From NCBI GenBank assembly GCA_026417375.1, contig JAOADJ010000036.1, forward strand, positions 62,001 through 126,000: a DNA stretch of 64,000 nt, written 5' to 3'. Source of the DNA: Melioribacteraceae bacterium (GTDB lineage Bacteria > Bacteroidota > Ignavibacteria > Ignavibacteriales > Melioribacteraceae). This document shows positions 1 through 64,000 of the stretch, one piece after another. Under the pieces are notes generated by a model. The model had not been told where the DNA came from, did not search any database, and was given only the letters and a program-made list of their open reading frames with translations. Both the position numbers and the translations under genes were made by a program. Numbering within the stretch: position 1 is the first letter of the stretch; each line of letters begins with the position of its first letter.

Positions 1-350
1 GATTTAATAAATTGGATCTTGGATTAGATAAATTCGGATTTTTTTGGAAAGATGAAAATCCGAAAATATTATGGCTCGGTTTGAAAGAAAATAAAAATTT
101 ATTTGAATTAGTTTCTAAAATTGATGAAGTAACTAATCAATTTGGAATTGAAAAAGAAAAAAGAAAATTTAAATCTCACATAACATTTTTAAGAATAAAA
201 AATTTAAATCATATAGACGAATTACTTTTCCTCAAAGAAGTAAAATTTGATAATATTAATTTTGTTTCAGATAAAATTCATTTGTTTAAAAGTGAATTAT
301 TAAAAACAGGTTCAGTATATAAATCATTAAAAGAATTTCAATTGAAATAG
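1..350 (+). CDS. thpR: RNA 2',3'-cyclic phosphodiesterase / 2'-5' RNA ligase family, C-terminal part
   Basis: This is the C-terminal part (about 115 residues) of a LigT/ThpR-type two-histidine phosphoesterase. The open frame runs into the left edge of the window with no stop, so the gene is truncated by the window and the first in-frame TTG (position 12) is probably not its start. The visible H-x-T-F motif in KSHITFLRIK matches the second catalytic histidine motif of the family; the first lies outside the window. Members hydrolyse 2',3'-cyclic phosphate RNA ends and show RNA ligase activity in vitro. The stop codon overlaps the Shine-Dalgarno sequence of recA nine bases on, which suggests cotranscription. 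The family call is good; the exact activity is inferred. Confidence 0.75.
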   Translation, partial: FNKLDLGLDKFGFFWKDENPKILWLGLKENKNLFELVSKIDEVTNQFGIEKEKRKFKSHITFLRIKNLNHIDELLFLKEVKFDNINFVSDKIHLFKSELLKTGSVYKSLKEFQLK

Positions 351-359
351 GAGTAAAAA

Positions 360-1409
360 ATGTCATTAGAAAAAGATCAAAGAATAAAAATTTTAGAGGA
401 TACAATTGTAAACCTCGAAAAACAATATGGAAAAGGAACAATAATGAAACTTGGTGATGGAGTTGTAACACAAGTTGAAGCAATTCCTACAGGTTCTTTA
501 TCACTTGATTATGCTTTAGGAATTGGTGGTGTTCCACGTGGCAGAATAGTTGAAATATATGGTCCTGAATCTTCTGGTAAAACAACATTATGTTTACATA
601 TTATTGCCGAAGCTCAAAAACTTGGTGGATTAGCTGCATTTATTGATGCCGAACATGCTCTTGATGTTAATTATGCCAAAAGATTAAATGTTGATACAAC
701 AAATCTTTTACTTTCACAACCCGATTTTGGCGAACAAGCTTTAGAAATAGTTGATACATTAATTCGCAGTAATGCTCTGGATGTAATAGTAGTTGATTCT
801 GTTGCAGCATTAGTTCCACGTTCCGAAATTGAGGGAGATATGGGGGATCCTCAAATGGCAATGCAGGCTCGTTTAATGTCTCAGGCATTAAGAAAAATTA
901 CTGGTGCAATTAGTAAATCAAAAACATGTGTAATTTTTATTAATCAGTTGAGAAGTAAAATAGGTGTAATGTTTGGTAGCCCGGAAACAACTACTGGTGG
1001 TAATGCATTAAAATTCTATTCTTCTGTTAGATTAGACATCAGACGTGTAGCTGCTATTAAAGATGGAAATAATGTAATTGGAAACAGAACAAAAGTTAAA
1101 GTTGCAAAAAGTAAAGTAGCTCCACCATTCAAAGAAGTTGAATTTGATATTTTATATAATGAAGGAATTAGTAAAGCTGGTGATATTATTGATTTAGCTG
1201 TTGACCATGGAATCCTGAAAAAAAGTGGTGCGTGGTTTACTTACAAAGAAGATAGATTCCAAGGAAGAGAACAATTAAAACAAAAAATGTTAGACGATCC
1301 GAAATTACTTGAAACTTTGGAATATGAAGTTAAAAAAGCTCTTGGCATGATTAAAGAAGAACAAAAAGTTGTTAAAGATGATGAACCTAAAACAAAAAAA
1401 TCTAAATGA
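360..1409 (+). CDS. recA: Recombinase RecA
   Basis: RecA forms ATP-dependent filaments on single-stranded DNA, drives strand exchange and triggers LexA self-cleavage. The 349-residue protein has the usual length. The Walker A motif [11 protein letters not shown] lies near residues 68-78. The [10 protein letters not shown] strand, the [11 protein letters not shown] segment and the [14 protein letters not shown] loop are all typical of RecA. The C-terminus ends in a charged tail. The ATG is preceded by AGGAG at a good distance. The recX gene overlaps its last four bases, the common recA-recX arrangement. I saw no convincing SOS box directly upstream, where the preceding gene is nearly contiguous. 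Confidence 0.98.
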
Positions 1410-2035
1410 AAATTTTATCATTAAAAAGAAAAGGAAATAACATTTTAATTACCTTGGATGATAATTCTGACTTTTTAATTGATTACAGAACTTTTGTTGA
1501 TTTTAGAATTCATAAAGATGTAGAAATATCAATTGAATTGATGAAGCTGCTCTCACAGGAGAGCAGTTTTGTTAAATGTAAAGATTCAGCTTTCAGATTT
1601 TTGGCAAGAAGACTTCATTCTACAAAAGAACTAAAATTAAAATTGCAAAAGAAAAATTATTCTAAAGAAATAATTGATAAAACAATTTTTCATTTAAATG
1701 AACAAAACTATTTGAATGATGAAGAATTTGCTTTACAATTTGTAAAAGAAAAAATCAGCAGAGGAAAAATTGGAATTAATAAAATTGTCAGCGAACTTAA
1801 AAATAAAGGAATAAATAACGAGATTACTCAAAAAATAATTTCTTCTATTGACAATAATACTTTTAATGATAATATAAATACACTCATCAAAAAAAAATTA
1901 AACCAATTAAAAAACAAAGAAACTGATAAAAGAAAAATAAAACAAAAAATTATTTCACATCTTATATCCAAAGGATACGATTACGATTCAATTTACAATT
2001 CATTAAAAAACTTTGATCTAGCAAAGGAAGAATAA
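1406..2035 (+). CDS. recX: Regulatory protein RecX
   Basis: RecX binds the RecA filament and limits its extension and ATPase activity. The 209-residue product has the helical repeat pattern of the family, including [19 protein letters not shown] and the later [14 protein letters not shown] and [18 protein letters not shown] segments. The N-terminal part (about residues 1-45) is a less conserved beta-rich extension common in long RecX proteins. It starts inside the recA stop (ATGA overlap, 4 bases), which implies translational coupling. The 55 bases between recX and the next gene hold no obvious terminator. Confidence 0.93.
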
Positions 2036-2090
2036 TTTTTTTGAATCAGTAACCTTCTTTATTTTTGAGCACACAATTTTTAGGTGAAAC

Positions 2091-3263
2091 ATGACATTAA
2101 TTAACAAAGTTGATTATTACAATATTGAAAGTTTACTAAGTGAAGATGAAATTATGGTTAGAGATACTGTAAGTGATTTCGTTGATGCCGAAGTGATTCC
2201 GATTATCGAAAAGTATTATCACGATGAAAAATTTCCAGATCATTTAATACCAAAGTTAGGTGAAATGGGTTTATTTGGAATTACACTTCCACAGAAATAT
2301 GGATGCGCTGAAATGAACAATGTTGCTTATGGATTAGCAATGCAAGAATTAGAAAGAGGTGATAGTGGACTTCGTAGTTTTGTTTCTGTTCAAAGTGCAT
2401 TGGTTATGTATCCAATTTATACATTTGGAAGTGAAGAACAAAGAAGTTATTGGTTACCAAAATTAGCTACTGGTGAAAAAATTGGTTGTTTTGGTTTAAC
2501 TGAACCAGATTATGGCTCAAATCCGGGAGGAATGATTACACGTGCTGAAAAAGTTGATGGAGGTTATATTTTAAACGGTGCAAAAATGTGGATAACAAAT
2601 GGTACTATTGCTGATATTTCAGTTGTGTGGGCAAAACTTGATGGTGTTGTTTATGGATTTTTAGTTGAGAAAGGTACTAAAGGTTTTGAAGCTCCTGAAA
2701 TGAAAGGTAAACATTCATTAAAAGCATCAGTAACTTCTGAATTAGTTTTGCAAGATGTTTTTATACCTGAAGAAAATTTATTGCCAAATTCTCGTGGATT
2801 AAAATCTGCCTTGATGTGTTTATCTCAGGCAAGATATGGAATTGCCTGGGGAGTTGTTGGGTCAATGATGGCTTGTTACGATTCTGCTCTTGAATATGCT
2901 AAGTCAAGAAAACAATTCAGTAAACCTATTGCTGCTTATCAAATTACTCAAGAAAAATTAGTTTACATGATAACAGAAATAACAAAAGCTCAATTATTAA
3001 ATTTGCAATTGGGTAGAATGAAAGATAAAAATGAAGCTAAGTTCACACATATATCAATGGCAAAAAGAAATAATTGTGAAAAAGCTTTAGATATCGCACG
3101 TGTTGCACGAGAAATTCTTGGTGCTAATGGAATATTAAATGAATACCCGGTCATGAGACACATGAATAATTTAGAATCGGTAAAAACTTATGAAGGAACT
3201 CATGAAATGCATACTTTAATTATTGGTGAAGATATTACAGGATTTGCTGCTTTTGATAATTAA
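2091..3263 (+). CDS. Acyl-CoA dehydrogenase, glutaryl-CoA dehydrogenase type
   Basis: This is a 390-residue FAD-dependent acyl-CoA dehydrogenase with the complete three-domain fold. Several segments are those of glutaryl-CoA dehydrogenases rather than straight-chain enzymes: ERGDSGLRSFVSVQSALVM, GCFGLTEPDYGSNPGGM, ARYGIAWG and YEGTHEMHTLIIG. The catalytic glutamate is expected at about residue 368 in the YEGTHE motif. Such enzymes oxidise and decarboxylate glutaryl-CoA to crotonyl-CoA in lysine/tryptophan or aromatic breakdown, passing electrons to ETF. No partner genes of glutarate metabolism lie beside it; it sits alone between recX and guaB. A non-decarboxylating homologue is possible. Confidence 0.82.
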   Translation: MTLINKVDYYNIESLLSEDEIMVRDTVSDFVDAEVIPIIEKYYHDEKFPDHLIPKLGEMGLFGITLPQKYGCAEMNNVAYGLAMQELERGDSGLRSFVSVQSALVMYPIYTFGSEEQRSYWLPKLATGEKIGCFGLTEPDYGSNPGGMITRAEKVDGGYILNGAKMWITNGTIADISVVWAKLDGVVYGFLVEKGTKGFEAPEMKGKHSLKASVTSELVLQDVFIPEENLLPNSRGLKSALMCLSQARYGIAWGVVGSMMACYDSALEYAKSRKQFSKPIAAYQITQEKLVYMITEITKAQLLNLQLGRMKDKNEAKFTHISMAKRNNCEKALDIARVAREILGANGILNEYPVMRHMNNLESVKTYEGTHEMHTLIIGEDITGFAAFDN

Positions 3264-3277
3264 TTTAAAACGGAGAT

Positions 3278-4753
3278 ATGATGAAAAATAAAATAAGCTT
3301 TGAAGGAATTACTTTTGATGACATATTACTTGTACCTTCAAAATCAGCTGTGCTTCCAAGAGAAGTTGACATTACTACAAAATTGACAAATGAAATTAAA
3401 TTAAATATTCCTTTCATTTCCGCAGCAATGGATACTGTAACTGAAGCTCAAATGGCAATTGCTATGGCAGCACAAGGTGGAATTGGTTTTATTCATAAAA
3501 ATATGTCCATTGAAAAACAAGCTGAAGAAGTTGACCGTGTAAAAAGATCTGAAAGCGGAATGATTGTAAATCCAATTACACTTACACCAGATAAATCAAT
3601 ACGTGAAGCAGAAGCAATAATGTCAAAATATCATATCTCCGGAATTCCTGTTGTTGATTTAAATAATAAATTGGTTGGAATTCTTACCAACAGAGATTTA
3701 CGCTTTGAAATCAATAAAGATTTACCAGTTTACGAATTAATGACAAAAGAAAATTTAATTACTGCACCACTTGGAACAACATTAGAAGAAGCACAAAAAA
3801 TTCTTCACAAACATCGAATTGAAAAATTACCAGTCGTAGATAAAAAAGGTGTAATTAAAGGTTTAATTACTTATAAAGACATATTAAAAAAGAAAAAATT
3901 TCCAAACGCATGTAAAGATGATTTAGGAAGATTAAGAGTTGGTGCTGCAGTTGGTGTTTCTAAAGATACTATTGAAAGAGTGGAAGCATTAATAAATTCA
4001 AATGTTGATGTTATTACAATTGATACAGCACATGGTCATTCTGAAGGTGTATTAAAAGTTATAAAAACAATCAGAAAAAAATTCCCTAATCTTCAATTAA
4101 TAGCTGGAAATATTGTTACCAAAGAAGCAGCTATTGAACTTTATAATGCTGGAGTAGATGCAGTTAAAGTTGGAATTGGTGCCGGTTCAATTTGCACAAC
4201 AAGAGTTGTTGCCGGTGTTGGTGTTCCACAAATTAGTGCTGTATTAGAAGTTGCTCAAGCTTTAAAAGGAAAGATACCGGTAATTTCAGATGGTGGAGTA
4301 AAACAAACCGGAGATGCGGCTAAAGCAATTGCAGCTGGAGCAGATACTGTTATGATGGGTGGTATGCTAGCCGGTTGTGAAGAATCCCCCGGTGAAAAAG
4401 TTTTATTTGAAGGAAGAAGTTTTAAAGTTTATCGTGGAATGGGTTCACTTGGTGCAATGAAACAAGGTAGCAGCGATAGATATTTCCAGGATGTTGAAGA
4501 AGATATTAAAAAAATAGTTCCGGAAGGTATCGAAGGACGTGTTCCTTATAAAGGTATTCTTGCTGATACAATTTATCAGTTTGTTGGTGGATTAAGAGCA
4601 GCAATGGGTTATTGCGGTACAAAAAATATTAAAGAATTTCAGTCAACAACTAAATTTGTAAAAATCTCAAACGCTGGATTACGTGAAAGTCATCCGCATG
4701 ATGTTTTAATTACTGAAGAAGCTCCTAATTATCAAATTACTCATAAATTATAA
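3278..4753 (+). CDS. guaB: Inosine-5'-monophosphate dehydrogenase
   Basis: GuaB oxidises IMP to XMP with NAD+, the committed step of GTP synthesis. The protein has 491 residues, as expected for a form with CBS domains. The N-terminal barrel begins [16 protein letters not shown]. Two CBS repeats lie at about residues 95-210 ([13 protein letters not shown] and [13 protein letters not shown]). The catalytic cysteine is in [11 protein letters not shown]. The phosphate loop and flap follow in [20 protein letters not shown] and [13 protein letters not shown] sequence precedes ATGATG; either ATG could serve as start, and I kept the first. It lies one gene before purD, so two purine genes are close. 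Confidence 0.97.
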
Positions 4754-4758
4754 TTCTT

Positions 4759-6042
4759 ATGTACAAAGTTCTAATTATTGCATATTATTATCCCCCAATG
4801 GGACTAAGTGGTGTACAACGTGTATTAAAATTTACCAAATACATGCATAAAAATAATTGGCAACCTACAGTTATTACAACAGGAAATGTTGCTTATTATG
4901 CACATGATTTATCACTATTAAAAGAAGCTGAAGAAGCTGGCGTTGAAATTATAAGAACAGAAGCTTTTGATATTAATTCTATTCTTGGTGCAAAATATAA
5001 AACTGTAAGTATGCCAAAAGAATTTATTAGAAAATTACTTTCAAGACTAAGTAAAACTTTTTTTATTCCTGATAACAAAAAATCATGGTCTAAAAAGGCA
5101 TATCAAATTGCTAAAGAAAAATTATCAAAAGAAAAATTTGATATGATTTTTGTTTCTGTCCCTCCTTATTCACAATTCATAATGGCTGCAAAATTGAAAA
5201 AGGAATTTAATCTTCCTTTATTTGTTGATTACAGGGATTTGTGGTACGAAAATCATTTTGCTTTTTATATTACTCCTTACCATAAATACAAACACAAAAA
5301 ACTTGAATATGTTTCGTTAAAGCAAACAGAAAAAATTGTTGCCATTAACAGAAAAATCAAAGAAAAGATTTTATTAAGCTATCCATTTTTAAAATATGAT
5401 GATGTAATTATAATTCCGCATGGATATGATAGTGAAGATTTTCAAAAGTATGAGCCATATAAGAAATTAAATTCCAAAATGAAATTAACTTATGCCGGAA
5501 TATTTTATGAAAATATTACTCCCGAATATTTCTTAAGAGCATTTAAGGAATTGACAATTGATTCTCCTGAAATTGCAAATAATATAGAACTGGAATTTAT
5601 CGGTCATTTAAGGAAAGAAAATCAAAAATTAATTAATGAATTAGGTTTAAAAAATTATGTTATTGAGTATGGATATTTAGAACATGATGAAGTTATAAAA
5701 AGAATAAAAAGTAGTGATGTACTATGGATGATGATAGGTAATACAAAAAATGCTGAAACTATTTCTACAAGTAAATTATTTGAATATTTTGGTTCAAGAA
5801 AACCAATACTTGGATGTGTGCCAGAAGGTGCTGCAAAACAAGCTTTAAAAGAATATGGAGCTTCGTTCATTACAAATCCAGATTACATTGATGAAATTAA
5901 AAATGCAATTAAAGAAATCTATAATTTATATGTCCAAAATAAATTACCAAAACCAAACGAAGATTTTGTAGAAAAACATGATAGAGTAAAATTAACTGAA
6001 CAATTAACAACTGCATTTCAATTTTATTTGAGGGCAGAATGA
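4759..6042 (+). CDS. Glycosyltransferase, family 4-like
   Basis: This is a 427-residue cytosolic or membrane-associated glycosyltransferase of the GT-B fold. The N-terminus KVLIIAYYYPPMGLSGVQR is the classic opening of the family-4-like donor-independent domain. After residue 200 come the linker IIPHGYD and the C-terminal Rossmann domain with KLTYAGIFYENITPEYFLRA and the nucleotide-sugar region STSKLFEYFGSRKPILGCVPEG. Such enzymes act on cell-surface glycans; donor and acceptor cannot be read from the sequence. It starts five bases after guaB and overlaps purD by four bases, so it appears to be in a transcript with purine genes, and no other glycan genes are adjacent. Confidence 0.85.
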   Translation: MYKVLIIAYYYPPMGLSGVQRVLKFTKYMHKNNWQPTVITTGNVAYYAHDLSLLKEAEEAGVEIIRTEAFDINSILGAKYKTVSMPKEFIRKLLSRLSKTFFIPDNKKSWSKKAYQIAKEKLSKEKFDMIFVSVPPYSQFIMAAKLKKEFNLPLFVDYRDLWYENHFAFYITPYHKYKHKKLEYVSLKQTEKIVAINRKIKEKILLSYPFLKYDDVIIIPHGYDSEDFQKYEPYKKLNSKMKLTYAGIFYENITPEYFLRAFKELTIDSPEIANNIELEFIGHLRKENQKLINELGLKNYVIEYGYLEHDEVIKRIKSSDVLWMMIGNTKNAETISTSKLFEYFGSRKPILGCVPEGAAKQALKEYGASFITNPDYIDEIKNAIKEIYNLYVQNKLPKPNEDFVEKHDRVKLTEQLTTAFQFYLRAE

Positions 6043-7319
6043 AAGTTGCAATAATTGGTGGTGGCGGAAGGGAGCATGTAATTGCTCTAAAAATCTCTGA
6101 AAGTAATTTGTTGAATGAGTTATTTATTTTACCCGGTAATCCGGGTACTGAAAAATTGGGAACGAATGTTCCAATTAAAAGTGATGATATTAATGGAATA
6201 GTAAAATTTTGTACCGAAAATAAAATTGAATTAGTAATTATTGGTCCTGAAAAACCATTGACAATGGGTTTAGCAGAAGGATTAATAGAAAATGATATCA
6301 AAGTTTTTGGTCCAACAAAAGCAGCAGCACGAATAGAAGGGGAAAAATCTTTTGCAAAAAATTTAATGATGAAATACAATATACCAACTGCAAGCTTTAA
6401 AGTATTTCACAAAGAAAATTATGATGATGCATTAAACTATTTGAAAAGAGTAAGTTATCCAATTGTAATTAAAGCCGATGGTATTGCTTCAGGAAAAGGT
6501 GTAATAATTCCTGAAACTTATGAAGATGCAAAAGAAGCAGTGAAAGAATGTTTTGTAAATTCTTCATTTGGCAAAGCAGGTGAAAAAATTGTAATTGAAG
6601 AATATATGACAGGGCAGGAAGCATCTGTTTTTGCTATAACTGATGGTAATGATTTTGTTCTTTTGCCAGCTGCTCAGGATCATAAAAGAATTTTTGATGG
6701 AGATAAAGGTAAAAATACTGGTGGTATGGGAGCATATGCTCCAACTCCTTTTGTAAATGAAAATGATTATAAAATAATTTCGGATAAAATTATTAAACCA
6801 ACATTAGAAGCATTGAATGAAAATAAATCAAAGTTTGTCGGTTGTCTTTATTGTGGTCTTATGATGACTTCTGAAGGACCGAAAGTAGTTGAGTTTAATT
6901 GTCGTTTTGGCGATCCTGAAACTCAGGTTGTTTTACCTTTAATAAGTGGAGATTTTCTTGAACTATTATTTTCTGCATCCAATGGAAATATTAATAAAAA
7001 TTCAATTTCAATAGAAAATAAAACTTCTGTATGTGTAGTACTTGCTTCAAAAGGATATCCAGATAAAGTTGAAAAGGGAATAGAAATTTTTGGAATTGAT
7101 GATGCAAATAAATGTGAAAATATTTCAATAATACACGCCGGTACCAAAAAATTAAACAACAAAATTTTAACTGATGGTGGTAGAGTTTTAAATATAGTCG
7201 GAACAATTAACAGTAATAACTTAAAGTTATGTAAAGAAATAACTTACAATGCTTTATCAAAAATAAATTTTGATGGTATGCAATACAGAAAAGATATTGC
7301 AGACAAAGCAATTAATTAA
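6039..7319 (+). CDS. purD: Phosphoribosylamine-glycine ligase
   Basis: PurD joins phosphoribosylamine to glycine using ATP, step two of de novo purine synthesis. The 426-residue protein begins KVAIIGGGGREH, the family hallmark, followed by ILPGNPGTEKLG. The ATP-grasp core follows, with VIKADGIASGKGVIIP and EEYMTGQEASVFAITDG, then the signature KNTGGMGAYAP and VVEFNCRFGDPETQ. Its start overlaps the stop of the glycosyltransferase gene (ATGA). It ends 23 bases before the end of the convergent HIT gene; that gap has no strong hairpin that I can see. Confidence 0.97.
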   Translation: MKVAIIGGGGREHVIALKISESNLLNELFILPGNPGTEKLGTNVPIKSDDINGIVKFCTENKIELVIIGPEKPLTMGLAEGLIENDIKVFGPTKAAARIEGEKSFAKNLMMKYNIPTASFKVFHKENYDDALNYLKRVSYPIVIKADGIASGKGVIIPETYEDAKEAVKECFVNSSFGKAGEKIVIEEYMTGQEASVFAITDGNDFVLLPAAQDHKRIFDGDKGKNTGGMGAYAPTPFVNENDYKIISDKIIKPTLEALNENKSKFVGCLYCGLMMTSEGPKVVEFNCRFGDPETQVVLPLISGDFLELLFSASNGNINKNSISIENKTSVCVVLASKGYPDKVEKGIEIFGIDDANKCENISIIHAGTKKLNNKILTDGGRVLNIVGTINSNNLKLCKEITYNALSKINFDGMQYRKDIADKAIN

Positions 7320-7342
7320 TATGGATCATTAAAAATATTTTA

Positions 7343-7693
7343 TCATCCCGGAGGCCATGTTAATTTTCTTCCACCAAGAAGATGTAGATGAATATGTGGA
7401 ACTTCCTGACCTGAATCTGCTCCGGAATTTAATACTAACCTAAACCCACTTTCAAAAACTCCCATTTTCTTTGCAACTTCATTTGCGACATCAAATAAAT
7501 CACCAAGCAACTTTGAATGGTTTTCTGATTTCAAATCTCTTGCTGATTCAATTTCTGTAGTTTTGGGAATTATTAAAATATGCACAGGTGCTTGTGGATT
7601 AATATCTTTGAATGCTAATACTGTGTCATTTTCAAAAACAATATTAGCAGGAATTTCTTTACGAATAATTTTAGCAAATATTGTTTCAGCCAT
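7343..7693 (-). CDS. HIT family protein, HinT-type purine nucleoside phosphoramidase
   Basis: This is a 116-residue histidine-triad protein. The start ETIFAKIIRKEIPANIV and the C-terminal triad motif VPHIHLHLLGGRKL are typical of the HinT branch, which hydrolyses adenosine 5'-phosphoramidates and related adducts in the cytosol. It is the last gene of the eight-gene minus-strand run and begins two bases after the NtrC-type regulator ends. Nothing in the sequence links it functionally to the acyl-CoA genes upstream. The family call is firm; the physiological substrate is not known from sequence. Confidence 0.93.
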   Translation of the reverse strand: MAETIFAKIIRKEIPANIVFENDTVLAFKDINPQAPVHILIIPKTTEIESARDLKSENHSKLLGDLFDVANEVAKKMGVFESGFRLVLNSGADSGQEVPHIHLHLLGGRKLTWPPG

Positions 7694-7695
7694 AA

Positions 7696-9048
7696 TTATT
7701 CCTTCTCAATTTGATATTTTTTTAATTTATTATAGAGATGACTACGTTGTATTCCTAAAATTTCTGCAGTTTTACTCATATTCCAGTTGTTTGCATTCAA
7801 TTGTTTAATTATAAATGCTCTTTCAACTTTTTCTTTGAAATCCTGAAAACTATTGTTAATGTCGAAAAGATCATCTGTAATTGAATTAGAACCAGAGTAA
7901 AATGAATTAACATCTTTTTCAGTAATTTCATTTTTAGATGACATAATTACAATTCGTTCAATTACATTTCTGAGTTCGCGGATATTTCCTTTCCATGAAA
8001 AAGTTTGTAATGTTTTAACAGCACTATTTGTAAAAGTTTTAAGAGGAAATTTATTTTTTTCGCAAATTAATTTTGTGAAATGTTCAACAAGTAAAGGTAT
8101 ATCATCTTTTCTTTCACGCAAAGGAGGAATATGAATTGGGATAACATTTAACCTGTGAAATAAATCTTCTCTGAAATTACCTTTTGAAATTTCAGCTTGT
8201 ATATCTTTATTAGTTGCGGAAATAATTCTGACATCTACATCAATTTTATTTGTCCCACCAACTCTTTCAATTTTATTTTCTTCAATTGCTCTTAATACTT
8301 TAGCCTGAGCTTGTAAACTCATATCACCAATTTCATCTAGGAATAAATTTCCTCCATCTGCTAATTCAAATTTGCCTATTCTTTGTTTTATTGCGCCAGT
8401 AAATGAACCTTTTTCATGTCCAAATAATTCTGATTCAATTAATTCTTGTGGTATTGCAGCACAATTTACTTCAATTAATTCTTTTTTATTTCTTAAACTT
8501 TGTCTATGAATTTCCTGAGCAACTAATTCTTTTCCAGTTCCATTTTCGCCTGTAATTAATATTCTGGCATCTGTTTTTGCAACTTTAGAAATTGTTTCTA
8601 AAATATTTAGAATTGCTTTACTGTTACCAATTATTTTATTTGCCGAAAGTAATTCGTTTTTTAGTTTCTTGTTTTCTTTTTGTAATGAAATTTGATTTGC
8701 AGCATTTCTTACAGCAATTACTAATTTATCTCTTTCAATTGGTTTTTCTAAAAAATCAAATGCTCCAAGTTTAGTTGCTTTAACTGCGTTTTCTATATTA
8801 CTGTTAGCTGATATAATTATTGTTTTTATTTCAATTTCTTTTTCTTTAATCCAATTTAAAATTTCAAATCCATTTTTTGAAGGCATATTTATATCAAGCA
8901 AAAGAATTGAAAACTCTCCATATTCAATTTTTTCTAATCCTTCCAATGGATTTGTAGTATATTCAACAAAATAGTTTTCAAATTCCAAAATCATTTTAAT
9001 GCTTTTACAAATCTCTATTTCATCGTCAATGATTAATACTGATTTCAT
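7696..9048 (-). CDS. Sigma-54-dependent response regulator, NtrC/NtrX type
   Basis: This 450-residue protein has the full NtrC architecture. A receiver domain covers about residues 1-120, with acidic pocket DDE at 8-10 and phospho-acceptor Asp52 in LLLDINMP. The AAA+ domain follows, with Walker A GENGTGKE at about 167-174 and the sigma-54 contact loop GSFTGA at about 214-219, a common variant of GAFTGA. The C-terminal Fis-type helix-turn-helix contains SKTAEILGIQRSHLYNKL. It should activate sigma-54 promoters when phosphorylated. No histidine kinase lies next to it, so it is an orphan here. Its start overlaps the upstream secreted-protein gene by four bases, placing it in the acyl-CoA operon. 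Confidence 0.93.
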   Translation of the reverse strand: MKSVLIIDDEIEICKSIKMILEFENYFVEYTTNPLEGLEKIEYGEFSILLLDINMPSKNGFEILNWIKEKEIEIKTIIISANSNIENAVKATKLGAFDFLEKPIERDKLVIAVRNAANQISLQKENKKLKNELLSANKIIGNSKAILNILETISKVAKTDARILITGENGTGKELVAQEIHRQSLRNKKELIEVNCAAIPQELIESELFGHEKGSFTGAIKQRIGKFELADGGNLFLDEIGDMSLQAQAKVLRAIEENKIERVGGTNKIDVDVRIISATNKDIQAEISKGNFREDLFHRLNVIPIHIPPLRERKDDIPLLVEHFTKLICEKNKFPLKTFTNSAVKTLQTFSWKGNIRELRNVIERIVIMSSKNEITEKDVNSFYSGSNSITDDLFDINNSFQDFKEKVERAFIIKQLNANNWNMSKTAEILGIQRSHLYNKLKKYQIEKE

Positions 9049-9692
9049 ATTTTATCTCTGAAAAATAAAAGTTGATAAATTAACAATGCTTTTGAAGGTT
9101 TACTTTTTAAGTCAATCATTAACATTTCTCCGAAAAATTCACCTAAATTGTTTGCAATTAAATCTTTGGAATCAAAATTTCCATTTGCAAAAAAATTACT
9201 TTCAGTAATCTCAACAAAAATACCCATAAATTTTGAAATGTTGAAAGGTGAAAAATTATATCTTAAAAATGCATTTCCAAAAAAGTGAGAAAGTTTATCT
9301 TTATCACCGAAAGAATTATTTGGTGTATCAAAAAATATTTTAGAAGGTAAATTGTTTAATCTTTTTATAAATGTATCTTTATTAGGAGAGGGAAGAGGAA
9401 TATTTATTTTCGCTGAAAAAATTTTTAATTCAATTTTGTTAAATGGTAAAGAAGAAAAAGTTAGACACAAAAGTGCTTCGGAAACATCATAATTAAAAAA
9501 TATAATTGCTTTTGAAAAAAGAGAATCAACTTTTTCCAAATCATTTTGAATTAAAGAAAATTCATTTGAAGTAATATAATCTGTTAAATAAAATAAACCA
9601 CCATAAAAATTTTTTTCATAATTTTTTTGAGGATATAAGAAAGAAAAAGAAATAAAAAAAATGATTATGAATATTTGTCTTTCGATTTTCAG
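9045..9692 (-). CDS. Secreted protein of unknown function, CTG start
   Basis: I do not recognise this 215-residue protein. Reading the frame back from its ATGA overlap with the NtrC-type gene, the open frame extends to a CTG at 9690-9692. That CTG shares a CTGA overlap with the stop of the carboxyltransferase and has GGAG ten bases upstream. The resulting N-terminus (KIERQIFIIIFFISFSFLYP) is a plausible signal peptide. The only later NTG codon near the front is TTG at 9537-9539, which would remove this segment. The mature part is mixed alpha/beta with no cysteine pairs or known motif. It may be periplasmic or surface exposed. The position suggests cotranscription with acyl-CoA genes and the regulator; the function is unknown. 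Confidence 0.7.
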   Translation of the reverse strand: MKIERQIFIIIFFISFSFLYPQKNYEKNFYGGLFYLTDYITSNEFSLIQNDLEKVDSLFSKAIIFFNYDVSEALLCLTFSSLPFNKIELKIFSAKINIPLPSPNKDTFIKRLNNLPSKIFFDTPNNSFGDKDKLSHFFGNAFLRYNFSPFNISKFMGIFVEITESNFFANGNFDSKDLIANNLGEFFGEMLMIDLKSKPSKALLIYQLLFFRDKI

Positions 9693-11344
9693 GTTTGAAT
9701 TACTCCGACATTAAATTTTGGTATTTCAGGATTATTATCAGCAAACTCAATTGATTTTGAGATATAATAACGTGTTAAAGTTGGGTCTATAATTTCATCA
9801 ATCCATAATCTTGCAGCAGCATAAAGAGGATTACTTTTGCTTTCATAAGAATTTTTAATTTCATTTAATAGTTTTTGTTTTTCATCATCATTAAAAATTT
9901 TATTCTCTTTTTCAGCTTGTTTTAGTTTTATATCTAAAAGAACACTACTTGCTTGAGCTCCACCCATTACAGCAATTTTTGAATTCGGAAAAGCATAAAT
10001 AAATCTTGGATCATAAGCTTTACCGCACATTGCATAGTTGCCTGCACCAAAACTATTTCCAACTATAATAGTAATTTTTGGAACAACAGAATTAGCAACA
10101 GCATTAACCATTTTGGCTCCATCTTTAATTATTCCGCCATGTTCTGCTTTACTACCAACCATAAATCCGGTTACATCTTGCAAAAAAACTAAAGGAATTT
10201 TTCTTTGATTACAATTCATTATAAAACGAGCTGCTTTATCAGCGCTATCGGAGTAAATTACACCACCAATTTGCATTTCTCCTTTTTCAGTTCTTACAAT
10301 ATTTCTTTGATTGGCAACAATTCCAACTGCCCAGCCATCAATTCTTGCATATGCTGTTATTAAAGTTTTTCCATAACCAGTTTTATATTCATCAATTTCA
10401 GAATTATCAACCAAGCGAGCTAACAATTCATAAGTATCATAAGGTTTGTTTGTATCTTCAGGTAAAATTGCTAAAATATCTTCTTGAGAATAATTTGGAG
10501 GAAATGATTCAATTCTATCAAAATTTGCTTTTTGATTTTTCCCAAATCTTGAAACAAGATTTCTGATTGTTTCTAAAGCTTCATCATCATTTTTCATTAT
10601 ATAATCTGTTACACCAGAAATATTAGATTGAACTAGTGCGCCACCTAAAGATTCATTATCGATTTGTTCACCAATTGCAGCTTTAACTAAATGAGAACCC
10701 GCAAGAAAAATTGAACCTTCACCTTGAACAATTAATGCTTCATCACTCATAATTGGTAAATATGCACCACCAGCAACACAAGGACCCATAATAGCAGCAA
10801 TTTGTGGAATTCCCATCGAAGAAATTTTTGCATTGTTTCTGAAAATTCTTCCAAAATGTTCTTTATCCGGAAATATTTCATCCTGAAGAGGAAGAAAAAC
10901 ACCTGCACTATCAACTAAATAAATAATTGGTAAATTGTTTTCGATTGCTATTTCTTGTGCACGTAAATTCTTTTTTGCAGTAATTGGAAACCAAGCACCA
11001 GCTTTAACAGTTGCATCATTTGCAACAATTACACAATCGCGATTATGAATTTTTCCAATACCGAAAATAGTTCCACTTGAAGGGGCACCACCATATTCAT
11101 TATACATTTCATAAGCAGCAAAAGTATTTAATTCAAAAAATTTTGAATCAATGTCAATTAATTTATTAATCCTTTCTCTTGCAGTTAATTTTCCTTTTGA
11201 TTTATGTTTTTCAATTGCTTTTTTCCCGCCACCAAGTTTTACTTGTTCTCTGATTGATTCAATTTTTTCAATTAATGATTTATGATATGAAATTCTACTT
11301 TGAATTGATTCGTTAAGTTGTATTTGATTGCCAATAGTTTTCAT
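9689..11344 (-). CDS. Acyl-CoA carboxylase beta (carboxyltransferase) subunit, methylcrotonyl/propionyl-CoA type
   Basis: The 551-residue biotin-dependent carboxyltransferase transfers CO2 from carboxybiotin to an acyl-CoA. Both crotonase-like halves are present. N-terminal motifs include GKLTARERI, LVDSAGVFLPLQDEIFPD and GPCVAGGAYLP. C-terminal motifs include LQDVTGFMVG and GNSFGAGNYAMCGKAYDPR. The AGAWFPITAKKNLRAQEIA and PDKEHFGRIFRN segments, and a length above the roughly 510 residues of propionyl-CoA carboxylase beta, favour the methylcrotonyl-CoA carboxylase branch. No biotin subunit is adjacent; one is encoded at 62117-64000. It starts two bases after the acyl-CoA dehydrogenase. The substrate is inferred only. 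Confidence 0.88.
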   Translation of the reverse strand: MKTIGNQIQLNESIQSRISYHKSLIEKIESIREQVKLGGGKKAIEKHKSKGKLTARERINKLIDIDSKFFELNTFAAYEMYNEYGGAPSSGTIFGIGKIHNRDCVIVANDATVKAGAWFPITAKKNLRAQEIAIENNLPIIYLVDSAGVFLPLQDEIFPDKEHFGRIFRNNAKISSMGIPQIAAIMGPCVAGGAYLPIMSDEALIVQGEGSIFLAGSHLVKAAIGEQIDNESLGGALVQSNISGVTDYIMKNDDEALETIRNLVSRFGKNQKANFDRIESFPPNYSQEDILAILPEDTNKPYDTYELLARLVDNSEIDEYKTGYGKTLITAYARIDGWAVGIVANQRNIVRTEKGEMQIGGVIYSDSADKAARFIMNCNQRKIPLVFLQDVTGFMVGSKAEHGGIIKDGAKMVNAVANSVVPKITIIVGNSFGAGNYAMCGKAYDPRFIYAFPNSKIAVMGGAQASSVLLDIKLKQAEKENKIFNDDEKQKLLNEIKNSYESKSNPLYAAARLWIDEIIDPTLTRYYISKSIEFADNNPEIPKFNVGVIQT

Positions 11345-11346
11345 AA

Positions 11347-12507
11347 TTAATCTTTCAATAAATTTTTTGAGATTACAATTCTTTGTACTTCAGAAGTCCC
11401 TTCACCGATAGTTAATAGTTTTGCATCTCTGTAAAATTTTTCAACTGGATAATCTTTTGTAAAACCATATCCACCAAAAATTTGAACTGCTTCGTTTGCT
11501 GCTTTCAATGCAACTTCGCTTGAAAATAATTTTGCTTTAGCTGCAATGTCATTTATTGGTTCCCCTTCATCTTTTAATTTTGCAGCTTTATAAGTCATTA
11601 ACCTTGCGGCTTCAATTTCAGTTGCTAAATCACTCAACTTAAATTGAATTGCCTGAAATTCAGAAAGAGTTTTATTGAATTGTTTTCTTTGTTTTGAATA
11701 TGATATTGAATTTTCTAAACAACCAAGAGAAAGTCCATTACTTAGTGCAGCAATTGATATTCTTCCACCTTCCAGAACTTTCATAGCTTGAACAAAGCCT
11801 TCTCCTAAATTTCCAATTAAGTTTTCAGTTGGTACTTCACAATTTTCAAAAATTAATTGTGTTGTTTCACTTGCTCTCATTCCAAGTTTATTTTCTTTTT
11901 TACCAACTGAAAATCCTTTCATTCCTTTTTCCAATATAAAAGCTGAAACACCATTTTTCCCTTTAGCTTTATCAGTAATAGCCATAATAACATAAACTTC
12001 GGCAGAAGCACCATGAGTTATAAATTGTTTTGTTCCATTTAAAATAAATTTATCATTAATTAGTTCTGCTGTTGTATTCATTGCAATTGCATCACTTCCA
12101 CTGTTTGGTTCAGTTAATCCCCACGCACCAATTTTTTTACCTGTTGCTAAATCAGTTAAATACTTTTGTTTTTGAAGTTCATTACCAAATAAATAAATAT
12201 GATTTGTACAAAGACCATTATGAGCTGCAACTGAAAGTGCAATTGAAGGATCAATCTTAGCAAGTTCTTCAACAATTAAAGCATATTCAACGTATCCGTA
12301 ATTTGAGCCACCATATTTTTCATCGACAAGTATTCCTAAAAAGCCAAGTTCACCAAGTTCTTTTATTACACCAATAGGGAAGTATTGTTTTTCATCCCAT
12401 TCTAAAATGTGTGGTTTGATTTTTTTATTTGCAAAATCCTTAAGAGTTTCTTTAATAGCGATTTGTTCTTCGTTAAATTCTATTACAAAGTTTGATTGGT
12501 TAATCAT
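11347..12507 (-). CDS. Acyl-CoA dehydrogenase, short/branched-chain type
   Basis: This 386-residue FAD enzyme is distinct from the glutaryl-CoA type at 2091-3263. It shows AWGLTEPNSGSDAIAM for flavin contact, FGGYGFTKDYPVEKFYRD and the C-terminal catalytic motif IGEGTSEVQR, with the base glutamate at about residue 369 as in short-chain and butyryl-CoA dehydrogenases. It would oxidise an acyl-CoA to the 2-enoyl-CoA in the cytosol and reduce ETF. Its place directly upstream of a methylcrotonyl-like carboxyltransferase suggests isovaleryl-CoA as a possible substrate in leucine breakdown, which is inference. It overlaps meaB by eight bases. Confidence 0.9.
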   Translation of the reverse strand: MINQSNFVIEFNEEQIAIKETLKDFANKKIKPHILEWDEKQYFPIGVIKELGELGFLGILVDEKYGGSNYGYVEYALIVEELAKIDPSIALSVAAHNGLCTNHIYLFGNELQKQKYLTDLATGKKIGAWGLTEPNSGSDAIAMNTTAELINDKFILNGTKQFITHGASAEVYVIMAITDKAKGKNGVSAFILEKGMKGFSVGKKENKLGMRASETTQLIFENCEVPTENLIGNLGEGFVQAMKVLEGGRISIAALSNGLSLGCLENSISYSKQRKQFNKTLSEFQAIQFKLSDLATEIEAARLMTYKAAKLKDEGEPINDIAAKAKLFSSEVALKAANEAVQIFGGYGFTKDYPVEKFYRDAKLLTIGEGTSEVQRIVISKNLLKD

Positions 12508-13471
12508 ATTTACTCTTTAAGTTTTCTTTAAAATTAATAATTAATTTTTCAGCAACTTCGTATGGTGAAATAGTTTTTTCAAAATGATTTAATAAATATT
12601 TATTTAATTCGGTTAAATTTTCTTCATTCCATAAATCATATCTTAAAAAAGTTTCAACAATTTCTTTTATTCTAATTTTTAATTGATTAGCTCTCTTTCG
12701 GTTTAAAATATTTTTTTCAATTAAAAAATTTTTGTGTTTATAAATTTCATTTATTATTTCTTCAATGCCATTATTTTCTGATGCAACAGCTTTAACAATA
12801 TTTGGTAACCAATCTTCATCAGTATGGTTTTTAAGCATTAAGATAGTTTTTAATGCCATCAATGCGCTATCAGCTCCGGGTCTATCACTTTTATTTAACA
12901 CAAATAAATCAGCAATTTCCATTAAACCAGCTTTCATAGCTTGAATTGCATCACCCGATTCAGGGACCAAAACAACTATAGTTGTATCTGCTGCATTTAC
13001 AATATCAAGTTCAGATTGACCAACACCAACAGTTTCAAAAATTATAAAATCAAAACCAGCCGCATCTAAAATTTCGGAGGCATCAATAGTTTTCTTACTT
13101 AATCCTCCAAGACTTCCACGTGTTGCCATGCTTCTAATAAAAACCTTTGGATTGACTCCAATCTCATTCATTCTAACTCTGTCACCTAATAATGCTCCAC
13201 CAGTGAAAGGACTTGTTGGGTCAACGGCAATAATTCCGACAGATTTATTTTGTATTAATAAAAACTTAGTAATTGCATTTGTTAAAGTAGATTTACCGGC
13301 TCCTGGTGGACCAGTAATTCCAATTTTGTATGCATTACCAGTTTTATTGTGAATTAATTTTAACAAATCAATTGCATTTTTTTCTTCGGATTCAATTATT
13401 GTTATTGCTTTTGAAATTGAACGTTTGTCTTTAATAAAAATTTTTTCTGAAAGTTCAACAAGATTAATCAT
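12500..13471 (-). CDS. meaB: Methylmalonyl-CoA mutase-associated GTPase MeaB (ArgK family)
   Basis: MeaB is a G3E-family GTPase that gates cobalamin loading and protects adenosylcobalamin-dependent methylmalonyl-CoA mutase. The 323-residue protein shows the P-loop GPPGAGKST, the family segment DPTSPFTGGALLGDRVRM, the sequence RSMATRGSLGGLS, and VGVGQSE and NKSDRPGAD for switch and base recognition. The mutase genes are not in the window. With a carboxyltransferase two genes downstream it fits a propionate/branched-chain acyl-CoA pathway. It overlaps nadD by four bases and the acyl-CoA dehydrogenase by eight. Confidence 0.94.
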   Translation of the reverse strand: MINLVELSEKIFIKDKRSISKAITIIESEEKNAIDLLKLIHNKTGNAYKIGITGPPGAGKSTLTNAITKFLLIQNKSVGIIAVDPTSPFTGGALLGDRVRMNEIGVNPKVFIRSMATRGSLGGLSKKTIDASEILDAAGFDFIIFETVGVGQSELDIVNAADTTIVVLVPESGDAIQAMKAGLMEIADLFVLNKSDRPGADSALMALKTILMLKNHTDEDWLPNIVKAVASENNGIEEIINEIYKHKNFLIEKNILNRKRANQLKIRIKEIVETFLRYDLWNEENLTELNKYLLNHFEKTISPYEVAEKLIINFKENLKSKYD

Positions 13472-14040
13472 TTATATAACCCATTTTCATAAATATATTT
13501 TATAACAGTATGTGGAAGATAGTATTCTATATTTAAATTGTTTTTAATTCTGTTTCGAATTTCCGTAGATGAAATTTCAATTGTAGGTGTATTAACAAAA
13601 ATCATTTTATCTTTAAAACGATTATGTTGGTTATCAAAATTATCCGAATGACGTTTCATTACAATAACTTTGACTTTACTTATTATTTCATCTGGTTTAT
13701 TCCATTTTTCAAATACTAGATAATTATCATAACCAATTATTAACTCAATGTCATCATAATATTTTTTGAATTCAATAATTGTATCAATTGTATATGAAAC
13801 TGATTTTCTTTTCAATTCAAAATCAGAAATATCGAAACCATCAATATTTTGAATTGCAAGTTCAACCATTTTAAGTCTGTGAAAATCTTCAACAGAATTT
13901 GAATTTTGTTTGAGTGGAGAAATATAACTTGGAATGAAAAAAACTTTTTCAAGTTTTCTATACTCTTTAATAAATAAAGTTGGTAATAAATGTCCGAAAT
14001 GAATTGGGTCGAAAGAACCACCAAAAATACCTATTGCCAT
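13468..14040 (-). CDS. nadD: Nicotinate-nucleotide adenylyltransferase
   Basis: NadD adenylates nicotinate mononucleotide to deamido-NAD in NAD synthesis. The nucleotidyltransferase opening IGIFGGSFDPIHFGH and the late motif ISSTEIRNRI are diagnostic, and the length of 190 residues is normal. I chose the ATG at 14040, giving MAIGIF. It lies one base after the prsW stop and has AGAGAT upstream, while the alternative ATG at 14061 adds seven residues inside prsW and lacks a ribosome binding site. It overlaps meaB by four bases. Its presence in this operon looks like housekeeping cotranscription. Confidence 0.94.
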   Translation of the reverse strand: MAIGIFGGSFDPIHFGHLLPTLFIKEYRKLEKVFFIPSYISPLKQNSNSVEDFHRLKMVELAIQNIDGFDISDFELKRKSVSYTIDTIIEFKKYYDDIELIIGYDNYLVFEKWNKPDEIISKVKVIVMKRHSDNFDNQHNRFKDKMIFVNTPTIEISSTEIRNRIKNNLNIEYYLPHTVIKYIYENGLYK

Positions 14041-14041
14041 T

Positions 14042-14992
14042 TTATCTCTGAATAATTTCAAAAAATTTATTTAATTCATTTCTATAATACAAAATTTCAT
14101 TGTAATAAAATTCTTTAGTAGTGCCATGTGATTTTTTAAACTTAACTTTAGTAAAAGCTAAATGAACCAACATATTCAAAATTTTTCGTGTTAATTTATA
14201 ATCTGAGTTATAAATTCTAGTTAAGAAAAATTTTAATGCAACTTCGGGTAAATAGTTATTTTTTATTTCATCTTGCAACTCGTTTAAAATAATCTTTTTG
14301 TCATTTTTAGCAGCAAGTTTTAATGTTTGAATGAAAATAGAGATTAATAAAATCATCGTAATAAAACCAAAAAAATAAGTCTCTGAATTTGAAACACTAA
14401 AATTCCAAAAAGAATGAATTGACATTGAAAAAATTAATGCAATCAAAATAATTGGTAAACGAAAAATATTTGACCAATATTTAGTTAAACCTAAAATTGC
14501 TCCGAATATTCCTGTTGAAATTGCATGCATTACAGCAGAAAATAATGAACGAATAACAATTAAAATAATCCAAGATTTGATACTTTCAGTAAAAGAAATG
14601 AAATAAAGAAAATTCTCTGTCATGCCAAATCCTAAACCAATTGCAGCACCATAAACAATTCCATCTGTTGCATTATCAAATTTTTTAGAACGACTTGAAA
14701 AAATTAAAAAAATACCTTTAGCAAATTCTTCGCTTATTGGTGCAAATAAAACTGATGAAATATTTGTTGATTCTATTTTTTCAGTTGGAATATTAAAAAA
14801 TAAATTTGAAAACATACCAAGAAATGAAGAACCAACTATACCAAAAATTATAGCACCAAAAGCACCCCAAAAGAAATGTAATAAAACAAACTTAATAGGC
14901 TCTGGTTCATATTTATCCATTTTCCAAATAAAAAATAGATAAATAGACATTGGAATAATCGCTGCTAAAAGAGATAAAAATAAAATCATCAA
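14042..14992 (-). CDS. prsW: PrsW-family intramembrane metalloprotease
   Basis: This 316-residue multi-pass membrane protein has about seven hydrophobic segments before a cytosolic C-terminal tail of some 80 residues. The family signatures are the KYEPEP segment after the first helix, the APISEEFAKG motif with the paired glutamates, and conserved glycine-rich helices around GIVYGAAIGLGFGMTEN. PrsW of Bacillus makes the first cut in anti-sigma factor RsiW; the substrate here is unknown and no anti-sigma gene is adjacent. It is the first gene of the minus-strand run. The call is by motif; protease activity is inferred from the family. Confidence 0.82.
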   Translation of the reverse strand: MMILFLSLLAAIIPMSIYLFFIWKMDKYEPEPIKFVLLHFFWGAFGAIIFGIVGSSFLGMFSNLFFNIPTEKIESTNISSVLFAPISEEFAKGIFLIFSSRSKKFDNATDGIVYGAAIGLGFGMTENFLYFISFTESIKSWIILIVIRSLFSAVMHAISTGIFGAILGLTKYWSNIFRLPIILIALIFSMSIHSFWNFSVSNSETYFFGFITMILLISIFIQTLKLAAKNDKKIILNELQDEIKNNYLPEVALKFFLTRIYNSDYKLTRKILNMLVHLAFTKVKFKKSHGTTKEFYYNEILYYRNELNKFFEIIQR

Positions 14993-15025
14993 TTTTTTAC
15001 ACTTTATTCAAAAATAAGCAAATTC

Positions 15026-15054
15026 TTGATTATAAGAGTTTAGGTGCATATATT
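15026..15054 (+). promoter_or_regulatory. Sigma-70-type promoter for the fatty-acid cluster
   Basis: TTGATT at 15026-15031 and TATATT at 15049-15054 are separated by exactly 17 bases. Transcription would start near 15061 and give a leader of about 20 bases to the ATG at 15082. This placement rules out the TTG at 15055 as the start of the first gene. Read from sequence only. Confidence 0.55.
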
Positions 15055-15081
15055 TTGACCCAATTTTTTCAACTTCTTGAA

Positions 15082-15591
15082 ATGATTATTAAATATACAA
15101 ATTATTCTGACGGCATTCATGAATTAAATTTAAGTGAATCAACTCAGAAATTAGGTTTAGATGATTCGTTCTTTGGAAATGCTGAAGTTAAAATTAAAAT
15201 GGATAAAAGCATTCACCAAATTGTATTGGATTGTAATTTAACAATTCACTCACATGTTGAATGCGATCGTTGCACAGAAAAAGTTGATAAAGAATTTACA
15301 AACCATTTTGTTTTGAGTTATATTTTTTCTAAAAGTAATAAATCAACAGATGATTTTAATTTTAAATATTTATCAACTGAATCTGACAAAATAGATATTA
15401 CAGAAGATGTTTTTGAATACTCTGAATTATCTATTCCATTGAAAAAATTATGTAAAGATGATTGCAAAGGTCTATGTCCTAAATGTGGTAAAAATCTTAA
15501 TTATGATAATTGTACTTGTCAAAATGAAACTACAAATAATGTTTGGGAACCTTTGCAAATATTAAAAGAGAAATTAAATAACAAAAAATAG
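15082..15591 (+). CDS. yceD: YceD family protein (DUF177)
   Basis: The 169-residue protein belongs to the DUF177/YceD family found upstream of rpmF in many bacteria and linked to 23S rRNA accumulation. The C-terminus carries a cysteine cluster, CKDDCKGLCPKCGKN and CTC, typical of the family and probably zinc binding; an earlier pair lies in VECDRCTEKV. I start it at the ATG (15082) rather than the upstream TTG, because the promoter seen at 15026-15054 would place that TTG before the transcription start. It is nine bases ahead of rpmF. Confidence 0.88.
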   Translation: MIIKYTNYSDGIHELNLSESTQKLGLDDSFFGNAEVKIKMDKSIHQIVLDCNLTIHSHVECDRCTEKVDKEFTNHFVLSYIFSKSNKSTDDFNFKYLSTESDKIDITEDVFEYSELSIPLKKLCKDDCKGLCPKCGKNLNYDNCTCQNETTNNVWEPLQILKEKLNNKK

Positions 15592-15600
15592 GTTAGAAAA

Positions 15601-15780
15601 ATGCCAAATCCGAAACGTAAGATGTCAAGAACAAGAAGAGATAAGCGCAGAACTCATTATAAAGCAACTGCACCAACCTTAGCTCGCTGTTCAAATTGTG
15701 GTGAAATTAAATTAAGCCATAGAGCTTGTCCAAATTGTGGTTATTACGCTGGCAAATCAATGTTCGTTCCAGAACAATAA
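15601..15780 (+). CDS. rpmF: 50S ribosomal protein L32
   Basis: This 59-residue protein begins PNPKRKMSRTRRDKRRTHYK, which is diagnostic of L32. It has a complete zinc ribbon: C-S-N-C-G followed by C-P-N-C-G about 13 residues later. The basic N-terminus binds 23S rRNA. Order yceD-rpmF-plsX-fabH is conserved widely among bacteria. It starts nine bases after yceD and ends ten bases before plsX. Confidence 0.98.
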   Translation: MPNPKRKMSRTRRDKRRTHYKATAPTLARCSNCGEIKLSHRACPNCGYYAGKSMFVPEQ

Positions 15781-15790
15781 TATTTTTCAG

Positions 15791-16810
15791 ATGACGGAAT
15801 CAAATAAAAAAAAATGCAAAATTGCAGTTGATGCTTTAGGGGGCGATTTTGCCCCTAAGCATGAAATTATTGGTTCTTTAAATGCTTTAAAAGAATCTGA
15901 TGATTTCGAAATTATTTTAGTTGGTAATAAAGATAAAATTCTTCAGACTGCTAAAAATGAAAATTTATCTATCGATGAAAATATGATTTATCATGCACCA
16001 GAAATCATTCATATGCATGATAAACCAACTGAAGCTATTAAAACAAAACCTAATTCATCAATTGTAGTTGCTGCTAATTTAGTAAAAGAAAAAAAAGCTG
16101 ATGCTTTTGTTTCTGCTGGTAATACTGGTGCTGTTGCTGCTGTTTCTACTTTACTTATGGGGAGATTGAAAAACGTTGAAAGACCAACTATTGGTAGTTT
16201 CTTTCCAAGTAAAAATAATGCAACTTTTGTTTTTGATGTTGGTGCTTTTGTAGATGTTAAACCTCAACATCTTCTAGGTTATGCAATTCTAGGTAGCATA
16301 TTTGTTAAAGAATTATATAATATTCAAAATCCTTCTGTTGCACTTTTAAGTGTTGGTGAAGAAGAAGAAAAGGGAAATAAACTAGTTAAAGAAACAGCTC
16401 AGTTATTGAAACAAACTAAATTAAATTTCATTGGTAATGTTGAAGGCAGAGATATTTTAAATGGAAAATGCAATATTGTTCTTTGTGATGGATTTGTTGG
16501 TAATATACTTCTAAAATTTGGTGAAAGTGTTCCCGGATTTATGAAACACTTACTTAAACAACATGCAGACACAAGTTTATTTGAAAAAATTAAAATTGGA
16601 TTATTCAAAAATACATTGAAAAAAGCATTAAGTCCCTTAAATCCGGATTTATACGGGGGCGTACCTCTTTTAGGAATAAACGGAATAACAATTATTGGAC
16701 ATGGTTCAAGTTCACCTTTAGCAATTAAAAATATGATTCTAAGAGCTAAAGAGATGTATGACAAAAATTTACTTTCAAAATTTGAGGATGCATTAAATAA
16801 TTATGAATAA
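15791..16810 (+). CDS. plsX: Phosphate acyltransferase PlsX
   Basis: PlsX converts acyl-ACP to acyl phosphate for phosphatidic acid synthesis, a peripheral membrane step. The 339-residue protein starts with IAVDALGGDFAPKHEI and has FVSAGNTGAVAA, SVGEEEEKGN and CDGFVGNILLK, all hallmarks. I start at the ATG at 15791, since the longer frame back to 15737 runs inside rpmF. It overlaps fabH by eight bases. Confidence 0.96.
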   Translation: MTESNKKKCKIAVDALGGDFAPKHEIIGSLNALKESDDFEIILVGNKDKILQTAKNENLSIDENMIYHAPEIIHMHDKPTEAIKTKPNSSIVVAANLVKEKKADAFVSAGNTGAVAAVSTLLMGRLKNVERPTIGSFFPSKNNATFVFDVGAFVDVKPQHLLGYAILGSIFVKELYNIQNPSVALLSVGEEEEKGNKLVKETAQLLKQTKLNFIGNVEGRDILNGKCNIVLCDGFVGNILLKFGESVPGFMKHLLKQHADTSLFEKIKIGLFKNTLKKALSPLNPDLYGGVPLLGINGITIIGHGSSSPLAIKNMILRAKEMYDKNLLSKFEDALNNYE

Positions 16811-17801
16811 ACTAAGAAATGCTACTATCACTGCGGTTGGAATGTATGTTCCTCCTAAAATTTTAAATAATAAATATTTTGAAAAAATTGTTGATACAAA
16901 TGATGAATGGATTATCACCAGGACCGGAATAAAAGAGAGAAGAATAATTGAAGATGGTGCTACAAGCGATTTAGCTGCACGTGCTTGTCAAGATTTATTT
17001 AATAATTCAAAAGTAAAACCTGAAGAAATTGATTGCATTATTGTTGCAACTGTTACTCCCGATATGTTCTTCCCGGCTACTGCTTGTTTAGTTCAAGATA
17101 AAATCGGTGCTAAAAATGCTTGGGGATTCGATCTTTCAGCAGCTTGTTCAGGATTTTTATTCGCATTAAAAACCGGTGCAAGTCTTGTTGAAAGTGGTTC
17201 TTACAATAAAGTTTTAGTTGTCGGTGCTGATAAAATGAGCTCAATTACAGATTACACCGATAGAAATACATGTGTGCTTTTTGGTGATGCTGCTTCCGCT
17301 GTTTTATTAGAACCATCAGAATCAATGGAGTTTGGTATAATTGATCAATTATTATTTGTTGATGGTAGCGGAAAAGATGCACTTCATATGAAAGCAGGTG
17401 GAAGTTTAAATCCTGCAACACATGAAACAATCGATAAAAAATGGCATTATATTTATCAGGATGGAAAAGCAGTCTTTAAAGTTGCAGTAAAAGGTATGGC
17501 TGATGTTTCTTATGATATTATGAAAAAAAATGGATTAAGTTCAGACGATGTTGCTTATTTGGTTCCTCATCAAGCAAATTTGAGAATTATTGATGCAACT
17601 GCTGAAAGAATGGGAATTTCTAAAGATAAAGTAATGATTAATATTCACAAATATGGAAATACAACAGCTGCAACCATTCCTTTATGTTTAACTGAGTATT
17701 ACAGAGATGGAAAAATTAAAAAAGGTGATAATTTAATTTTATCAGCTTTTGGTGCTGGTTATACCTGGGGCGCTATTTATTTAAAATGGAGTTTAGCATA
17801 A
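16803..17801 (+). CDS. fabH: Beta-ketoacyl-ACP synthase III
   Basis: FabH condenses a starter acyl-CoA with malonyl-ACP, opening type II fatty acid synthesis. The 332-residue protein carries the Cys-His-Asn triad: cysteine in DLSAACSGFLFAL, histidine in LVPHQANLRI and asparagine in HKYGNTTAA. The starter (acetyl or branched chain) cannot be deduced safely. The stop shares one base with the fabD start (TAATG), indicating coupled translation. Confidence 0.97.
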   Translation: MNKLRNATITAVGMYVPPKILNNKYFEKIVDTNDEWIITRTGIKERRIIEDGATSDLAARACQDLFNNSKVKPEEIDCIIVATVTPDMFFPATACLVQDKIGAKNAWGFDLSAACSGFLFALKTGASLVESGSYNKVLVVGADKMSSITDYTDRNTCVLFGDAASAVLLEPSESMEFGIIDQLLFVDGSGKDALHMKAGGSLNPATHETIDKKWHYIYQDGKAVFKVAVKGMADVSYDIMKKNGLSSDDVAYLVPHQANLRIIDATAERMGISKDKVMINIHKYGNTTAATIPLCLTEYYRDGKIKKGDNLILSAFGAGYTWGAIYLKWSLA

Positions 17802-18715
17802 TGGGAAAAAGAGCTTTTATTTTTCCTGGACAAGGTTCTCAATATGTTGGAATGGCAAAAGATCTTTTTGAAAATTCCGTTGAAGCAAAAGAAATGATTT
17901 TAACTGCGGAAGAAGCTATTGGTGTTAAAATTTCTCAAATTATGTTTTATGGACCTGAAGAATCTTTAAAACAAACTGATATAACTCAACCAGCAATATT
18001 TTTACATAGTGTAATCTTATCAAGTATTATAAGAACATTAGATTTCGATATGACAGCAGGGCATTCATTGGGTGAATATTCTGCTTTAGTTGCTTCAAAA
18101 GCTATTCAATTTTATGATGCAGTAAAATTAGTAAGAGTACGTGGTGAAGCAATGTTACAAGCAGGTATAGATTGGAAAGGAACAATGGCTGCTATTGTTG
18201 GTCTTGATGCCGAAGCTTTAAATCAAATTTGTGAAATAGCTTCGAAAGATGGCGTAGTTCAGTGTGCTAATTTTAATTCACCTGGACAAATTGTAATTTC
18301 CGGCTCGGTTGAAGGAGTAAAATCTGCGATGGCTTTGGCTAAAGATAAAGGTGCTAAATTAGTAAAAGAATTAGTTGTTAGTGGAGCATTTCATTCACCA
18401 TTAATGGAAAGTGCAAGAACCAGACTCAAGCAAGAACTTGACAATACAAATTTTTATGATGCAAAAATTCCCGTTTATGCAAATGTTACAGCAAAACCTG
18501 TTCAGTCCAAAGATGAAATAAAAGATTTGCTAAATCAACAATTAACAAAACCAGTACGTTGGGAAGAAACAATTCAAAATATGATAAATGATGGAGCAGT
18601 TGAATTTTATGAAATCGGTCCCGGAAAAGTTTTACAAGGTTTGGTAAAAAGAATAAATCCTGATGTTAAAGTTTTTGGAATTGATAAATTTTCAGATGTA
18701 GAAAAGTATTTATGA
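17801..18715 (+). CDS. fabD: Malonyl-CoA-ACP transacylase
   Basis: FabD loads malonyl groups onto ACP. The 304-residue form from the ATG at 17801 begins GKRAFIFPGQGSQYVGMAKD. The nucleophile serine sits in TAGHSLGEYSALV and the partner histidine in SGAFHSPLM. An earlier in-frame ATG adds five residues inside fabH and is less likely, because the TAATG junction is the usual coupling. It overlaps the next gene by four bases. Confidence 0.96.
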   Translation: MGKRAFIFPGQGSQYVGMAKDLFENSVEAKEMILTAEEAIGVKISQIMFYGPEESLKQTDITQPAIFLHSVILSSIIRTLDFDMTAGHSLGEYSALVASKAIQFYDAVKLVRVRGEAMLQAGIDWKGTMAAIVGLDAEALNQICEIASKDGVVQCANFNSPGQIVISGSVEGVKSAMALAKDKGAKLVKELVVSGAFHSPLMESARTRLKQELDNTNFYDAKIPVYANVTAKPVQSKDEIKDLLNQQLTKPVRWEETIQNMINDGAVEFYEIGPGKVLQGLVKRINPDVKVFGIDKFSDVEKYL

Positions 18716-19320
18716 ATTTGAATAATCAAAAAATTATAAATGGATTAATAATCGATCCTTTGATCTTTACTCAAAAGTTTGTTCGTGCTTGCGATGTGTG
18801 TATTTGCTCAGGTGAATGTTGCTATTATGGTGTTTATACAGATAAATCTGAATATGAGAAAATAATTTCTAAAAAAGATAGAATTTTAAAATCGATGGAT
18901 GACTCTCAAACAAAAATCGTTGAAGATTGGTTTGAAGAGGAACAGGAAGATAACGATTTTCCATCTGGTATTGCTGTTGGAACTGAAGTTTATAATGGCA
19001 AATGTGTTTTTCTTGATAAGCAAGGATTTTGCACGCTCCAAAAAATTGCAATTGAAGATGGTGAAGATAAATGGAAATACAAACCTTTATATTGTATTTT
19101 ATTTCCATTAGTTATATTTGAAGGCAAATTAACAATTGATGATGAACATTTGGAAAGAATGCATTACTGTAATAAAAAAGAAAATCAGGTTTCTACTGTT
19201 TTTGAAACTTGCAAAAATGAATTAAAATTTCTTTTAGGAGAAAAAGGATTTAATGAATTAGATGAATATAGAAAAGAATTTTTAAAACTAAATATTAAAG
19301 AAAATCATGAAGCTGCTTAA
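18712..19320 (+). CDS. DUF3109 family cysteine-rich protein
   Basis: This 202-residue cytosolic protein has no assigned function. It carries cysteines in CDVCICSGECCYYG, in KCVFLDKQGFC, in YCILFP and in HYCNKK. The pattern resembles the zinc/iron-cluster binding CxxCxxxCC proteins of the YkgJ type and matches what I know as DUF3109. It overlaps fabD by four bases and fabG by fourteen, so it is made together with fatty-acid enzymes. A role in metal handling or as a redox accessory is possible but unsupported. Confidence 0.75.
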   Translation: MNLNNQKIINGLIIDPLIFTQKFVRACDVCICSGECCYYGVYTDKSEYEKIISKKDRILKSMDDSQTKIVEDWFEEEQEDNDFPSGIAVGTEVYNGKCVFLDKQGFCTLQKIAIEDGEDKWKYKPLYCILFPLVIFEGKLTIDDEHLERMHYCNKKENQVSTVFETCKNELKFLLGEKGFNELDEYRKEFLKLNIKENHEAA

Positions 19321-20050
19321 TAAAAAAGCTATAGTAACTGGCGGAACAAGAGGAATTGGAAAAGCAATTGTAAAAGAATTAGCTGAAAATGGTTGCAATG
19401 TAGTATTTACATACCATAGTTCAGAAGAAATTGCCCGTAAAATTGAAGAAGAATTTTCAAATGAAAATGTAAAAGTAATTGGTTTCAAAGCTGATGCTTC
19501 ATCATTTTCTCAAGCTGAAGAGGTTGTAAAATTTACTTTGGAAAAGTTTGGCTCTATTGATATATTGGTTAATAATGCTGGAATTACTAAGGATAATTTG
19601 TTATTGAGAATGAGTGAACAGGATTTTGATACAGTAATTAATGCAAATCTTAAAAGTGTATTTAATTATACAAAAGCTATTTTAAAACCATTTTTAAATC
19701 AGAAATTTGGTAAAATAGTAAATATTTCATCAGTAGTAGGAATAATTGGAAACCCGGGACAAGCAAATTATGTTGCTTCAAAAGCTGGTGTAATTGGATT
19801 AACAAAATCGAATGCTAAAGAATTAGCCAGCAGAAACATTAATGTAAATTGTATTGCTCCAGGATTTATAGAAACCGATATGACAGATAAATTAAATGAA
19901 CAGCAAAAACAAGCAATTTTAAATAATGTACCTTTAAAAAGGTTAGGCAAAGCTGAAGATATTGCAAAAGCAGTTATATTTTTGAGCAGTAGCGATTCAG
20001 ATTATATTACTGGACAAGTTTTAACCGTCGATGGCGGTTTAGTGATGTAG
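19307..20050 (+). CDS. fabG: 3-oxoacyl-ACP reductase
   Basis: FabG reduces 3-ketoacyl-ACP with NADPH. The 247-residue short-chain dehydrogenase has the cofactor loop VTGGTRGIGKAI, the NNAGITKD segment, the catalytic serine in VNISSVVG and the YxxxK pair in NYVASKAG, with C-terminal YITGQVLTVDGGLVM. It starts within the end of the DUF3109 gene. The short gap to acpP (46 bases) carries the acpP ribosome binding site. Confidence 0.96.
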   Translation: MKLLNKKAIVTGGTRGIGKAIVKELAENGCNVVFTYHSSEEIARKIEEEFSNENVKVIGFKADASSFSQAEEVVKFTLEKFGSIDILVNNAGITKDNLLLRMSEQDFDTVINANLKSVFNYTKAILKPFLNQKFGKIVNISSVVGIIGNPGQANYVASKAGVIGLTKSNAKELASRNINVNCIAPGFIETDMTDKLNEQQKQAILNNVPLKRLGKAEDIAKAVIFLSSSDSDYITGQVLTVDGGLVM

Positions 20051-20096
20051 TTTCCATTGATTAATAAACTAATGTAAAACCATAATAGGAGAAAAA

Positions 20097-20330
20097 ATGG
20101 ACATTGAAGCAAAAGTAAAAGAAATCATTATTGATAAGCTTGGTGTAGAAGAATCACAAATAAAACCAGAAGCTTCTTTCACTAATGATCTCGGTGCAGA
20201 TTCTCTTGATATTGTTGAACTTGTAATGGGTTTCGAATCTGCTTTCAATATTTCTATTCCAGATGAAGATGCTGAAAAAATAAGCACTGTTGGCGATGCT
20301 ATTAATTATCTTAAAGAAAAATTAGGATAA
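20097..20330 (+). CDS. acpP: Acyl carrier protein
   Basis: This 77-residue acidic protein carries the growing acyl chain on phosphopantetheine attached at Ser36 in the motif [13 protein letters not shown]. The ATG has AGGAG six bases upstream. It is followed by a strong hairpin before fabF, so acpP may be the most abundant cistron of the operon, as it is elsewhere. Confidence 0.98.
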
Positions 20331-20353
20331 ATCATTATATAATTCTTTTGAAT

Positions 20354-20388
20354 TGTCAGTCTTTGTTTAATTTTTACAAAGACTGACA
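20354..20388 (+). repeat. Perfect 13-bp inverted repeat between acpP and fabF
   Basis: TGTCAGTCTTTGT at 20354-20366 is exactly complementary to ACAAAGACTGACA at 20376-20388, with a nine-base loop. No run of T follows on either strand, so it is a poor intrinsic terminator. It could stabilise the 3' end of acpP mRNA, slow read-through into fabF or be a protein-binding site. The core TGTCAGTC/GACTGACA recurs in the terminator at 38551-38589. Confidence 0.75.
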
Positions 20389-20425
20389 TAAAATTATATT
20401 CTTTTAATAAAATTTTGGGAATCAA

Positions 20426-21670
20426 ATGAGCAAAAGGAGAGTAGTAATTACAGGAATTGGTGTAGTATCACCAATAGGAAATAATGTAAATGAATTTTGG
20501 GAAGGTTTAATTTCCGGAAGAAATGGTGCTGGACCAATTACAAAATTTGATACTACAAACTTTGCAACAAAATTTGCATGCGAAGTTAAAAACTTTGATG
20601 CTTCAGTTTATATTGATAAAAAAGAAATGAAGCGAATGGATATTTATACTCATTACGCATTAGCTTCTGCTGCAATGGCTCTTGAAGATTCTCAATTAGA
20701 TTTATCCAAAATTAATTTGGAATTAACTGGTGTTGTTTTCGGAAGTGGAATTGGTGGAATTCAAACTTTTGAAGATCAACATACACAATTTTTACAAGGC
20801 GGTCCAAAACGTATAAGTCCATTTTTCGTTCCAATGATGATTCCAGATATTGCTGCTGGATATATATCAATTAAATATGGATTAAAAGGACCAAATTATT
20901 CAACAGTTTCTGCCTGCGCTACATCTTCTCATGCAATTGCTGATGCATTTATTCTTATTCAACGTGGTTCTGCTGATATAATGTTTACCGGTGGCTCAGA
21001 ATATCCAATTACTCCTATGTCTGTTGGTGGATTTAATTCTGCCAGAGCTTTATCAACCTGGAATGATAGAATGATGGAAGCTTCTCGTCCTTTTGATAAA
21101 GATAGAAATGGTTTTGTTATGGGAGAAGGTGGTGGATTGATTATTCTTGAGGAATTAAAACATGCATTGAATCGTGGCGCAAAAATTTATGCTGAAATTG
21201 TTGGTGTTGGTTTAACAGGTGATGCATTTCATATTACTGCTCCACCGCCAGGTGGTGAAGGAGCTGTCCGCTCAATGAGAGAAGCTTTAAGAGACGCTTC
21301 GGTTGATCCTTCAGTAGTTGATTATATTAATGCTCATGGTACTTCAACAGAATTAAACGACCTCAATGAAACTCAGGCAATTAAAACTGTTTTTGGTGAA
21401 CATGCTTATAAATTATCTGTAAGTTCTACAAAATCAATGACGGGTCATTTACTTGGTGCTGCTGGAGCTGTTGAAGCAATTGCTACTGCTTTGGCTATTA
21501 AAAATTCTTTAATTCCTCCAACTATTAATCTCGATGAACCGGGTGAAGGATTGGATTTAAATTACACTCCAAAAGTTGCAGTTCAAAAAGAATTAAATTA
21601 TGCTATTAGTAATACTTTTGGATTTGGTGGTCATAATGCTTCAATTTTATTTAAGAAGTTTGAAGGATAA
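20426..21670 (+). CDS. fabF: Beta-ketoacyl-ACP synthase II
   Basis: FabF extends acyl-ACP chains by condensation with malonyl-ACP. The 414-residue protein begins RRVVITGIGVVSPIGNN. The catalytic cysteine lies in TVSACATSSHAIADA, the first histidine in NAHGTSTELND and the second in SMTGHLLGAAGAVEA, followed by NTFGFGGHNAS. The 95-base gap after acpP contains a strong hairpin, unlike the tight junctions elsewhere in this cluster. Confidence 0.97.
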   Translation: MSKRRVVITGIGVVSPIGNNVNEFWEGLISGRNGAGPITKFDTTNFATKFACEVKNFDASVYIDKKEMKRMDIYTHYALASAAMALEDSQLDLSKINLELTGVVFGSGIGGIQTFEDQHTQFLQGGPKRISPFFVPMMIPDIAAGYISIKYGLKGPNYSTVSACATSSHAIADAFILIQRGSADIMFTGGSEYPITPMSVGGFNSARALSTWNDRMMEASRPFDKDRNGFVMGEGGGLIILEELKHALNRGAKIYAEIVGVGLTGDAFHITAPPPGGEGAVRSMREALRDASVDPSVVDYINAHGTSTELNDLNETQAIKTVFGEHAYKLSVSSTKSMTGHLLGAAGAVEAIATALAIKNSLIPPTINLDEPGEGLDLNYTPKVAVQKELNYAISNTFGFGGHNASILFKKFEG

Positions 21671-21672
21671 AA

Positions 21673-22437
21673 TTGTTTGGTTACATCAAAAGTAAAATTT
21701 GGTTTCTTTTCTTAAAAAAAAGTTATAAAAGAGATCTTGATAAAAATTTCTTAAAAAATTTTATTTCTCTCCAAAAGTTAGTTGGAGTTAAAATTTCCAA
21801 TCCAAATTTATACTTAAAAGCTTTAACACATCGTTCATATCTTGAAGTAAATCCATCCTTGAATAAATCAAATGAAAGATTAGAGTTTTTAGGCGACTCT
21901 GTTTTAAATATGATTGTTGCAAAATTTTTGTTTAAAAAATTTCCTGAAAAGGATGAAGGATTTTTAACTAAAGTAAGATCTGCAATTGTAAATAGATATC
22001 ATCTTTATAAATCTGCTGAAGAATTAAAACTTGAAAATCTAATTTTGTACAATCAAAAATATTTAAGAGGATCAGAAGAGGGATTTCAAACTATAATGGC
22101 TGATGCTATTGAATCTTTAATTGCTGCAATCTACTTAGATAAAGGAATTAGAACTACAGAGAAATTTATTTATAAATACATTATTAAATCTTTTGATTTC
22201 AAAACTGAATTTTTGATTGATAAAAACTATAAAGGTCAATTATTAGAATATACTCATGCTAAAAAATTACCAAATCCGCATTATAAAGTAATTAATGAAG
22301 CAGGTCCGAGTCATAAGAAAATTTTTAATGTTCAGGTTTTTATTGGTAATGAAATTTATGGTGAAGGTTCAGGAAAAAACAAAAAATTAGCTGAACAAGA
22401 AGCATCACGAAAAGCTCTTCAAAAAATTCATAGTTAA
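21673..22437 (+). CDS. rnc: Ribonuclease III
   Basis: RNase III cuts double-stranded RNA in rRNA and mRNA maturation. The 254-residue protein has the signature NERLEFLGDSVLNMIV, the second acidic patch ADAIESLIAAIYLDKG and a C-terminal double-stranded RNA-binding domain ending GEGSGKNKKLAEQEASRKAL. The start is TTG two bases after fabF, with GAAGGA upstream; no ATG is available at the front. The N-terminal 30 residues are a basic extension. Confidence 0.95.
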   Translation: MFGYIKSKIWFLFLKKSYKRDLDKNFLKNFISLQKLVGVKISNPNLYLKALTHRSYLEVNPSLNKSNERLEFLGDSVLNMIVAKFLFKKFPEKDEGFLTKVRSAIVNRYHLYKSAEELKLENLILYNQKYLRGSEEGFQTIMADAIESLIAAIYLDKGIRTTEKFIYKYIIKSFDFKTEFLIDKNYKGQLLEYTHAKKLPNPHYKVINEAGPSHKKIFNVQVFIGNEIYGEGSGKNKKLAEQEASRKALQKIHS

Positions 22438-22500
22438 ACTATTCTTTTCATATTATCCCTTTTATCTATATTTCGAGTATAAAAAACTAATTTTTCACAA

Positions 22501-25404
22501 ATGGATTTTAATTTTATGTTAAACTTTAAAAATGATTCTTTTGTAAATCGCCATATTGGAATTAATGAAAATGATATTAAAAAAATGTGTGCTGAAATTG
22601 GCGTAAATTCTCTCAACGATTTAATTGACAAAACAATTCCAAGCCAAATCAGATTAAATGAAAAAATTAAAATTGACTCGGCTTTAACAGAAACTGAATT
22701 ATTAGAACGACTTGAAAAAATTGCATCACAAAACAAAATTTTCAAATCTTACATTGGTCTTGGTTATTATCCGACAATAACACCAAGTGTAATTAAAAGA
22801 AATATTTTAGAAAACCCCGGCTGGTACACACAATATACTCCGTATCAGGCAGAAATATCTCAAGGTAGATTGGAAGCACTACTTAATTTTCAAACAATGG
22901 TTATTGATTTTACAGGATTACCAATTGCAAATGCATCTTTACTTGATGAAGCAACTGCTGCAGCTGAAGCAATGTCAATGCTTTTCTCTACAAGAAAATC
23001 AAATAAAAAAAATTCTAATGTTTTACTTGTTTCAAACAAATTATTTCCACAAACAATAGATGTTTTAAAAACAAGAAGTGAACCTGTTGGTATTAGTTTA
23101 AGAATAACAGAATTAAATGAAAATGAATTAACTGATGATGTTTTTGCTTTGATTGTTCAATATCCAACTTGTAACGGTGAGATAGAAGATTATTCAAATC
23201 TTTTTGAATTAGCAACACAAAAAGGAATTAATAAAATTGTTGCTGCAGATTTAATGTCATTAGCATTATTAAAAGCTCCTGCAGAAATTGGAGCTGATGT
23301 TGTTGTTGGGACAACTCAAAGATTTGGTGTTCCAATGGGTTATGGTGGTCCACACGCCGCTTACTTTGCAACTAAAGATGAATACAAAAGACAAATCCCC
23401 GGAAGAATTATTGGTGTTTCAGTTGATGCAAATGGAAACAGAGCTTTAAGAATGGCTCTTCAGACGAGGGAACAACATATAAAGCGTGAACATGCTACAA
23501 GCAATATTTGTACGGCTCAGGTTCTTTTAGCAATTATGGCAAGTATGTATGCTGTTTATCATGGAAAAGATGGTATTAAAAATATTGCTGATAGAATTAA
23601 CTCACTTACGAAACTTTTGGATAATGGTTTAAAATCTTTAGGAATAAATCAACTAAACAAATATTATTTTGATACATTACAGGTTGATGTTAATTCTGTT
23701 GAAATATTAAATCAAATTAAAACCGAAGCAGAGAAAAATGAAATTAACTTCAGATACTTTGATGAAACCAAAATTGGAATTTCAATTTCTGAAATAACAA
23801 CTATAAATGATATTCAGGAAATACTAAATATTTTTTCAAAAGTTTTAAATAAAAATTTCGATTTCAATAAACTTGTAAATTTCAATTCAAATAATTTTCA
23901 AAGCATACAAGAAAATTTAAAGAGAACTTCTGAATATTTAACTCATCCCGTTTTTAATTCTTATCATTCAGAAACAGCAATGTTAAGATATATTAAAAGT
24001 TTAGAGAAGAAGGATTTATCTTTAACTGGTTCAATGATTCCACTTGGTTCTTGCACAATGAAATTAAATGCAACTTCAGAAATGTTTGGAATTGGTTGGA
24101 AATCTTTTAGCGATTTACATCCTTTTGCTTCAATTGAACAAGCAAGAGGTTATCAAACTTTAATAAAAGAATTAGAGAAAGATTTATGTGAAATCACCGG
24201 TTTTGATGCTGTATCATTACAACCAAATTCAGGTGCACAAGGTGAATACACTGGATTAATGGTAATAAGAGCATATCACAAATATAATGGGCAAGGACAT
24301 AGAAATATTGTTTTAATACCTTCTTCAGCACATGGAACAAACCCTGCAAGTGCTGTTATGGCTGGAAGCAAAGTTATTGTTGTAAAATGTGATGAAAACG
24401 GAAACATTGATGTAAATGATTTGAAGTTAAAAGCAGAACAACATAAAGAAAATCTTTCAGCTTTAATGGTTACTTATCCATCAACACATGGAGTGTTTGA
24501 AGAAAGTATAAAAGAGATTTGTGAAATTATACATCAAAATGGTGGACAAGTTTATATGGATGGTGCAAATATGAATGCACAAGTTGGATTAACAAGTCCG
24601 GCTGAAATTGGTGCAGATGTTTGCCATTTGAATTTACACAAAACCTTTGCAATCCCTCATGGTGGTGGAGGACCCGGAATTGGACCAATTGCTGTTGCAA
24701 AACATTTAAGCAAATTTTTACCTAATCATGTTTACTTAAATGTTGGTGGTGAAAATGGAATTACAGCTGTTTCTTCTGCTCCATTTGGTAGCGCTGGTAT
24801 TTTGTTGATTTCATATTCATACATTAAAATGCTTGGAGAAGAAGGTTTAACTCATTCAACTAAGTGTGCAATTCTTAATGCTAATTATTTAAAGAGTAAA
24901 TTAGAAAAATATTATCCTGTTCTTTACACTGGCAAGAATGGATTCTGTGCTCATGAAATGATTCTTGATTGTCGTCAATTTAAATATTCTGCAAATGTCG
25001 AAGTTGAAGATATTGCTAAACGATTGATTGATTATGGTTTTCATGCTCCAACCGTTTCTTTCCCAGTGCCAGGTACATTAATGGTAGAACCAACTGAAAG
25101 TGAACCTCTTAGTGAATTAGATAGATTTATTGAAGCTATGATTTCAATCAGAAAAGAAATTGAAGAAATTGAAAATGGAACTGTAAGCAAGGAAGATAAT
25201 GTTCTTAAAAATTCACCACATACTGAGTTGAATATTGTTAACGATGAATGGAATCATTCATATTCACGAAACAAAGCTGCGTTTCCAGTAAAAAATATTA
25301 TTGGAAATAAATTCTGGCCAAGTGTTGCACGTGTTAATAATGCTTATGGTGATAGAAATTTAGTATGTAGCTGTTTACCAATTTCAGAATATGAGGAAGT
25401 TTAA
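22501..25404 (+). CDS. gcvP: Glycine dehydrogenase (decarboxylating), P-protein
   Basis: P-protein decarboxylates glycine and passes the aminomethyl group to lipoylated H-protein. The 967 residues represent the fused single-chain form with both halves. N-terminal motifs are [16 protein letters not shown] and [22 protein letters not shown]. The PLP lysine is at about residue 714 in [18 protein letters not shown]. An alternative ATG five codons downstream exists. The T and H genes are not adjacent. The 63-base leader is too short for a glycine riboswitch and shows none. The last codon overlaps the next start. Confidence 0.97.
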
Positions 25405-25811
25405 TGGAAGAATTAAAATTAGCTTGTGAAATTTTAATAACTTCAAAAACTATTGCAGTTGTTGGATTATCTGATAATCCTTTAAGAACAAGTTATGAAA
25501 TAGCTCATATGATGTTAAGAAATGGTTATAATGTTGTTGGTGTAAATCCTTTAATACAAAAATCAGGTGAGATTGTGGTTTATCCCAATCTCACTTCTGT
25601 TCCTTTTAAGATAGATATTGTAAATGTTTTTAGACGTTCCGAATTTATTCCTGAAATAATTGATGATGTGTTAAAAGTAAATCCAAAAGCTCTTTGGTTA
25701 CAACAAGGTATAAGAAATGATGAAGCAGTTAAACCAGTTATTGAAAAAGGAATTGTAACTTTTCAAGATATGTGTATAGCTGTATATTATAATTTATGCA
25801 AAAGTTATTGA
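25404..25811 (+). CDS. CoA-binding domain protein (YccU type)
   Basis: This small Rossmann protein of 135 residues has the CoA-binding fold seen in succinyl-CoA synthetase alpha. It shows TIAVVGLSDNPLRTSYEIA, YNVVGVNPL and DIVNVFRRSEFIPEIIDDV, and ends with KALWLQQGI and GIVTFQDMCIAVYY. It resembles the stand-alone YccU proteins, whose role is not established. It begins at the last base of gcvP and overlaps the following outer-membrane protein gene by 16 bases. Confidence 0.88.
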   Translation: MEELKLACEILITSKTIAVVGLSDNPLRTSYEIAHMMLRNGYNVVGVNPLIQKSGEIVVYPNLTSVPFKIDIVNVFRRSEFIPEIIDDVLKVNPKALWLQQGIRNDEAVKPVIEKGIVTFQDMCIAVYYNLCKSY

Positions 25812-27127
25812 TCAAAATACTCTTATTTTTTTTATCTATTCCTTTTTATCTTTTTGCTGACAATATCAAAATTGATTCACTTCAGACAAATCAAAAAATT
25901 AAAGTTGATTCAATCAAAATTCATGGAAATTCAAGGACAAAAGATTTTATCATTCTACGTGAATTAACTTTTTCTGTTGGAGATTCTGTTGATAATAAAA
26001 TTTTACTTTTTAATAAAGAAAGAATTTTTAGTTTAGGACTTTTTAACCGTGTTGAAGTTGGAATTGATTCTTTGCTGAGATCTAAGGTAATTATAAAAGT
26101 TGATGAAACCTGGTACATTTATCCAATTCCTTTTTGGATCACCGAAAAAAATTCAATAAAAAATTTAACATTTGGAATTGATTTAGTCTGGAATAATTTC
26201 AGAGGAAGAAACGAAGTTTTACACGCAATTTTTGGTGTGGGGTATAATCCATTTTTATTATTTCAATATGTTAATCCTGCTTTAGATTATGATGAGAAAA
26301 TTGGTCTATCAATTGGAATTGGTTTTTATAAATCAAAAAATAAAAATGAACAAGCAATTAGTTATTTAAAACAAAATTTTAGTTATAAAATAATTAAGTC
26401 AAATATTGGTTTATTCAAAAGGTTAAATCAATTTAATTTATATGGATTAACTTTAGGGTATGATTATATTCAAACTGAATTAAGAAACTCAAAATTATTT
26501 ATGGCTTCAAAAAGTGAAATTGATAGAGTTCCTTATACATCTTTTTATTTTATCAACGATACAAGAGATTTAAAGCAATATCCTGAAAGAGGAAATTATT
26601 TCTTTATTAATTTTATTCATAAAGGTTTTAATTTATCGAATGTTTATTATAGCATAATTAAAAATGATTTCAGATTTTATCAAAAATTATTTTCTAATTT
26701 AATTTTAAAAGAAAGATTTGTTCTAAGAAACACCTTTGGTAAAAATATTCCTTTATATGATTATTCTTATTTCGGCTATGAAGATAAAATACGTGGTTAT
26801 AATAATTTATTTTTCGAAGGGCAGAATTCATTTTTGACTTCTTATGAAGTTGCTTTACCAATTCTCAAAGAATGGAACCTTAGTTTTGATTTACCTTTAA
26901 TTCCAAAAAGTCTGACTTCCGCAAGAATTGGAATTTATACTTCGATATTTTTTGATTCAGGAATTACATATAAAAATATAAATGAAATTAAACTAAGTAA
27001 ATTTAATTCGGGATATGGAATTGGATTAATAATTTTAATTCTACCATTTGAAATTGTAAGATTAGAATATTCGTTTAATAAATTTGGAAAAGGAGAATTT
27101 GTAATTGCAAACAGATATTCTTTCTGA
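25796..27127 (+). CDS. POTRA domain / Omp85-like outer-membrane protein
   Basis: The 443-residue protein has a signal peptide (about residues 1-22, ending FYLFAD). One POTRA-like domain follows at about 35-110, seen in VDSIKIHGNSRTKDFIILRE and IFSLGLFNRVEVGID. The rest is a beta-barrel rich in aromatic alternation. The motif KIRGYNNLFFEGQ resembles the RGY region of Omp85 barrels, and the chain ends in an aromatic residue (NRYSF). It is far shorter than BamA, which has five POTRA domains, so it is more like a TamA-like or patatin-less Omp85 relative. It probably acts in protein or lipid insertion into the outer membrane; the substrate is unknown. Confidence 0.78.
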   Translation: MQKLLIKILLFFLSIPFYLFADNIKIDSLQTNQKIKVDSIKIHGNSRTKDFIILRELTFSVGDSVDNKILLFNKERIFSLGLFNRVEVGIDSLLRSKVIIKVDETWYIYPIPFWITEKNSIKNLTFGIDLVWNNFRGRNEVLHAIFGVGYNPFLLFQYVNPALDYDEKIGLSIGIGFYKSKNKNEQAISYLKQNFSYKIIKSNIGLFKRLNQFNLYGLTLGYDYIQTELRNSKLFMASKSEIDRVPYTSFYFINDTRDLKQYPERGNYFFINFIHKGFNLSNVYYSIIKNDFRFYQKLFSNLILKERFVLRNTFGKNIPLYDYSYFGYEDKIRGYNNLFFEGQNSFLTSYEVALPILKEWNLSFDLPLIPKSLTSARIGIYTSIFFDSGITYKNINEIKLSKFNSGYGIGLIILILPFEIVRLEYSFNKFGKGEFVIANRYSF

Positions 27128-27818
27128 TATAGAATTATATTATTCATATAATTTTACAGATGAAATTGTTATTCTCGATAAAGAAGAATATCATCACTCT
27201 GTAAATGTTATGAGAAATAAAGTTGGTGATAAAATATTCATTACAAATGGCAAAGGAACTATCGCTAAAACAGTTATTGAATCAATTTCAAAAAAAGAAT
27301 TAGTTGCCAGAATTATAGAAAGTAAATTCTTCCTACAAAAGAATTCAAACATTGTTTTTTGTATTCCACATTTAAAAAAAATTGAACGACTTGAATTCGC
27401 ATTAGAAAAATGTGTTGAGTTAGGGATAAATAATTTTATTATTTATGATTCTGAACGAGCAATAGCGAAAGGGAATAAAATTCAACGTTGGGAAAAAATT
27501 TTAATATCAGCGATGAAGCAATCTCTAAATTCTTGGTTGCCAGCAGTTGGTTATAAACAAAATTTCTATGAATTAATTTTATTAGAAGGTAATAAATATA
27601 TTTTTGATCAATCTGCTGAAAAAGATTTTCAATTATTAATTGATATAGATGTAGAAAACAAAAATTATTTTATTTTTGGTCCCGAAGGTGGATTTTCTGA
27701 AAAAGAGTATGAATTAATCAATGATGAAAACAAAATCAGATTAACAGAAAACAGATTAAGAAGTGAAACGGCAATTATTACTGCCGCTTCATTTTTATTA
27801 TTTAAAGCAACTCAATAG
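27105..27818 (+). CDS. rsmE: 16S rRNA (uracil-1498-N3)-methyltransferase
   Basis: RsmE methylates U1498 of 16S rRNA. The 237-residue SPOUT enzyme shows LDKEEYHHSVNVMRNKVGDKIF in its PUA-like N-terminus and FIFGPEGGFSEKEYELI plus LTENRLRSETAII in its knot. The start is TTG at 27105, supported by AAGGAG nine bases before it. It overlaps the preceding barrel gene by 23 bases. Its end overlaps the end of the convergent punA gene by 17 bases. Confidence 0.94.
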   Translation: MQTDILSDIELYYSYNFTDEIVILDKEEYHHSVNVMRNKVGDKIFITNGKGTIAKTVIESISKKELVARIIESKFFLQKNSNIVFCIPHLKKIERLEFALEKCVELGINNFIIYDSERAIAKGNKIQRWEKILISAMKQSLNSWLPAVGYKQNFYELILLEGNKYIFDQSAEKDFQLLIDIDVENKNYFIFGPEGGFSEKEYELINDENKIRLTENRLRSETAIITAASFLLFKATQ

Positions 27819-28623
27819 TTTTTTTAACCAGTCTTTCAAAATCTTTTTTAACAATTTCTGCAGTTTCCATTACCTCCTGATGTGAAAGTTTATTTGGAGA
27901 AAGACCAGCAGCATAATTTGTTATGCAAGAAATTGATGCTACTTCTAATCCAAGTGTCGATGCATAAATTGCTTCATGAACAGTTGACATTCCAACAGCA
28001 TCACCGCCAAATTTAGAAATCATTTGTATTTCAGCTTTAGTTTCGTAAGCGGGACCTTTATTAAACCAATATACTCCTTCTTTTAAATGAATTTTTTCTT
28101 CTAAAGCTGATTTTTTAATTATCTCATTGAAACTTTGTGAAGGGAAATTGATGAAATTATTTTTTTGCTTTATTGAAGTTACACCAAGTAATTCACTTAG
28201 TTCTTTCTTTATATTTATACCATTAAAAGAAGTTGCTAACATCAAATCGCTTGGTTTAAAATTTGTATTTACACCGCCAGCAGCATTAGTAAGTAAAATA
28301 TGTTCACAATTTAATTTTGAAGCTAAAAAGACTGGCAAAACACATTGTGAAATTCTATATCCTTCATAAAAATGAATTCTGCCCTGAACAATTAACAACT
28401 TTTTATTCATATATTCAGAAAAATGAAGATAACCTTGATGACCTTCAACGGTTGATTTTGGATAATTTACTAATGATGAAGTTGGAATTGATTTTACTGT
28501 GTTAACTTTGTTTGCAAATTCACCTAAACCACTTCCAAGCACTAAACAAATTTCAGGTTGAAATGGAATTTGTTTTACAAGTTCTTCATAAGTTGAACGA
28601 TATTGAGCATTCATGTTTATCAT
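27802..28623 (-). CDS. punA: Purine nucleoside phosphorylase
   Basis: PunA splits purine nucleosides into base and ribose-1-phosphate. The 273-residue trimeric-type enzyme shows CLVLGSGLGEFA, STVEGHQGYLHF, GRIHFYEGY, LTNAAGGVN, AVGMSTVHEA and ISCITNYAAGL. It is the last gene of the nucleoside operon, overlapping nupC by four bases, so imported nucleosides can be cleaved at once. The specificity (guanosine/inosine preference) follows the family. Confidence 0.95.
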   Translation of the reverse strand: MINMNAQYRSTYEELVKQIPFQPEICLVLGSGLGEFANKVNTVKSIPTSSLVNYPKSTVEGHQGYLHFSEYMNKKLLIVQGRIHFYEGYRISQCVLPVFLASKLNCEHILLTNAAGGVNTNFKPSDLMLATSFNGINIKKELSELLGVTSIKQKNNFINFPSQSFNEIIKKSALEEKIHLKEGVYWFNKGPAYETKAEIQMISKFGGDAVGMSTVHEAIYASTLGLEVASISCITNYAAGLSPNKLSHQEVMETAEIVKKDFERLVKKTIELL

Positions 28624-29972
28624 TGTACTAAAATTCCTGCAAGAGTTGCTGTTAATAAAGTTGAAATTGTTCCACCGAGTAATGCTTTTAATCCTAAAGC
28701 AGAAATATCTTTCTTACGTGAAGGAGCAAGTGGACTAATACCACCAATTTGAATTGCAATTGAAGAAAAATTTGCAAAACCACAAAGTGCATATGTAGCC
28801 ATCATTATTCCTTTTTCACTCATAACACCTTGTTTTATTAATGTAGTTAAATCAGCATAAGCAACAAATTCATTTAAAACTATTTTTGTACCTATCAAAC
28901 TTCCAAAATTAAAAGCATCACTCCAGGGTACTCCGATTGCAAAAGCTAAATAACGAAGAATTGTTCCAAAAATTAATTGAAGTGAAAGTGGTTGCCCAAA
29001 ATTCTGAATCAAATAATTATTAACACCAAATAAATCACCCAGTCCTGTAAAAATTGAATTTAACAAAGCAATCAAAGCAATAAAAGCAATTAACATTCCT
29101 GCAACATTTAAAGCTAAATGTAAACCATCGCTTGCACCAGTAGCTGCTGCTTCAATTACATTAGAAGCGTTTTTTTCTACTTTTAATTTAATAGTTCCTT
29201 TAGTTACAGGATCACCAGTTTCCGGATACAAAATTTTTGATACTGCTAAAGAAGCAGGAGCCGCCATTACACTTGCAGCTAATAATTGAACAGCAAATTT
29301 TAATTGAGCTTGTTCTAATGATATTTTATGAAGATCAGCAAATGATTGTCCCAACATTTGAATATAACTTGCCATAACACCACCAGCAATTGTAGCCATT
29401 CCGCCAACCATAATTGTTAGAATTTCTGAATTAGTCATTTTTTCAATAAATGGTTTTATTAATAATGGTGCTTCTGTTTGACCAACAAAAATATTTGCTG
29501 TGTTTGAAAGAGATTCAGCACCACTTGTCCCAAGCAATTTTGCCATTACCCAAGCCATTCCTTTTACAACAAGCTGAAGAATTCCAAGATAGTAGAGAAT
29601 TGAAGTTAATGCTGAAACAAAAATTATTGTTGGTAAAACCTGAAAAGCAAAGAAAAATCCTAAACTGTTTGTACCTGAATTAACAGCTAAACTTCCAAAA
29701 ACAAATTCAGCGCCTTTCATTGTAAATCCTAATAAAGCAACAACACCAGAACCAATTGCATTAATAACATCTTTTGGCCAACCAAGAATAAAAAACCAAC
29801 TTCTTAATGTTTCTGAATGAATTATAAATATCGCAAATAAAATTTGAATTCCAATTGCAGTAGCAACTAATTTCCAATTAACTCTTTTTTTATTATTAGA
29901 AAAAAGAAATGCAACACCAATTAATACAAAGATTCCTAATAAACCTCTTAAAAGATTTTCAACAAAAAACAT
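28620..29972 (-). CDS. Concentrative nucleoside transporter, NupC family
   Basis: This 450-residue inner-membrane protein has the CNT fold. Recognisable segments are VFVGQTEAPLLIKPFIEKM, the loop GGMATIAGGVMASY, and in the second repeat GTKIVLNEFVAY followed by YALCGFANFSSIAIQIGG. The family imports nucleosides with Na+ or H+. The GQTEAPLL and ALCGFANF motifs are the substrate and ion sites. It is cotranscribed with cdd, tdk and punA, which matches its role. Confidence 0.94.
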   Translation of the reverse strand: MFFVENLLRGLLGIFVLIGVAFLFSNNKKRVNWKLVATAIGIQILFAIFIIHSETLRSWFFILGWPKDVINAIGSGVVALLGFTMKGAEFVFGSLAVNSGTNSLGFFFAFQVLPTIIFVSALTSILYYLGILQLVVKGMAWVMAKLLGTSGAESLSNTANIFVGQTEAPLLIKPFIEKMTNSEILTIMVGGMATIAGGVMASYIQMLGQSFADLHKISLEQAQLKFAVQLLAASVMAAPASLAVSKILYPETGDPVTKGTIKLKVEKNASNVIEAAATGASDGLHLALNVAGMLIAFIALIALLNSIFTGLGDLFGVNNYLIQNFGQPLSLQLIFGTILRYLAFAIGVPWSDAFNFGSLIGTKIVLNEFVAYADLTTLIKQGVMSEKGIMMATYALCGFANFSSIAIQIGGISPLAPSRKKDISALGLKALLGGTISTLLTATLAGILVQ

Positions 29973-29987
29973 AATTCACCTTTTTAA

Positions 29988-30557
29988 TTAAGGAATAAAA
30001 TGACATTTTCGACAACGGGCTTCGTAACTATCTGCGGCGCCAACCAAAACTCTTTCACTTGAAGCAACTTTACGTTGAGTTCTATCGGCAGGGTTACCAC
30101 AATTAACACATATTGCTAAGGTTTTTGTTATATACTCTGCTATAGCTAATAACTGTGGCATAGGTTCGAAAGGTATTCCTCTATAATCCATATCTAAACC
30201 AGCAATAATTACTCTTTTACCATTATCAGCTAATTTATTTGCAACATCAATTAAATCATTTGAAAAAAATTGTGCTTCATCAATTCCAACAACTTGTGCA
30301 TCTTCAGATAAATCTAAAATTTCAAATGGATTATCAACAATTATTGATGGCAAAGATTGTTCATTATGTGAAACTATTTGGCTATCAGAATAACGATTAT
30401 CAATTTTAGGTTTGAATACTTTCACATTTAATTTGGCAATTTTTGCTCTTCTTAATCTTCTAATTAATTCTTCAGTTTTACCGCTAAACATACAGCCAGC
30501 AATTACTTCTATCCAACCCGTATCAATGGGCGAAGAATGTGGAGTAAACTCACTCAT
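29988..30557 (-). CDS. tdk: Thymidine kinase
   Basis: Tdk phosphorylates thymidine and deoxyuridine. The 189-residue type II enzyme has the P-loop [17 protein letters not shown], the DEAQFF Walker B segment with GLDMDYRG, and the zinc lasso cysteines in CVNCG and CRKCH. It overlaps cdd by eight bases and lies 15 bases before nupC, completing the salvage operon. Confidence 0.96.
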
Positions 30558-30951
30558 TGTTCAAAAACTCCTTATCAAATGAATAGGGAAGTAAATCTTT
30601 CATTTTAACAGTTTTGTGTTTTCCTTTAGAGTTAATCATAATTACTTCAAGTTCAGGACCACAAAATTCAATCATAATTTGCCTGCAAGCACCACAAGGT
30701 GAAATATAATTTTCGGAATCGGCTGCAATTGCAATTTTTTTGAAGTTTCTTTCTCCATCGTGCAATGCTTTAAATACAGCTAATCTTTCAGCACAAAGAG
30801 TTAACCCATAAGAAGAATTTTCTATGTTAGCACCAGTAAAAATTTTTCCATCATTTGTTAATAACGCAGCACCAACATGAAATTTTGAAAACTGAGGTAA
30901 AGCTTTTTTCTTTGCATCAATTGCAATTTTTACAAGATCATTTTTTTTCAT
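30550..30951 (-). CDS. cdd: Cytidine deaminase
   Basis: Cdd deaminates cytidine and deoxycytidine to uridines. The 133-residue tetrameric type has the zinc motifs [11 protein letters not shown] with the catalytic glutamate and [13 protein letters not shown], plus the substrate segment [11 protein letters not shown] and [11 protein letters not shown]. It is first in the operon and has a promoter of the sigma-70 type upstream at 30988-31016. Confidence 0.97.
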
Positions 30952-30987
30952 ATTTCAAAATAAAATTTTTGATGTGCTAAATTCGTA

Positions 30988-31016
30988 ATTATACTTTATT
31001 TAACAAAATATTTTAA
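30988..31016 (-). promoter_or_regulatory. Sigma-70-type promoter for the nucleoside operon
   Basis: On the minus strand a perfect TATAAT (plus positions 30988-30993) is preceded by a 17-base spacer and TTAAAA (31011-31016), which matches four of six bases of the -35 consensus. It would start transcription about 30 bases before the cdd ATG. No operator is obvious. Confidence 0.5.
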
Positions 31017-31042
31017 TAATTAAAATTATGATTTATACTTTC

Positions 31043-31071
31043 TTGACATTATTTTCGTTTAGGTTTATCTT
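31043..31071 (+). promoter_or_regulatory. Sigma-70-type promoter for the lytic transglycosylase gene
   Basis: A perfect TTGACA at 31043-31048 and TATCTT at 31066-31071 are spaced by 17 bases. The start point would be near 31078, about 24 bases before the chosen GTG. It is divergent from the cdd promoter, with about 26 bases between the two -35 elements. Confidence 0.65.
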
Positions 31072-31101
31072 GCAATCAAAATTTTCAGTTTCGGAGTGTG
31101 T

Positions 31102-33870
31102 GTGAAAAAAATTTTATTCTTGCCAATTATGGCATTCTTGTTTCTTTATTTAAATGGTTGTACATCTTTTAATTCAACATCTTCAAAAAGCATTTCAAAT
31201 TATTACACGAAGCAAGACACATTAAAAACTCAGGAAAGTAAATCTTTAGTTAATCAAATGTTAGAAAGTGCTCGCCGGGATTATGTAAATGCTCTTTATC
31301 AACAAAAATTAGGATTTAAAAGTGAAGCCATAAATTATTTTGAATCTGCGTTATCTACTATTAATAAATTAAGTTATTATCCGGAAATTGAAAAAAATGA
31401 ATCATTCGATGAATTAGAAACATCAATTGTTGAAGATTATCAAAAATTAGTTTCAAGTTTTGAGGAATTACCTGATGATATTTCTATTAGTGCTTTAAAA
31501 GAATGGATGGATAATAAAATTGATGGAACTGAAATTGAAGAAGATTCTTTAGTTGTTTCTGAAAAAGAAATTAAAAATGAAAATGTTGTTGTAGTAAAAG
31601 TTGGTGATTTTCCATTAGAAGTAAATTCATACGTTGAACAATGGGTTGAATATTTTACTGGAAGAGGAAGGAAACATATTGAGAACTGGCTTTCACGTTC
31701 AGGAAAATATTTCCCGATGATGGCTAAAATTTTTGCAGAAGAAAAAGTTCCTCAACAATTAATTTTTTTAAGTATGGTTGAAAGTGGGTTAAATCCTTTT
31801 GCACGTTCATGGGCTAGAGCCGTTGGGTTGTGGCAATTTATAAGAGGAACCGGAAGATTATATGATTTAAATATCAATTTTCATATTGACGAAAGAAGAG
31901 ATCCCGAAAAAGCAACAAGAGCTGCTGCTAAACATTTGAAGGATTTATATTATTCATTAGGTGATTGGAATTTAGCATTAGCAGCTTATAATAGTGGTGA
32001 AGGAAATGTTCGTAAAGCGATGAGAAGATCTGGTGCATCTGATTTTTGGTCTATTAGAAAATATTTACCAAGAGAAACAAGAAGTTATGTTCCTCAATAT
32101 ATAGCAGTAACTTTAATTGCAAGCCAACCTGAAAAATATGGTTTTACTAATATTCAATATGAAAAGCCACACGAATATGCTACTTATACAATTAATGATG
32201 CATATGATCTAAACATTCTGGCAAAATGTGCCGGCATAAGTGTTGAACTTTTAAGAGAAATGAATCCGGAGCTTACTCAAAACTCAACTCCTCCAAGTTA
32301 TGAAGGAGGTTATCCATTAAAAATTCCAGCAAAATCCTTTGATGCATTTGTTGCAAATGTAAGGAATATTCCTGATGAAGCTAAAGTTCAATTTATTACA
32401 CACATTGTTAAACCAGGAGAAAAAATTTCTCAAATAGCAAGAAAGTATGATGTTAGTATTTCAAAACTTGCAGAAATGAATAATTTGAATGTCAAAAAGA
32501 AATTAGTAGCAGGGACTGAAATTAAAATTCCGGTTGCTTCTGATTTAGATGAAATTAATTTAGTTATTAACACCGATGAACTTCCCGCAATAGAAGATGA
32601 AATAAAATCTTATGACAATAAACCAACATATAGTTTACAAATATCATCATCTGTAAATGATGCATTAACTACAAAAAATTACTCAACTGAAAATGATACA
32701 ATTGAATATATTGTTCCGGAAGGAAAATCTCCTGTTAAATATATTGTTAAAACAAATGATAACTTAGTTGATATTTCAAATATGTTTAACGTAAGAGTTT
32801 CTGATATCAGAAATTGGAACAATTTACCTTATACTTCAAGAGCAAGAGTAGGACAGGAATTAACTATTTATGTTCCTAATGAAAAAGTAGATTATTATTC
32901 ATCCATTAATAATATGTCTGAAAATGAAAGGAAAAATTTAATTCTTACAAATAATGGTGATTCATATATTGAGCATCGTGTTCGTTCAGGTGAATCTTTA
33001 TCATCAATTGCTGCAAAATATGGAGTTTCAGTTTCACAAATAAAAAATTGGAATAATTTAACCAGTAATACAATTAGTCGTGGTAAAAAACTTTTAATTT
33101 ATTCTGCTGATTATAAAGGTAATGTAAGTGTTGCTTCAAATAATAAACCAAGCACTTACAAAGTGAAAAAAGGTGATTCATTAGGAAAAATTGCTCAAAA
33201 GTTTAATGTAACAATAGCACAATTGAAAAATTGGAATAGTCTTTCTTCAAATAATTTAAAAGTTGGTCAAAATTTAGTTATTAAAGACAAACAAATAAAT
33301 TCAATTGGTGATAATTCATATCGAACAGGAAGTAACTTAATTAATCATACTATTAAAAGTGGTGAGACGATTAGTGAAATTGCTGATTATTATAATGTCT
33401 CAATCTCTGAAATTAAAAATTGGAATAACTTAAAAACTAATAAACTAGTAGCAGGTAAAAAATTAATTATTTACTCAGACGAAACAAGTAAAAACAAATC
33501 AACTTCGATATCAAATTCTCCAAAAAAAGAAAGTACAAATGAAATATCAGCAAAAGCAACACTTTATAAAGTTCAAGAAGGTGAATCATTGGAAACTATT
33601 TCAAATAAATTTAATGTTTCTGTGAAAGATCTGAAGGAATGGAATAAACTAAAAAGTGATAAAATTAAAATTGGTCAAGATTTGATAATATATTCGGTTC
33701 AAAAAAGTAAAAATGAAAATGAAAAAAATTTAGTTTATTATGTTCGTGAAGGTGAAAGTTTATGGACGATTGCTAAGAATTATAAAGTTAAAGTTGCAGA
33801 TCTAATTGCTTGGAATAATTTAAAAGATGAAAAAGTAAAAGTTGGTCAAAAAATAATAATTCAACAATAG
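31102..33870 (+). CDS. MltD-like membrane-bound lytic transglycosylase with seven LysM repeats
   Basis: This lipoprotein of about 922 residues cleaves peptidoglycan. A lipobox (LNGC) follows the hydrophobic N-terminus. A helical region spans about 30-180. The family 1 transglycosylase domain has catalytic glutamate near residue 227 in [11 protein letters not shown], then [11 protein letters not shown] and [15 protein letters not shown]. Seven LysM domains follow (about 395 to the end), and one more degenerate copy may precede them. The better-known MltD proteins carry two or so. I chose the second of two close GTG codons, because GGAG at 31093-31096 would overlap the first. The last five repeats share the core KNWNNL or a close variant. 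Confidence 0.92.
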
Positions 33871-33888
33871 TTCTTTTAATAAATAAGA

Positions 33889-33974
33889 GTCGTTAGGGGT
33901 GCCCTCGTAAAACAAGAGGCGCTGAGAATAAACCCTTGAACCTGATCTGGGTAATGCCAGCGTAGGAAAACGGC
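33889..33974 (+). promoter_or_regulatory. TPP riboswitch (THI element) aptamer
   Basis: The conserved core is plain: GGGGTGCC, CTGAGA (33922-33927), ACCC, and CCTGATCTGGGTAATGCCAG followed by CGTAGG. The closing stem P1 pairs GTCGTT (33889-33894) with AACGGC (33969-33974). It binds thiamine pyrophosphate and lies directly upstream of an outer-membrane receptor, thiamine pyrophosphokinase and a symporter. The expression platform follows at 33991-34023. Confidence 0.96.
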
Positions 33975-33990
33975 AGGAATAATTAAGCCC

Positions 33991-34023
33991 GCCGTTTTCA
34001 AGTTTTTTCCAAAACGGCTTTTT
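33991..34023 (+). terminator. Riboswitch-controlled intrinsic terminator
   Basis: GCCGTTTT (33991-33998) pairs with AAAACGGC (34011-34018) across a 12-base loop and is followed by five T. The left arm plus one base (GCCGTTTTC) is also perfectly complementary to GAAAACGGC at 33966-33974, the 3' strand of aptamer stem P1. With TPP bound P1 forms and the terminator is free to form; without it the P1 strand can act as anti-terminator. This is a classic off-switch. Confidence 0.9.
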
Positions 34024-34052
34024 CATTTTAAAACTAAAAAAGGAGTAATAAA

Positions 34053-36542
34053 ATGAAACGCTTAATTATTCTTATGTTTTTTACAATTTCAATTTCCGCA
34101 CAAGTTAAATCTCTCGAAGGAAAAGTTTTAAACTTCGAAAACTTAGAACCAATTCCTTTCTGTAATATTCTAATTGAAGGAAAAAATATTTCAGCTATAT
34201 CAAATCAAAATGGTTACTTTTTAATTTCTGATGAAATCAGTTTATCTGATAAAATTATTTTTAATCACATCGGTTTTGTAAAAAAAATAATATTAGTTAA
34301 AGACTTTTTAAATCAAAGCAAAAAAGAAGTTCTGTTAGAAAGTAAGTTATTTAGTTCTCAAACGATATTAGTTAAAGGAATTATTTCAGATAAAAAAAAT
34401 ACTCCAATTAGTTTTTCAAAAATTAAACGAGAGGAATTTGTTAAAAGTTATTCTACACAAGATATTCCTGAATTAATAAGTTATTTGCCATCAACTTATT
34501 TTTATTCAGAAAATGGTAATGGACTTGGTTATAATTATCTCAGTATCCGTGGTTTTGACCAAAGAAGAATTTCAGTTTCAATAAATGGAATTCCTCAAAA
34601 TGATCCTGAAGATCATAATGTTTACTGGATTGATTTTCCGGATTTAATTGAAAACAGTGAATTAATTCAGGTTCAACGTGGAGCTGGTAATGGAATTATT
34701 GGTTATCCTTCAATTGGTGGCTCAGTTAATATTATAACTTCAACTTTTTCTGATAAATCCTTTTTAGAATTAAATACTGCAATAGGAAGTTACAATACAA
34801 GAAAATATGGTGTTTCTTTTTCATCTGGATTAATAAATAATAAGTATTCTTTTAGTGGTAAAATTTCACAAACATTAAGTAGTGGTTATAGAAATTTAAG
34901 TTGGGTTGATCTTAAATCATATCATATTTCGGCAGTAAGATTTGATGATAACTTAACAACACAAATTAATATTTATGGTGGTCCAATTGCAGATGGTTTA
35001 GCATATACTGGTTTACCAAAATTTGCTATTAAAGATAAAAATCTTAGAAAACAAAATTATTCTTATTGGGAAGCTGATAAGAATTCATTTACTTATGTTT
35101 TAGAAAGAAGAGCAGAAGAGATTGAAAATTTTTCACAACCACATTTTGAAATTTTAAATCAATATAAGTTTGATGATAACTTGAATTTCAATTCTGCATT
35201 GTTTTTAGTTTTAGGAAATGGATTTTTTGATTATGATGCCTCGTGGGCAGATACTTCATATTTTAGATTGACTAAGGAATTTGGGTTCACACCAAAAGAA
35301 AATCCAACCAATTCATTAATTCGTGCAATGGTTGAAAATAAACAATTTGGTTGGATTCCAAAACTTAATCTAAAACATAGCAATGGTGAATTAATTGTTG
35401 GAGGAGAATTCAGATTTCATAATTCTTTACATTGGGGCAGTATAAACTATGCAAATAATTTACCGGAAAATTTATCTAAATCATTTAAATATTATCAGTA
35501 CAATGGAAGTAAGGATATAATTAATTTATTTTTCAATGAAAATTATAATGTTAGTGAAAAAATAAATTTACTTTCAGAAATACAATTTGCTTATAATAAA
35601 TATAAGTTGTTTAATGAAAAATTTTTGAATAATAACTTTAGTATTAAACATTTTTTTATTAATCCACGTATTGGTGTTAACTACAAATATGATGATAAAT
35701 TATCAGGTTATTTAAGCTTTGCATTTATACAACGTGAACCCAGATTAAAAAACTATTATGATGCAGCTGAATCGAGTGGTGGAGAACTTCCGCAATTTGA
35801 ACTAAATAATGATGGAAGTTATAATTTTAATTCACCATTAGTTAAACCCGAAAAAATGTATGATATTGAACTTGGAGCAAATTATAATAATGAAAAAATA
35901 TCTTTTTCACTTAATGGTTATTACATGATGTTTAAAGATGAAATTGTAAAGAAAGGGCAATTAGATAGATTTGGTCAGCCAATTACTGGAAATATGGATA
36001 ATACAATTCATTATGGAATAGAAGCCACATTTAATTATAAAATTCAACCTAACTTAGAATTAATATTAAATTCATCATTAAGTAAAAATATAATTTCAAA
36101 TGGAAATACTTTTGTAAAAACTAAAGATTTAACTGGTAAAAAAGTAATTGCAAAAATTGATTTAGAAAATAATTCAATAAGTGGATTTCCAGACTCATAT
36201 TTTAATTCTATTATAAAATATTCTAATGATAATTTTTATTTACAATTATCAACAAAATATGTTGGTTCATTTTATACTGATAATTATGCAGAAAAATTAC
36301 CATCACTTTTAAGAATTTATCCAAAGCTAACTGATTACATTGACAATAAAGTTGATTCATATTTTTTAATTAACTTATTTGTATCAAATGAATTTGATGT
36401 TGAATACATTCAATCTAAAATAAAGCTTTATTTACAGGTTAATAATTTGACAAATAATCTTTATGCTGCTTATGGAATTGGAGGAGAGTTTTTTCCAGCT
36501 GCAGAAAGAAATTATTTATTTGGAGTTAAAATAAATTTATGA
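34053..36542 (+). CDS. TonB-dependent outer-membrane receptor, probably for thiamine
   Basis: The 829-residue protein has a signal peptide (to about SISAQ, residue 17). A carboxypeptidase-regulatory-like beta domain spans about 20-95. The plug domain follows at about 130-240, with YLSIRGFDQRRISVSINGIPQND and GGSVNIIT. A long beta-barrel runs to a C-terminal aromatic-rich end (YLFGVKINL). Such receptors import scarce ligands using TonB energy. The TPP riboswitch directly upstream and the kinase downstream make thiamine or a precursor the likely ligand. It has an AGGAG ribosome site. No SusD partner is present. It overlaps the kinase gene by four bases. Confidence 0.9.
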   Translation: MKRLIILMFFTISISAQVKSLEGKVLNFENLEPIPFCNILIEGKNISAISNQNGYFLISDEISLSDKIIFNHIGFVKKIILVKDFLNQSKKEVLLESKLFSSQTILVKGIISDKKNTPISFSKIKREEFVKSYSTQDIPELISYLPSTYFYSENGNGLGYNYLSIRGFDQRRISVSINGIPQNDPEDHNVYWIDFPDLIENSELIQVQRGAGNGIIGYPSIGGSVNIITSTFSDKSFLELNTAIGSYNTRKYGVSFSSGLINNKYSFSGKISQTLSSGYRNLSWVDLKSYHISAVRFDDNLTTQINIYGGPIADGLAYTGLPKFAIKDKNLRKQNYSYWEADKNSFTYVLERRAEEIENFSQPHFEILNQYKFDDNLNFNSALFLVLGNGFFDYDASWADTSYFRLTKEFGFTPKENPTNSLIRAMVENKQFGWIPKLNLKHSNGELIVGGEFRFHNSLHWGSINYANNLPENLSKSFKYYQYNGSKDIINLFFNENYNVSEKINLLSEIQFAYNKYKLFNEKFLNNNFSIKHFFINPRIGVNYKYDDKLSGYLSFAFIQREPRLKNYYDAAESSGGELPQFELNNDGSYNFNSPLVKPEKMYDIELGANYNNEKISFSLNGYYMMFKDEIVKKGQLDRFGQPITGNMDNTIHYGIEATFNYKIQPNLELILNSSLSKNIISNGNTFVKTKDLTGKKVIAKIDLENNSISGFPDSYFNSIIKYSNDNFYLQLSTKYVGSFYTDNYAEKLPSLLRIYPKLTDYIDNKVDSYFLINLFVSNEFDVEYIQSKIKLYLQVNNLTNNLYAAYGIGGEFFPAAERNYLFGVKINL

Positions 36543-37192
36543 AAAAATGTTTGATTATTGCTAATGGCGATTTACCAAAAAAAAGTATTATTAATTTTTT
36601 AATTAAGAAAAATTATAATACAATTATTTGTGCCGATGGTGGAGCAAACAAAGCCAAAAAAATTAACATAATACCAAATTTTATAATTGGCGATTTTGAC
36701 TCAATTAATGAAGAAACAAAAAAACATTATGAAGGAAAATCAAAGTTTATTGAAATTAGAAGACAGAATGATACAGATGTTGAAAAATGTTTAAAGTTTG
36801 CCATTAAAAATAATTTTAAAGAAGCTTTGTTACTTGGTGCAACTGGTGATAGGCTTGATCATACTATTTGCAATCTTGGAATTGTATTAAAATTTTACAA
36901 TCAAATTAAAATAAAAATTATCCATCAAAAATCATTATTAACACCATTGACTGGTATTGTTAATTTATCTACTGTTGAAGGAGAAACTGTTTCAATTTAT
37001 GGATTCGATGAAAAGACTTTGATAACATCAAAAGGGTTAAAATATAAGCTGAACAAATCATCACTTTCATTCGGGAAAAAGGAAAGTACAAGCAATGTTG
37101 CACTAAAAGATAAAATTGAATTAACAATTGAAAATGGAATAATATTTTTTATAAGAGATTTCGATTTAGTGAGAAAAAATGATTTCATTTAG
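36539..37192 (+). CDS. Thiamine pyrophosphokinase
   Basis: This enzyme converts thiamine to TPP with ATP. The 217-residue protein carries the family motifs ICADGGANKAKK, PNFIIGDFDSI, RQNDTDVEKCL and LLGATGDRLDHTICNLG, with the aspartates that bind Mg-ATP. The C-terminal beta domain is present. It is translationally coupled to the receptor (ATGA) and overlaps the symporter by 14 bases, so salvage from uptake to cofactor is encoded together. The cofactor made here is the ligand of the upstream riboswitch. Confidence 0.93.
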   Translation: MKKCLIIANGDLPKKSIINFLIKKNYNTIICADGGANKAKKINIIPNFIIGDFDSINEETKKHYEGKSKFIEIRRQNDTDVEKCLKFAIKNNFKEALLLGATGDRLDHTICNLGIVLKFYNQIKIKIIHQKSLLTPLTGIVNLSTVEGETVSIYGFDEKTLITSKGLKYKLNKSSLSFGKKESTSNVALKDKIELTIENGIIFFIRDFDLVRKNDFI

Positions 37193-38567
37193 CAACTTAG
37201 ATATAATTATTATTTCCATTTTCTTTTTTTTGTTAATGATTATTGGATTTATTCCGAAAAGTAAAAATGAATCTGAAAGTTTTCTCCTTTCAAACAGAAA
37301 TGTTGGTTTATTTCTATTTATAATGACAAATGTTTCTACCTGGTATGGTGGAATTTTAGGTGTTGGCGAATTTACTTATAGATATGGAATTTTAAGTTGG
37401 ACAACTCAAGGATTACCTTATTACATTTTTGCTTTAATATTTGCGTTGTTATTTTCTTCTAAAATTCGTTCATCAAATCTTTTTACAATTCCTGAAAAAA
37501 TTGAGTCAATCTATGGAAAGAATGTTGGAATTTTGTCTTCAATTATTGTTTTTATTTTAGTATCGCCAGCACCTTATCTTCTTATGATTGGTAATTTAAT
37601 AAGTTATGTGTTCAACATTAAATTAATTTATGGATTAATAATTGGAATAATATTCACATCAACTTATTTATTTAAAGGTGGTTATAAATCCGATTTATAT
37701 ACTGATGTATTTCAATTTTTTGTGATGTTTATTGGATTTGGTTTATCACTTTATTTTATAACAAATAATTATGGTGGCTTGACATTTTTAAAATCAAATT
37801 TACCATCGCAACATTTATCATTTACCGGAAATGTATCAATTACTTATTTAATTGTATGGTTTTTAATTGCAATATGGACGTTTGCTGATCCGGGATTTCA
37901 TCAAAGATGTTATGCAGCTAAAAATAATTTCGTTGCAAAGTGGGGAATTATTATATCAATATTCTTTTGGGCATTGTTCGATTTTTTAACAACATCAACA
38001 GGATTATATGCAAAGGCATTAATACCTAATTTAGAAAATCCAATTCTTTCATTTCCAATTTTTGCAAATCAATTTCTTTCATCTGGAATTAAAGGAATTT
38101 TTGTTGCTGCTATGTTTGCAACTATTTTATCAACTTTAAATAGTTTTTTATTCTTAAGTGCAACAACTATTGGAAAAGATTTTTTTTCAAAAATTAATAT
38201 TAAAAGGAAATTGTCAGATGTTTATTATGTAAAAATTGGTATTATAATTTCTTCATTTGTTGCAATATTGCTATCATACTTTGTTCAATCGGTAGTTGAT
38301 TTATGGTATTTAATAGGAAGTATATTTATTCCACCTGTTATTTTATTAATTATTAGTTCATATTTTTTAAAATTAAAAATCAATAACACATTAGCAGTTT
38401 TTGAAATTATTTTTACAATTGTTTTAGGCATTACCTGGCAATTTACAAGAAGTTTATTTCAAAAAAGTATATTTAACGAAATTGAACCAATGATTGTTGG
38501 ATTAATTATAGCAGTAATTATTCATTCAATCGGATTGTTAATTCAAAAAAAATTGTCAGTCAAATAA
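37179..38567 (+). CDS. Sodium:solute symporter family protein, candidate thiamine transporter
   Basis: This 462-residue inner-membrane protein has about 12-13 hydrophobic helices of the SSS/LeuT type. Visible features are the N-terminal LLSNRNVGLFLFIMTNVSTWYGG region, WTFADPGFHQRCYAAK (a motif also seen in pantothenate, proline and other SSS carriers) and SPAPYLLMIGN. Its overlap with the thiamine kinase gene and control by the TPP riboswitch imply import of thiamine or its precursor. Bacteroidota thiamine operons often use PnuT instead. The family call is firm; the substrate is inferred from context only. The stop lies inside a terminator hairpin. Confidence 0.85.
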   Translation: MISFSNLDIIIISIFFFLLMIIGFIPKSKNESESFLLSNRNVGLFLFIMTNVSTWYGGILGVGEFTYRYGILSWTTQGLPYYIFALIFALLFSSKIRSSNLFTIPEKIESIYGKNVGILSSIIVFILVSPAPYLLMIGNLISYVFNIKLIYGLIIGIIFTSTYLFKGGYKSDLYTDVFQFFVMFIGFGLSLYFITNNYGGLTFLKSNLPSQHLSFTGNVSITYLIVWFLIAIWTFADPGFHQRCYAAKNNFVAKWGIIISIFFWALFDFLTTSTGLYAKALIPNLENPILSFPIFANQFLSSGIKGIFVAAMFATILSTLNSFLFLSATTIGKDFFSKINIKRKLSDVYYVKIGIIISSFVAILLSYFVQSVVDLWYLIGSIFIPPVILLIISSYFLKLKINNTLAVFEIIFTIVLGITWQFTRSLFQKSIFNEIEPMIVGLIIAVIIHSIGLLIQKKLSVK

Positions 38568-38589
38568 AATATTTTTTTGACTGACAATT
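38551..38589. terminator. Bidirectional intrinsic terminator
   Basis: A perfect 14-bp stem pairs AATTGTCAGTCAAA (38551-38564) with TTTGACTGACAATT (38576-38589) around an 11-base loop. On the minus strand it is followed by eight T, a strong terminator for the smpB-tyrS-decarboxylase operon. On the plus strand TTAATTTTT follows, a weaker tail for the thiamine operon. The left arm encodes the last residues of the symporter. Confidence 0.85.
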
Positions 38590-38635
38590 AATTTTTATCA
38601 TAAAAAAAAGATAAATAATAAGATATTATTTATAA

Positions 38636-39181
38636 TTAAGGTAATAATACACCAACTGAAATTACAGTTGTCCATAAACCATTTTTATCACCTTGAGCAG
38701 ATTGTGTAACATTAAAAGTACGAACAATTTTTCCACTCATTTTATAAACTTGTTCTCTTTCATTCCATGCTTTATCAGCTTCGAAATCAATTCCTAAAGT
38801 TGTTGCTAACATAGTTGCTGCTAAGTCTTCAGCATAATCTCCAGCAACTTTTTCAGTTTCTCCATAAGGATGATGTTCTGACAAATAACCATACATATTT
38901 TTATCAGCAGGAATTGCAACACCAATAGATGAAGCAATTAATCTATTTGGTTCGTTTGTTGAATTTCTTGCAATAACGCAGTGTGTTATTTGTCCTGGTT
39001 TTAATGATCTTAATCCTTGTGAACGTGGAATAACTTTACAACCAACAGGAAAAATTGAACTAACAGAAACTAAGTTACATATTTCAATACCGGCGTTTCT
39101 TAATGCTAATTCGAATGAAGCAAGATATTCTTTATGTTTTCCTACACCTTTGGTGAAGAATATTTTTGTTGGGACGTACAT
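38636..39181 (-). CDS. pdaD: Pyruvoyl-dependent arginine decarboxylase
   Basis: This 181-residue proenzyme self-cleaves to form a pyruvoyl group and decarboxylates arginine to agmatine, a route to polyamines. The cleavage site is the paired serine in [12 protein letters not shown], expected between Ser41 and Ser42. Other family features are [28 protein letters not shown], the [12 protein letters not shown] loop and [14 protein letters not shown] strong AGGAGGA site precedes the ATG. It follows tyrS by 12 bases in the minus-strand operon. The family is best known from archaea and chlamydiae; a role in acid resistance or polyamine supply is inference. Confidence 0.93.
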
Positions 39182-39193
39182 TTTATGGTCCTC

Positions 39194-40423
39194 CTATTTA
39201 TTTCCGATTACTTTTATAAAATTTCTTTTTCCAACTTTTAATATGAAAGATTTATCTAAGTAAATAATTTTTTTTATATCATTAATTTTTTCACCATCAA
39301 TTGAAACACCACCTTGTGTTAACAATCTTCTTGCTTCACCTTTTGATGGAGCAAAACCAACTTTAACAATCAGGTCAAGTATTTCAAATTCTTTTTCATC
39401 AAAACTAATTTCAGGTATTTCATCAGGTAAACCTTTTTTTACAAAAATATTATCAAATTCATTTTCTGCATCAATAGCATCTTGTTTTGAATTATACATT
39501 TCAACAAGTTTTCTTGCTAAAGAGCGTTTAATATCTCTTGGATTAATATCTGGATTTTCTAAATCTTCTTTTATTTTTTTTAATTCTTCATTAGTAACAT
39601 CAGTTGCAAGTTCAAAATAAGTGTAAATTAAATTATCAGGAATAGAAAGAGTCTTGCCATAAATATCTTTTGGAATTTCATTGATACCAATGTAATTGTC
39701 GTAAGATTTACTCATTTTTTCAACGCCATCGGTTCCAACAAGTAGTGGCATTGTTAAAATAACTTGTGGTGAAATACCAAATTCTCTTTGAATATCGCGA
39801 CCGACTAGTAAATTAAATTTTTGATCTGTACCGCCAAGTTCAACATCACTTTCAATTGCAACAGAATCCATAGCTTGAGCAAGAGGATAAAGAATTTCAT
39901 GCATACTTATTGGTATTCCATTCTTAAATCTTTTTGTAAAATCATCTCTTTCAAGCATTCTTGCAACTGTATATTTTGAAGAAAGTTTAATAACATCTTC
40001 AAAAGTCATTTTGCCAAGCCATTCTGAATTATGCACGATAATTGTTTTATCTTTATCTAAAATTTTAGATGCCTGTTCAAAATAACTTTGCCCATTTGCT
40101 CTTGCTTCTTCAAAAGACAAAGGGGGGCGAGATGAATTTCTACCAGATGGATCTCCAATCATTCCGGTAAAATCACCAATAATTAATATAGCTTGATGAC
40201 CTAATGTTTGAAACTGAGCTAATTTTCTTAATACTACTGAATGGCCTAAGTGAAGATCTGGGCGAGTTGGGTCGCATCCTAGTTTTATTTTTAATGGTTT
40301 ATTTTCTTTTAATGATTTTTCCAGCTTCTGAACTAATTCTTCTTCCGGAATTATTTCTACCGTGCCCCTTTTAATCAAATCCATCTGTTCATTGATTGGG
40401 GGGAAGAGAATTTTTTTCTCCAA
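39194..40423 (-). CDS. tyrS: Tyrosyl-tRNA synthetase
   Basis: The 409-residue class I enzyme charges tRNA-Tyr. It has [17 protein letters not shown] (HIGH-type motif), the signature [12 protein letters not shown] and a C-terminal S4 RNA-binding domain with [19 protein letters not shown]. The overall form is that of the longer TyrS/TyrZ branch. The start is TTG at 40423, supported by GGAG seven bases upstream, next to the smpB stop. An in-frame ATG comes only at codon 14, inside conserved sequence. Confidence 0.95.
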
Positions 40424-40434
40424 TATTTTCTCCG

Positions 40435-40887
40435 TTACTTATATTTTCTTAATTGTTCTCTTTGCATATCTCTTTTAGCAATATCTTCTCTTTTATCATA
40501 CTTCTTTTTACCGGATACAATTGCCAATTCAACTTTTACTTTACCATTTTTAAAATACATTCTTAATGGAATTAATGTATAACCTTTTTCTGATACTGCT
40601 TTTGATAATTTTCTTATTTCGTTTTTATTTAATAATAATTTTCTTTCTCTTAAAGGATTATGATTGTTATAACTTCCTTGATCATATAAATTAATATTAC
40701 AATTTAAAAGCCAAACTTCACCATTTTTAACAACTGCATAACTGTCAACTAATGTAACTTTATTTTGCCTTAAAGATTTTACTTCAGTACCAACAAGAAC
40801 AATTCCAGCTTCGAATTTTTGATGAACAAAATATTCATGCTGTGCTTTTCTATTGGTAACAATGTTTTTTTCAGTAATTTCAGCCAT
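40435..40887 (-). CDS. smpB: SsrA-binding protein SmpB
   Basis: SmpB carries tmRNA to stalled ribosomes in trans-translation. The 150-residue protein contains [39 protein letters not shown] and the basic C-terminal tail [18 protein letters not shown]. It heads a three-gene operon with tyrS and the arginine decarboxylase. The tmRNA gene is not in this window. The 191-base gap to the divergent methyltransferase gene contains no clear RNA structure. Confidence 0.97.
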
Positions 40888-41078
40888 AAGTCAAAAAATT
40901 GAGTGCAAAAATTATCTTTTTAGTTAAAGTTATGCAAGTAATCTTGAAAAAAACTTAATAAATATAATTTTTTTAGTTGAACTCAGATTAACCTTATTTA
41001 ATTTATATAAAAATAAACAAAAATTTTTCGTTAAGTGAATTCTTTATTTTATTTTGCAATAAAAAAATAATAATAGAA

Positions 41079-41819
41079 ATGGCAGAAAAACACTTTTATG
41101 AACAAATCGAATACACGAATAATTATTTATTACCTTATTTTCAAAAGTATATAAAGGATTTTACAAAACTAAAAATTTTGGAAATCGGTTGTGCTGAAGC
41201 AGGTTTATTAAATGTTTTATATGAAAAAGGAATGGATGTTACTGGATTAGAAATTAGTCAAGAACGTGTTAATATAGCATTAGATAAAAATGATAAATTA
41301 AAAATTATAGTTGGCGATATTACTGATACTTCAATCATTGATAAACTCGGGAAATATGATTTCATTATAATGAGAGAAGTTATTGAACATATTTTTCAAA
41401 AGGATTTAGTTTTTTCAAATTTGAAAAAGTTAATAAAACCAAATGGATTACTTTTTATTTCTTTTCCTCCAAAATATTCACCATTTGCTGGTCATCAACA
41501 AATTGCAAAAAGTTTTCTTAAAATGATTCCATATTTACACCTTTTACCAAATGATTTATTAAATACACTTGCAAAAAACTTTAATGAAAATTCAGACTAT
41601 GTTCAGGAAATTAAACTTCATTATTCTACTGGGATGGCAATTAATAAATTTGAAAATCTTTGTATACAATTTTCTTTTGAACCTTTAATAAAAGATCTTT
41701 TTCTGTTCCGTCCTGTTTATTCTTTTAGATTTGGACTACCAACAATTAAGCTTCCTAATATTCCAATTTTAAGAGAAGTAATAACTTTTGGATATGAAAC
41801 TTTGTTAATCAGCAAATAA
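41079..41819 (+). CDS. Class I SAM-dependent methyltransferase
   Basis: The 246-residue protein has the Rossmann motif I in LKILEIGCAEAGLLNVL, an acidic residue at the end of strand two (VTGLEIS), and motif IV/post-IV in YDFIIMREVIEHI and LKKLIKPNGLLFISFPP. The pattern matches the methyltransferase 11/23 type that acts on small molecules, lipids or glycans. The C-terminal 100 residues are unspecific. It lies 15 bases before a sugar-type MFS transporter and may be cotranscribed. The substrate is unknown. Confidence 0.85.
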   Translation: MAEKHFYEQIEYTNNYLLPYFQKYIKDFTKLKILEIGCAEAGLLNVLYEKGMDVTGLEISQERVNIALDKNDKLKIIVGDITDTSIIDKLGKYDFIIMREVIEHIFQKDLVFSNLKKLIKPNGLLFISFPPKYSPFAGHQQIAKSFLKMIPYLHLLPNDLLNTLAKNFNENSDYVQEIKLHYSTGMAINKFENLCIQFSFEPLIKDLFLFRPVYSFRFGLPTIKLPNIPILREVITFGYETLLISK

Positions 41820-41834
41820 ATTACCGGAGGATGA

Positions 41835-43271
41835 ATGCTAGAAATTCAGAAAAAATTGACAAATACTTTTTATGCAATATTAGCTTTACCTGCAACAGCA
41901 ATGGGCTTTGCTTTATCAATTCAAATTTCTGCGCTTAGCTGGATTTTAAGTACAAAGTATAAACTCGATATTCATGAAGTCGGTTTAGTTTGGGCAGCAG
42001 GACCAATTGCCGGAATTTTAGGTCAAGTTATTATTGGGATTATCAGCGATAATGTCTGGTTCTTAAATGGAAGAAGAAGACCATTCATTTTAATTGGTGG
42101 TGTTCTAGCAGCTTTAATGTTACTTGCACTTCCTAATATTGATATTATTTCTTCTTCTTTAGGAATAAATGGAATTTTAGGTGTGGCTATTGCTATTGCA
42201 TTAACACTTGATTTAGCAATTAATATTAGTTTTAATCCAACCCGTTCAATTATTGCTGATGTTACACCAGAAGGAAATGAAAGAACAAAAGGTTATACAT
42301 GGATGCAAACAATTTCCGGAACATTTGGTGTTTTAGCTTATGTTATTGGGGCTGTTTGGAACAATTATGTTTTAATTTATTTCGGTGTTTTTCTTGTATT
42401 AATTCTTTCAATTTTTCCAACTTTATTTATTGAAGAACCAAAAGAATTAAAAAATAGTAATACAAATGATAAAAGTGCAGAAACAAAAACTTCATTTTTA
42501 TCGATATTAAGTTATATTGAACCTCTTTGGGGTTTTTTAATTTATTCTGTTTATGCAATTGTAATGAAACTTTTAAACATACATCTTGAAAATTACTATG
42601 CTGAAATAATTTGTTTTGTTTTAACAATATTTTTTATTCTCAAAGTAATATCTCAGAAAAATGAAAAAGGAGAGGGAATAAATAGTTTTAAGAAAGTTTT
42701 AGCAGCACATTCATTTACATGGATTGGTATTCAAACAATGTTTGTTTATATGTTTGCTTATGTTCAGTTTAAAGTATATGGTTATGACGGGAGCACAAAA
42801 ATTCCTGAAAATATTTCAATAGAAATGGGAAAAGTTGTAACAATATCATTTTTAATTTTTAATGCAGTTGCTGCTGTTTTACCAGTTTTGGTTTTAGAAC
42901 CTTTAGCAAGAAAAATCGGAAAAAACAAAACTCATTTTTTAAGCATTTCAACAATGGCAATTTCATATTTCTTAATGCTCTTTTTGGGGTATAACCCAAC
43001 AATAATATTTATAATTATGGCTTTATTAGGAATTGGTTGGGCATCTACAATTAGTTTACCTTTTGCAATTATGTCTCAACAAATTGACCAATCAAGAATG
43101 GGATTATTTATGGGTTTGTTTAATTTGTCAGTTGTTTTGCCGCAATTAGTAGCAAGTTTTGGAATTGGTCAAGCTATTAACGATGCTCCCGATAAAAGTT
43201 TAATTTTTATCATAAGCTCCATAACATTAACAATTTCTGCAATTTTATGGTGGTTAGTAAAAGAAAAATAA
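41835..43271 (+). CDS. MFS transporter, SLC45/GPH-like
   Basis: This 478-residue inner-membrane protein has about 12 helices. After helix two it carries the MFS loop SDNVWFLNGRRRPFILIGG, and a repeat partner region occurs in helix eight. The G-RRRP motif with LDLAINISFNPTRSIIADVTPE is typical of the sucrose/maltose-type (SLC45-like) carriers. A CCGGAGG ribosome site precedes ATG. It is related to the second MFS protein at 43995-45296 (shared GRRRP and ALVAD-like segments). A sugar is the likely solute by family, not proven. Confidence 0.85.
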   Translation: MLEIQKKLTNTFYAILALPATAMGFALSIQISALSWILSTKYKLDIHEVGLVWAAGPIAGILGQVIIGIISDNVWFLNGRRRPFILIGGVLAALMLLALPNIDIISSSLGINGILGVAIAIALTLDLAINISFNPTRSIIADVTPEGNERTKGYTWMQTISGTFGVLAYVIGAVWNNYVLIYFGVFLVLILSIFPTLFIEEPKELKNSNTNDKSAETKTSFLSILSYIEPLWGFLIYSVYAIVMKLLNIHLENYYAEIICFVLTIFFILKVISQKNEKGEGINSFKKVLAAHSFTWIGIQTMFVYMFAYVQFKVYGYDGSTKIPENISIEMGKVVTISFLIFNAVAAVLPVLVLEPLARKIGKNKTHFLSISTMAISYFLMLFLGYNPTIIFIIMALLGIGWASTISLPFAIMSQQIDQSRMGLFMGLFNLSVVLPQLVASFGIGQAINDAPDKSLIFIISSITLTISAILWWLVKEK

Positions 43272-43283
43272 ATTTGATTTAAT

Positions 43284-43988
43284 ATGAAATTAAAAATTTT
43301 TATAGTCTTTTATTTTATTATAAATTTATCAATTTATGCACAATATGTTGAATTTGACGAAATTAATGGAAATTTGTCAGATGAATCTTCGATTTTAGAT
43401 AATAAAGTAAAATATAAAGGTTTTGAATTTCCATTAAATGAAGGAGAAATAGTTAATTTTATTGTTTCATCCAATGATTTTTTACCAAACATTATTTTAA
43501 TTGATCCGAATGGTAATGTTTTTAAGAAAACAAATAGTAAAAATAATTTTGCTTCATTGATAACTAAAATTCCAAGTTCCGGAATTTGGATTATTTATGT
43601 AATTGGTGGCAAAAATGATTTTGGAAAGTTTAACCTTAAATACGCAATTAGTTTGTATGATTTTAATTTTTATAACTTTGACTTTTGTTCAGGAATTAAT
43701 TTTCTGATTAGTCATGCTAATGCTTATTTTATGCTTTTGGTAAATGATATAACTCAATATAAAATAGAGAGTTGCGGAAATTTGTTCATAAATGAAAAAG
43801 GTGAATTAATTTTTGAATACAATGATAACTCTTTTTCAGTATTGTTTAATAAACTGAAAAATTGTATTCCAGATTGGGAAAATATTTCAAATAAAAATTC
43901 AGTTTTGTTTTATGATAAAAATCAAACTAATGTTCAAATTTTAATATATTCAGAAAAAGATAAATTATTTATCAAAATTTGGAAATAA
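43284..43988 (+). CDS. Secreted protein of unknown function
   Basis: I do not recognise this 234-residue protein. A signal peptide is clear (KLKIFIVFYFIINLSIYAQ). Residues about 35-130 form alternating beta strands with LPNIILIDPNGNVFKK and SSGIWIIYVIGG, which resemble the pre-peptidase C-terminal type beta-sandwich found in secreted proteins of related bacteria. The C-terminal half contains FDFCSGINFL with two nearby cysteines (another follows in ESCGNLF). It lies 12 bases after one MFS gene and ends six bases before the convergent second one. The function is unknown. Confidence 0.65.
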   Translation: MKLKIFIVFYFIINLSIYAQYVEFDEINGNLSDESSILDNKVKYKGFEFPLNEGEIVNFIVSSNDFLPNIILIDPNGNVFKKTNSKNNFASLITKIPSSGIWIIYVIGGKNDFGKFNLKYAISLYDFNFYNFDFCSGINFLISHANAYFMLLVNDITQYKIESCGNLFINEKGELIFEYNDNSFSVLFNKLKNCIPDWENISNKNSVLFYDKNQTNVQILIYSEKDKLFIKIWK

Positions 43989-43994
43989 TAAATT

Positions 43995-45296
43995 TTATTC
44001 ATCAACATCATTTACAAAATAAACAAGAAATGAAGCTAATAGCAAAGATGCTCCGCCAATGAGTAATGCATAAATGGCTTCGTTATTAAATAAATTTTTA
44101 ACAATAAATCCTAAAATAGCAGCTGCAGTAATTTGAGGAATTACAATAAAAAAGTTGAAAATTCCCATATAAACACCCATTTTTTCAGCGGGTAAAGAAC
44201 CAGCTAAAATGGCATATGGCATAGCTAGAATTGAAGACCAGGCTAAACCAATTCCAAGTTCAGAAATTAACAATAAATTCGGATCTTTGATAAAATAAAA
44301 TGATGCTAAACCAATGCCACCAAAAATCAGACTAATCGAATGAACAGTTTTTCTCGATGTTTTATTTGCAATCCAAATAATTAAAAATGCCATTACAGCT
44401 GCAAAACCATTGTAAATTGAAAATAAGACACCAACCCAATTTGCTCCTTTATTATATAATTCACTTGTGGGGTCATTAGTACCATAAATATGTTGTGTAA
44501 CAGCAGGAGTTGTATAAATCCACATTGCAAAAAGAGCAAACCAAGAAAAAAATTGTACGAAAGCTAATTGAACCATAGTTTTTGGCATATTAAAAAAAGA
44601 ATTAAATATTTCTTTTATTCCATTAAATAAACCACTATTTTTTAATAAGTTACGCTTAAATTCTTCAATATTATCCGGAGGATTTTCTTTTGTTTTTATT
44701 ACAGTCCAGGAAACAGCAGTGATGAATGCAAATGCTCCAATATAAAATGAATAAATAACAGAATCGGGAATTTGTCCTTCGGGAGCTGTATTTTTAATAT
44801 TAAAAAAGTTCGTAAAAATATAAGGTAATGCTGAAGCAATTATTGCACCCGTGCCAATAAAAAAACTTTGAATAGCAAAACCGGTAGTTCTTTGTTCGGA
44901 TGGGAGCAAATCTGCTACTAAAGCTCTAAATGGTTCCATTGAAATATTAATTGAAGCATCCATAATCCAAAGCATTCCAGCTGCAACCCAAAGAGTTGGA
45001 GAATTAGGCATTATTATTAAAGCTAAAGAAGCTAAAATTGCTCCGATCAAAAAATATGGTCTTCTTCTTCCAAGTTTACCCCAGGTTCTATCACTTAAAT
45101 ATCCAATTATTGGTTGTACAATTAATCCTGTTGTTGGTGCTGCAATCCACAATATCGGAATTTCATCAATACTTGCACCAAGAGTTTCAAAAATTCTGCT
45201 GACATTTGCATTTTGTAGTGCAAAACCAAATTGAATTCCTAAAAATCCAAAACTCATATTCCAGATTTGCCAGAAAGATAATCGAACTTTTTTCAT
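43995..45296 (-). CDS. MFS transporter, SLC45-like (paralogue of 41835-43271)
   Basis: The 433-residue transporter has about 12 helices. It shows [25 protein letters not shown] at the start, [18 protein letters not shown] at loop 2-3 and [21 protein letters not shown]. These match prokaryotic SLC45-like disaccharide carriers. It is on the opposite strand to the other MFS gene and not a tandem copy, and the sequences differ widely, so duplication is old or they were acquired separately. The upstream 120-base gap to the isopentenyl isomerase is AT-rich with no clear promoter. Confidence 0.87.
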
Positions 45297-45418
45297 ATTA
45301 ATCCTTGTTGATTAACTATTGTAAAATTATAAAATCATATTCAAATGAAAAATTTTTATTTAGTAAAGTTTATCATTTAAAAAATTTTTATTTTGAATTA
45401 TCAATAAATTAATTCATT

Positions 45419-46456
45419 ATGATTAAATCAAAAACTTCTGAAAGAAAAAAAGAACATATAGAAATATGTTTATCAGATAAAATTATTTATGAAAAATCGA
45501 ATGGTTTTGAAAATTATGAATTTCCACATTGTGCAATTACAGAAGTTGATTTAAATAAAATTGATTTAACAACAAAATTTTTTAATAAAAAAATCAATTT
45601 ACCATTTTTAATTTCATGCATGACAGGTGGAACAAATGAAGCTGAAAAAATAAATGAAAAATTAGCTATTGTTGCTTCAGATTTAAATATTCCAATTGGT
45701 CTTGGTTCTCAACGACAAGCTTTAGAAAATAAAAATTTGCTTCATACTTACAAGATAGTTAGAGAAAATGCTAAAAATGTTCCTTTACTTGGAAATATTG
45801 GAGCTGCACAAATTGCAAGTTCAAATAAAATAGTTGATGAGATTAAATATTTAACTGATTTGGTTGATGCTGATGTAATGGTTATTCATCTCAATCCTTT
45901 ACAGGAATTATTTCAGAAAGAGGGAGAAATTAATTTTAAAGGTTTACTCAAAAACATTGAAAAACTAACAAATAAAATTAATATTCCATTCATAGCAAAA
46001 GAAGTTGGCTCAGGAATATCTAAAGATATTGCAAAAAAATTATTAGATGTTGGTATAAAAGGAATTGATGTGGCAGGTTCTGGTGGAACAAGTTGGGCAA
46101 AAGTTGAAATGGTGAGAAACAATTATTTTAATAATTATTTTTCTAATTGGGGTTTACCTACTTCATATTGTGTCAGAACTGTTAGTAAATTAAAAAAGAA
46201 TTATAAATTTGTTTTAATTTCATCTGGTGGAATTAATAATGGAATTGACATTGCAAAATCAATAGCTTTAGGTGCAGATTTATCCGCTTCTGCAAGAATT
46301 ATATTAAAAGAACTTTTTGAAAATGATATTAAAGGTGTTATTAATTTAATCAATGAATGGTTTGATGATGTAAAAAAAATTATGTATTTGACTGGTGTTA
46401 AAAATCTTAATGAATTACATAAAATAAAATTAATTAAAAAGTCGGAGTTGTTTTGA
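45419..46456 (+). CDS. fni: Type 2 isopentenyl-diphosphate delta-isomerase
   Basis: This FMN and NADPH dependent enzyme interconverts IPP and DMAPP. The 345-residue TIM barrel shows ERKKEHIEICL, the FMN region LISCMTGGTNEAEKINEKLA, IGLGSQRQAL, VIHLNPLQELFQKEG and FIAKEVGSGISKDIAKKL with GIDVAGSGGTSWAKVE. The family often goes with the mevalonate route, though other pathway genes are not in the window. It overlaps the following polyprenyl synthase gene (TTGA), so DMAPP formation and chain growth are coupled. Confidence 0.95.
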   Translation: MIKSKTSERKKEHIEICLSDKIIYEKSNGFENYEFPHCAITEVDLNKIDLTTKFFNKKINLPFLISCMTGGTNEAEKINEKLAIVASDLNIPIGLGSQRQALENKNLLHTYKIVRENAKNVPLLGNIGAAQIASSNKIVDEIKYLTDLVDADVMVIHLNPLQELFQKEGEINFKGLLKNIEKLTNKINIPFIAKEVGSGISKDIAKKLLDVGIKGIDVAGSGGTSWAKVEMVRNNYFNNYFSNWGLPTSYCVRTVSKLKKNYKFVLISSGGINNGIDIAKSIALGADLSASARIILKELFENDIKGVINLINEWFDDVKKIMYLTGVKNLNELHKIKLIKKSELF

Positions 46457-47448
46457 AAATTACTAATGAAAAATTTCTAAAAATTTATAATCAAGAAACA
46501 GAAAAAATTGAATTATTAATTTCAAATTTATTTAAAAACAAAAAACCAAAATCTCTTTATGAACCCTGTTCATATTTATTAAGTGGTGGTGGTAAAAGAT
46601 TAAGACCATTCTTAGTTTTAATTTCTGCTAAAGCTTCTGGTGGTAACTTTAAAGAGGTTTATAATGCAGCAATTGGTATTGAGTTATTGCACAATTTTAC
46701 TTTAGCTCATGATGATATAATGGATAACTCTGATTTGAGAAGAGGAAGATTAACTTTACACAAAAAATATGATGTTAATACTGCTATTCTAGCAGGTGAT
46801 AATTTAATTGCAATTGCTTATAAGTTATTATTAATGGATAGTAAAAAAAATATTAAACAAATAATTGAAACATTTACGAATGGTATAATTGAAGTTTGTG
46901 AAGGGCAAAGTTTAGATAAAGAATTTGAATTAAAAGAAAATGTTACTATAAATGAATATAAAACTATGATTTACAAAAAAACTGCAGCACTTGCAGAAAT
47001 GAGTTGTGCAATTGGTTCATTGATTGTTAATTCAAACAAAAAAAATATAAAGGCAGTTTCAGATTTTGGAAAGTATTTAGGAATGGCATTTCAAATTCAA
47101 GATGATTTGCTTGATATTACTGCAGACCAAGAAAAATTTGGAAAAAAAATTGGTAGTGATTTAATTGAAGGGAAAAAAACATTTTTATTTTTAACTGCTT
47201 TAAAAAATGCAAAAGATCAAAATGATATCAGTTTGTTAAATAATGTTATTCTGAACAAAGGAATAAAAAAAGAAGAAGTTGATATGTATAAAAATCTTTA
47301 TGAAAAATTAGGAGTTTTAAAAGCAGCCAAAAAAGAAATTGAAAAATACACTAAATTAGCCTTAAGAAGTTTAGATACTCTTCCTAATAACGAAGGGAAA
47401 GAATTAATGATACATTTAGCTAACTCTTTAATTAACAGGTATAAATGA
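46453..47448 (+). CDS. Polyprenyl diphosphate synthase
   Basis: The 331-residue all-helical enzyme condenses IPP onto allylic diphosphates. The first aspartate-rich motif is HDDIMDNSDLRRGRLTLHKKY and the second is FQIQDDLLDITAD; GGGKRLRPFLVLI precedes them. The residues before the first motif (HNFTLA) do not fix product length with certainty; farnesyl or geranylgeranyl to longer chains are possible. The start is TTG inside the upstream stop (TTGA), and GGAG at 46444-46447 supports it. It overlaps the HPr gene by four bases. Confidence 0.92.
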   Translation: MKITNEKFLKIYNQETEKIELLISNLFKNKKPKSLYEPCSYLLSGGGKRLRPFLVLISAKASGGNFKEVYNAAIGIELLHNFTLAHDDIMDNSDLRRGRLTLHKKYDVNTAILAGDNLIAIAYKLLLMDSKKNIKQIIETFTNGIIEVCEGQSLDKEFELKENVTINEYKTMIYKKTAALAEMSCAIGSLIVNSNKKNIKAVSDFGKYLGMAFQIQDDLLDITADQEKFGKKIGSDLIEGKKTFLFLTALKNAKDQNDISLLNNVILNKGIKKEEVDMYKNLYEKLGVLKAAKKEIEKYTKLALRSLDTLPNNEGKELMIHLANSLINRYK

Positions 47449-47711
47449 AAGAAATTACTGTCAAAATAATTAATAATGCAGGTTTACATACAAGACCAGC
47501 AGCAACTATTGTAAAATTGGCATCAAAATATAAATGCGACTTCTTTCTTAATAAAGATGGATTAAATATCAACGGTAAAAGTATTATCGGAGTTATGACC
47601 TTAGCAGCTGAAAAGGGATCAGAATTTAAATTAACTTTTGATGGAGAAGATGAAGAAGAAGCGGCAAAAGAAATAGTAGATTATTTTAACAGAGGTTTCG
47701 ATGAGCTCTAA
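47445..47711 (+). CDS. Phosphocarrier protein HPr
   Basis: HPr relays phosphate from enzyme I. The 88-residue protein has catalytic His15 in NAGLHTRPAA and a serine at position 46 in INGKSIIGVMTL, the position phosphorylated by HPr kinase in other bacteria. The fold length is standard. It overlaps polyprenyl synthase and enzyme I genes (4 and 11 bases), which ties the phosphotransferase pair to isoprenoid genes in one transcript. Confidence 0.96.
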   Translation: MKEITVKIINNAGLHTRPAATIVKLASKYKCDFFLNKDGLNINGKSIIGVMTLAAEKGSEFKLTFDGEDEEEAAKEIVDYFNRGFDEL

Positions 47712-49452
47712 AGAAAAAAATTTAATTTTAACAGGCATTGCGGCAGCACCCGGTATCTCGATTGCAAAAGCACATATTTATTCAAAGCAAAAAGAATTGG
47801 TCTCCGATGATTCCATTGTTGATGTTGATGAAGCTATTCTCAATCTTGATTTTGCTTTAGAACTTTCTAAAAAAGAATTGCGAAAAATTTTTTCACTTGC
47901 AGTTGATAAAATAGGTGAAAAAAGAGCAGCAATTTTTGAAGCACAGATTATGATTCTTGATGATCCGATTTTAATTTCCACTATTAAAGATAGAATTAAA
48001 AAAGAAAAAAAGGTACCTGAATTTATTGTTGATAGTGAGATTTCAAAATATACTCATTTAATGAATTTAGCTGATGAAACTTATATGAAGGAACGCTCTC
48101 ATGATATTGAAGATATTAAAAATAGAATCATTAAAAATCTAAAAAAGAAAAAGTGGAAATCTAAAATTGTCAGTGATGTTATTGTTGTTACTACTAATCT
48201 TTCACCATCAGATACTCTTTTATTTACAAGAATGAATGTTAAAGGATATGTAACAGATTTTGGTGGGTTAACTTCTCATGCTGCAATTCTAGCACGTTCT
48301 TTAAATATTCCTGCTGTTTTAGGTCTTCACGATGCAACAAATAAAATTCATGAGAATGATGAATTAATTATTGATGGATTTAAAGGAATTGTAATTATAA
48401 ATCCTGATGATGATACAAGAAATGAATATTTAATTAAAATCGAAAAACTTCATAACTATGATGAAGAATTAATTAAGCTAAAAGATTTACCAGCTCAAAC
48501 TACAGATGGAAAAATTATTAAACTATTTGCAAACTTAGATTTAATTGAAGAACTTGAATTTATTAAACAAAACTGTGCTAGAGGAATTGGATTAGTAAGG
48601 ACTGAACAATTGTTTAATCATCTTGATGCATTTCCCGATGAAGAAGAGCAATATTCAACATACAAAGATTTAGCTAATAAAATTTATCCTGAAGTTGTTA
48701 CAATACGTGCATTTGATATAGGCGGAGATAAAGTTTTACCTGTTGATTTACATGAGCCAAATCCTTTTTTAGGTTGGAGAGGAATAAGATTGCTTCTTGA
48801 TAATCCGGAATTATTTAAAACCCAAATTCGTGCAGTTTTACGAGCAAGTGAACATAAAAATATTCACTTTATGATTCCAATGATTACTGCATTAGAAGAA
48901 GTAAGAGAAACAAAATTATTAATTGAGCAGTGCAAAAAAGAGTTGAAAGCAGAAAAGAAAAACTTTGATAAACATTTACCTGTTGGATTGATGATTGAAG
49001 TTCCATCTGCTGCTGCAATGGCAAAAGAATTTGCAGAAGAATCTGATTTTTTAAGTATCGGGACAAATGATTTAATTCAATATACTTTAGCTGTTGACAG
49101 AGGAAATGAAATTGTATCACGGTTGTATCAAGAATTTCATCCATCTATTGTAAGATTTATTCATCACGTTGCTAATGAAGGGAAAAAAGCTGATAAACCC
49201 GTTAGTCTTTGCGGTGAGATGGCTGCAGATCCTTTTGCTGCACCTTTATTAGTTGGTTTAGGATTGGAATCTTTAAGTATTTCTCCATCAATAATTCCAC
49301 AAATTAAAAAAATTATAAGAAGCATTTCTTTTCAAGAAGCTAAAGAGCTAGCAGATAAATGCTTAACATTAAAAACAGAAAAAGAAATTAATGATGCACT
49401 TCATCATTTTTATAACAAAAAAATTAAAGATCAAATTAAAAACCTTTATTGA
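47701..49452 (+). CDS. ptsI: Phosphoenolpyruvate-protein phosphotransferase (enzyme I)
   Basis: Enzyme I takes phosphate from PEP and passes it to HPr. The 583-residue protein has the active histidine at about 193 in GGLTSHAAILARSLNIPAV, the LVRTEQLF and FRTFDIGGDK-like RAFDIGGDK segments, and GEMAADPFAAPLLVGLG with the catalytic cysteine in VSLCGEMA. Length and motifs agree with a functional enzyme. No sugar-specific EII gene is present in this window. The pair may work in a regulatory system or with distant EII genes. Confidence 0.96.
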   Translation: MSSKEKNLILTGIAAAPGISIAKAHIYSKQKELVSDDSIVDVDEAILNLDFALELSKKELRKIFSLAVDKIGEKRAAIFEAQIMILDDPILISTIKDRIKKEKKVPEFIVDSEISKYTHLMNLADETYMKERSHDIEDIKNRIIKNLKKKKWKSKIVSDVIVVTTNLSPSDTLLFTRMNVKGYVTDFGGLTSHAAILARSLNIPAVLGLHDATNKIHENDELIIDGFKGIVIINPDDDTRNEYLIKIEKLHNYDEELIKLKDLPAQTTDGKIIKLFANLDLIEELEFIKQNCARGIGLVRTEQLFNHLDAFPDEEEQYSTYKDLANKIYPEVVTIRAFDIGGDKVLPVDLHEPNPFLGWRGIRLLLDNPELFKTQIRAVLRASEHKNIHFMIPMITALEEVRETKLLIEQCKKELKAEKKNFDKHLPVGLMIEVPSAAAMAKEFAEESDFLSIGTNDLIQYTLAVDRGNEIVSRLYQEFHPSIVRFIHHVANEGKKADKPVSLCGEMAADPFAAPLLVGLGLESLSISPSIIPQIKKIIRSISFQEAKELADKCLTLKTEKEINDALHHFYNKKIKDQIKNLY

Positions 49453-49458
49453 GGATTT

Positions 49459-50487
49459 ATGAATATTTCTGAACTGATAAAAAATATCGATACTCAAAAT
49501 CAATTTGATGTTTTGAAAAATTCTTATCATCAAGTTGAATATGCCTGGAATTTAAATTTAGATTTATCAAAAATTGATTTATCCAAAATTAAAAATATTA
49601 TTGTAACAGGATTAGGTGGTTCGGCTATTGGTGGTGATTTAATTTATAATTTTTTGAAAGATGAATTAAATATTCCATATCTGGTAAATAGAAATTATAG
49701 TTTGCCAAATTATTCAAATGAAGAAACTTTGGTAATAGCATCATCATATAGTGGTAATACTGAAGAAACTATTTCCGCTTTGAATAATGCAATTCAAAAA
49801 AAATGTCAAATAATTTGTGTTATTACTGGTGGTAAATTAGAAGAAATTTCAAATAATCATAATATTCCAATTGTTAAATTAATGAAAGGTTTTCAACCAA
49901 GATTTGCTTTGTATGTAAATTTCTTTGCTTTGTTAAAAATTTTTAACTCACTTAAGTTAATCGTGGATAAAACTGAAATTGTAAATCAAATAATTACTTT
50001 ATTAAAAAATAGAGCTGATGAATATTCCAATGAAAATAATAATGCAATAATGTTAGCTCAATCATTTTTAGGAGTAACACCAATAATTTATTCTGTTAGT
50101 GATATTACTTCTGTCGTTGCAGTTAGATTAAAAGGACAATTTAATGAGAATTCTAAAGTTCATGCATTTTACAATTTTTATCCTGAGTTAGATCATAATG
50201 AAATTGTTGGATGGGAAAGTTATCGTTCAACGATGAACTTCAAAGTGATAAATATTTTAGATGATAATTATCATAACCAAATAAAGAAAAGATTTGAAAT
50301 AACTTCTGAATTAATTAAAAAAAATGGATGTGAAATAATTAATTTAATAAGCAATCAATTAGATTTTAGATTAAGGTTAATTGACTTAATTTATCTTGGC
50401 GATTGGATTACTTATTATTTAGCAATATTAAGAAATGTTGATCCAACTGAAATTGATAACATAAATTATTTGAAAGAAAATCTTTGA
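49459..50487 (+). CDS. Bifunctional phosphoglucose/phosphomannose isomerase
   Basis: The 342-residue SIS-domain protein interconverts glucose-6-P, fructose-6-P and mannose-6-P. It has ITGLGGSAIGGDLIYN-like VTGLGGSAIGGDL, ASSYSGNTEETISAL, and a second SIS half ending with ELDHNEIVGWE and YLGDWITYYLAIL. The compact size and motifs fit the PGI/PMI branch rather than classical PGI. It lies six bases after enzyme I, so a hexose-phosphate enzyme is joined to the phosphotransferase genes. It overlaps the next gene by four bases. Confidence 0.92.
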   Translation: MNISELIKNIDTQNQFDVLKNSYHQVEYAWNLNLDLSKIDLSKIKNIIVTGLGGSAIGGDLIYNFLKDELNIPYLVNRNYSLPNYSNEETLVIASSYSGNTEETISALNNAIQKKCQIICVITGGKLEEISNNHNIPIVKLMKGFQPRFALYVNFFALLKIFNSLKLIVDKTEIVNQIITLLKNRADEYSNENNNAIMLAQSFLGVTPIIYSVSDITSVVAVRLKGQFNENSKVHAFYNFYPELDHNEIVGWESYRSTMNFKVINILDDNYHNQIKKRFEITSELIKKNGCEIINLISNQLDFRLRLIDLIYLGDWITYYLAILRNVDPTEIDNINYLKENL

Positions 50488-53288
50488 AAAAAAATTACCA
50501 GAAATATTTTTGGTTATTTTTATTTATACCTCAATTAATTTCTGCACAATTTTATTTTTTTGGAAGAAACAAAGTTCAATATGAAAATTTTAATTGGAAA
50601 GTTATTCATACTGAACATTTTAATATTTATTATTATGATGATTTAGATGAAGTTGCAAAAATTGGAGCTAATTTTGCAGAAGAAGCTTATCAGGATTTAA
50701 AAGTAAAATTCAATCATATCGTTACAAACAAAATTCCTCTAATATTTTATAATTCACATACTCATTTTCAGCAAACAAACACAACACCAGGATTTATACC
50801 TGAAGGTGTTGGTGGTTTTTTTGAATTTATGAAAGGACGTGTTGTAATTCCATACTTAGGTTCAATGAGTGAATTTCAGCATGTTATTAAACATGAACTT
50901 GTTCATGTATTTATGACAAACAAAATTTATAATCAACTTTATGATAGAAGATTAAGCACAGATCGTTTTCCACCTCTTTGGTTTGTTGAAGGTTTAGCTG
51001 AATATTGGTCAGCAGATTGGGATACTCAATCTGAAATGGTTATGCGGGATGCAGTGTTAAATGGACTTTTTGCTAATCTAAGAAATATTGAATCAATTTA
51101 TGGTTCTTATTTAATGTATAAAGAAGGGCAAATGTTTTTAAAATTTGTTGCAAAAAATTATAGTGAAAATAAAATTTTAGAACTATTAGAAAATTTCTGG
51201 AGATTTAAAAAGTTTGAAGATGTAATTGAATTTACTTTAAATGAAAAATTTGAAACGATTGACGAAAAATGGGAATATGAAATCAAAAAAATATTTTTTC
51301 CACTTTACAATTTTAGTTATCCTCATTTATTAAAATCTAAGAAGCTTACTAATTATGGATTTAACTTCTCACCAAAAGTATATGTTAAAAATGATAAAAC
51401 AGAAATCTATTTCATTGGAAATCATAATGGTTATACTTCTTTAATGAAATTGGAATATGATTCTTTAAAAAATGATTTTCAAAACCCTGTTGTTTTAATA
51501 GAAGGGGAAAGAGATGAAACATTTGAAGCTTTTCACTTGCTCGAAAATTCCATTGATGTTTCAAAAAATGGACTAATTGCTTTTGTAACTTTTTCTCAAG
51601 GGAAAGATGTTATTCATTTATTTTCAATTAATGAAAGTAAAATAGAAGAAAGTCTGGAATTTAATTTTCTAATTAGAATTAAAAATCCTTCTTTTTCAAA
51701 TGATGGGAATAAAATTGTTTTTTCTGCAACTGACAAAAAAGGTTTTAATGATTTATTCATTTATAATTTAACTGATAAATCATTAACAAGATTAACAAAT
51801 GATTATTACGAAGATATTACTCCAATATTTAATAAAGAAAATACCAAAATAATTTTTAGCTCTGATAGAACAAGTGGTAAATACAAAAAAAAGAAAAATC
51901 TTTTTGAAATAGATTTAACAACTTCTGAATTAAAATATTTAACGTATGTTAATGCAAATATTATCAATCCAAAATTGTCAATAGATGGTAAAAAATTATT
52001 TTTTAATTGCGACTTTAACGGAGTATATGATATTTGGCAAATGACTAATGATGATTCTTCAAAAGGAATGACACAGATTTCAAGTTTTATAACTAGCATT
52101 TATGATTTTGATTTTTTAACAGATGATAAATTAATTACTTCTGCTTTCGAAAAATTTTCATTTCAGTTTTATGAATTATCTTTAAATAATTTTAATGAAA
52201 AAAATTATGTTCAATTTGAATTCAAAAATATTGATGAATCATGGGAAGAAAATTTAATTGCTGTTAATCCTCAAAAAGATATAATAAAATATCAGAAAGA
52301 ATACACATTAGATTACGCAGTTAGTCAATTTATAGCCGATCCGGTTTATGGTAATCAAGGGGGAGCATTTTTAACTTTGAGTGATATGCTGGGCGATGAC
52401 AGATATGTATTTTATATTTATAATACTGCAGAAGTTCAAAGTGAAATTTTAAAAAATTTTAATGTTGCAATTAGCAGAATAAACTTAAAAGACAGAACCA
52501 ATTATGGTTTTGGTGTTTTTCATTTTGCAGGCAGAAGATATGATATAAGAGAATCAAATGAATATTTTTATGAAAGAATTTTTGGTGGTTACATTTCACT
52601 TTATTTTCCATTTTCAAGTTTTCAAAGAATTGAAGCTGAATTAAGCGTTGCAAATAGTGATAAAGAATTGCTTGGTAAATTTTTATCGCGTAAAGCTTTG
52701 TTAGTTTCAAACACTTTATCTTTTGTTCACGATAATTCAATTTGGCATTCTACTGGTCCAATTGATGGTTCACGTTTCAGAATTTTACTTGGATATACTT
52801 CCGATGTCCGTTTCAGCAATGTAAACTATTACACATTAATGTTTGATTACAGAAAATATTTTCGGCTTGGATTACGTTCAACATTTGCAACAAGAACATC
52901 ATTTTATATAAATGATGGGAAAGAGGCTAGAAGATTTATTGCTGGTGGAAGTTGGGATTTACGTGGTTATCCTCGTTTTTCAATTCGTGGAAATAAATTA
53001 TGGATATTTTCCGGCGAATTAAGATTTCCATTAATTGATAGAGTTAGTGTAAATTTTCCATTTTTCGGATTATCATTTTTTAACATTCGTGGCGCTACAT
53101 TTTTGGATTTAGGATCTGCCTGGGATAAAAATTATAATCAAACTTTAGGTAGTGTTGGATTTGGAATAAGATTAAATCTTTTCAATGTTATTGCATTACG
53201 TTATGATATTGGTAAAAAGCTACAAAATAATTTATCAAATTTTCAAAAGGGTTTGTTTTACCAATTTTTCTTTGGTTGGGATTTCTAA
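50484..53288 (+). CDS. Outer-membrane protein: metallopeptidase head, TolB-like propeller and Omp85-like barrel
   Basis: This 934-residue protein has a signal peptide (to about SAQ22). A gluzincin metallopeptidase domain follows (about 35-270), with zinc motif HELVH at 137-141 and the downstream WFVEGLAEY, whose Glu169 is the expected third ligand. Residues about 280-570 form a propeller with PD40/TolB-like repeats such as NPSFSNDGNKIVFSATD. From about 610 to the end lies a barrel with GGSWDLRGYPRFSIRGNKL and FLDLGSAWD and a terminal aromatic (FFFGWDF). It starts at TTG in a TTGA overlap. Substrate unknown; it probably faces the periplasm or surface. Confidence 0.85.
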   Translation: MKKNYQKYFWLFLFIPQLISAQFYFFGRNKVQYENFNWKVIHTEHFNIYYYDDLDEVAKIGANFAEEAYQDLKVKFNHIVTNKIPLIFYNSHTHFQQTNTTPGFIPEGVGGFFEFMKGRVVIPYLGSMSEFQHVIKHELVHVFMTNKIYNQLYDRRLSTDRFPPLWFVEGLAEYWSADWDTQSEMVMRDAVLNGLFANLRNIESIYGSYLMYKEGQMFLKFVAKNYSENKILELLENFWRFKKFEDVIEFTLNEKFETIDEKWEYEIKKIFFPLYNFSYPHLLKSKKLTNYGFNFSPKVYVKNDKTEIYFIGNHNGYTSLMKLEYDSLKNDFQNPVVLIEGERDETFEAFHLLENSIDVSKNGLIAFVTFSQGKDVIHLFSINESKIEESLEFNFLIRIKNPSFSNDGNKIVFSATDKKGFNDLFIYNLTDKSLTRLTNDYYEDITPIFNKENTKIIFSSDRTSGKYKKKKNLFEIDLTTSELKYLTYVNANIINPKLSIDGKKLFFNCDFNGVYDIWQMTNDDSSKGMTQISSFITSIYDFDFLTDDKLITSAFEKFSFQFYELSLNNFNEKNYVQFEFKNIDESWEENLIAVNPQKDIIKYQKEYTLDYAVSQFIADPVYGNQGGAFLTLSDMLGDDRYVFYIYNTAEVQSEILKNFNVAISRINLKDRTNYGFGVFHFAGRRYDIRESNEYFYERIFGGYISLYFPFSSFQRIEAELSVANSDKELLGKFLSRKALLVSNTLSFVHDNSIWHSTGPIDGSRFRILLGYTSDVRFSNVNYYTLMFDYRKYFRLGLRSTFATRTSFYINDGKEARRFIAGGSWDLRGYPRFSIRGNKLWIFSGELRFPLIDRVSVNFPFFGLSFFNIRGATFLDLGSAWDKNYNQTLGSVGFGIRLNLFNVIALRYDIGKKLQNNLSNFQKGLFYQFFFGWDF

Positions 53289-54436
53289 TGAATTATTTTA
53301 TTAAATACTTCATTTATATTCTTGCATTTTTATTTCTTACAAAATGTAGTCAACCAATTATTTTAAAGAATAATATTGAAACAAATAAAGGTCTATTTCA
53401 ATTTGGAAATACAAGTGACAGAAATTTTTATTATGAAAAAAATATATCACCGGATTTAGAATTAATTTGGTCTAATGAAACTTATGGAAGTTTTTCTAAT
53501 TCATCTATGTTACTTTATGATAAATTTTTATTTGTTCCGGATTTGTCAGGAAGATTATTCGTTTTTAATAAATCAAATGGGAAATTAGTTGGTTATGAAA
53601 AATTTTCAGGTGAAATTGCTGTTACACCAATTATTAATTCTTTTAGAATTTATATCCCAATAAACAAAAAAGATGAAATAAATTTTTCTGTCATTACTTT
53701 TGATTTCTTAAATGGTAAAATTCTAAATGAGGTAAAATTAAACGGAAAAATTTCTTTTGAGATGATAAAAGTTCAAGATGGATTTGTTGTTTTTTCTTCT
53801 TTTGGTGAAATCATTAAGTTTAATTTCCTTGGTGAAATTGATTGGAAAGAAAAATTTAATTTTGATATTAATTCAAATGGCATCATTAAAAATAATTTAT
53901 GCTTCTTTGGTAATAATAAATCAGAATTAATTATTTATGATTTAGTTTTAAGAAAAATCATTAAAAAAATTAATTTAACTTCAAATGTAACATCAGGTAT
54001 TGCAATAGATAACAATGATTTATTTTTTTCAAATGAAGAAGGTAGTTTTGTATCAATAAATTATTTAAATGAAACCTATAATTGGAAAGTAAAAACCAAA
54101 TCGAAATCAATTTCATTTCCTGTTCATAATACAAATAAAATAATTACATCAAACTTAAGTGGTGAATTAATTTGTATTGAAAAAGAATCTGGAAAAATAA
54201 TATGGAATTATTCTTCGAATGGATTATTTAATTCAACACCAATATTGTTTGATAATATTATTTTAATTCCAGATAATAACAAAAGAATACTTTTGATTAA
54301 TTCCGAAAATGGAAATGTAATATCAAGCTTGGAATTTGAGAGAAGAGTAAAATTATCTCCACTTTACTTTGATGGAATAATTTACTTTGGTATTGATAGA
54401 GGAATAATAAATGCGTATAAAGTTAACAGTTATTAG
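53288..54436 (+). CDS. BamB-like PQQ-repeat propeller lipoprotein
   Basis: The 382-residue protein starts at the ATG at 53288, one base into the preceding stop (TAATG). A lipobox is seen in LFLTKCSQ. The rest is a WD/PQQ-type eight-bladed propeller: blade-like segments include VPDLSGRLFVFNKSNGKLV, FSNEEGSFVSIN, TSNLSGELICIEKESGKIIW and YFGIDRGIINAYK. It resembles BamB, which binds BamA POTRA domains. Because the neighbour is a barrel protein with no POTRA domain seen, it may be an accessory factor of that protein. It overlaps the next gene by 26 bases. Confidence 0.78.
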   Translation: MNYFIKYFIYILAFLFLTKCSQPIILKNNIETNKGLFQFGNTSDRNFYYEKNISPDLELIWSNETYGSFSNSSMLLYDKFLFVPDLSGRLFVFNKSNGKLVGYEKFSGEIAVTPIINSFRIYIPINKKDEINFSVITFDFLNGKILNEVKLNGKISFEMIKVQDGFVVFSSFGEIIKFNFLGEIDWKEKFNFDINSNGIIKNNLCFFGNNKSELIIYDLVLRKIIKKINLTSNVTSGIAIDNNDLFFSNEEGSFVSINYLNETYNWKVKTKSKSISFPVHNTNKIITSNLSGELICIEKESGKIIWNYSSNGLFNSTPILFDNIILIPDNNKRILLINSENGNVISSLEFERRVKLSPLYFDGIIYFGIDRGIINAYKVNSY

Positions 54437-54890
54437 TTTAATACTTTTTAATACATTAATTTTATCACAAAATCTTAAATATGATTTTGATAAAAATATT
54501 TCTGTAGTTGATGATACAATAACTTTTATTGATAAAAATGAATATCATGAAAATTTAATTAATGAGTTAAAAGCAGATACCATTAAAAATAAAATTATTG
54601 TTGATAAAAATTTATTAATAAGTAAAATAGATTTCTCAAATTATGTTAATAATAACAATAAGTTTTATGAAAGTAATTTATTTAAAGCTTTAATCGGAAG
54701 TTCGATTGTTTTAGGAACAATAACAGCATATTATAAAATAAATGCTGATAAGATTTATGATGAATATTCTGTTACAAAAAATCCATCTACATTAAAGAAA
54801 GTAAACAAATATGATTTAATAAGTGGAATATCATTCACATTATTACAAATTAATTTTGGATATTTGATTTACAAGTTTCTAACAGATTAA
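54411..54890 (+). CDS. Small secreted or membrane-anchored protein of unknown function
   Basis: I do not recognise this 159-residue protein. It has an N-terminal signal (RIKLTVISLILFNTLILSQ), a charged stretch with VDDTITFIDKNEYHENLINEL, and two hydrophobic segments near the end (KALIGSSIVLGTITAYYKI and a final GISFTLLQINFGYLIYKF). It resembles the small DUF5683-like or similar tail proteins of this group only loosely, and I give no family. It begins inside the propeller gene and ends four bases into the convergent polA stop. Confidence 0.65.
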   Translation: MRIKLTVISLILFNTLILSQNLKYDFDKNISVVDDTITFIDKNEYHENLINELKADTIKNKIIVDKNLLISKIDFSNYVNNNNKFYESNLFKALIGSSIVLGTITAYYKINADKIYDEYSVTKNPSTLKKVNKYDLISGISFTLLQINFGYLIYKFLTD

Positions 54891-57679
54891 TGTGCATCAA
54901 GCCAATTTTCGCCAATACCAATTTCTGTAACAACCGGAACATTTAATGGCAAAGCATTCTCCATTTTTTCTTTGATTATTTGTTTTAATTCATCTAATTC
55001 ACTTTTATGTACATCAAAAACTAATTCATCATGAACTTGTAAAACCATTTTACTTTTCATTTTTTCTTTTTGTATAGTTTCAAATACTTTAATCATTGCA
55101 AGCTTAATCATATCTGCTGCAGTCCCTTGAATAGGCATATTGATTGCAACTCTTTCTTCAAATTGTCTTATTGTTCTATTGTTACTATTAATATTTTTTA
55201 AAAATCTTCTTCTTCCATATAAAGTTTCTGAATATCCTTTTTTGCGGGCACTTTCAATGGAATCTTCCATAAATTTTTTAACATTTTTGAACGAGTTGAA
55301 ATAATTATTAATTATTTCCTGAGCATGAGTTTGAGAAATTCCTAATCGTGATTTTAAACCAAATGGTCCTAAACCATATAATATTCCAAAATTTACTTCT
55401 TTTGCTTTTCTTCTCATTTCACTAGTTACTTCTTCCGGTTTTACATTGAAAACTAAAGCTGCGGTTCTTTTATGAATATCTTCATTGTTTTTAAAAGCAT
55501 TGATTAAAGTTTCATCACCACAAATACTCGCCATAATTCTTAATTCAATTTGACTGTAATCGGCTGAAAGAAGTACATGATTTTTATCTTTAGCTACAAA
55601 AGCTTTTCTGATTTCTTTTCCAAGTTCAGTTCTTATTGGTATGTTTTGCAAATTTGGATTGTTGCTTGATAATCTACCAGTTGAAACTAATGATTGATTA
55701 TAAGTTGTGTGTATTCTTCCCGTTTTATGATTTATTAATTCAGGAAGAGAATCTGCATATGTTGATTTTAGTTTTGCTACTTGTCTGTAATCAATAATTA
55801 AATCTATAATCGGATGTGTACCTTTTAAATTTTCTAAAGATTTTGCATCTGTTGAATAACCCGTTTTTTTCTCTTTTGTAACTGGTAATTTTAATTTGTC
55901 AAATAAAATAGTTTGTAACTGCTGTGTAGAATTTATATTAAATGTTTCTCCTGCATATCTATAAATTTCTGTTGAATAATTATCAAGCAGAATTTGTAAA
56001 TCATTACTAAATGACTTTAAACTTTGCACATCAATTTTAATTCCTGTTCTTTCCATATCCTCAAGAACTTTTACAAGAGGAAATTCAATTTCAAATGCAA
56101 CTTTATCAACTTTTTCTTTAATTAATTTTTCTTTAAATATTTCATAAAGACGAAAAGTTACATCAGCATCTTCGCATGAATAATCAGACAAAATATTTGG
56201 GTCAACATCAAAAATTTTTTCGGGAGTTTTTTTTGAACCAATTAATTCAATCAGTGGAATTGTTTGATAATCAAGATATTTTGAAGCAAGTTCATCCATT
56301 CCATGTTTTTGATCCGGATCTAATACATAACTTGCAAGCATTGTATCGAAATAAAAATTTTCAACTTCTATACCGTAAGTCCTTAAAACTGCTATATCAT
56401 ATTTTCCATTTTGGCAAACTTTTTTAATTGATTTATTTTTAAATATTGGTGAAAAGATTTTTATAAAACTTTCGATAGGTAATCTATCTGAAAGATTGCT
56501 TGTAAATAATGAATTACTATCTTCCTGAGGATTTGTTGCAACAAAAAAAGCTTCACCCGGTTTCATTGCGAATGAACAACCAGCAAGTTTTACATTAAAT
56601 ACATCAAGCCCATCTGTTTCAGTATCAAATACAAATAATTCTGCATTAGATAATTTTTCTGCTAAATTATTTGCGTCGTTTTCTTTTAAAATTAATTTGT
56701 ATTTAACTTTTGTTTTGTCCAACCGCTTCACTTTAACTTCTGCTACATTTGATAACTCATCATTTGTTAATTTATTATCATCAATAGTTTCTGTAAAAAT
56801 TTTTTTCACTTTTGAAGCTAAAGATTTAAAATCTAATTCATTCATTAATTGAAACAGTTTGTTTAAATCTGGTTGTGTAAATTTTGCTTCATCAAAATCA
56901 ATTTCAAATGGGGTATCGGTTTTTATTGTTGCTAATTCTTTAGATAAAAATGCATTTTCTTTATTCTCTAAAAGTTTATTGACTATGCTTTGTTTTTCAA
57001 TTTCATCTATATTTTTATATATGTTTTCAACAGTTTTAAATTTTTGAATTAATGGCAGAGCAGTTTTTGGACCAATGCCAGCAACACCCGGAATATCATC
57101 ACTTGAATCTCCAACTAAAGCTAAATAATCAATCATTTGTTTTGGTTCAAATCCTAATTCTTTAAGAACTTTCTCTTCATCTATTATTTCAATTTCATCC
57201 GTTGATTTACCGGGTTTTACAATTTTTACTTTATCAGAAATTAATTGAATGTAATCTTTATCTGGAGTTATTGCATAACAAATGAATCCATGACTTTCAG
57301 CTTTCTTAACTGCAGTACCAATTAAATCATCAGCTTCATAACCGGGTAAAATGTAAATAGGAATATTAAATGCTTCAATAATTTGTTTGATTCTATCAAT
57401 TTGTGGCACCATATCTTCAGGCATTTCTTCACGTGATGATTTATAATTTTCGTAACGCTCATGACGAAAAGTTTTCTCTTTTGAATCAAATGCTACTGCT
57501 ATATAATCTGGTTTTGTATCTTCAATAATTTTTAACAATTGATTTGTAAATCCAAAAACGGCAGAGGTTGGTTCACCTTTTGAATTTGTTAAAGGACGAC
57601 TTATAAAAGCATAATATGCTTTATATGCTAATGACATTGCATCTATAATTACAAACTTTTTGTTTAAATATTTACTCAT
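54887..57679 (-). CDS. polA: DNA polymerase I
   Basis: The 930-residue protein has all three domains. A 5' nuclease lies at about 1-290 (AFDSKEKTFRHERYENYKSSR, LVGDSSDDIPGVAGIGPKTA). A 3'-5' exonuclease has its D-T-E pair at about 352-354 (LFVFDTETDGLDVF), so proofreading looks intact. The polymerase shows SADYSQIELRIMA, KEVNFGILYGLGPFGL and LQVHDELVFDVH. Length matches E. coli PolI (928). It is transcribed alone, head-to-head with the endonuclease family gene, and ends tail-to-tail with the small secreted protein gene. Confidence 0.98.
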   Translation of the reverse strand: MSKYLNKKFVIIDAMSLAYKAYYAFISRPLTNSKGEPTSAVFGFTNQLLKIIEDTKPDYIAVAFDSKEKTFRHERYENYKSSREEMPEDMVPQIDRIKQIIEAFNIPIYILPGYEADDLIGTAVKKAESHGFICYAITPDKDYIQLISDKVKIVKPGKSTDEIEIIDEEKVLKELGFEPKQMIDYLALVGDSSDDIPGVAGIGPKTALPLIQKFKTVENIYKNIDEIEKQSIVNKLLENKENAFLSKELATIKTDTPFEIDFDEAKFTQPDLNKLFQLMNELDFKSLASKVKKIFTETIDDNKLTNDELSNVAEVKVKRLDKTKVKYKLILKENDANNLAEKLSNAELFVFDTETDGLDVFNVKLAGCSFAMKPGEAFFVATNPQEDSNSLFTSNLSDRLPIESFIKIFSPIFKNKSIKKVCQNGKYDIAVLRTYGIEVENFYFDTMLASYVLDPDQKHGMDELASKYLDYQTIPLIELIGSKKTPEKIFDVDPNILSDYSCEDADVTFRLYEIFKEKLIKEKVDKVAFEIEFPLVKVLEDMERTGIKIDVQSLKSFSNDLQILLDNYSTEIYRYAGETFNINSTQQLQTILFDKLKLPVTKEKKTGYSTDAKSLENLKGTHPIIDLIIDYRQVAKLKSTYADSLPELINHKTGRIHTTYNQSLVSTGRLSSNNPNLQNIPIRTELGKEIRKAFVAKDKNHVLLSADYSQIELRIMASICGDETLINAFKNNEDIHKRTAALVFNVKPEEVTSEMRRKAKEVNFGILYGLGPFGLKSRLGISQTHAQEIINNYFNSFKNVKKFMEDSIESARKKGYSETLYGRRRFLKNINSNNRTIRQFEERVAINMPIQGTAADMIKLAMIKVFETIQKEKMKSKMVLQVHDELVFDVHKSELDELKQIIKEKMENALPLNVPVVTEIGIGENWLDAH

Positions 57680-57761
57680 ATAATAATTTCTCTCTGAAAA
57701 ATGGTTATATTTTGTGTCGAAAATATAAATTCATTTATTCATAAACTAATTTGGAAAAATA

Positions 57762-58778
57762 ATGTTGAAAAAAACTTTATTTATTCTTCTTGTAATGTTA
57801 ATTTCTTGTAAAGCACAAGTAAAAGAAAATATAATTTATGTAGCACAATGGAATATCGAAAATTTATTTGATGTAATTGATGATCCTGAAAAAGATGATT
57901 CTGAATTTCTTCCGGAATCAGAAAAATTTTGGACAGAAGGCAAGGTTGAAGTAAAACTTAATAACTTAGCTAAAGTGATTAATTTTATGAATGATGGTAA
58001 AGGTCCGGATATAATTTCATTTCAGGAATTAGAAAATTTTAACATGCTTAAACGTTTAGCATACAAATTAAAAGATCGCGATTATATTCCTGTTCATCGC
58101 GAGTCTCGTGATACACGTGGAATTGACGTTGGTTTACTTTATGACCGTAATGTTTTTGATATTGAAAATGTTTATCCAATAAGAATTGATCTGCCAAAGA
58201 GAAATCCAACAAGAGATATTTTATTTGTTTCGTTACGACACTTAAAAACTAATGAAATATTAAATATATATGTTAATCATTGGCCCTCAAGAAGAGGAGG
58301 ACAAGAAAAATCTGAAGTCAACAGAATAACTGCTGCTCAGACTTTAAGATCTTCGATTGATTCTCTTTTTGCTAAAGATGAAAATGCTAATATTATTCTT
58401 ATTGGAGATTTCAATGATGAACCAACTGATTTTTCATTTACAAGATTTTTAAAAGCAAAAGATTTTGATTGTAGTGTTAAAAATCTTAAAAAAGAACTTT
58501 TAAATCTTGGATATAAAAAATCTGTAAATAAAGAAGGTTCTTATCTTTTTGGTGGACAGTGGGATATGATTGATCAAATAGTTATTTCATCTGCTCTTAA
58601 TGATGGTAAAAAAATTGATTATGTATGTGATTCGTTCGAAGTTTTAAAACCTGATTTTATGGTTATTGAAGAAGGAAACAGAAAAGGTGGAGCTTTACCA
58701 ACCTACATGGGAAATAAATATGTTGGTGGTTTTAGTGACCATTTTCCTGTTGCAGCAAAATTTTTTATTGCCAATTAA
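57762..58778 (+). CDS. Endonuclease/exonuclease/phosphatase family lipoprotein
   Basis: The 338-residue protein has a lipoprotein signal (LVMLISC, then KAQ). The EEP fold follows: AQWNIENLFDVIDD with catalytic asparagine/glutamate, FQELENF, GIDVGLLYDRNVF, IYVNHWPSRRGG, LIGDFNDEPTD and GGFSDHFPVAAKF. Secreted relatives act as nucleases or phosphodiesterases; substrate DNA/RNA or a phospholipid cannot be told apart here. It lies 11 bases upstream of yqeY, whose ribosome site overlaps its end. Confidence 0.86.
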   Translation: MLKKTLFILLVMLISCKAQVKENIIYVAQWNIENLFDVIDDPEKDDSEFLPESEKFWTEGKVEVKLNNLAKVINFMNDGKGPDIISFQELENFNMLKRLAYKLKDRDYIPVHRESRDTRGIDVGLLYDRNVFDIENVYPIRIDLPKRNPTRDILFVSLRHLKTNEILNIYVNHWPSRRGGQEKSEVNRITAAQTLRSSIDSLFAKDENANIILIGDFNDEPTDFSFTRFLKAKDFDCSVKNLKKELLNLGYKKSVNKEGSYLFGGQWDMIDQIVISSALNDGKKIDYVCDSFEVLKPDFMVIEEGNRKGGALPTYMGNKYVGGFSDHFPVAAKFFIAN

Positions 58779-58789
58779 TTGGAGGTTTT

Positions 58790-59242
58790 ATGAACTTAAA
58801 AGATAAAATTAATAACGACTTAAAAGATGCAATGAAAAGTGGTGATAAAATTCGTTTGGAAACAATTCGTTCTATTCGTGCATTAATTCTTGAATTTGAT
58901 AAAAGTGGTAGCGGTAAAGAATTTAATGATGAAGAAGGATTAAAGATTTTAACCGCCGCTGCTAAAAAAAGAAAAGAAGCAATTGAACAATACACAAAAG
59001 CAAAAAGGCAAGATTTAGCTGATAAAGAAATTGCTGAATTAAAAATAATTGAAGAATATTTACCAAAACAATTAAATGAAAATGAAATTTTAGAAGAAGT
59101 TAAAAAAATTGCTTCTGAAGTTGGGGCAAAAGATAAAAATGATTTTTCTAAAGTAATGCCGGTTGCTGCTAAAACTCTTAAAGGTAAAGCAGATGGAAAA
59201 TTAATTCGTGAAATTGTTGAAAAATTTCTTGGGAATAATTGA
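58790..59242 (+). CDS. yqeY: GatB/YqeY domain-containing protein
   Basis: This 150-residue protein has the YqeY fold found at the end of GatB: NLKDKINNDLKDAMKSGDKIRLETIRSI-like start, YLPKQLNENEILEEV and GKADGKLIREIVEKFL at the end. The molecular role is uncertain; it may bind tRNA. A GGAGG site precedes ATG. Its stop overlaps the TTG of cvpA (TTGA). Confidence 0.93.
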   Translation: MNLKDKINNDLKDAMKSGDKIRLETIRSIRALILEFDKSGSGKEFNDEEGLKILTAAAKKRKEAIEQYTKAKRQDLADKEIAELKIIEEYLPKQLNENEILEEVKKIASEVGAKDKNDFSKVMPVAAKTLKGKADGKLIREIVEKFLGNN

Positions 59243-59781
59243 ACTATCTTGATTACATAATTTTATTTATTGTTTTAATTGGTTTTCTTTTAGGATTCAA
59301 AGATGGACTAATAAGAAAACTAATTGGTTTAATTGGACTTATAATTGCCATTGCTTTAGCTTTTGAATTCAACAGTAAAGCAGGAAAAATTATTTTACCA
59401 TTTTTTAATGGTGATGAATATTTATCAAATCTTATTGCTGGAATTTTAATTTTCATATTAGTTGTACTAGTCACATCAATATTAAAAAGAATTATTCATC
59501 CACTTGACAAAGTAAATAAATTTATTAATCAATTTTTAGGTGGTTTAGTTGGAATAATTCAAATTTTATTTTTCACAAGTGCCTTTTTAATCTTAATAAA
59601 CATTTTAGGATTACCAAGTAATGAAGACAGAAAAAAATCATTAACATTTAACACAGTTTTAGATTTGATTCCTAACACGATAGAATTATTTCTCGGGCAT
59701 AAAGCAAAAGCATCTGATTTTATTAAAGAATACATTGAGAATTCCGAATCCGATTCAACTTCACAAAATGGGAAAAAATGA
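59239..59781 (+). CDS. CvpA family inner-membrane protein
   Basis: The 180-residue protein has four hydrophobic helices: N-terminal YIILFIVLIGFLLGFKDGL, then LIGLIGLIIAIALAFEF, NLIAGILIFILVVLVTSI and a fourth around GIIQILFFTSAFLIL. The arrangement matches CvpA (colicin V production) proteins, which affect envelope and secretion by an unclear mechanism. The start is TTG in the yqeY stop. It overlaps mutS2 by four bases. Confidence 0.88.
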   Translation: MNYLDYIILFIVLIGFLLGFKDGLIRKLIGLIGLIIAIALAFEFNSKAGKIILPFFNGDEYLSNLIAGILIFILVVLVTSILKRIIHPLDKVNKFINQFLGGLVGIIQILFFTSAFLILINILGLPSNEDRKKSLTFNTVLDLIPNTIELFLGHKAKASDFIKEYIENSESDSTSQNGKK

Positions 59782-62120
59782 TAACAAAAGAAATTTTAGA
59801 AAAACTTGAATATCCAAAAGTAGTTTCTCACATTACAAAATATTGTTCAACTGAAAATGGTAAACAAATTATTTTATCATTAGAACCTTTATATGAAAAA
59901 GAAATTATAGAATTAATAAATAAAAGAATTAAAGAAGCTAAAGAAATAATAATAAAAAATGACGAACCACCATTTCAATATTTACCTGAATTAAATGAAG
60001 TAATCTCAAAAAGTAAAATAGAAGGAGTTATTCTTTCAGTTAAAGAAATTTTAGATATTCTGAAACTTGCGGAACAATCAAGAAAAGTATATCAGTTCTT
60101 AAAACCTCAGGACGAAAAAAATATTTTCGAAACTCTATTAAGTAAATTATTTATTGATAAAGTTTTTGAACATTATTTTGAAAAAGTTTTTGATGAAAAT
60201 GGTGAGATAAAAGATTCAGCAAGTTCAAAATTACGCGAAATAAGAATTGAGATAAGAGAAAAAGAAAACTCACTCCAGAAATTAGTTCAAAAAATTCTCA
60301 AACAACTTAGTGATTCATATTTAGTTCAGGAAGAATTTATAACACTCCGTGATGGTAGAATTGTTTTACCAATTAAAGTAGAACATAAACGCCATGTTCG
60401 TGGATTTATACATTCTGAATCAGCAACAGGACAAACAGTTTATATCGAACCCGAAGAAACTTTAGAATTAAATAATGAAATACTTTCACTTCATTTTGCA
60501 GAAAAAAGAGAAATTGAAAAAATATTAAAAAGTTTAACTGAAAAAATTGGTTCGAGAAGTGACGAATTAAAACAAAGTTTATTTTCAATTGCAGAACTTG
60601 ACTCTTTATTTGCAAGAGCTAAATATTCAATTGAAATTATTGGTGCAAATCCAACTTTCGATAATTCAAAACCAATTGAATTAATTGATGCTCGTCATCC
60701 AATTTTAATTAAACGCTTGGGGCACAACAGAACTGTTCCAATGAATTTAAAATTAGAAAATCAAAAAGTTATTTTAATTACTGGTCCAAATGCAGGTGGA
60801 AAAACAGTTACCATAAAAACTTTTGGTTTGTTAGTTTGTCTCTCACAAGCTTGTATTCCTATTCCGGTTTTCCCGGATTCTAATTTTCACATATTCAGAA
60901 ATGTTTTAGTTGATATTGGTGATGAACAATCAATTGAAGATGATTTAAGCACGTTTAGTTCTCACTTAACCAATATTAGAAATATTTTGAAAAATGCAGA
61001 TAGTGATTCATTAGTTTTATTAGATGAAATCGGAACAGGAACAGATCCTGCCGAAGGCTCAGCAATTGCTGCAAGTATTTTAATCACATTAAAAAATAAA
61101 GGCTCAATTGTTCTAGCAACAACTCATCATGGTTCATTGAAAATTTTAGCTAATCAATTAGATGGATTTCAAAATGCATCAATGGAATTTGACACCGATG
61201 AATTAAAACCAACTTACCGTTTTAAACAAGGAATGCCCGGTTCCAGTTATGCCTTTGAAGTTGCTCAAAGAATTGGATTTGATGATGATTTTATTAATCT
61301 TGCCAAAGAACATCTTGATACAGATAAAACTAAAGTGGAAGAGTTTCTTGTAAATCTTGAAAAAAAATCGCAAGAATTACGTGAACAAATGAATAAGTTG
61401 GAATTAGAAAATTTACGATTGAAAAGTCTTGCAAATCTTTATCAAGAAAAAGTTGAAAAATTAGAGAAACAAAAAAACGATATATTAGCAGAAACAAAAG
61501 AGAAAGCTCAGATTTATTTGCAAGATGTTAACCGGAAAATTGAAGATGCAATCAAAAACATAAAAGAATCTCAAGCTAAAAAAGATGTAATCAAAACAGA
61601 AAAACAAAAAATTGAATCACTAAAAAAAGAAACCCAAAAAATTATCCCCAAAAAAGAAATTCAAATTGAGAAAAGAGAAATTAAAATTGGTGATTATGCT
61701 TCAATTCAAAATACATCTACAGTTGGAATTGTTGAAGAAATTGATGCTGATAAAAATAAAGCTGTTTTACTTGTAGGTTCATTAAAAATAAAAACAAAAC
61801 TAAGTGATTTGATACCTGCCAAAAAATCGGATGCTACTATTAATTATAAAAAAACTTATGAAGCATATTTCCAAACTTTTAATTACAGATTAGATATTCG
61901 TGGAAAAAAATATGAAGATGCTGAATATGAAATAATAAAATTTCTTGATAACGCCATGATGGGAAATGTTGACCGTGTAGAAATTCTTCATGGAAAAGGT
62001 ACCGGAGTTCTAAAACAATTAACTCATTCAATTTTAAAAACTCATAGCGGAATTAAAAATTATTATTTTGCACCAATAGAAAGTGGTGGTGACGGAATAA
62101 CAATTGTAGAATTAAAATGA
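59778..62120 (+). CDS. mutS2: Endonuclease MutS2
   Basis: MutS2 is a MutS-like ATPase with a nuclease tail, linked to recombination control and ribosome rescue. The 780-residue protein has Walker A ITGPNAGGKTVTIKTFG (about 334), the DEIGTGTDPAEGSA Walker B region, ATTHHGSLK, a long coiled coil (about 510-630) and a C-terminal Smr domain with LDIRGKKYEDAE and EILHGKGTGVLK. It overlaps both neighbours by four bases. Confidence 0.96.
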   Translation: MITKEILEKLEYPKVVSHITKYCSTENGKQIILSLEPLYEKEIIELINKRIKEAKEIIIKNDEPPFQYLPELNEVISKSKIEGVILSVKEILDILKLAEQSRKVYQFLKPQDEKNIFETLLSKLFIDKVFEHYFEKVFDENGEIKDSASSKLREIRIEIREKENSLQKLVQKILKQLSDSYLVQEEFITLRDGRIVLPIKVEHKRHVRGFIHSESATGQTVYIEPEETLELNNEILSLHFAEKREIEKILKSLTEKIGSRSDELKQSLFSIAELDSLFARAKYSIEIIGANPTFDNSKPIELIDARHPILIKRLGHNRTVPMNLKLENQKVILITGPNAGGKTVTIKTFGLLVCLSQACIPIPVFPDSNFHIFRNVLVDIGDEQSIEDDLSTFSSHLTNIRNILKNADSDSLVLLDEIGTGTDPAEGSAIAASILITLKNKGSIVLATTHHGSLKILANQLDGFQNASMEFDTDELKPTYRFKQGMPGSSYAFEVAQRIGFDDDFINLAKEHLDTDKTKVEEFLVNLEKKSQELREQMNKLELENLRLKSLANLYQEKVEKLEKQKNDILAETKEKAQIYLQDVNRKIEDAIKNIKESQAKKDVIKTEKQKIESLKKETQKIIPKKEIQIEKREIKIGDYASIQNTSTVGIVEEIDADKNKAVLLVGSLKIKTKLSDLIPAKKSDATINYKKTYEAYFQTFNYRLDIRGKKYEDAEYEIIKFLDNAMMGNVDRVEILHGKGTGVLKQLTHSILKTHSGIKNYYFAPIESGGDGITIVELK

Positions 62121-63613
62121 TAAAAAGAATACTTATTGCAAATCGTGGTGAAATAGCTCATCGAATAATAAAAGCATGCAGAGAGTTAAATATCACATCT
62201 ATTGCAATTTATTCAGAAGCTGATAAAAATGCACTTCATGTTCGAAGAGCTGATGAAGCATACTTAATTGGAAATTCACCAGCAAATGAATCATACCTTA
62301 ATAAAGAAAAAATAATTGAATTAGCTAAAAAAGTTAATGCTGATGCAATTCATCCCGGTTATGGTTTTTTATCCGAAAATTCTGAATTCATCGAAATGGT
62401 TGAAAATTCCGGAATTAATTTTATAGGTCCTTCATCAAAATCTGTAAAATTAATGGGTGGAAAAACCGATGCAAGAGATCTGATGATGAAAAATAATGTT
62501 CCCATTGTACCAGGAACAACAGAACCAATTTATACAATTGAAGAAGGGAAAAAAATTGCAAAGGAAATTGGTTATCCCATAATGTTAAAAGCTGTTGCAG
62601 GTGGTGGTGGAAAAGGAATGCGAAAAATTTATAACGATGATGAATTTGAAACCGCATTTCAACTTGCTTCAAGTGAATCAAAAAAAGCTTTTGGTAACAG
62701 TTCTGTTTACATAGAAAAATATATTGAGAATCCAAAACATATTGAAGTTCAGATTTTAGCAGATAAACATGGAAATTATATCCATCTTTTTGAAAGAGAA
62801 TGTTCTGTACAAAGAAGACATCAAAAAGTAATTGAAGAAGCACCATCTATTTCAATTGATGAAAGTATAAGAGAACGTATAACTCAAACATCAATTCAGG
62901 CGGCAAAAGCTTGTAATTATTTTAACGCAGGAACTATTGAATTTCTATTAGATAAAAATAAAAATTTTTATTTCCTGGAAATGAATACAAGACTACAAGT
63001 AGAACATCCCGTTACAGAAATGATTACAGGTTTTGATATTGTAAAAGAACAAATAAAAATTGCTGAAGGAAATAAGTTAAGTATTAAACAAGATGATTTG
63101 AAAATTAATGGTCATGCAATTGAATGCAGAGTTTATGCCGAAGATATTGATAATAATTTTTCACCATCAATTGGTAAAATAACTTTACATAGATTAACAT
63201 CGGGTCCGGGAATTCGAATTGATAGAGGAATAGATATTTCAAGTGATGTCCCGATTTATTATGATCCAATGCTTGCTAAAGTTATTGCATGGGGAAGAAC
63301 ACGTGAAGAATCAATTGAAAGAATGAAAAGAGCTTTAAGTGAATATCAAATTTGTGGTGTAACTACCAATATGCCAGTATTTAAATGGATATTAAATCAA
63401 GATGAGTTTTTAGATGGAAGTTTTGATATAAATTTCTTAGAACAAAAGTTAATGCCATTAATTCCAAATAAATGGAGAGAAAATCTACCTGAAGAACTTG
63501 AAAATGTAATTACTGTTGTAACTGCATTATTAAAAAACGAAAAAAAATATTTTAACTCTTCATCAAATTCAAAAGAAGTAAAAAATAAATGGAGAGACCT
63601 TCTTTATGAATGA
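62117..63613 (+). CDS. accC: Biotin carboxylase subunit of acyl-CoA carboxylase
   Basis: The 498-residue ATP-grasp enzyme carboxylates biotin. It shows RILIANRGEIAHRII, IHPGYGFLSENSEF, the glycine loop KAVAGGGGKGMRKI, FERECSVQRRHQKVIEEAPS and EMNTRLQVEHPVTE. It is about 50 residues longer than acetyl-CoA carboxylase AccC and lacks the carrier domain found in fused propionyl/methylcrotonyl alpha chains, which is encoded next as a separate gene. The overlap is eight bases. It may serve the carboxyltransferase at 9689-11344 or one beyond the window. Confidence 0.93.
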   Translation: MIKRILIANRGEIAHRIIKACRELNITSIAIYSEADKNALHVRRADEAYLIGNSPANESYLNKEKIIELAKKVNADAIHPGYGFLSENSEFIEMVENSGINFIGPSSKSVKLMGGKTDARDLMMKNNVPIVPGTTEPIYTIEEGKKIAKEIGYPIMLKAVAGGGGKGMRKIYNDDEFETAFQLASSESKKAFGNSSVYIEKYIENPKHIEVQILADKHGNYIHLFERECSVQRRHQKVIEEAPSISIDESIRERITQTSIQAAKACNYFNAGTIEFLLDKNKNFYFLEMNTRLQVEHPVTEMITGFDIVKEQIKIAEGNKLSIKQDDLKINGHAIECRVYAEDIDNNFSPSIGKITLHRLTSGPGIRIDRGIDISSDVPIYYDPMLAKVIAWGRTREESIERMKRALSEYQICGVTTNMPVFKWILNQDEFLDGSFDINFLEQKLMPLIPNKWRENLPEELENVITVVTALLKNEKKYFNSSSNSKEVKNKWRDLLYE

Positions 63614-64000
63614 ATTCATTGTAACTGTCAATAACAAAAAAAAGTTGGTTAAAATTCTTGAAGAAAATAAAGTTGATATTGATGGAAAAGTTATTCAAAC
63701 ATCACTTCAAAAAATTAGTAATAATTTAATTTCATTTTTATTTGGCAATAAAGTTTACGAAATAGCAATCAATAAAAATGAAAATGAAAAAACAAGGTTT
63801 TTAATTGATGGTTGGTATATTGACTCTGTTGCAAGAACAAAAATTGAAGAAACAGCATTTGAACTACAAAGAAATATTGAAAAACAAAAACATCATTCAG
63901 AAATAAAAGCACCGATGCCCGGATTAATACTAAAAATAAAGAAGAAAGTCGGGGAGAAAGTTGAAATTGGTGAACCAGTTTTAATTCTTGAAGCAATGAA
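63606..64000 (+). CDS. Biotin carboxyl carrier protein of acyl-CoA carboxylase, 3' truncated
   Basis: The frame begins at ATG 63606 inside the accC stop and runs to the window edge, giving 131 complete codons. Residues about 1-95 have an acyl-CoA carboxylase linker character (DGWYIDSVARTKIEETAFEL). From about 100 the biotinyl domain begins, with KAPMPGLILKIKKKVGEKVE and ILEAM. The last two bases (AA) start the lysine codon of the E-A-M-K biotinylation motif, so the window ends exactly at the modified residue. The rest of the domain lies beyond. Split biotin carboxylase and carrier genes are common in Bacteroidota-type carboxylase operons. Confidence 0.92.
   Translation, partial: MNEFIVTVNNKKKLVKILEENKVDIDGKVIQTSLQKISNNLISFLFGNKVYEIAINKNENEKTRFLIDGWYIDSVARTKIEETAFELQRNIEKQKHHSEIKAPMPGLILKIKKKVGEKVEIGEPVLILEAM

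Follow-up and report, generated by a model that had tools for sequence, protein, structure and literature searches.

The window, a 64,000-nucleotide stretch of a Melioribacteraceae bacterium contig, holds what is very probably a TPP-repressed scavenging operon of a thiamine auxotroph, in which a carrier of the SSS (SLC5) family occupies the place of PnuT. The host genome (G000) measures 2.83 Mb and is 99%-complete. In line with the original prediction, a TonB-dependent receptor, a thiamine pyrophosphokinase (TPK), and the SSS carrier follow one TPP riboswitch (Table 1); open reading frames, Rfam, and family models agree on this layout, with overlaps of 4 bases between receptor and TPK and 14 bases between TPK and carrier. 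By position, the receptor is likely an OMR1/OMthi-like thiamine receptor, and the carrier is predicted to be a Na+-coupled thiamine importer. The gene set also fits the complete route from outer membrane through inner membrane to cofactor that had been proposed, with transport itself predicted: thiamine would cross the outer membrane through the receptor, enter the cell with Na+ by way of the SSS carrier, and be converted to TPP by TPK.

Table 1. Features of the riboswitch-linked operon, numbered from the first letter of the window
Feature	Position	Strand	Basis
TPP riboswitch aptamer (RF00059)	33885..33985	+	Rfam 69.2 bits, gathering score 54.3
3' strand of aptamer stem P1, also 5' strand of predicted antiterminator	33967..33974	+	Folds; complementary to 33991-33998
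Predicted intrinsic terminator	33991..34023	+	Stem 33991-33998 with 34011-34018, then five T
TonB-dependent outer-membrane receptor	34053..36542	+	829 aa; PF00593 88.4 bits, PF07715 plug 51.7
Thiamine pyrophosphokinase (TPK)	36539..37192	+	217 aa; TIGR01378 161.8 bits, cut-off 76.4
SSS (SLC5) family carrier	37179..38567	+	462 aa; PF00474 88.8 bits, cut-off 22.8

The predicted switch and conservation of the operon

The aptamer upstream of the receptor gene is the single TPP riboswitch match in the window and, at the same site, in the host genome, where a whole-genome Rfam search returned no second one. Behind the aptamer, positions 33991-33998 can pair either with 33967-33974 of stem P1 or with 34011-34018, and these alternatives are arranged like an OFF switch that acts by terminating transcription, a mechanism suggested by the folds. 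At low TPP, the P1 strand would take up the 5' arm of the terminator, letting transcription run on into the operon; bound TPP would free that arm and allow the terminator to form. The predicted terminator hairpin has a folding energy of -9.1 kcal/mol (z -2.95). Terminator-like hairpins of at most -6 kcal/mol were found 3' of the aptamer in 61/62 leaders versus 91/620 shuffles, a count that may mix terminators and antiterminators in some rows, the hairpin picked for the window being the antiterminator. A consensus terminator scan with a loop limit of 8 misses the terminator in the window, and the signal in a consensus promoter scan was no higher than in shuffles.

The receptor-TPK-SSS arrangement reaches beyond one genome and extends to other families. 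Of 573 related stretches, the best 80 were compared: 77 show a TPK match immediately 5' of the carrier gene, by which a chance gene order is rejected, and 72 show a receptor match; of the three loci lacking an upstream TPK, one (L095) sits at a contig edge and begins within the carrier gene. TPP riboswitches accompany the carrier in other genomes as well. Thirteen of these 80 loci end short of the expected riboswitch position, and 63 of the 67 with enough upstream DNA have one (61 by motif and 2 more by Rfam). Over all loci read, Rfam picked up riboswitches that the motif missed in L058, L110, L148, L149, and L157. Four loci (L056, L091, L104, and L105) lack both receptor and riboswitch by motif and Rfam and keep the carrier. 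The junction between TPK and carrier is a 14-base overlap in 37/72 cases and one of 23 bases in 22/72.

The one same-genus genome of the phylum sample (G035) has the carrier as well. At the level of the order, the riboswitch-linked arrangement was observed in 27 of 28 genomes; in the 28th (G156), the contig starts 830 bases from the carrier. Across the class, a single TPP riboswitch is located 3.0-4.3 kb upstream of the carrier on the same strand in 43 of 60 carrier genomes, and TPK abuts the carrier in 45. The linked set includes three genomes (G120, G172, and G240) with riboswitches below the gathering score. Carriers apart from both riboswitch and TPK account for 15/60 genomes, namely G192 and those of families f7, f11, and f18; the f7 carriers also depart from the others at some pocket positions, including Trp376. 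In other classes of the phylum, a TPK match abuts the carrier in all 14 regions read out of 26 strong carrier regions, with Pfam confirming the TPK neighbor in L145. A riboswitch at gathering score was found in three of these 14 regions and none in the remaining 11; L146 ends at a contig end.

Distribution of the carrier, PnuT-family proteins, and ThiC

The genome searches for thiamine genes covered PnuT, ThiB, ThiC, ThiE, ThiG, and TPK. The host genome has no PnuT, ThiB, ThiC, or ThiE above cut-off, and PF04973 (the PnuT family) has no match in it at all. The 73 genomes of the class divide completely, with no overlap and none left over: the carrier is present in 60, PnuT-family proteins exceed the cut-off in 10, and ThiC occurs in 3. 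Among the carrier genomes, G152 shows a PnuT-family match below threshold (23.6 bits). Extending the search to 153 genomes of the phylum (the 73 of the class and 80 others) gave 86 with the carrier, 41 with a PnuT-family protein, and 33 with ThiC. The carrier overlaps with neither alternative, PnuT-family proteins and ThiC co-occur in eight genomes, and a single genome (G272) lacks all three. The Fisher values for exclusion (9e-20 and 4e-15) are inflated by relatedness, since the 153 genomes do not represent 153 independent events.

These counts depend on how genomes were chosen and scored. Of 296 genomes searched for the carrier, the 153 then searched for PnuT and ThiC comprise 93 with any carrier match, 13 class genomes without one, and 47 others taken in handle order; the other 143, which have no carrier match, lie outside the PnuT and ThiC search. 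The threshold for a strong carrier match was chosen after the scores had been seen, and it separates the weakest counted genome (182.8 bits) from the first excluded one (85.7 bits), while the hits in between, at 102.2 and 91.5 bits, are further matches of genomes included on their first hit. Seven genomes with weak matches were scored as lacking the carrier; four have PnuT-family genes and three have ThiC.

Because relatedness inflates the Fisher values, more weight falls on the switching seen within families f6, f10, and f30. In f10, three sister genera (G120, G200, and G243) have receptor-TPK-SSS and a fourth genome (G093) has receptor-TPK-PnuT. PF04973 includes PnuC, which transports nicotinamide riboside, besides PnuT; the G093 protein reaches 107 bits with the PnuC model, whose cut-off is 42, and is read as PnuT from its TPK neighbor. 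The G093 riboswitch, at 37.7 bits, falls below the gathering cut-off, and the region holds none at gathering score. Families f6 and f30 also contain both carrier types, the SSS carrier of f6 being an unlinked one. In 14 other PnuT-family regions, TPK is a neighbor in two, convergently, and no riboswitch is near, so a clean exchange at one operon position was seen once.

Replacement of PnuT by the SSS carrier at the inner-membrane step is supported, in keeping with the original prediction. The findings named there as refuting it were sought and did not turn up: the carrier does not group with the references of other substrate included (E. coli PanF and PutP), and the host genome has no PnuT-family or ThiB match and no second TPP riboswitch. 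The setting has to be widened: the arrangement is not confined to one genome, and ThiV/SSSP, SSS proteins associated with TPP riboswitches, were previously known as candidate thiamine or HMP carriers.

The carrier pocket and its probable cargo

The carrier belongs to the SSS/SLC5 family by its PF00474 score and by an AlphaFold2 model (pLDDT 93.4, pTM 0.91) with the LeuT-type fold, which aligns with CHT1, SiaT, and SGLT1 across most of its length. Transport of another solute, such as choline, pantothenate, proline, or a sugar, by a carrier placed in the operon for some other reason is very unlikely, even with choline carriers as the nearest solved structures (CHT1, 9bim: Z 45.6, rmsd 3.0, 457 aligned; SiaT follows at Z 37.9) and PanF as the best-matching named NCBIfam equivalog. 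The match to the PanF model (TIGR02119) reaches 70.1 bits against a cut-off of 328. In a tree of 55 proteins, the carrier falls within a clade of 47 (support 100/100, branch 2.56) that is separate from the six other SSS proteins of the host genome, which has seven SSF members in total, and from the known-substrate references E. coli PanF and PutP, with long branches making the order outside the clade unsure. Identity as PanF was rejected on both score and tree.

The pocket bears on choline more directly. The choline cage of CHT1 is described as Trp62, Tyr91, Trp141, Trp254, and Trp406 (PMC11589582, PMC13220886). In an alignment with human CHT1, with residues paired by eye, three of the five are kept (Trp62, Tyr91, and Trp406 correspond to Trp55, Tyr81, and Trp376 of the carrier) and two are replaced (Trp141 by Ser129 and Trp254 by Asp237), and identity as a choline carrier was rejected on these replacements. 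Asp237 is opposite Trp254 in the human CHT1 alignment and opposite a gap in that with sfCHT, position 129 can be Ser, Thr, Asn, Ile, Leu, or Val depending on the clade member, and SGLT1 likewise has Asp at the place of Asp237. Given the uncertain Asp237 pairing, the variable position 129, and the Asp of SGLT1, the pocket speaks against choline more than it speaks for thiamine. Tyr56, Glu64, Asp237, and Pro238 are invariant in all 47 clade rows. At the Na2 site, the hydroxyl residues Ser318 and Thr319 align with CHT1 Ser346 and Ser347, and Ser318 is likewise kept in 47/47. The residues reported for ThiV are Tyr78, Asp139, and Phe254 followed by His, in SiaT numbering (PMC11452348); in the carrier's own numbering, as distinct from that of SiaT, Tyr81/Tyr82 lie close to core helix two and Phe240-His241 within core helix six. 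None of the four plasmid relatives looked at, out of 54 records, has a thiamine gene listed as a neighbor, and a scan of viral contigs found no relative. A carrier of another solute would leave unexplained both the adjacency to TPK across families and the exclusion with PnuT-family proteins and ThiC.

Thiamine itself is the likely cargo of the carrier. TPK was found in all 73 class genomes. ThiE exceeds its cut-off in only the three ThiC genomes of the class and in none of the 60 with the carrier. Full-length ThiG is confined to the same three among 32 genomes and was found in none of the 28 order genomes checked, and ThiB over cut-off was absent from 28/28. Two weak matches in the host genome were set aside as partial and probably belong to other barrel proteins: one to ThiE (26.5 bits, cut-off 145.1) and one to ThiG, which exceeds the Pfam cut-off (30.5 against 23 bits) but reaches only from position 92 to position 210 out of 247, in an open frame of 333 aa. 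Use of HMP needs ThiE, and TPK acts on thiamine. With TPK present and ThiE absent, a cell can use thiamine and not HMP; as ThiC is lacking as well, thiamine is left as the likely substrate.

The same reasoning makes it highly improbable that the cargo, instead of thiamine, is the pyrimidine precursor HMP (or AmMP), as proposed for SAR11 ThiV. In that precedent, an SSS carrier controlled by a TPP riboswitch is described as the likely HMP carrier, and HMP uptake was measured in whole cells (PMC11452348). The absence of ThiE over cut-off from the class carrier genomes and of full-length ThiG from the order genomes checked opposes such a role here, as does a partner gene acting on thiamine. Least probable of all is import of the thiamine phosphates TMP or TPP, with or instead of thiamine, a reading that partly overlaps with thiamine import and is opposed by the TPK present in all 73 class genomes, which acts on free thiamine and abuts the carrier, and by a pocket that appears related to that of a small-cation carrier.

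Under thiamine import by the SSS carrier, a broader evolutionary scenario is possible, if rather doubtful. The carriers may form an SSS subfamily of their own, distinct from ThiV/SSSP, in which Na+-driven thiamine import arose from a choline-carrier-like ancestor when Trp-to-Ser and Trp-to-Asp changes opened the aromatic cage, with several swaps with PnuT across Ignavibacteria and related lineages.

Significance and comparison with known systems

Ignavibacteria of anammox granules are reported to have no thiamine synthesis genes, and expressed thiamine ABC transporters are named there for two proteobacterial genomes (PMC5460018). If the carrier imports thiamine, it would supply the missing uptake step in these Ignavibacteria. 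An SSS gene directly 3' of TPK is a clear annotation marker, and the natural exchange of PnuT and SSS at one operon position offers an easy way to ask whether a facilitator and an ion-driven symporter can substitute for each other. The literature searched contained no account of the receptor-TPK-SSS operon or of the replacement of PnuT, which Rodionov et al. 2002 or RegPrecise may mention.

Gut Bacteroidetes are described as using PnuT (PMC5613172), and the OMthi and PnuT-Tnr3 system of Bacteroides thetaiotaomicron, as presented there, shares with the window a TPP riboswitch, a TonB receptor, an inner-membrane carrier, and a TPP-making enzyme. Unlike that system, the operon described here has an SSS carrier, places all three genes in one run, and belongs to a host without ThiC and ThiE. 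A riboswitch close to omr1 has been described in gene clusters of coastal Flavobacteriales (PMC10881298).

On the carrier side, metagenomic thiV and omr genes have been linked to riboswitches (PMC2211319), and a reconstruction from gut genomes lists ThiV as a B1 transporter (PMC6593275). Compared by description, family, and gene context, the window carrier resembles ThiV/SSSP/SSSQ (PMC4260697, PMC11452348, PMC2211319, PMC6593275, PMC10881298) in its SSS family, its upstream TPP riboswitch, and the thiamine gene beside it. The companions differ: here a TonB receptor and TPK, and in the cited accounts salvage genes, tenA (in a Pelagibacterales cluster) or thiE-thiM-thiD (in Alkaliphilus). Structurally, CHT1 and sfCHT come closest, with three cage residues in common and the equivalents of Trp141 and Trp254 replaced (PMC11589582, PMC13220886). 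Diatom SSSP, a eukaryotic protein compared by description, is likewise an SSS carrier and is reported as genetically required for thiamine uptake (PMC9544697).

Carrier genes apart from their operon partners

In family f7, the SSS genes of four related loci (L112, L114, L116 and L118) lie apart from the riboswitch–receptor locus and also from the gene for thiamine pyrophosphokinase (TPK). Pocket residues are altered in the encoded proteins, and Trp376, the window-carrier residue aligned with Trp406 of the CHT1 choline cage, is not conserved. These f7 proteins are possibly riboswitch-free thiamine carriers; possibly, their substrate has changed. An RNase HII gene adjoins the SSS gene in these four of the nine f7 genomes.

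The riboswitch and receptor are likewise located away from the SSS gene in genomes of families f11 and f18 (L122, L124 and L130). A CDP-alcohol phosphatidyltransferase gene adjoins the SSS gene at these loci. At L105 and L091, a carrier is present with no TPK gene, riboswitch or receptor in the nearby DNA. The L105 contig is labeled candidate division WOR-3, which may be a sign of gene transfer or mis-binning. Among the 153 genomes searched, only G272 lacked a strong carrier, a PnuT-family protein and ThiC altogether.

Upstream neighbor and gene order

The large ORF preceding the riboswitch is unconnected with the operon. Read by eye, its sequence appears to contain a number of LysM-like repeats, along with a region resembling a lytic transglycosylase.

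Large ORF neighboring the operon
Feature	Position	Remarks
Large ORF, GTG start	31096-33870	3' end just upstream of riboswitch

Gene order varies at L148 (family f49), where the riboswitch is followed by TPK, SSS and then a downstream receptor match, rather than the receptor coming first.
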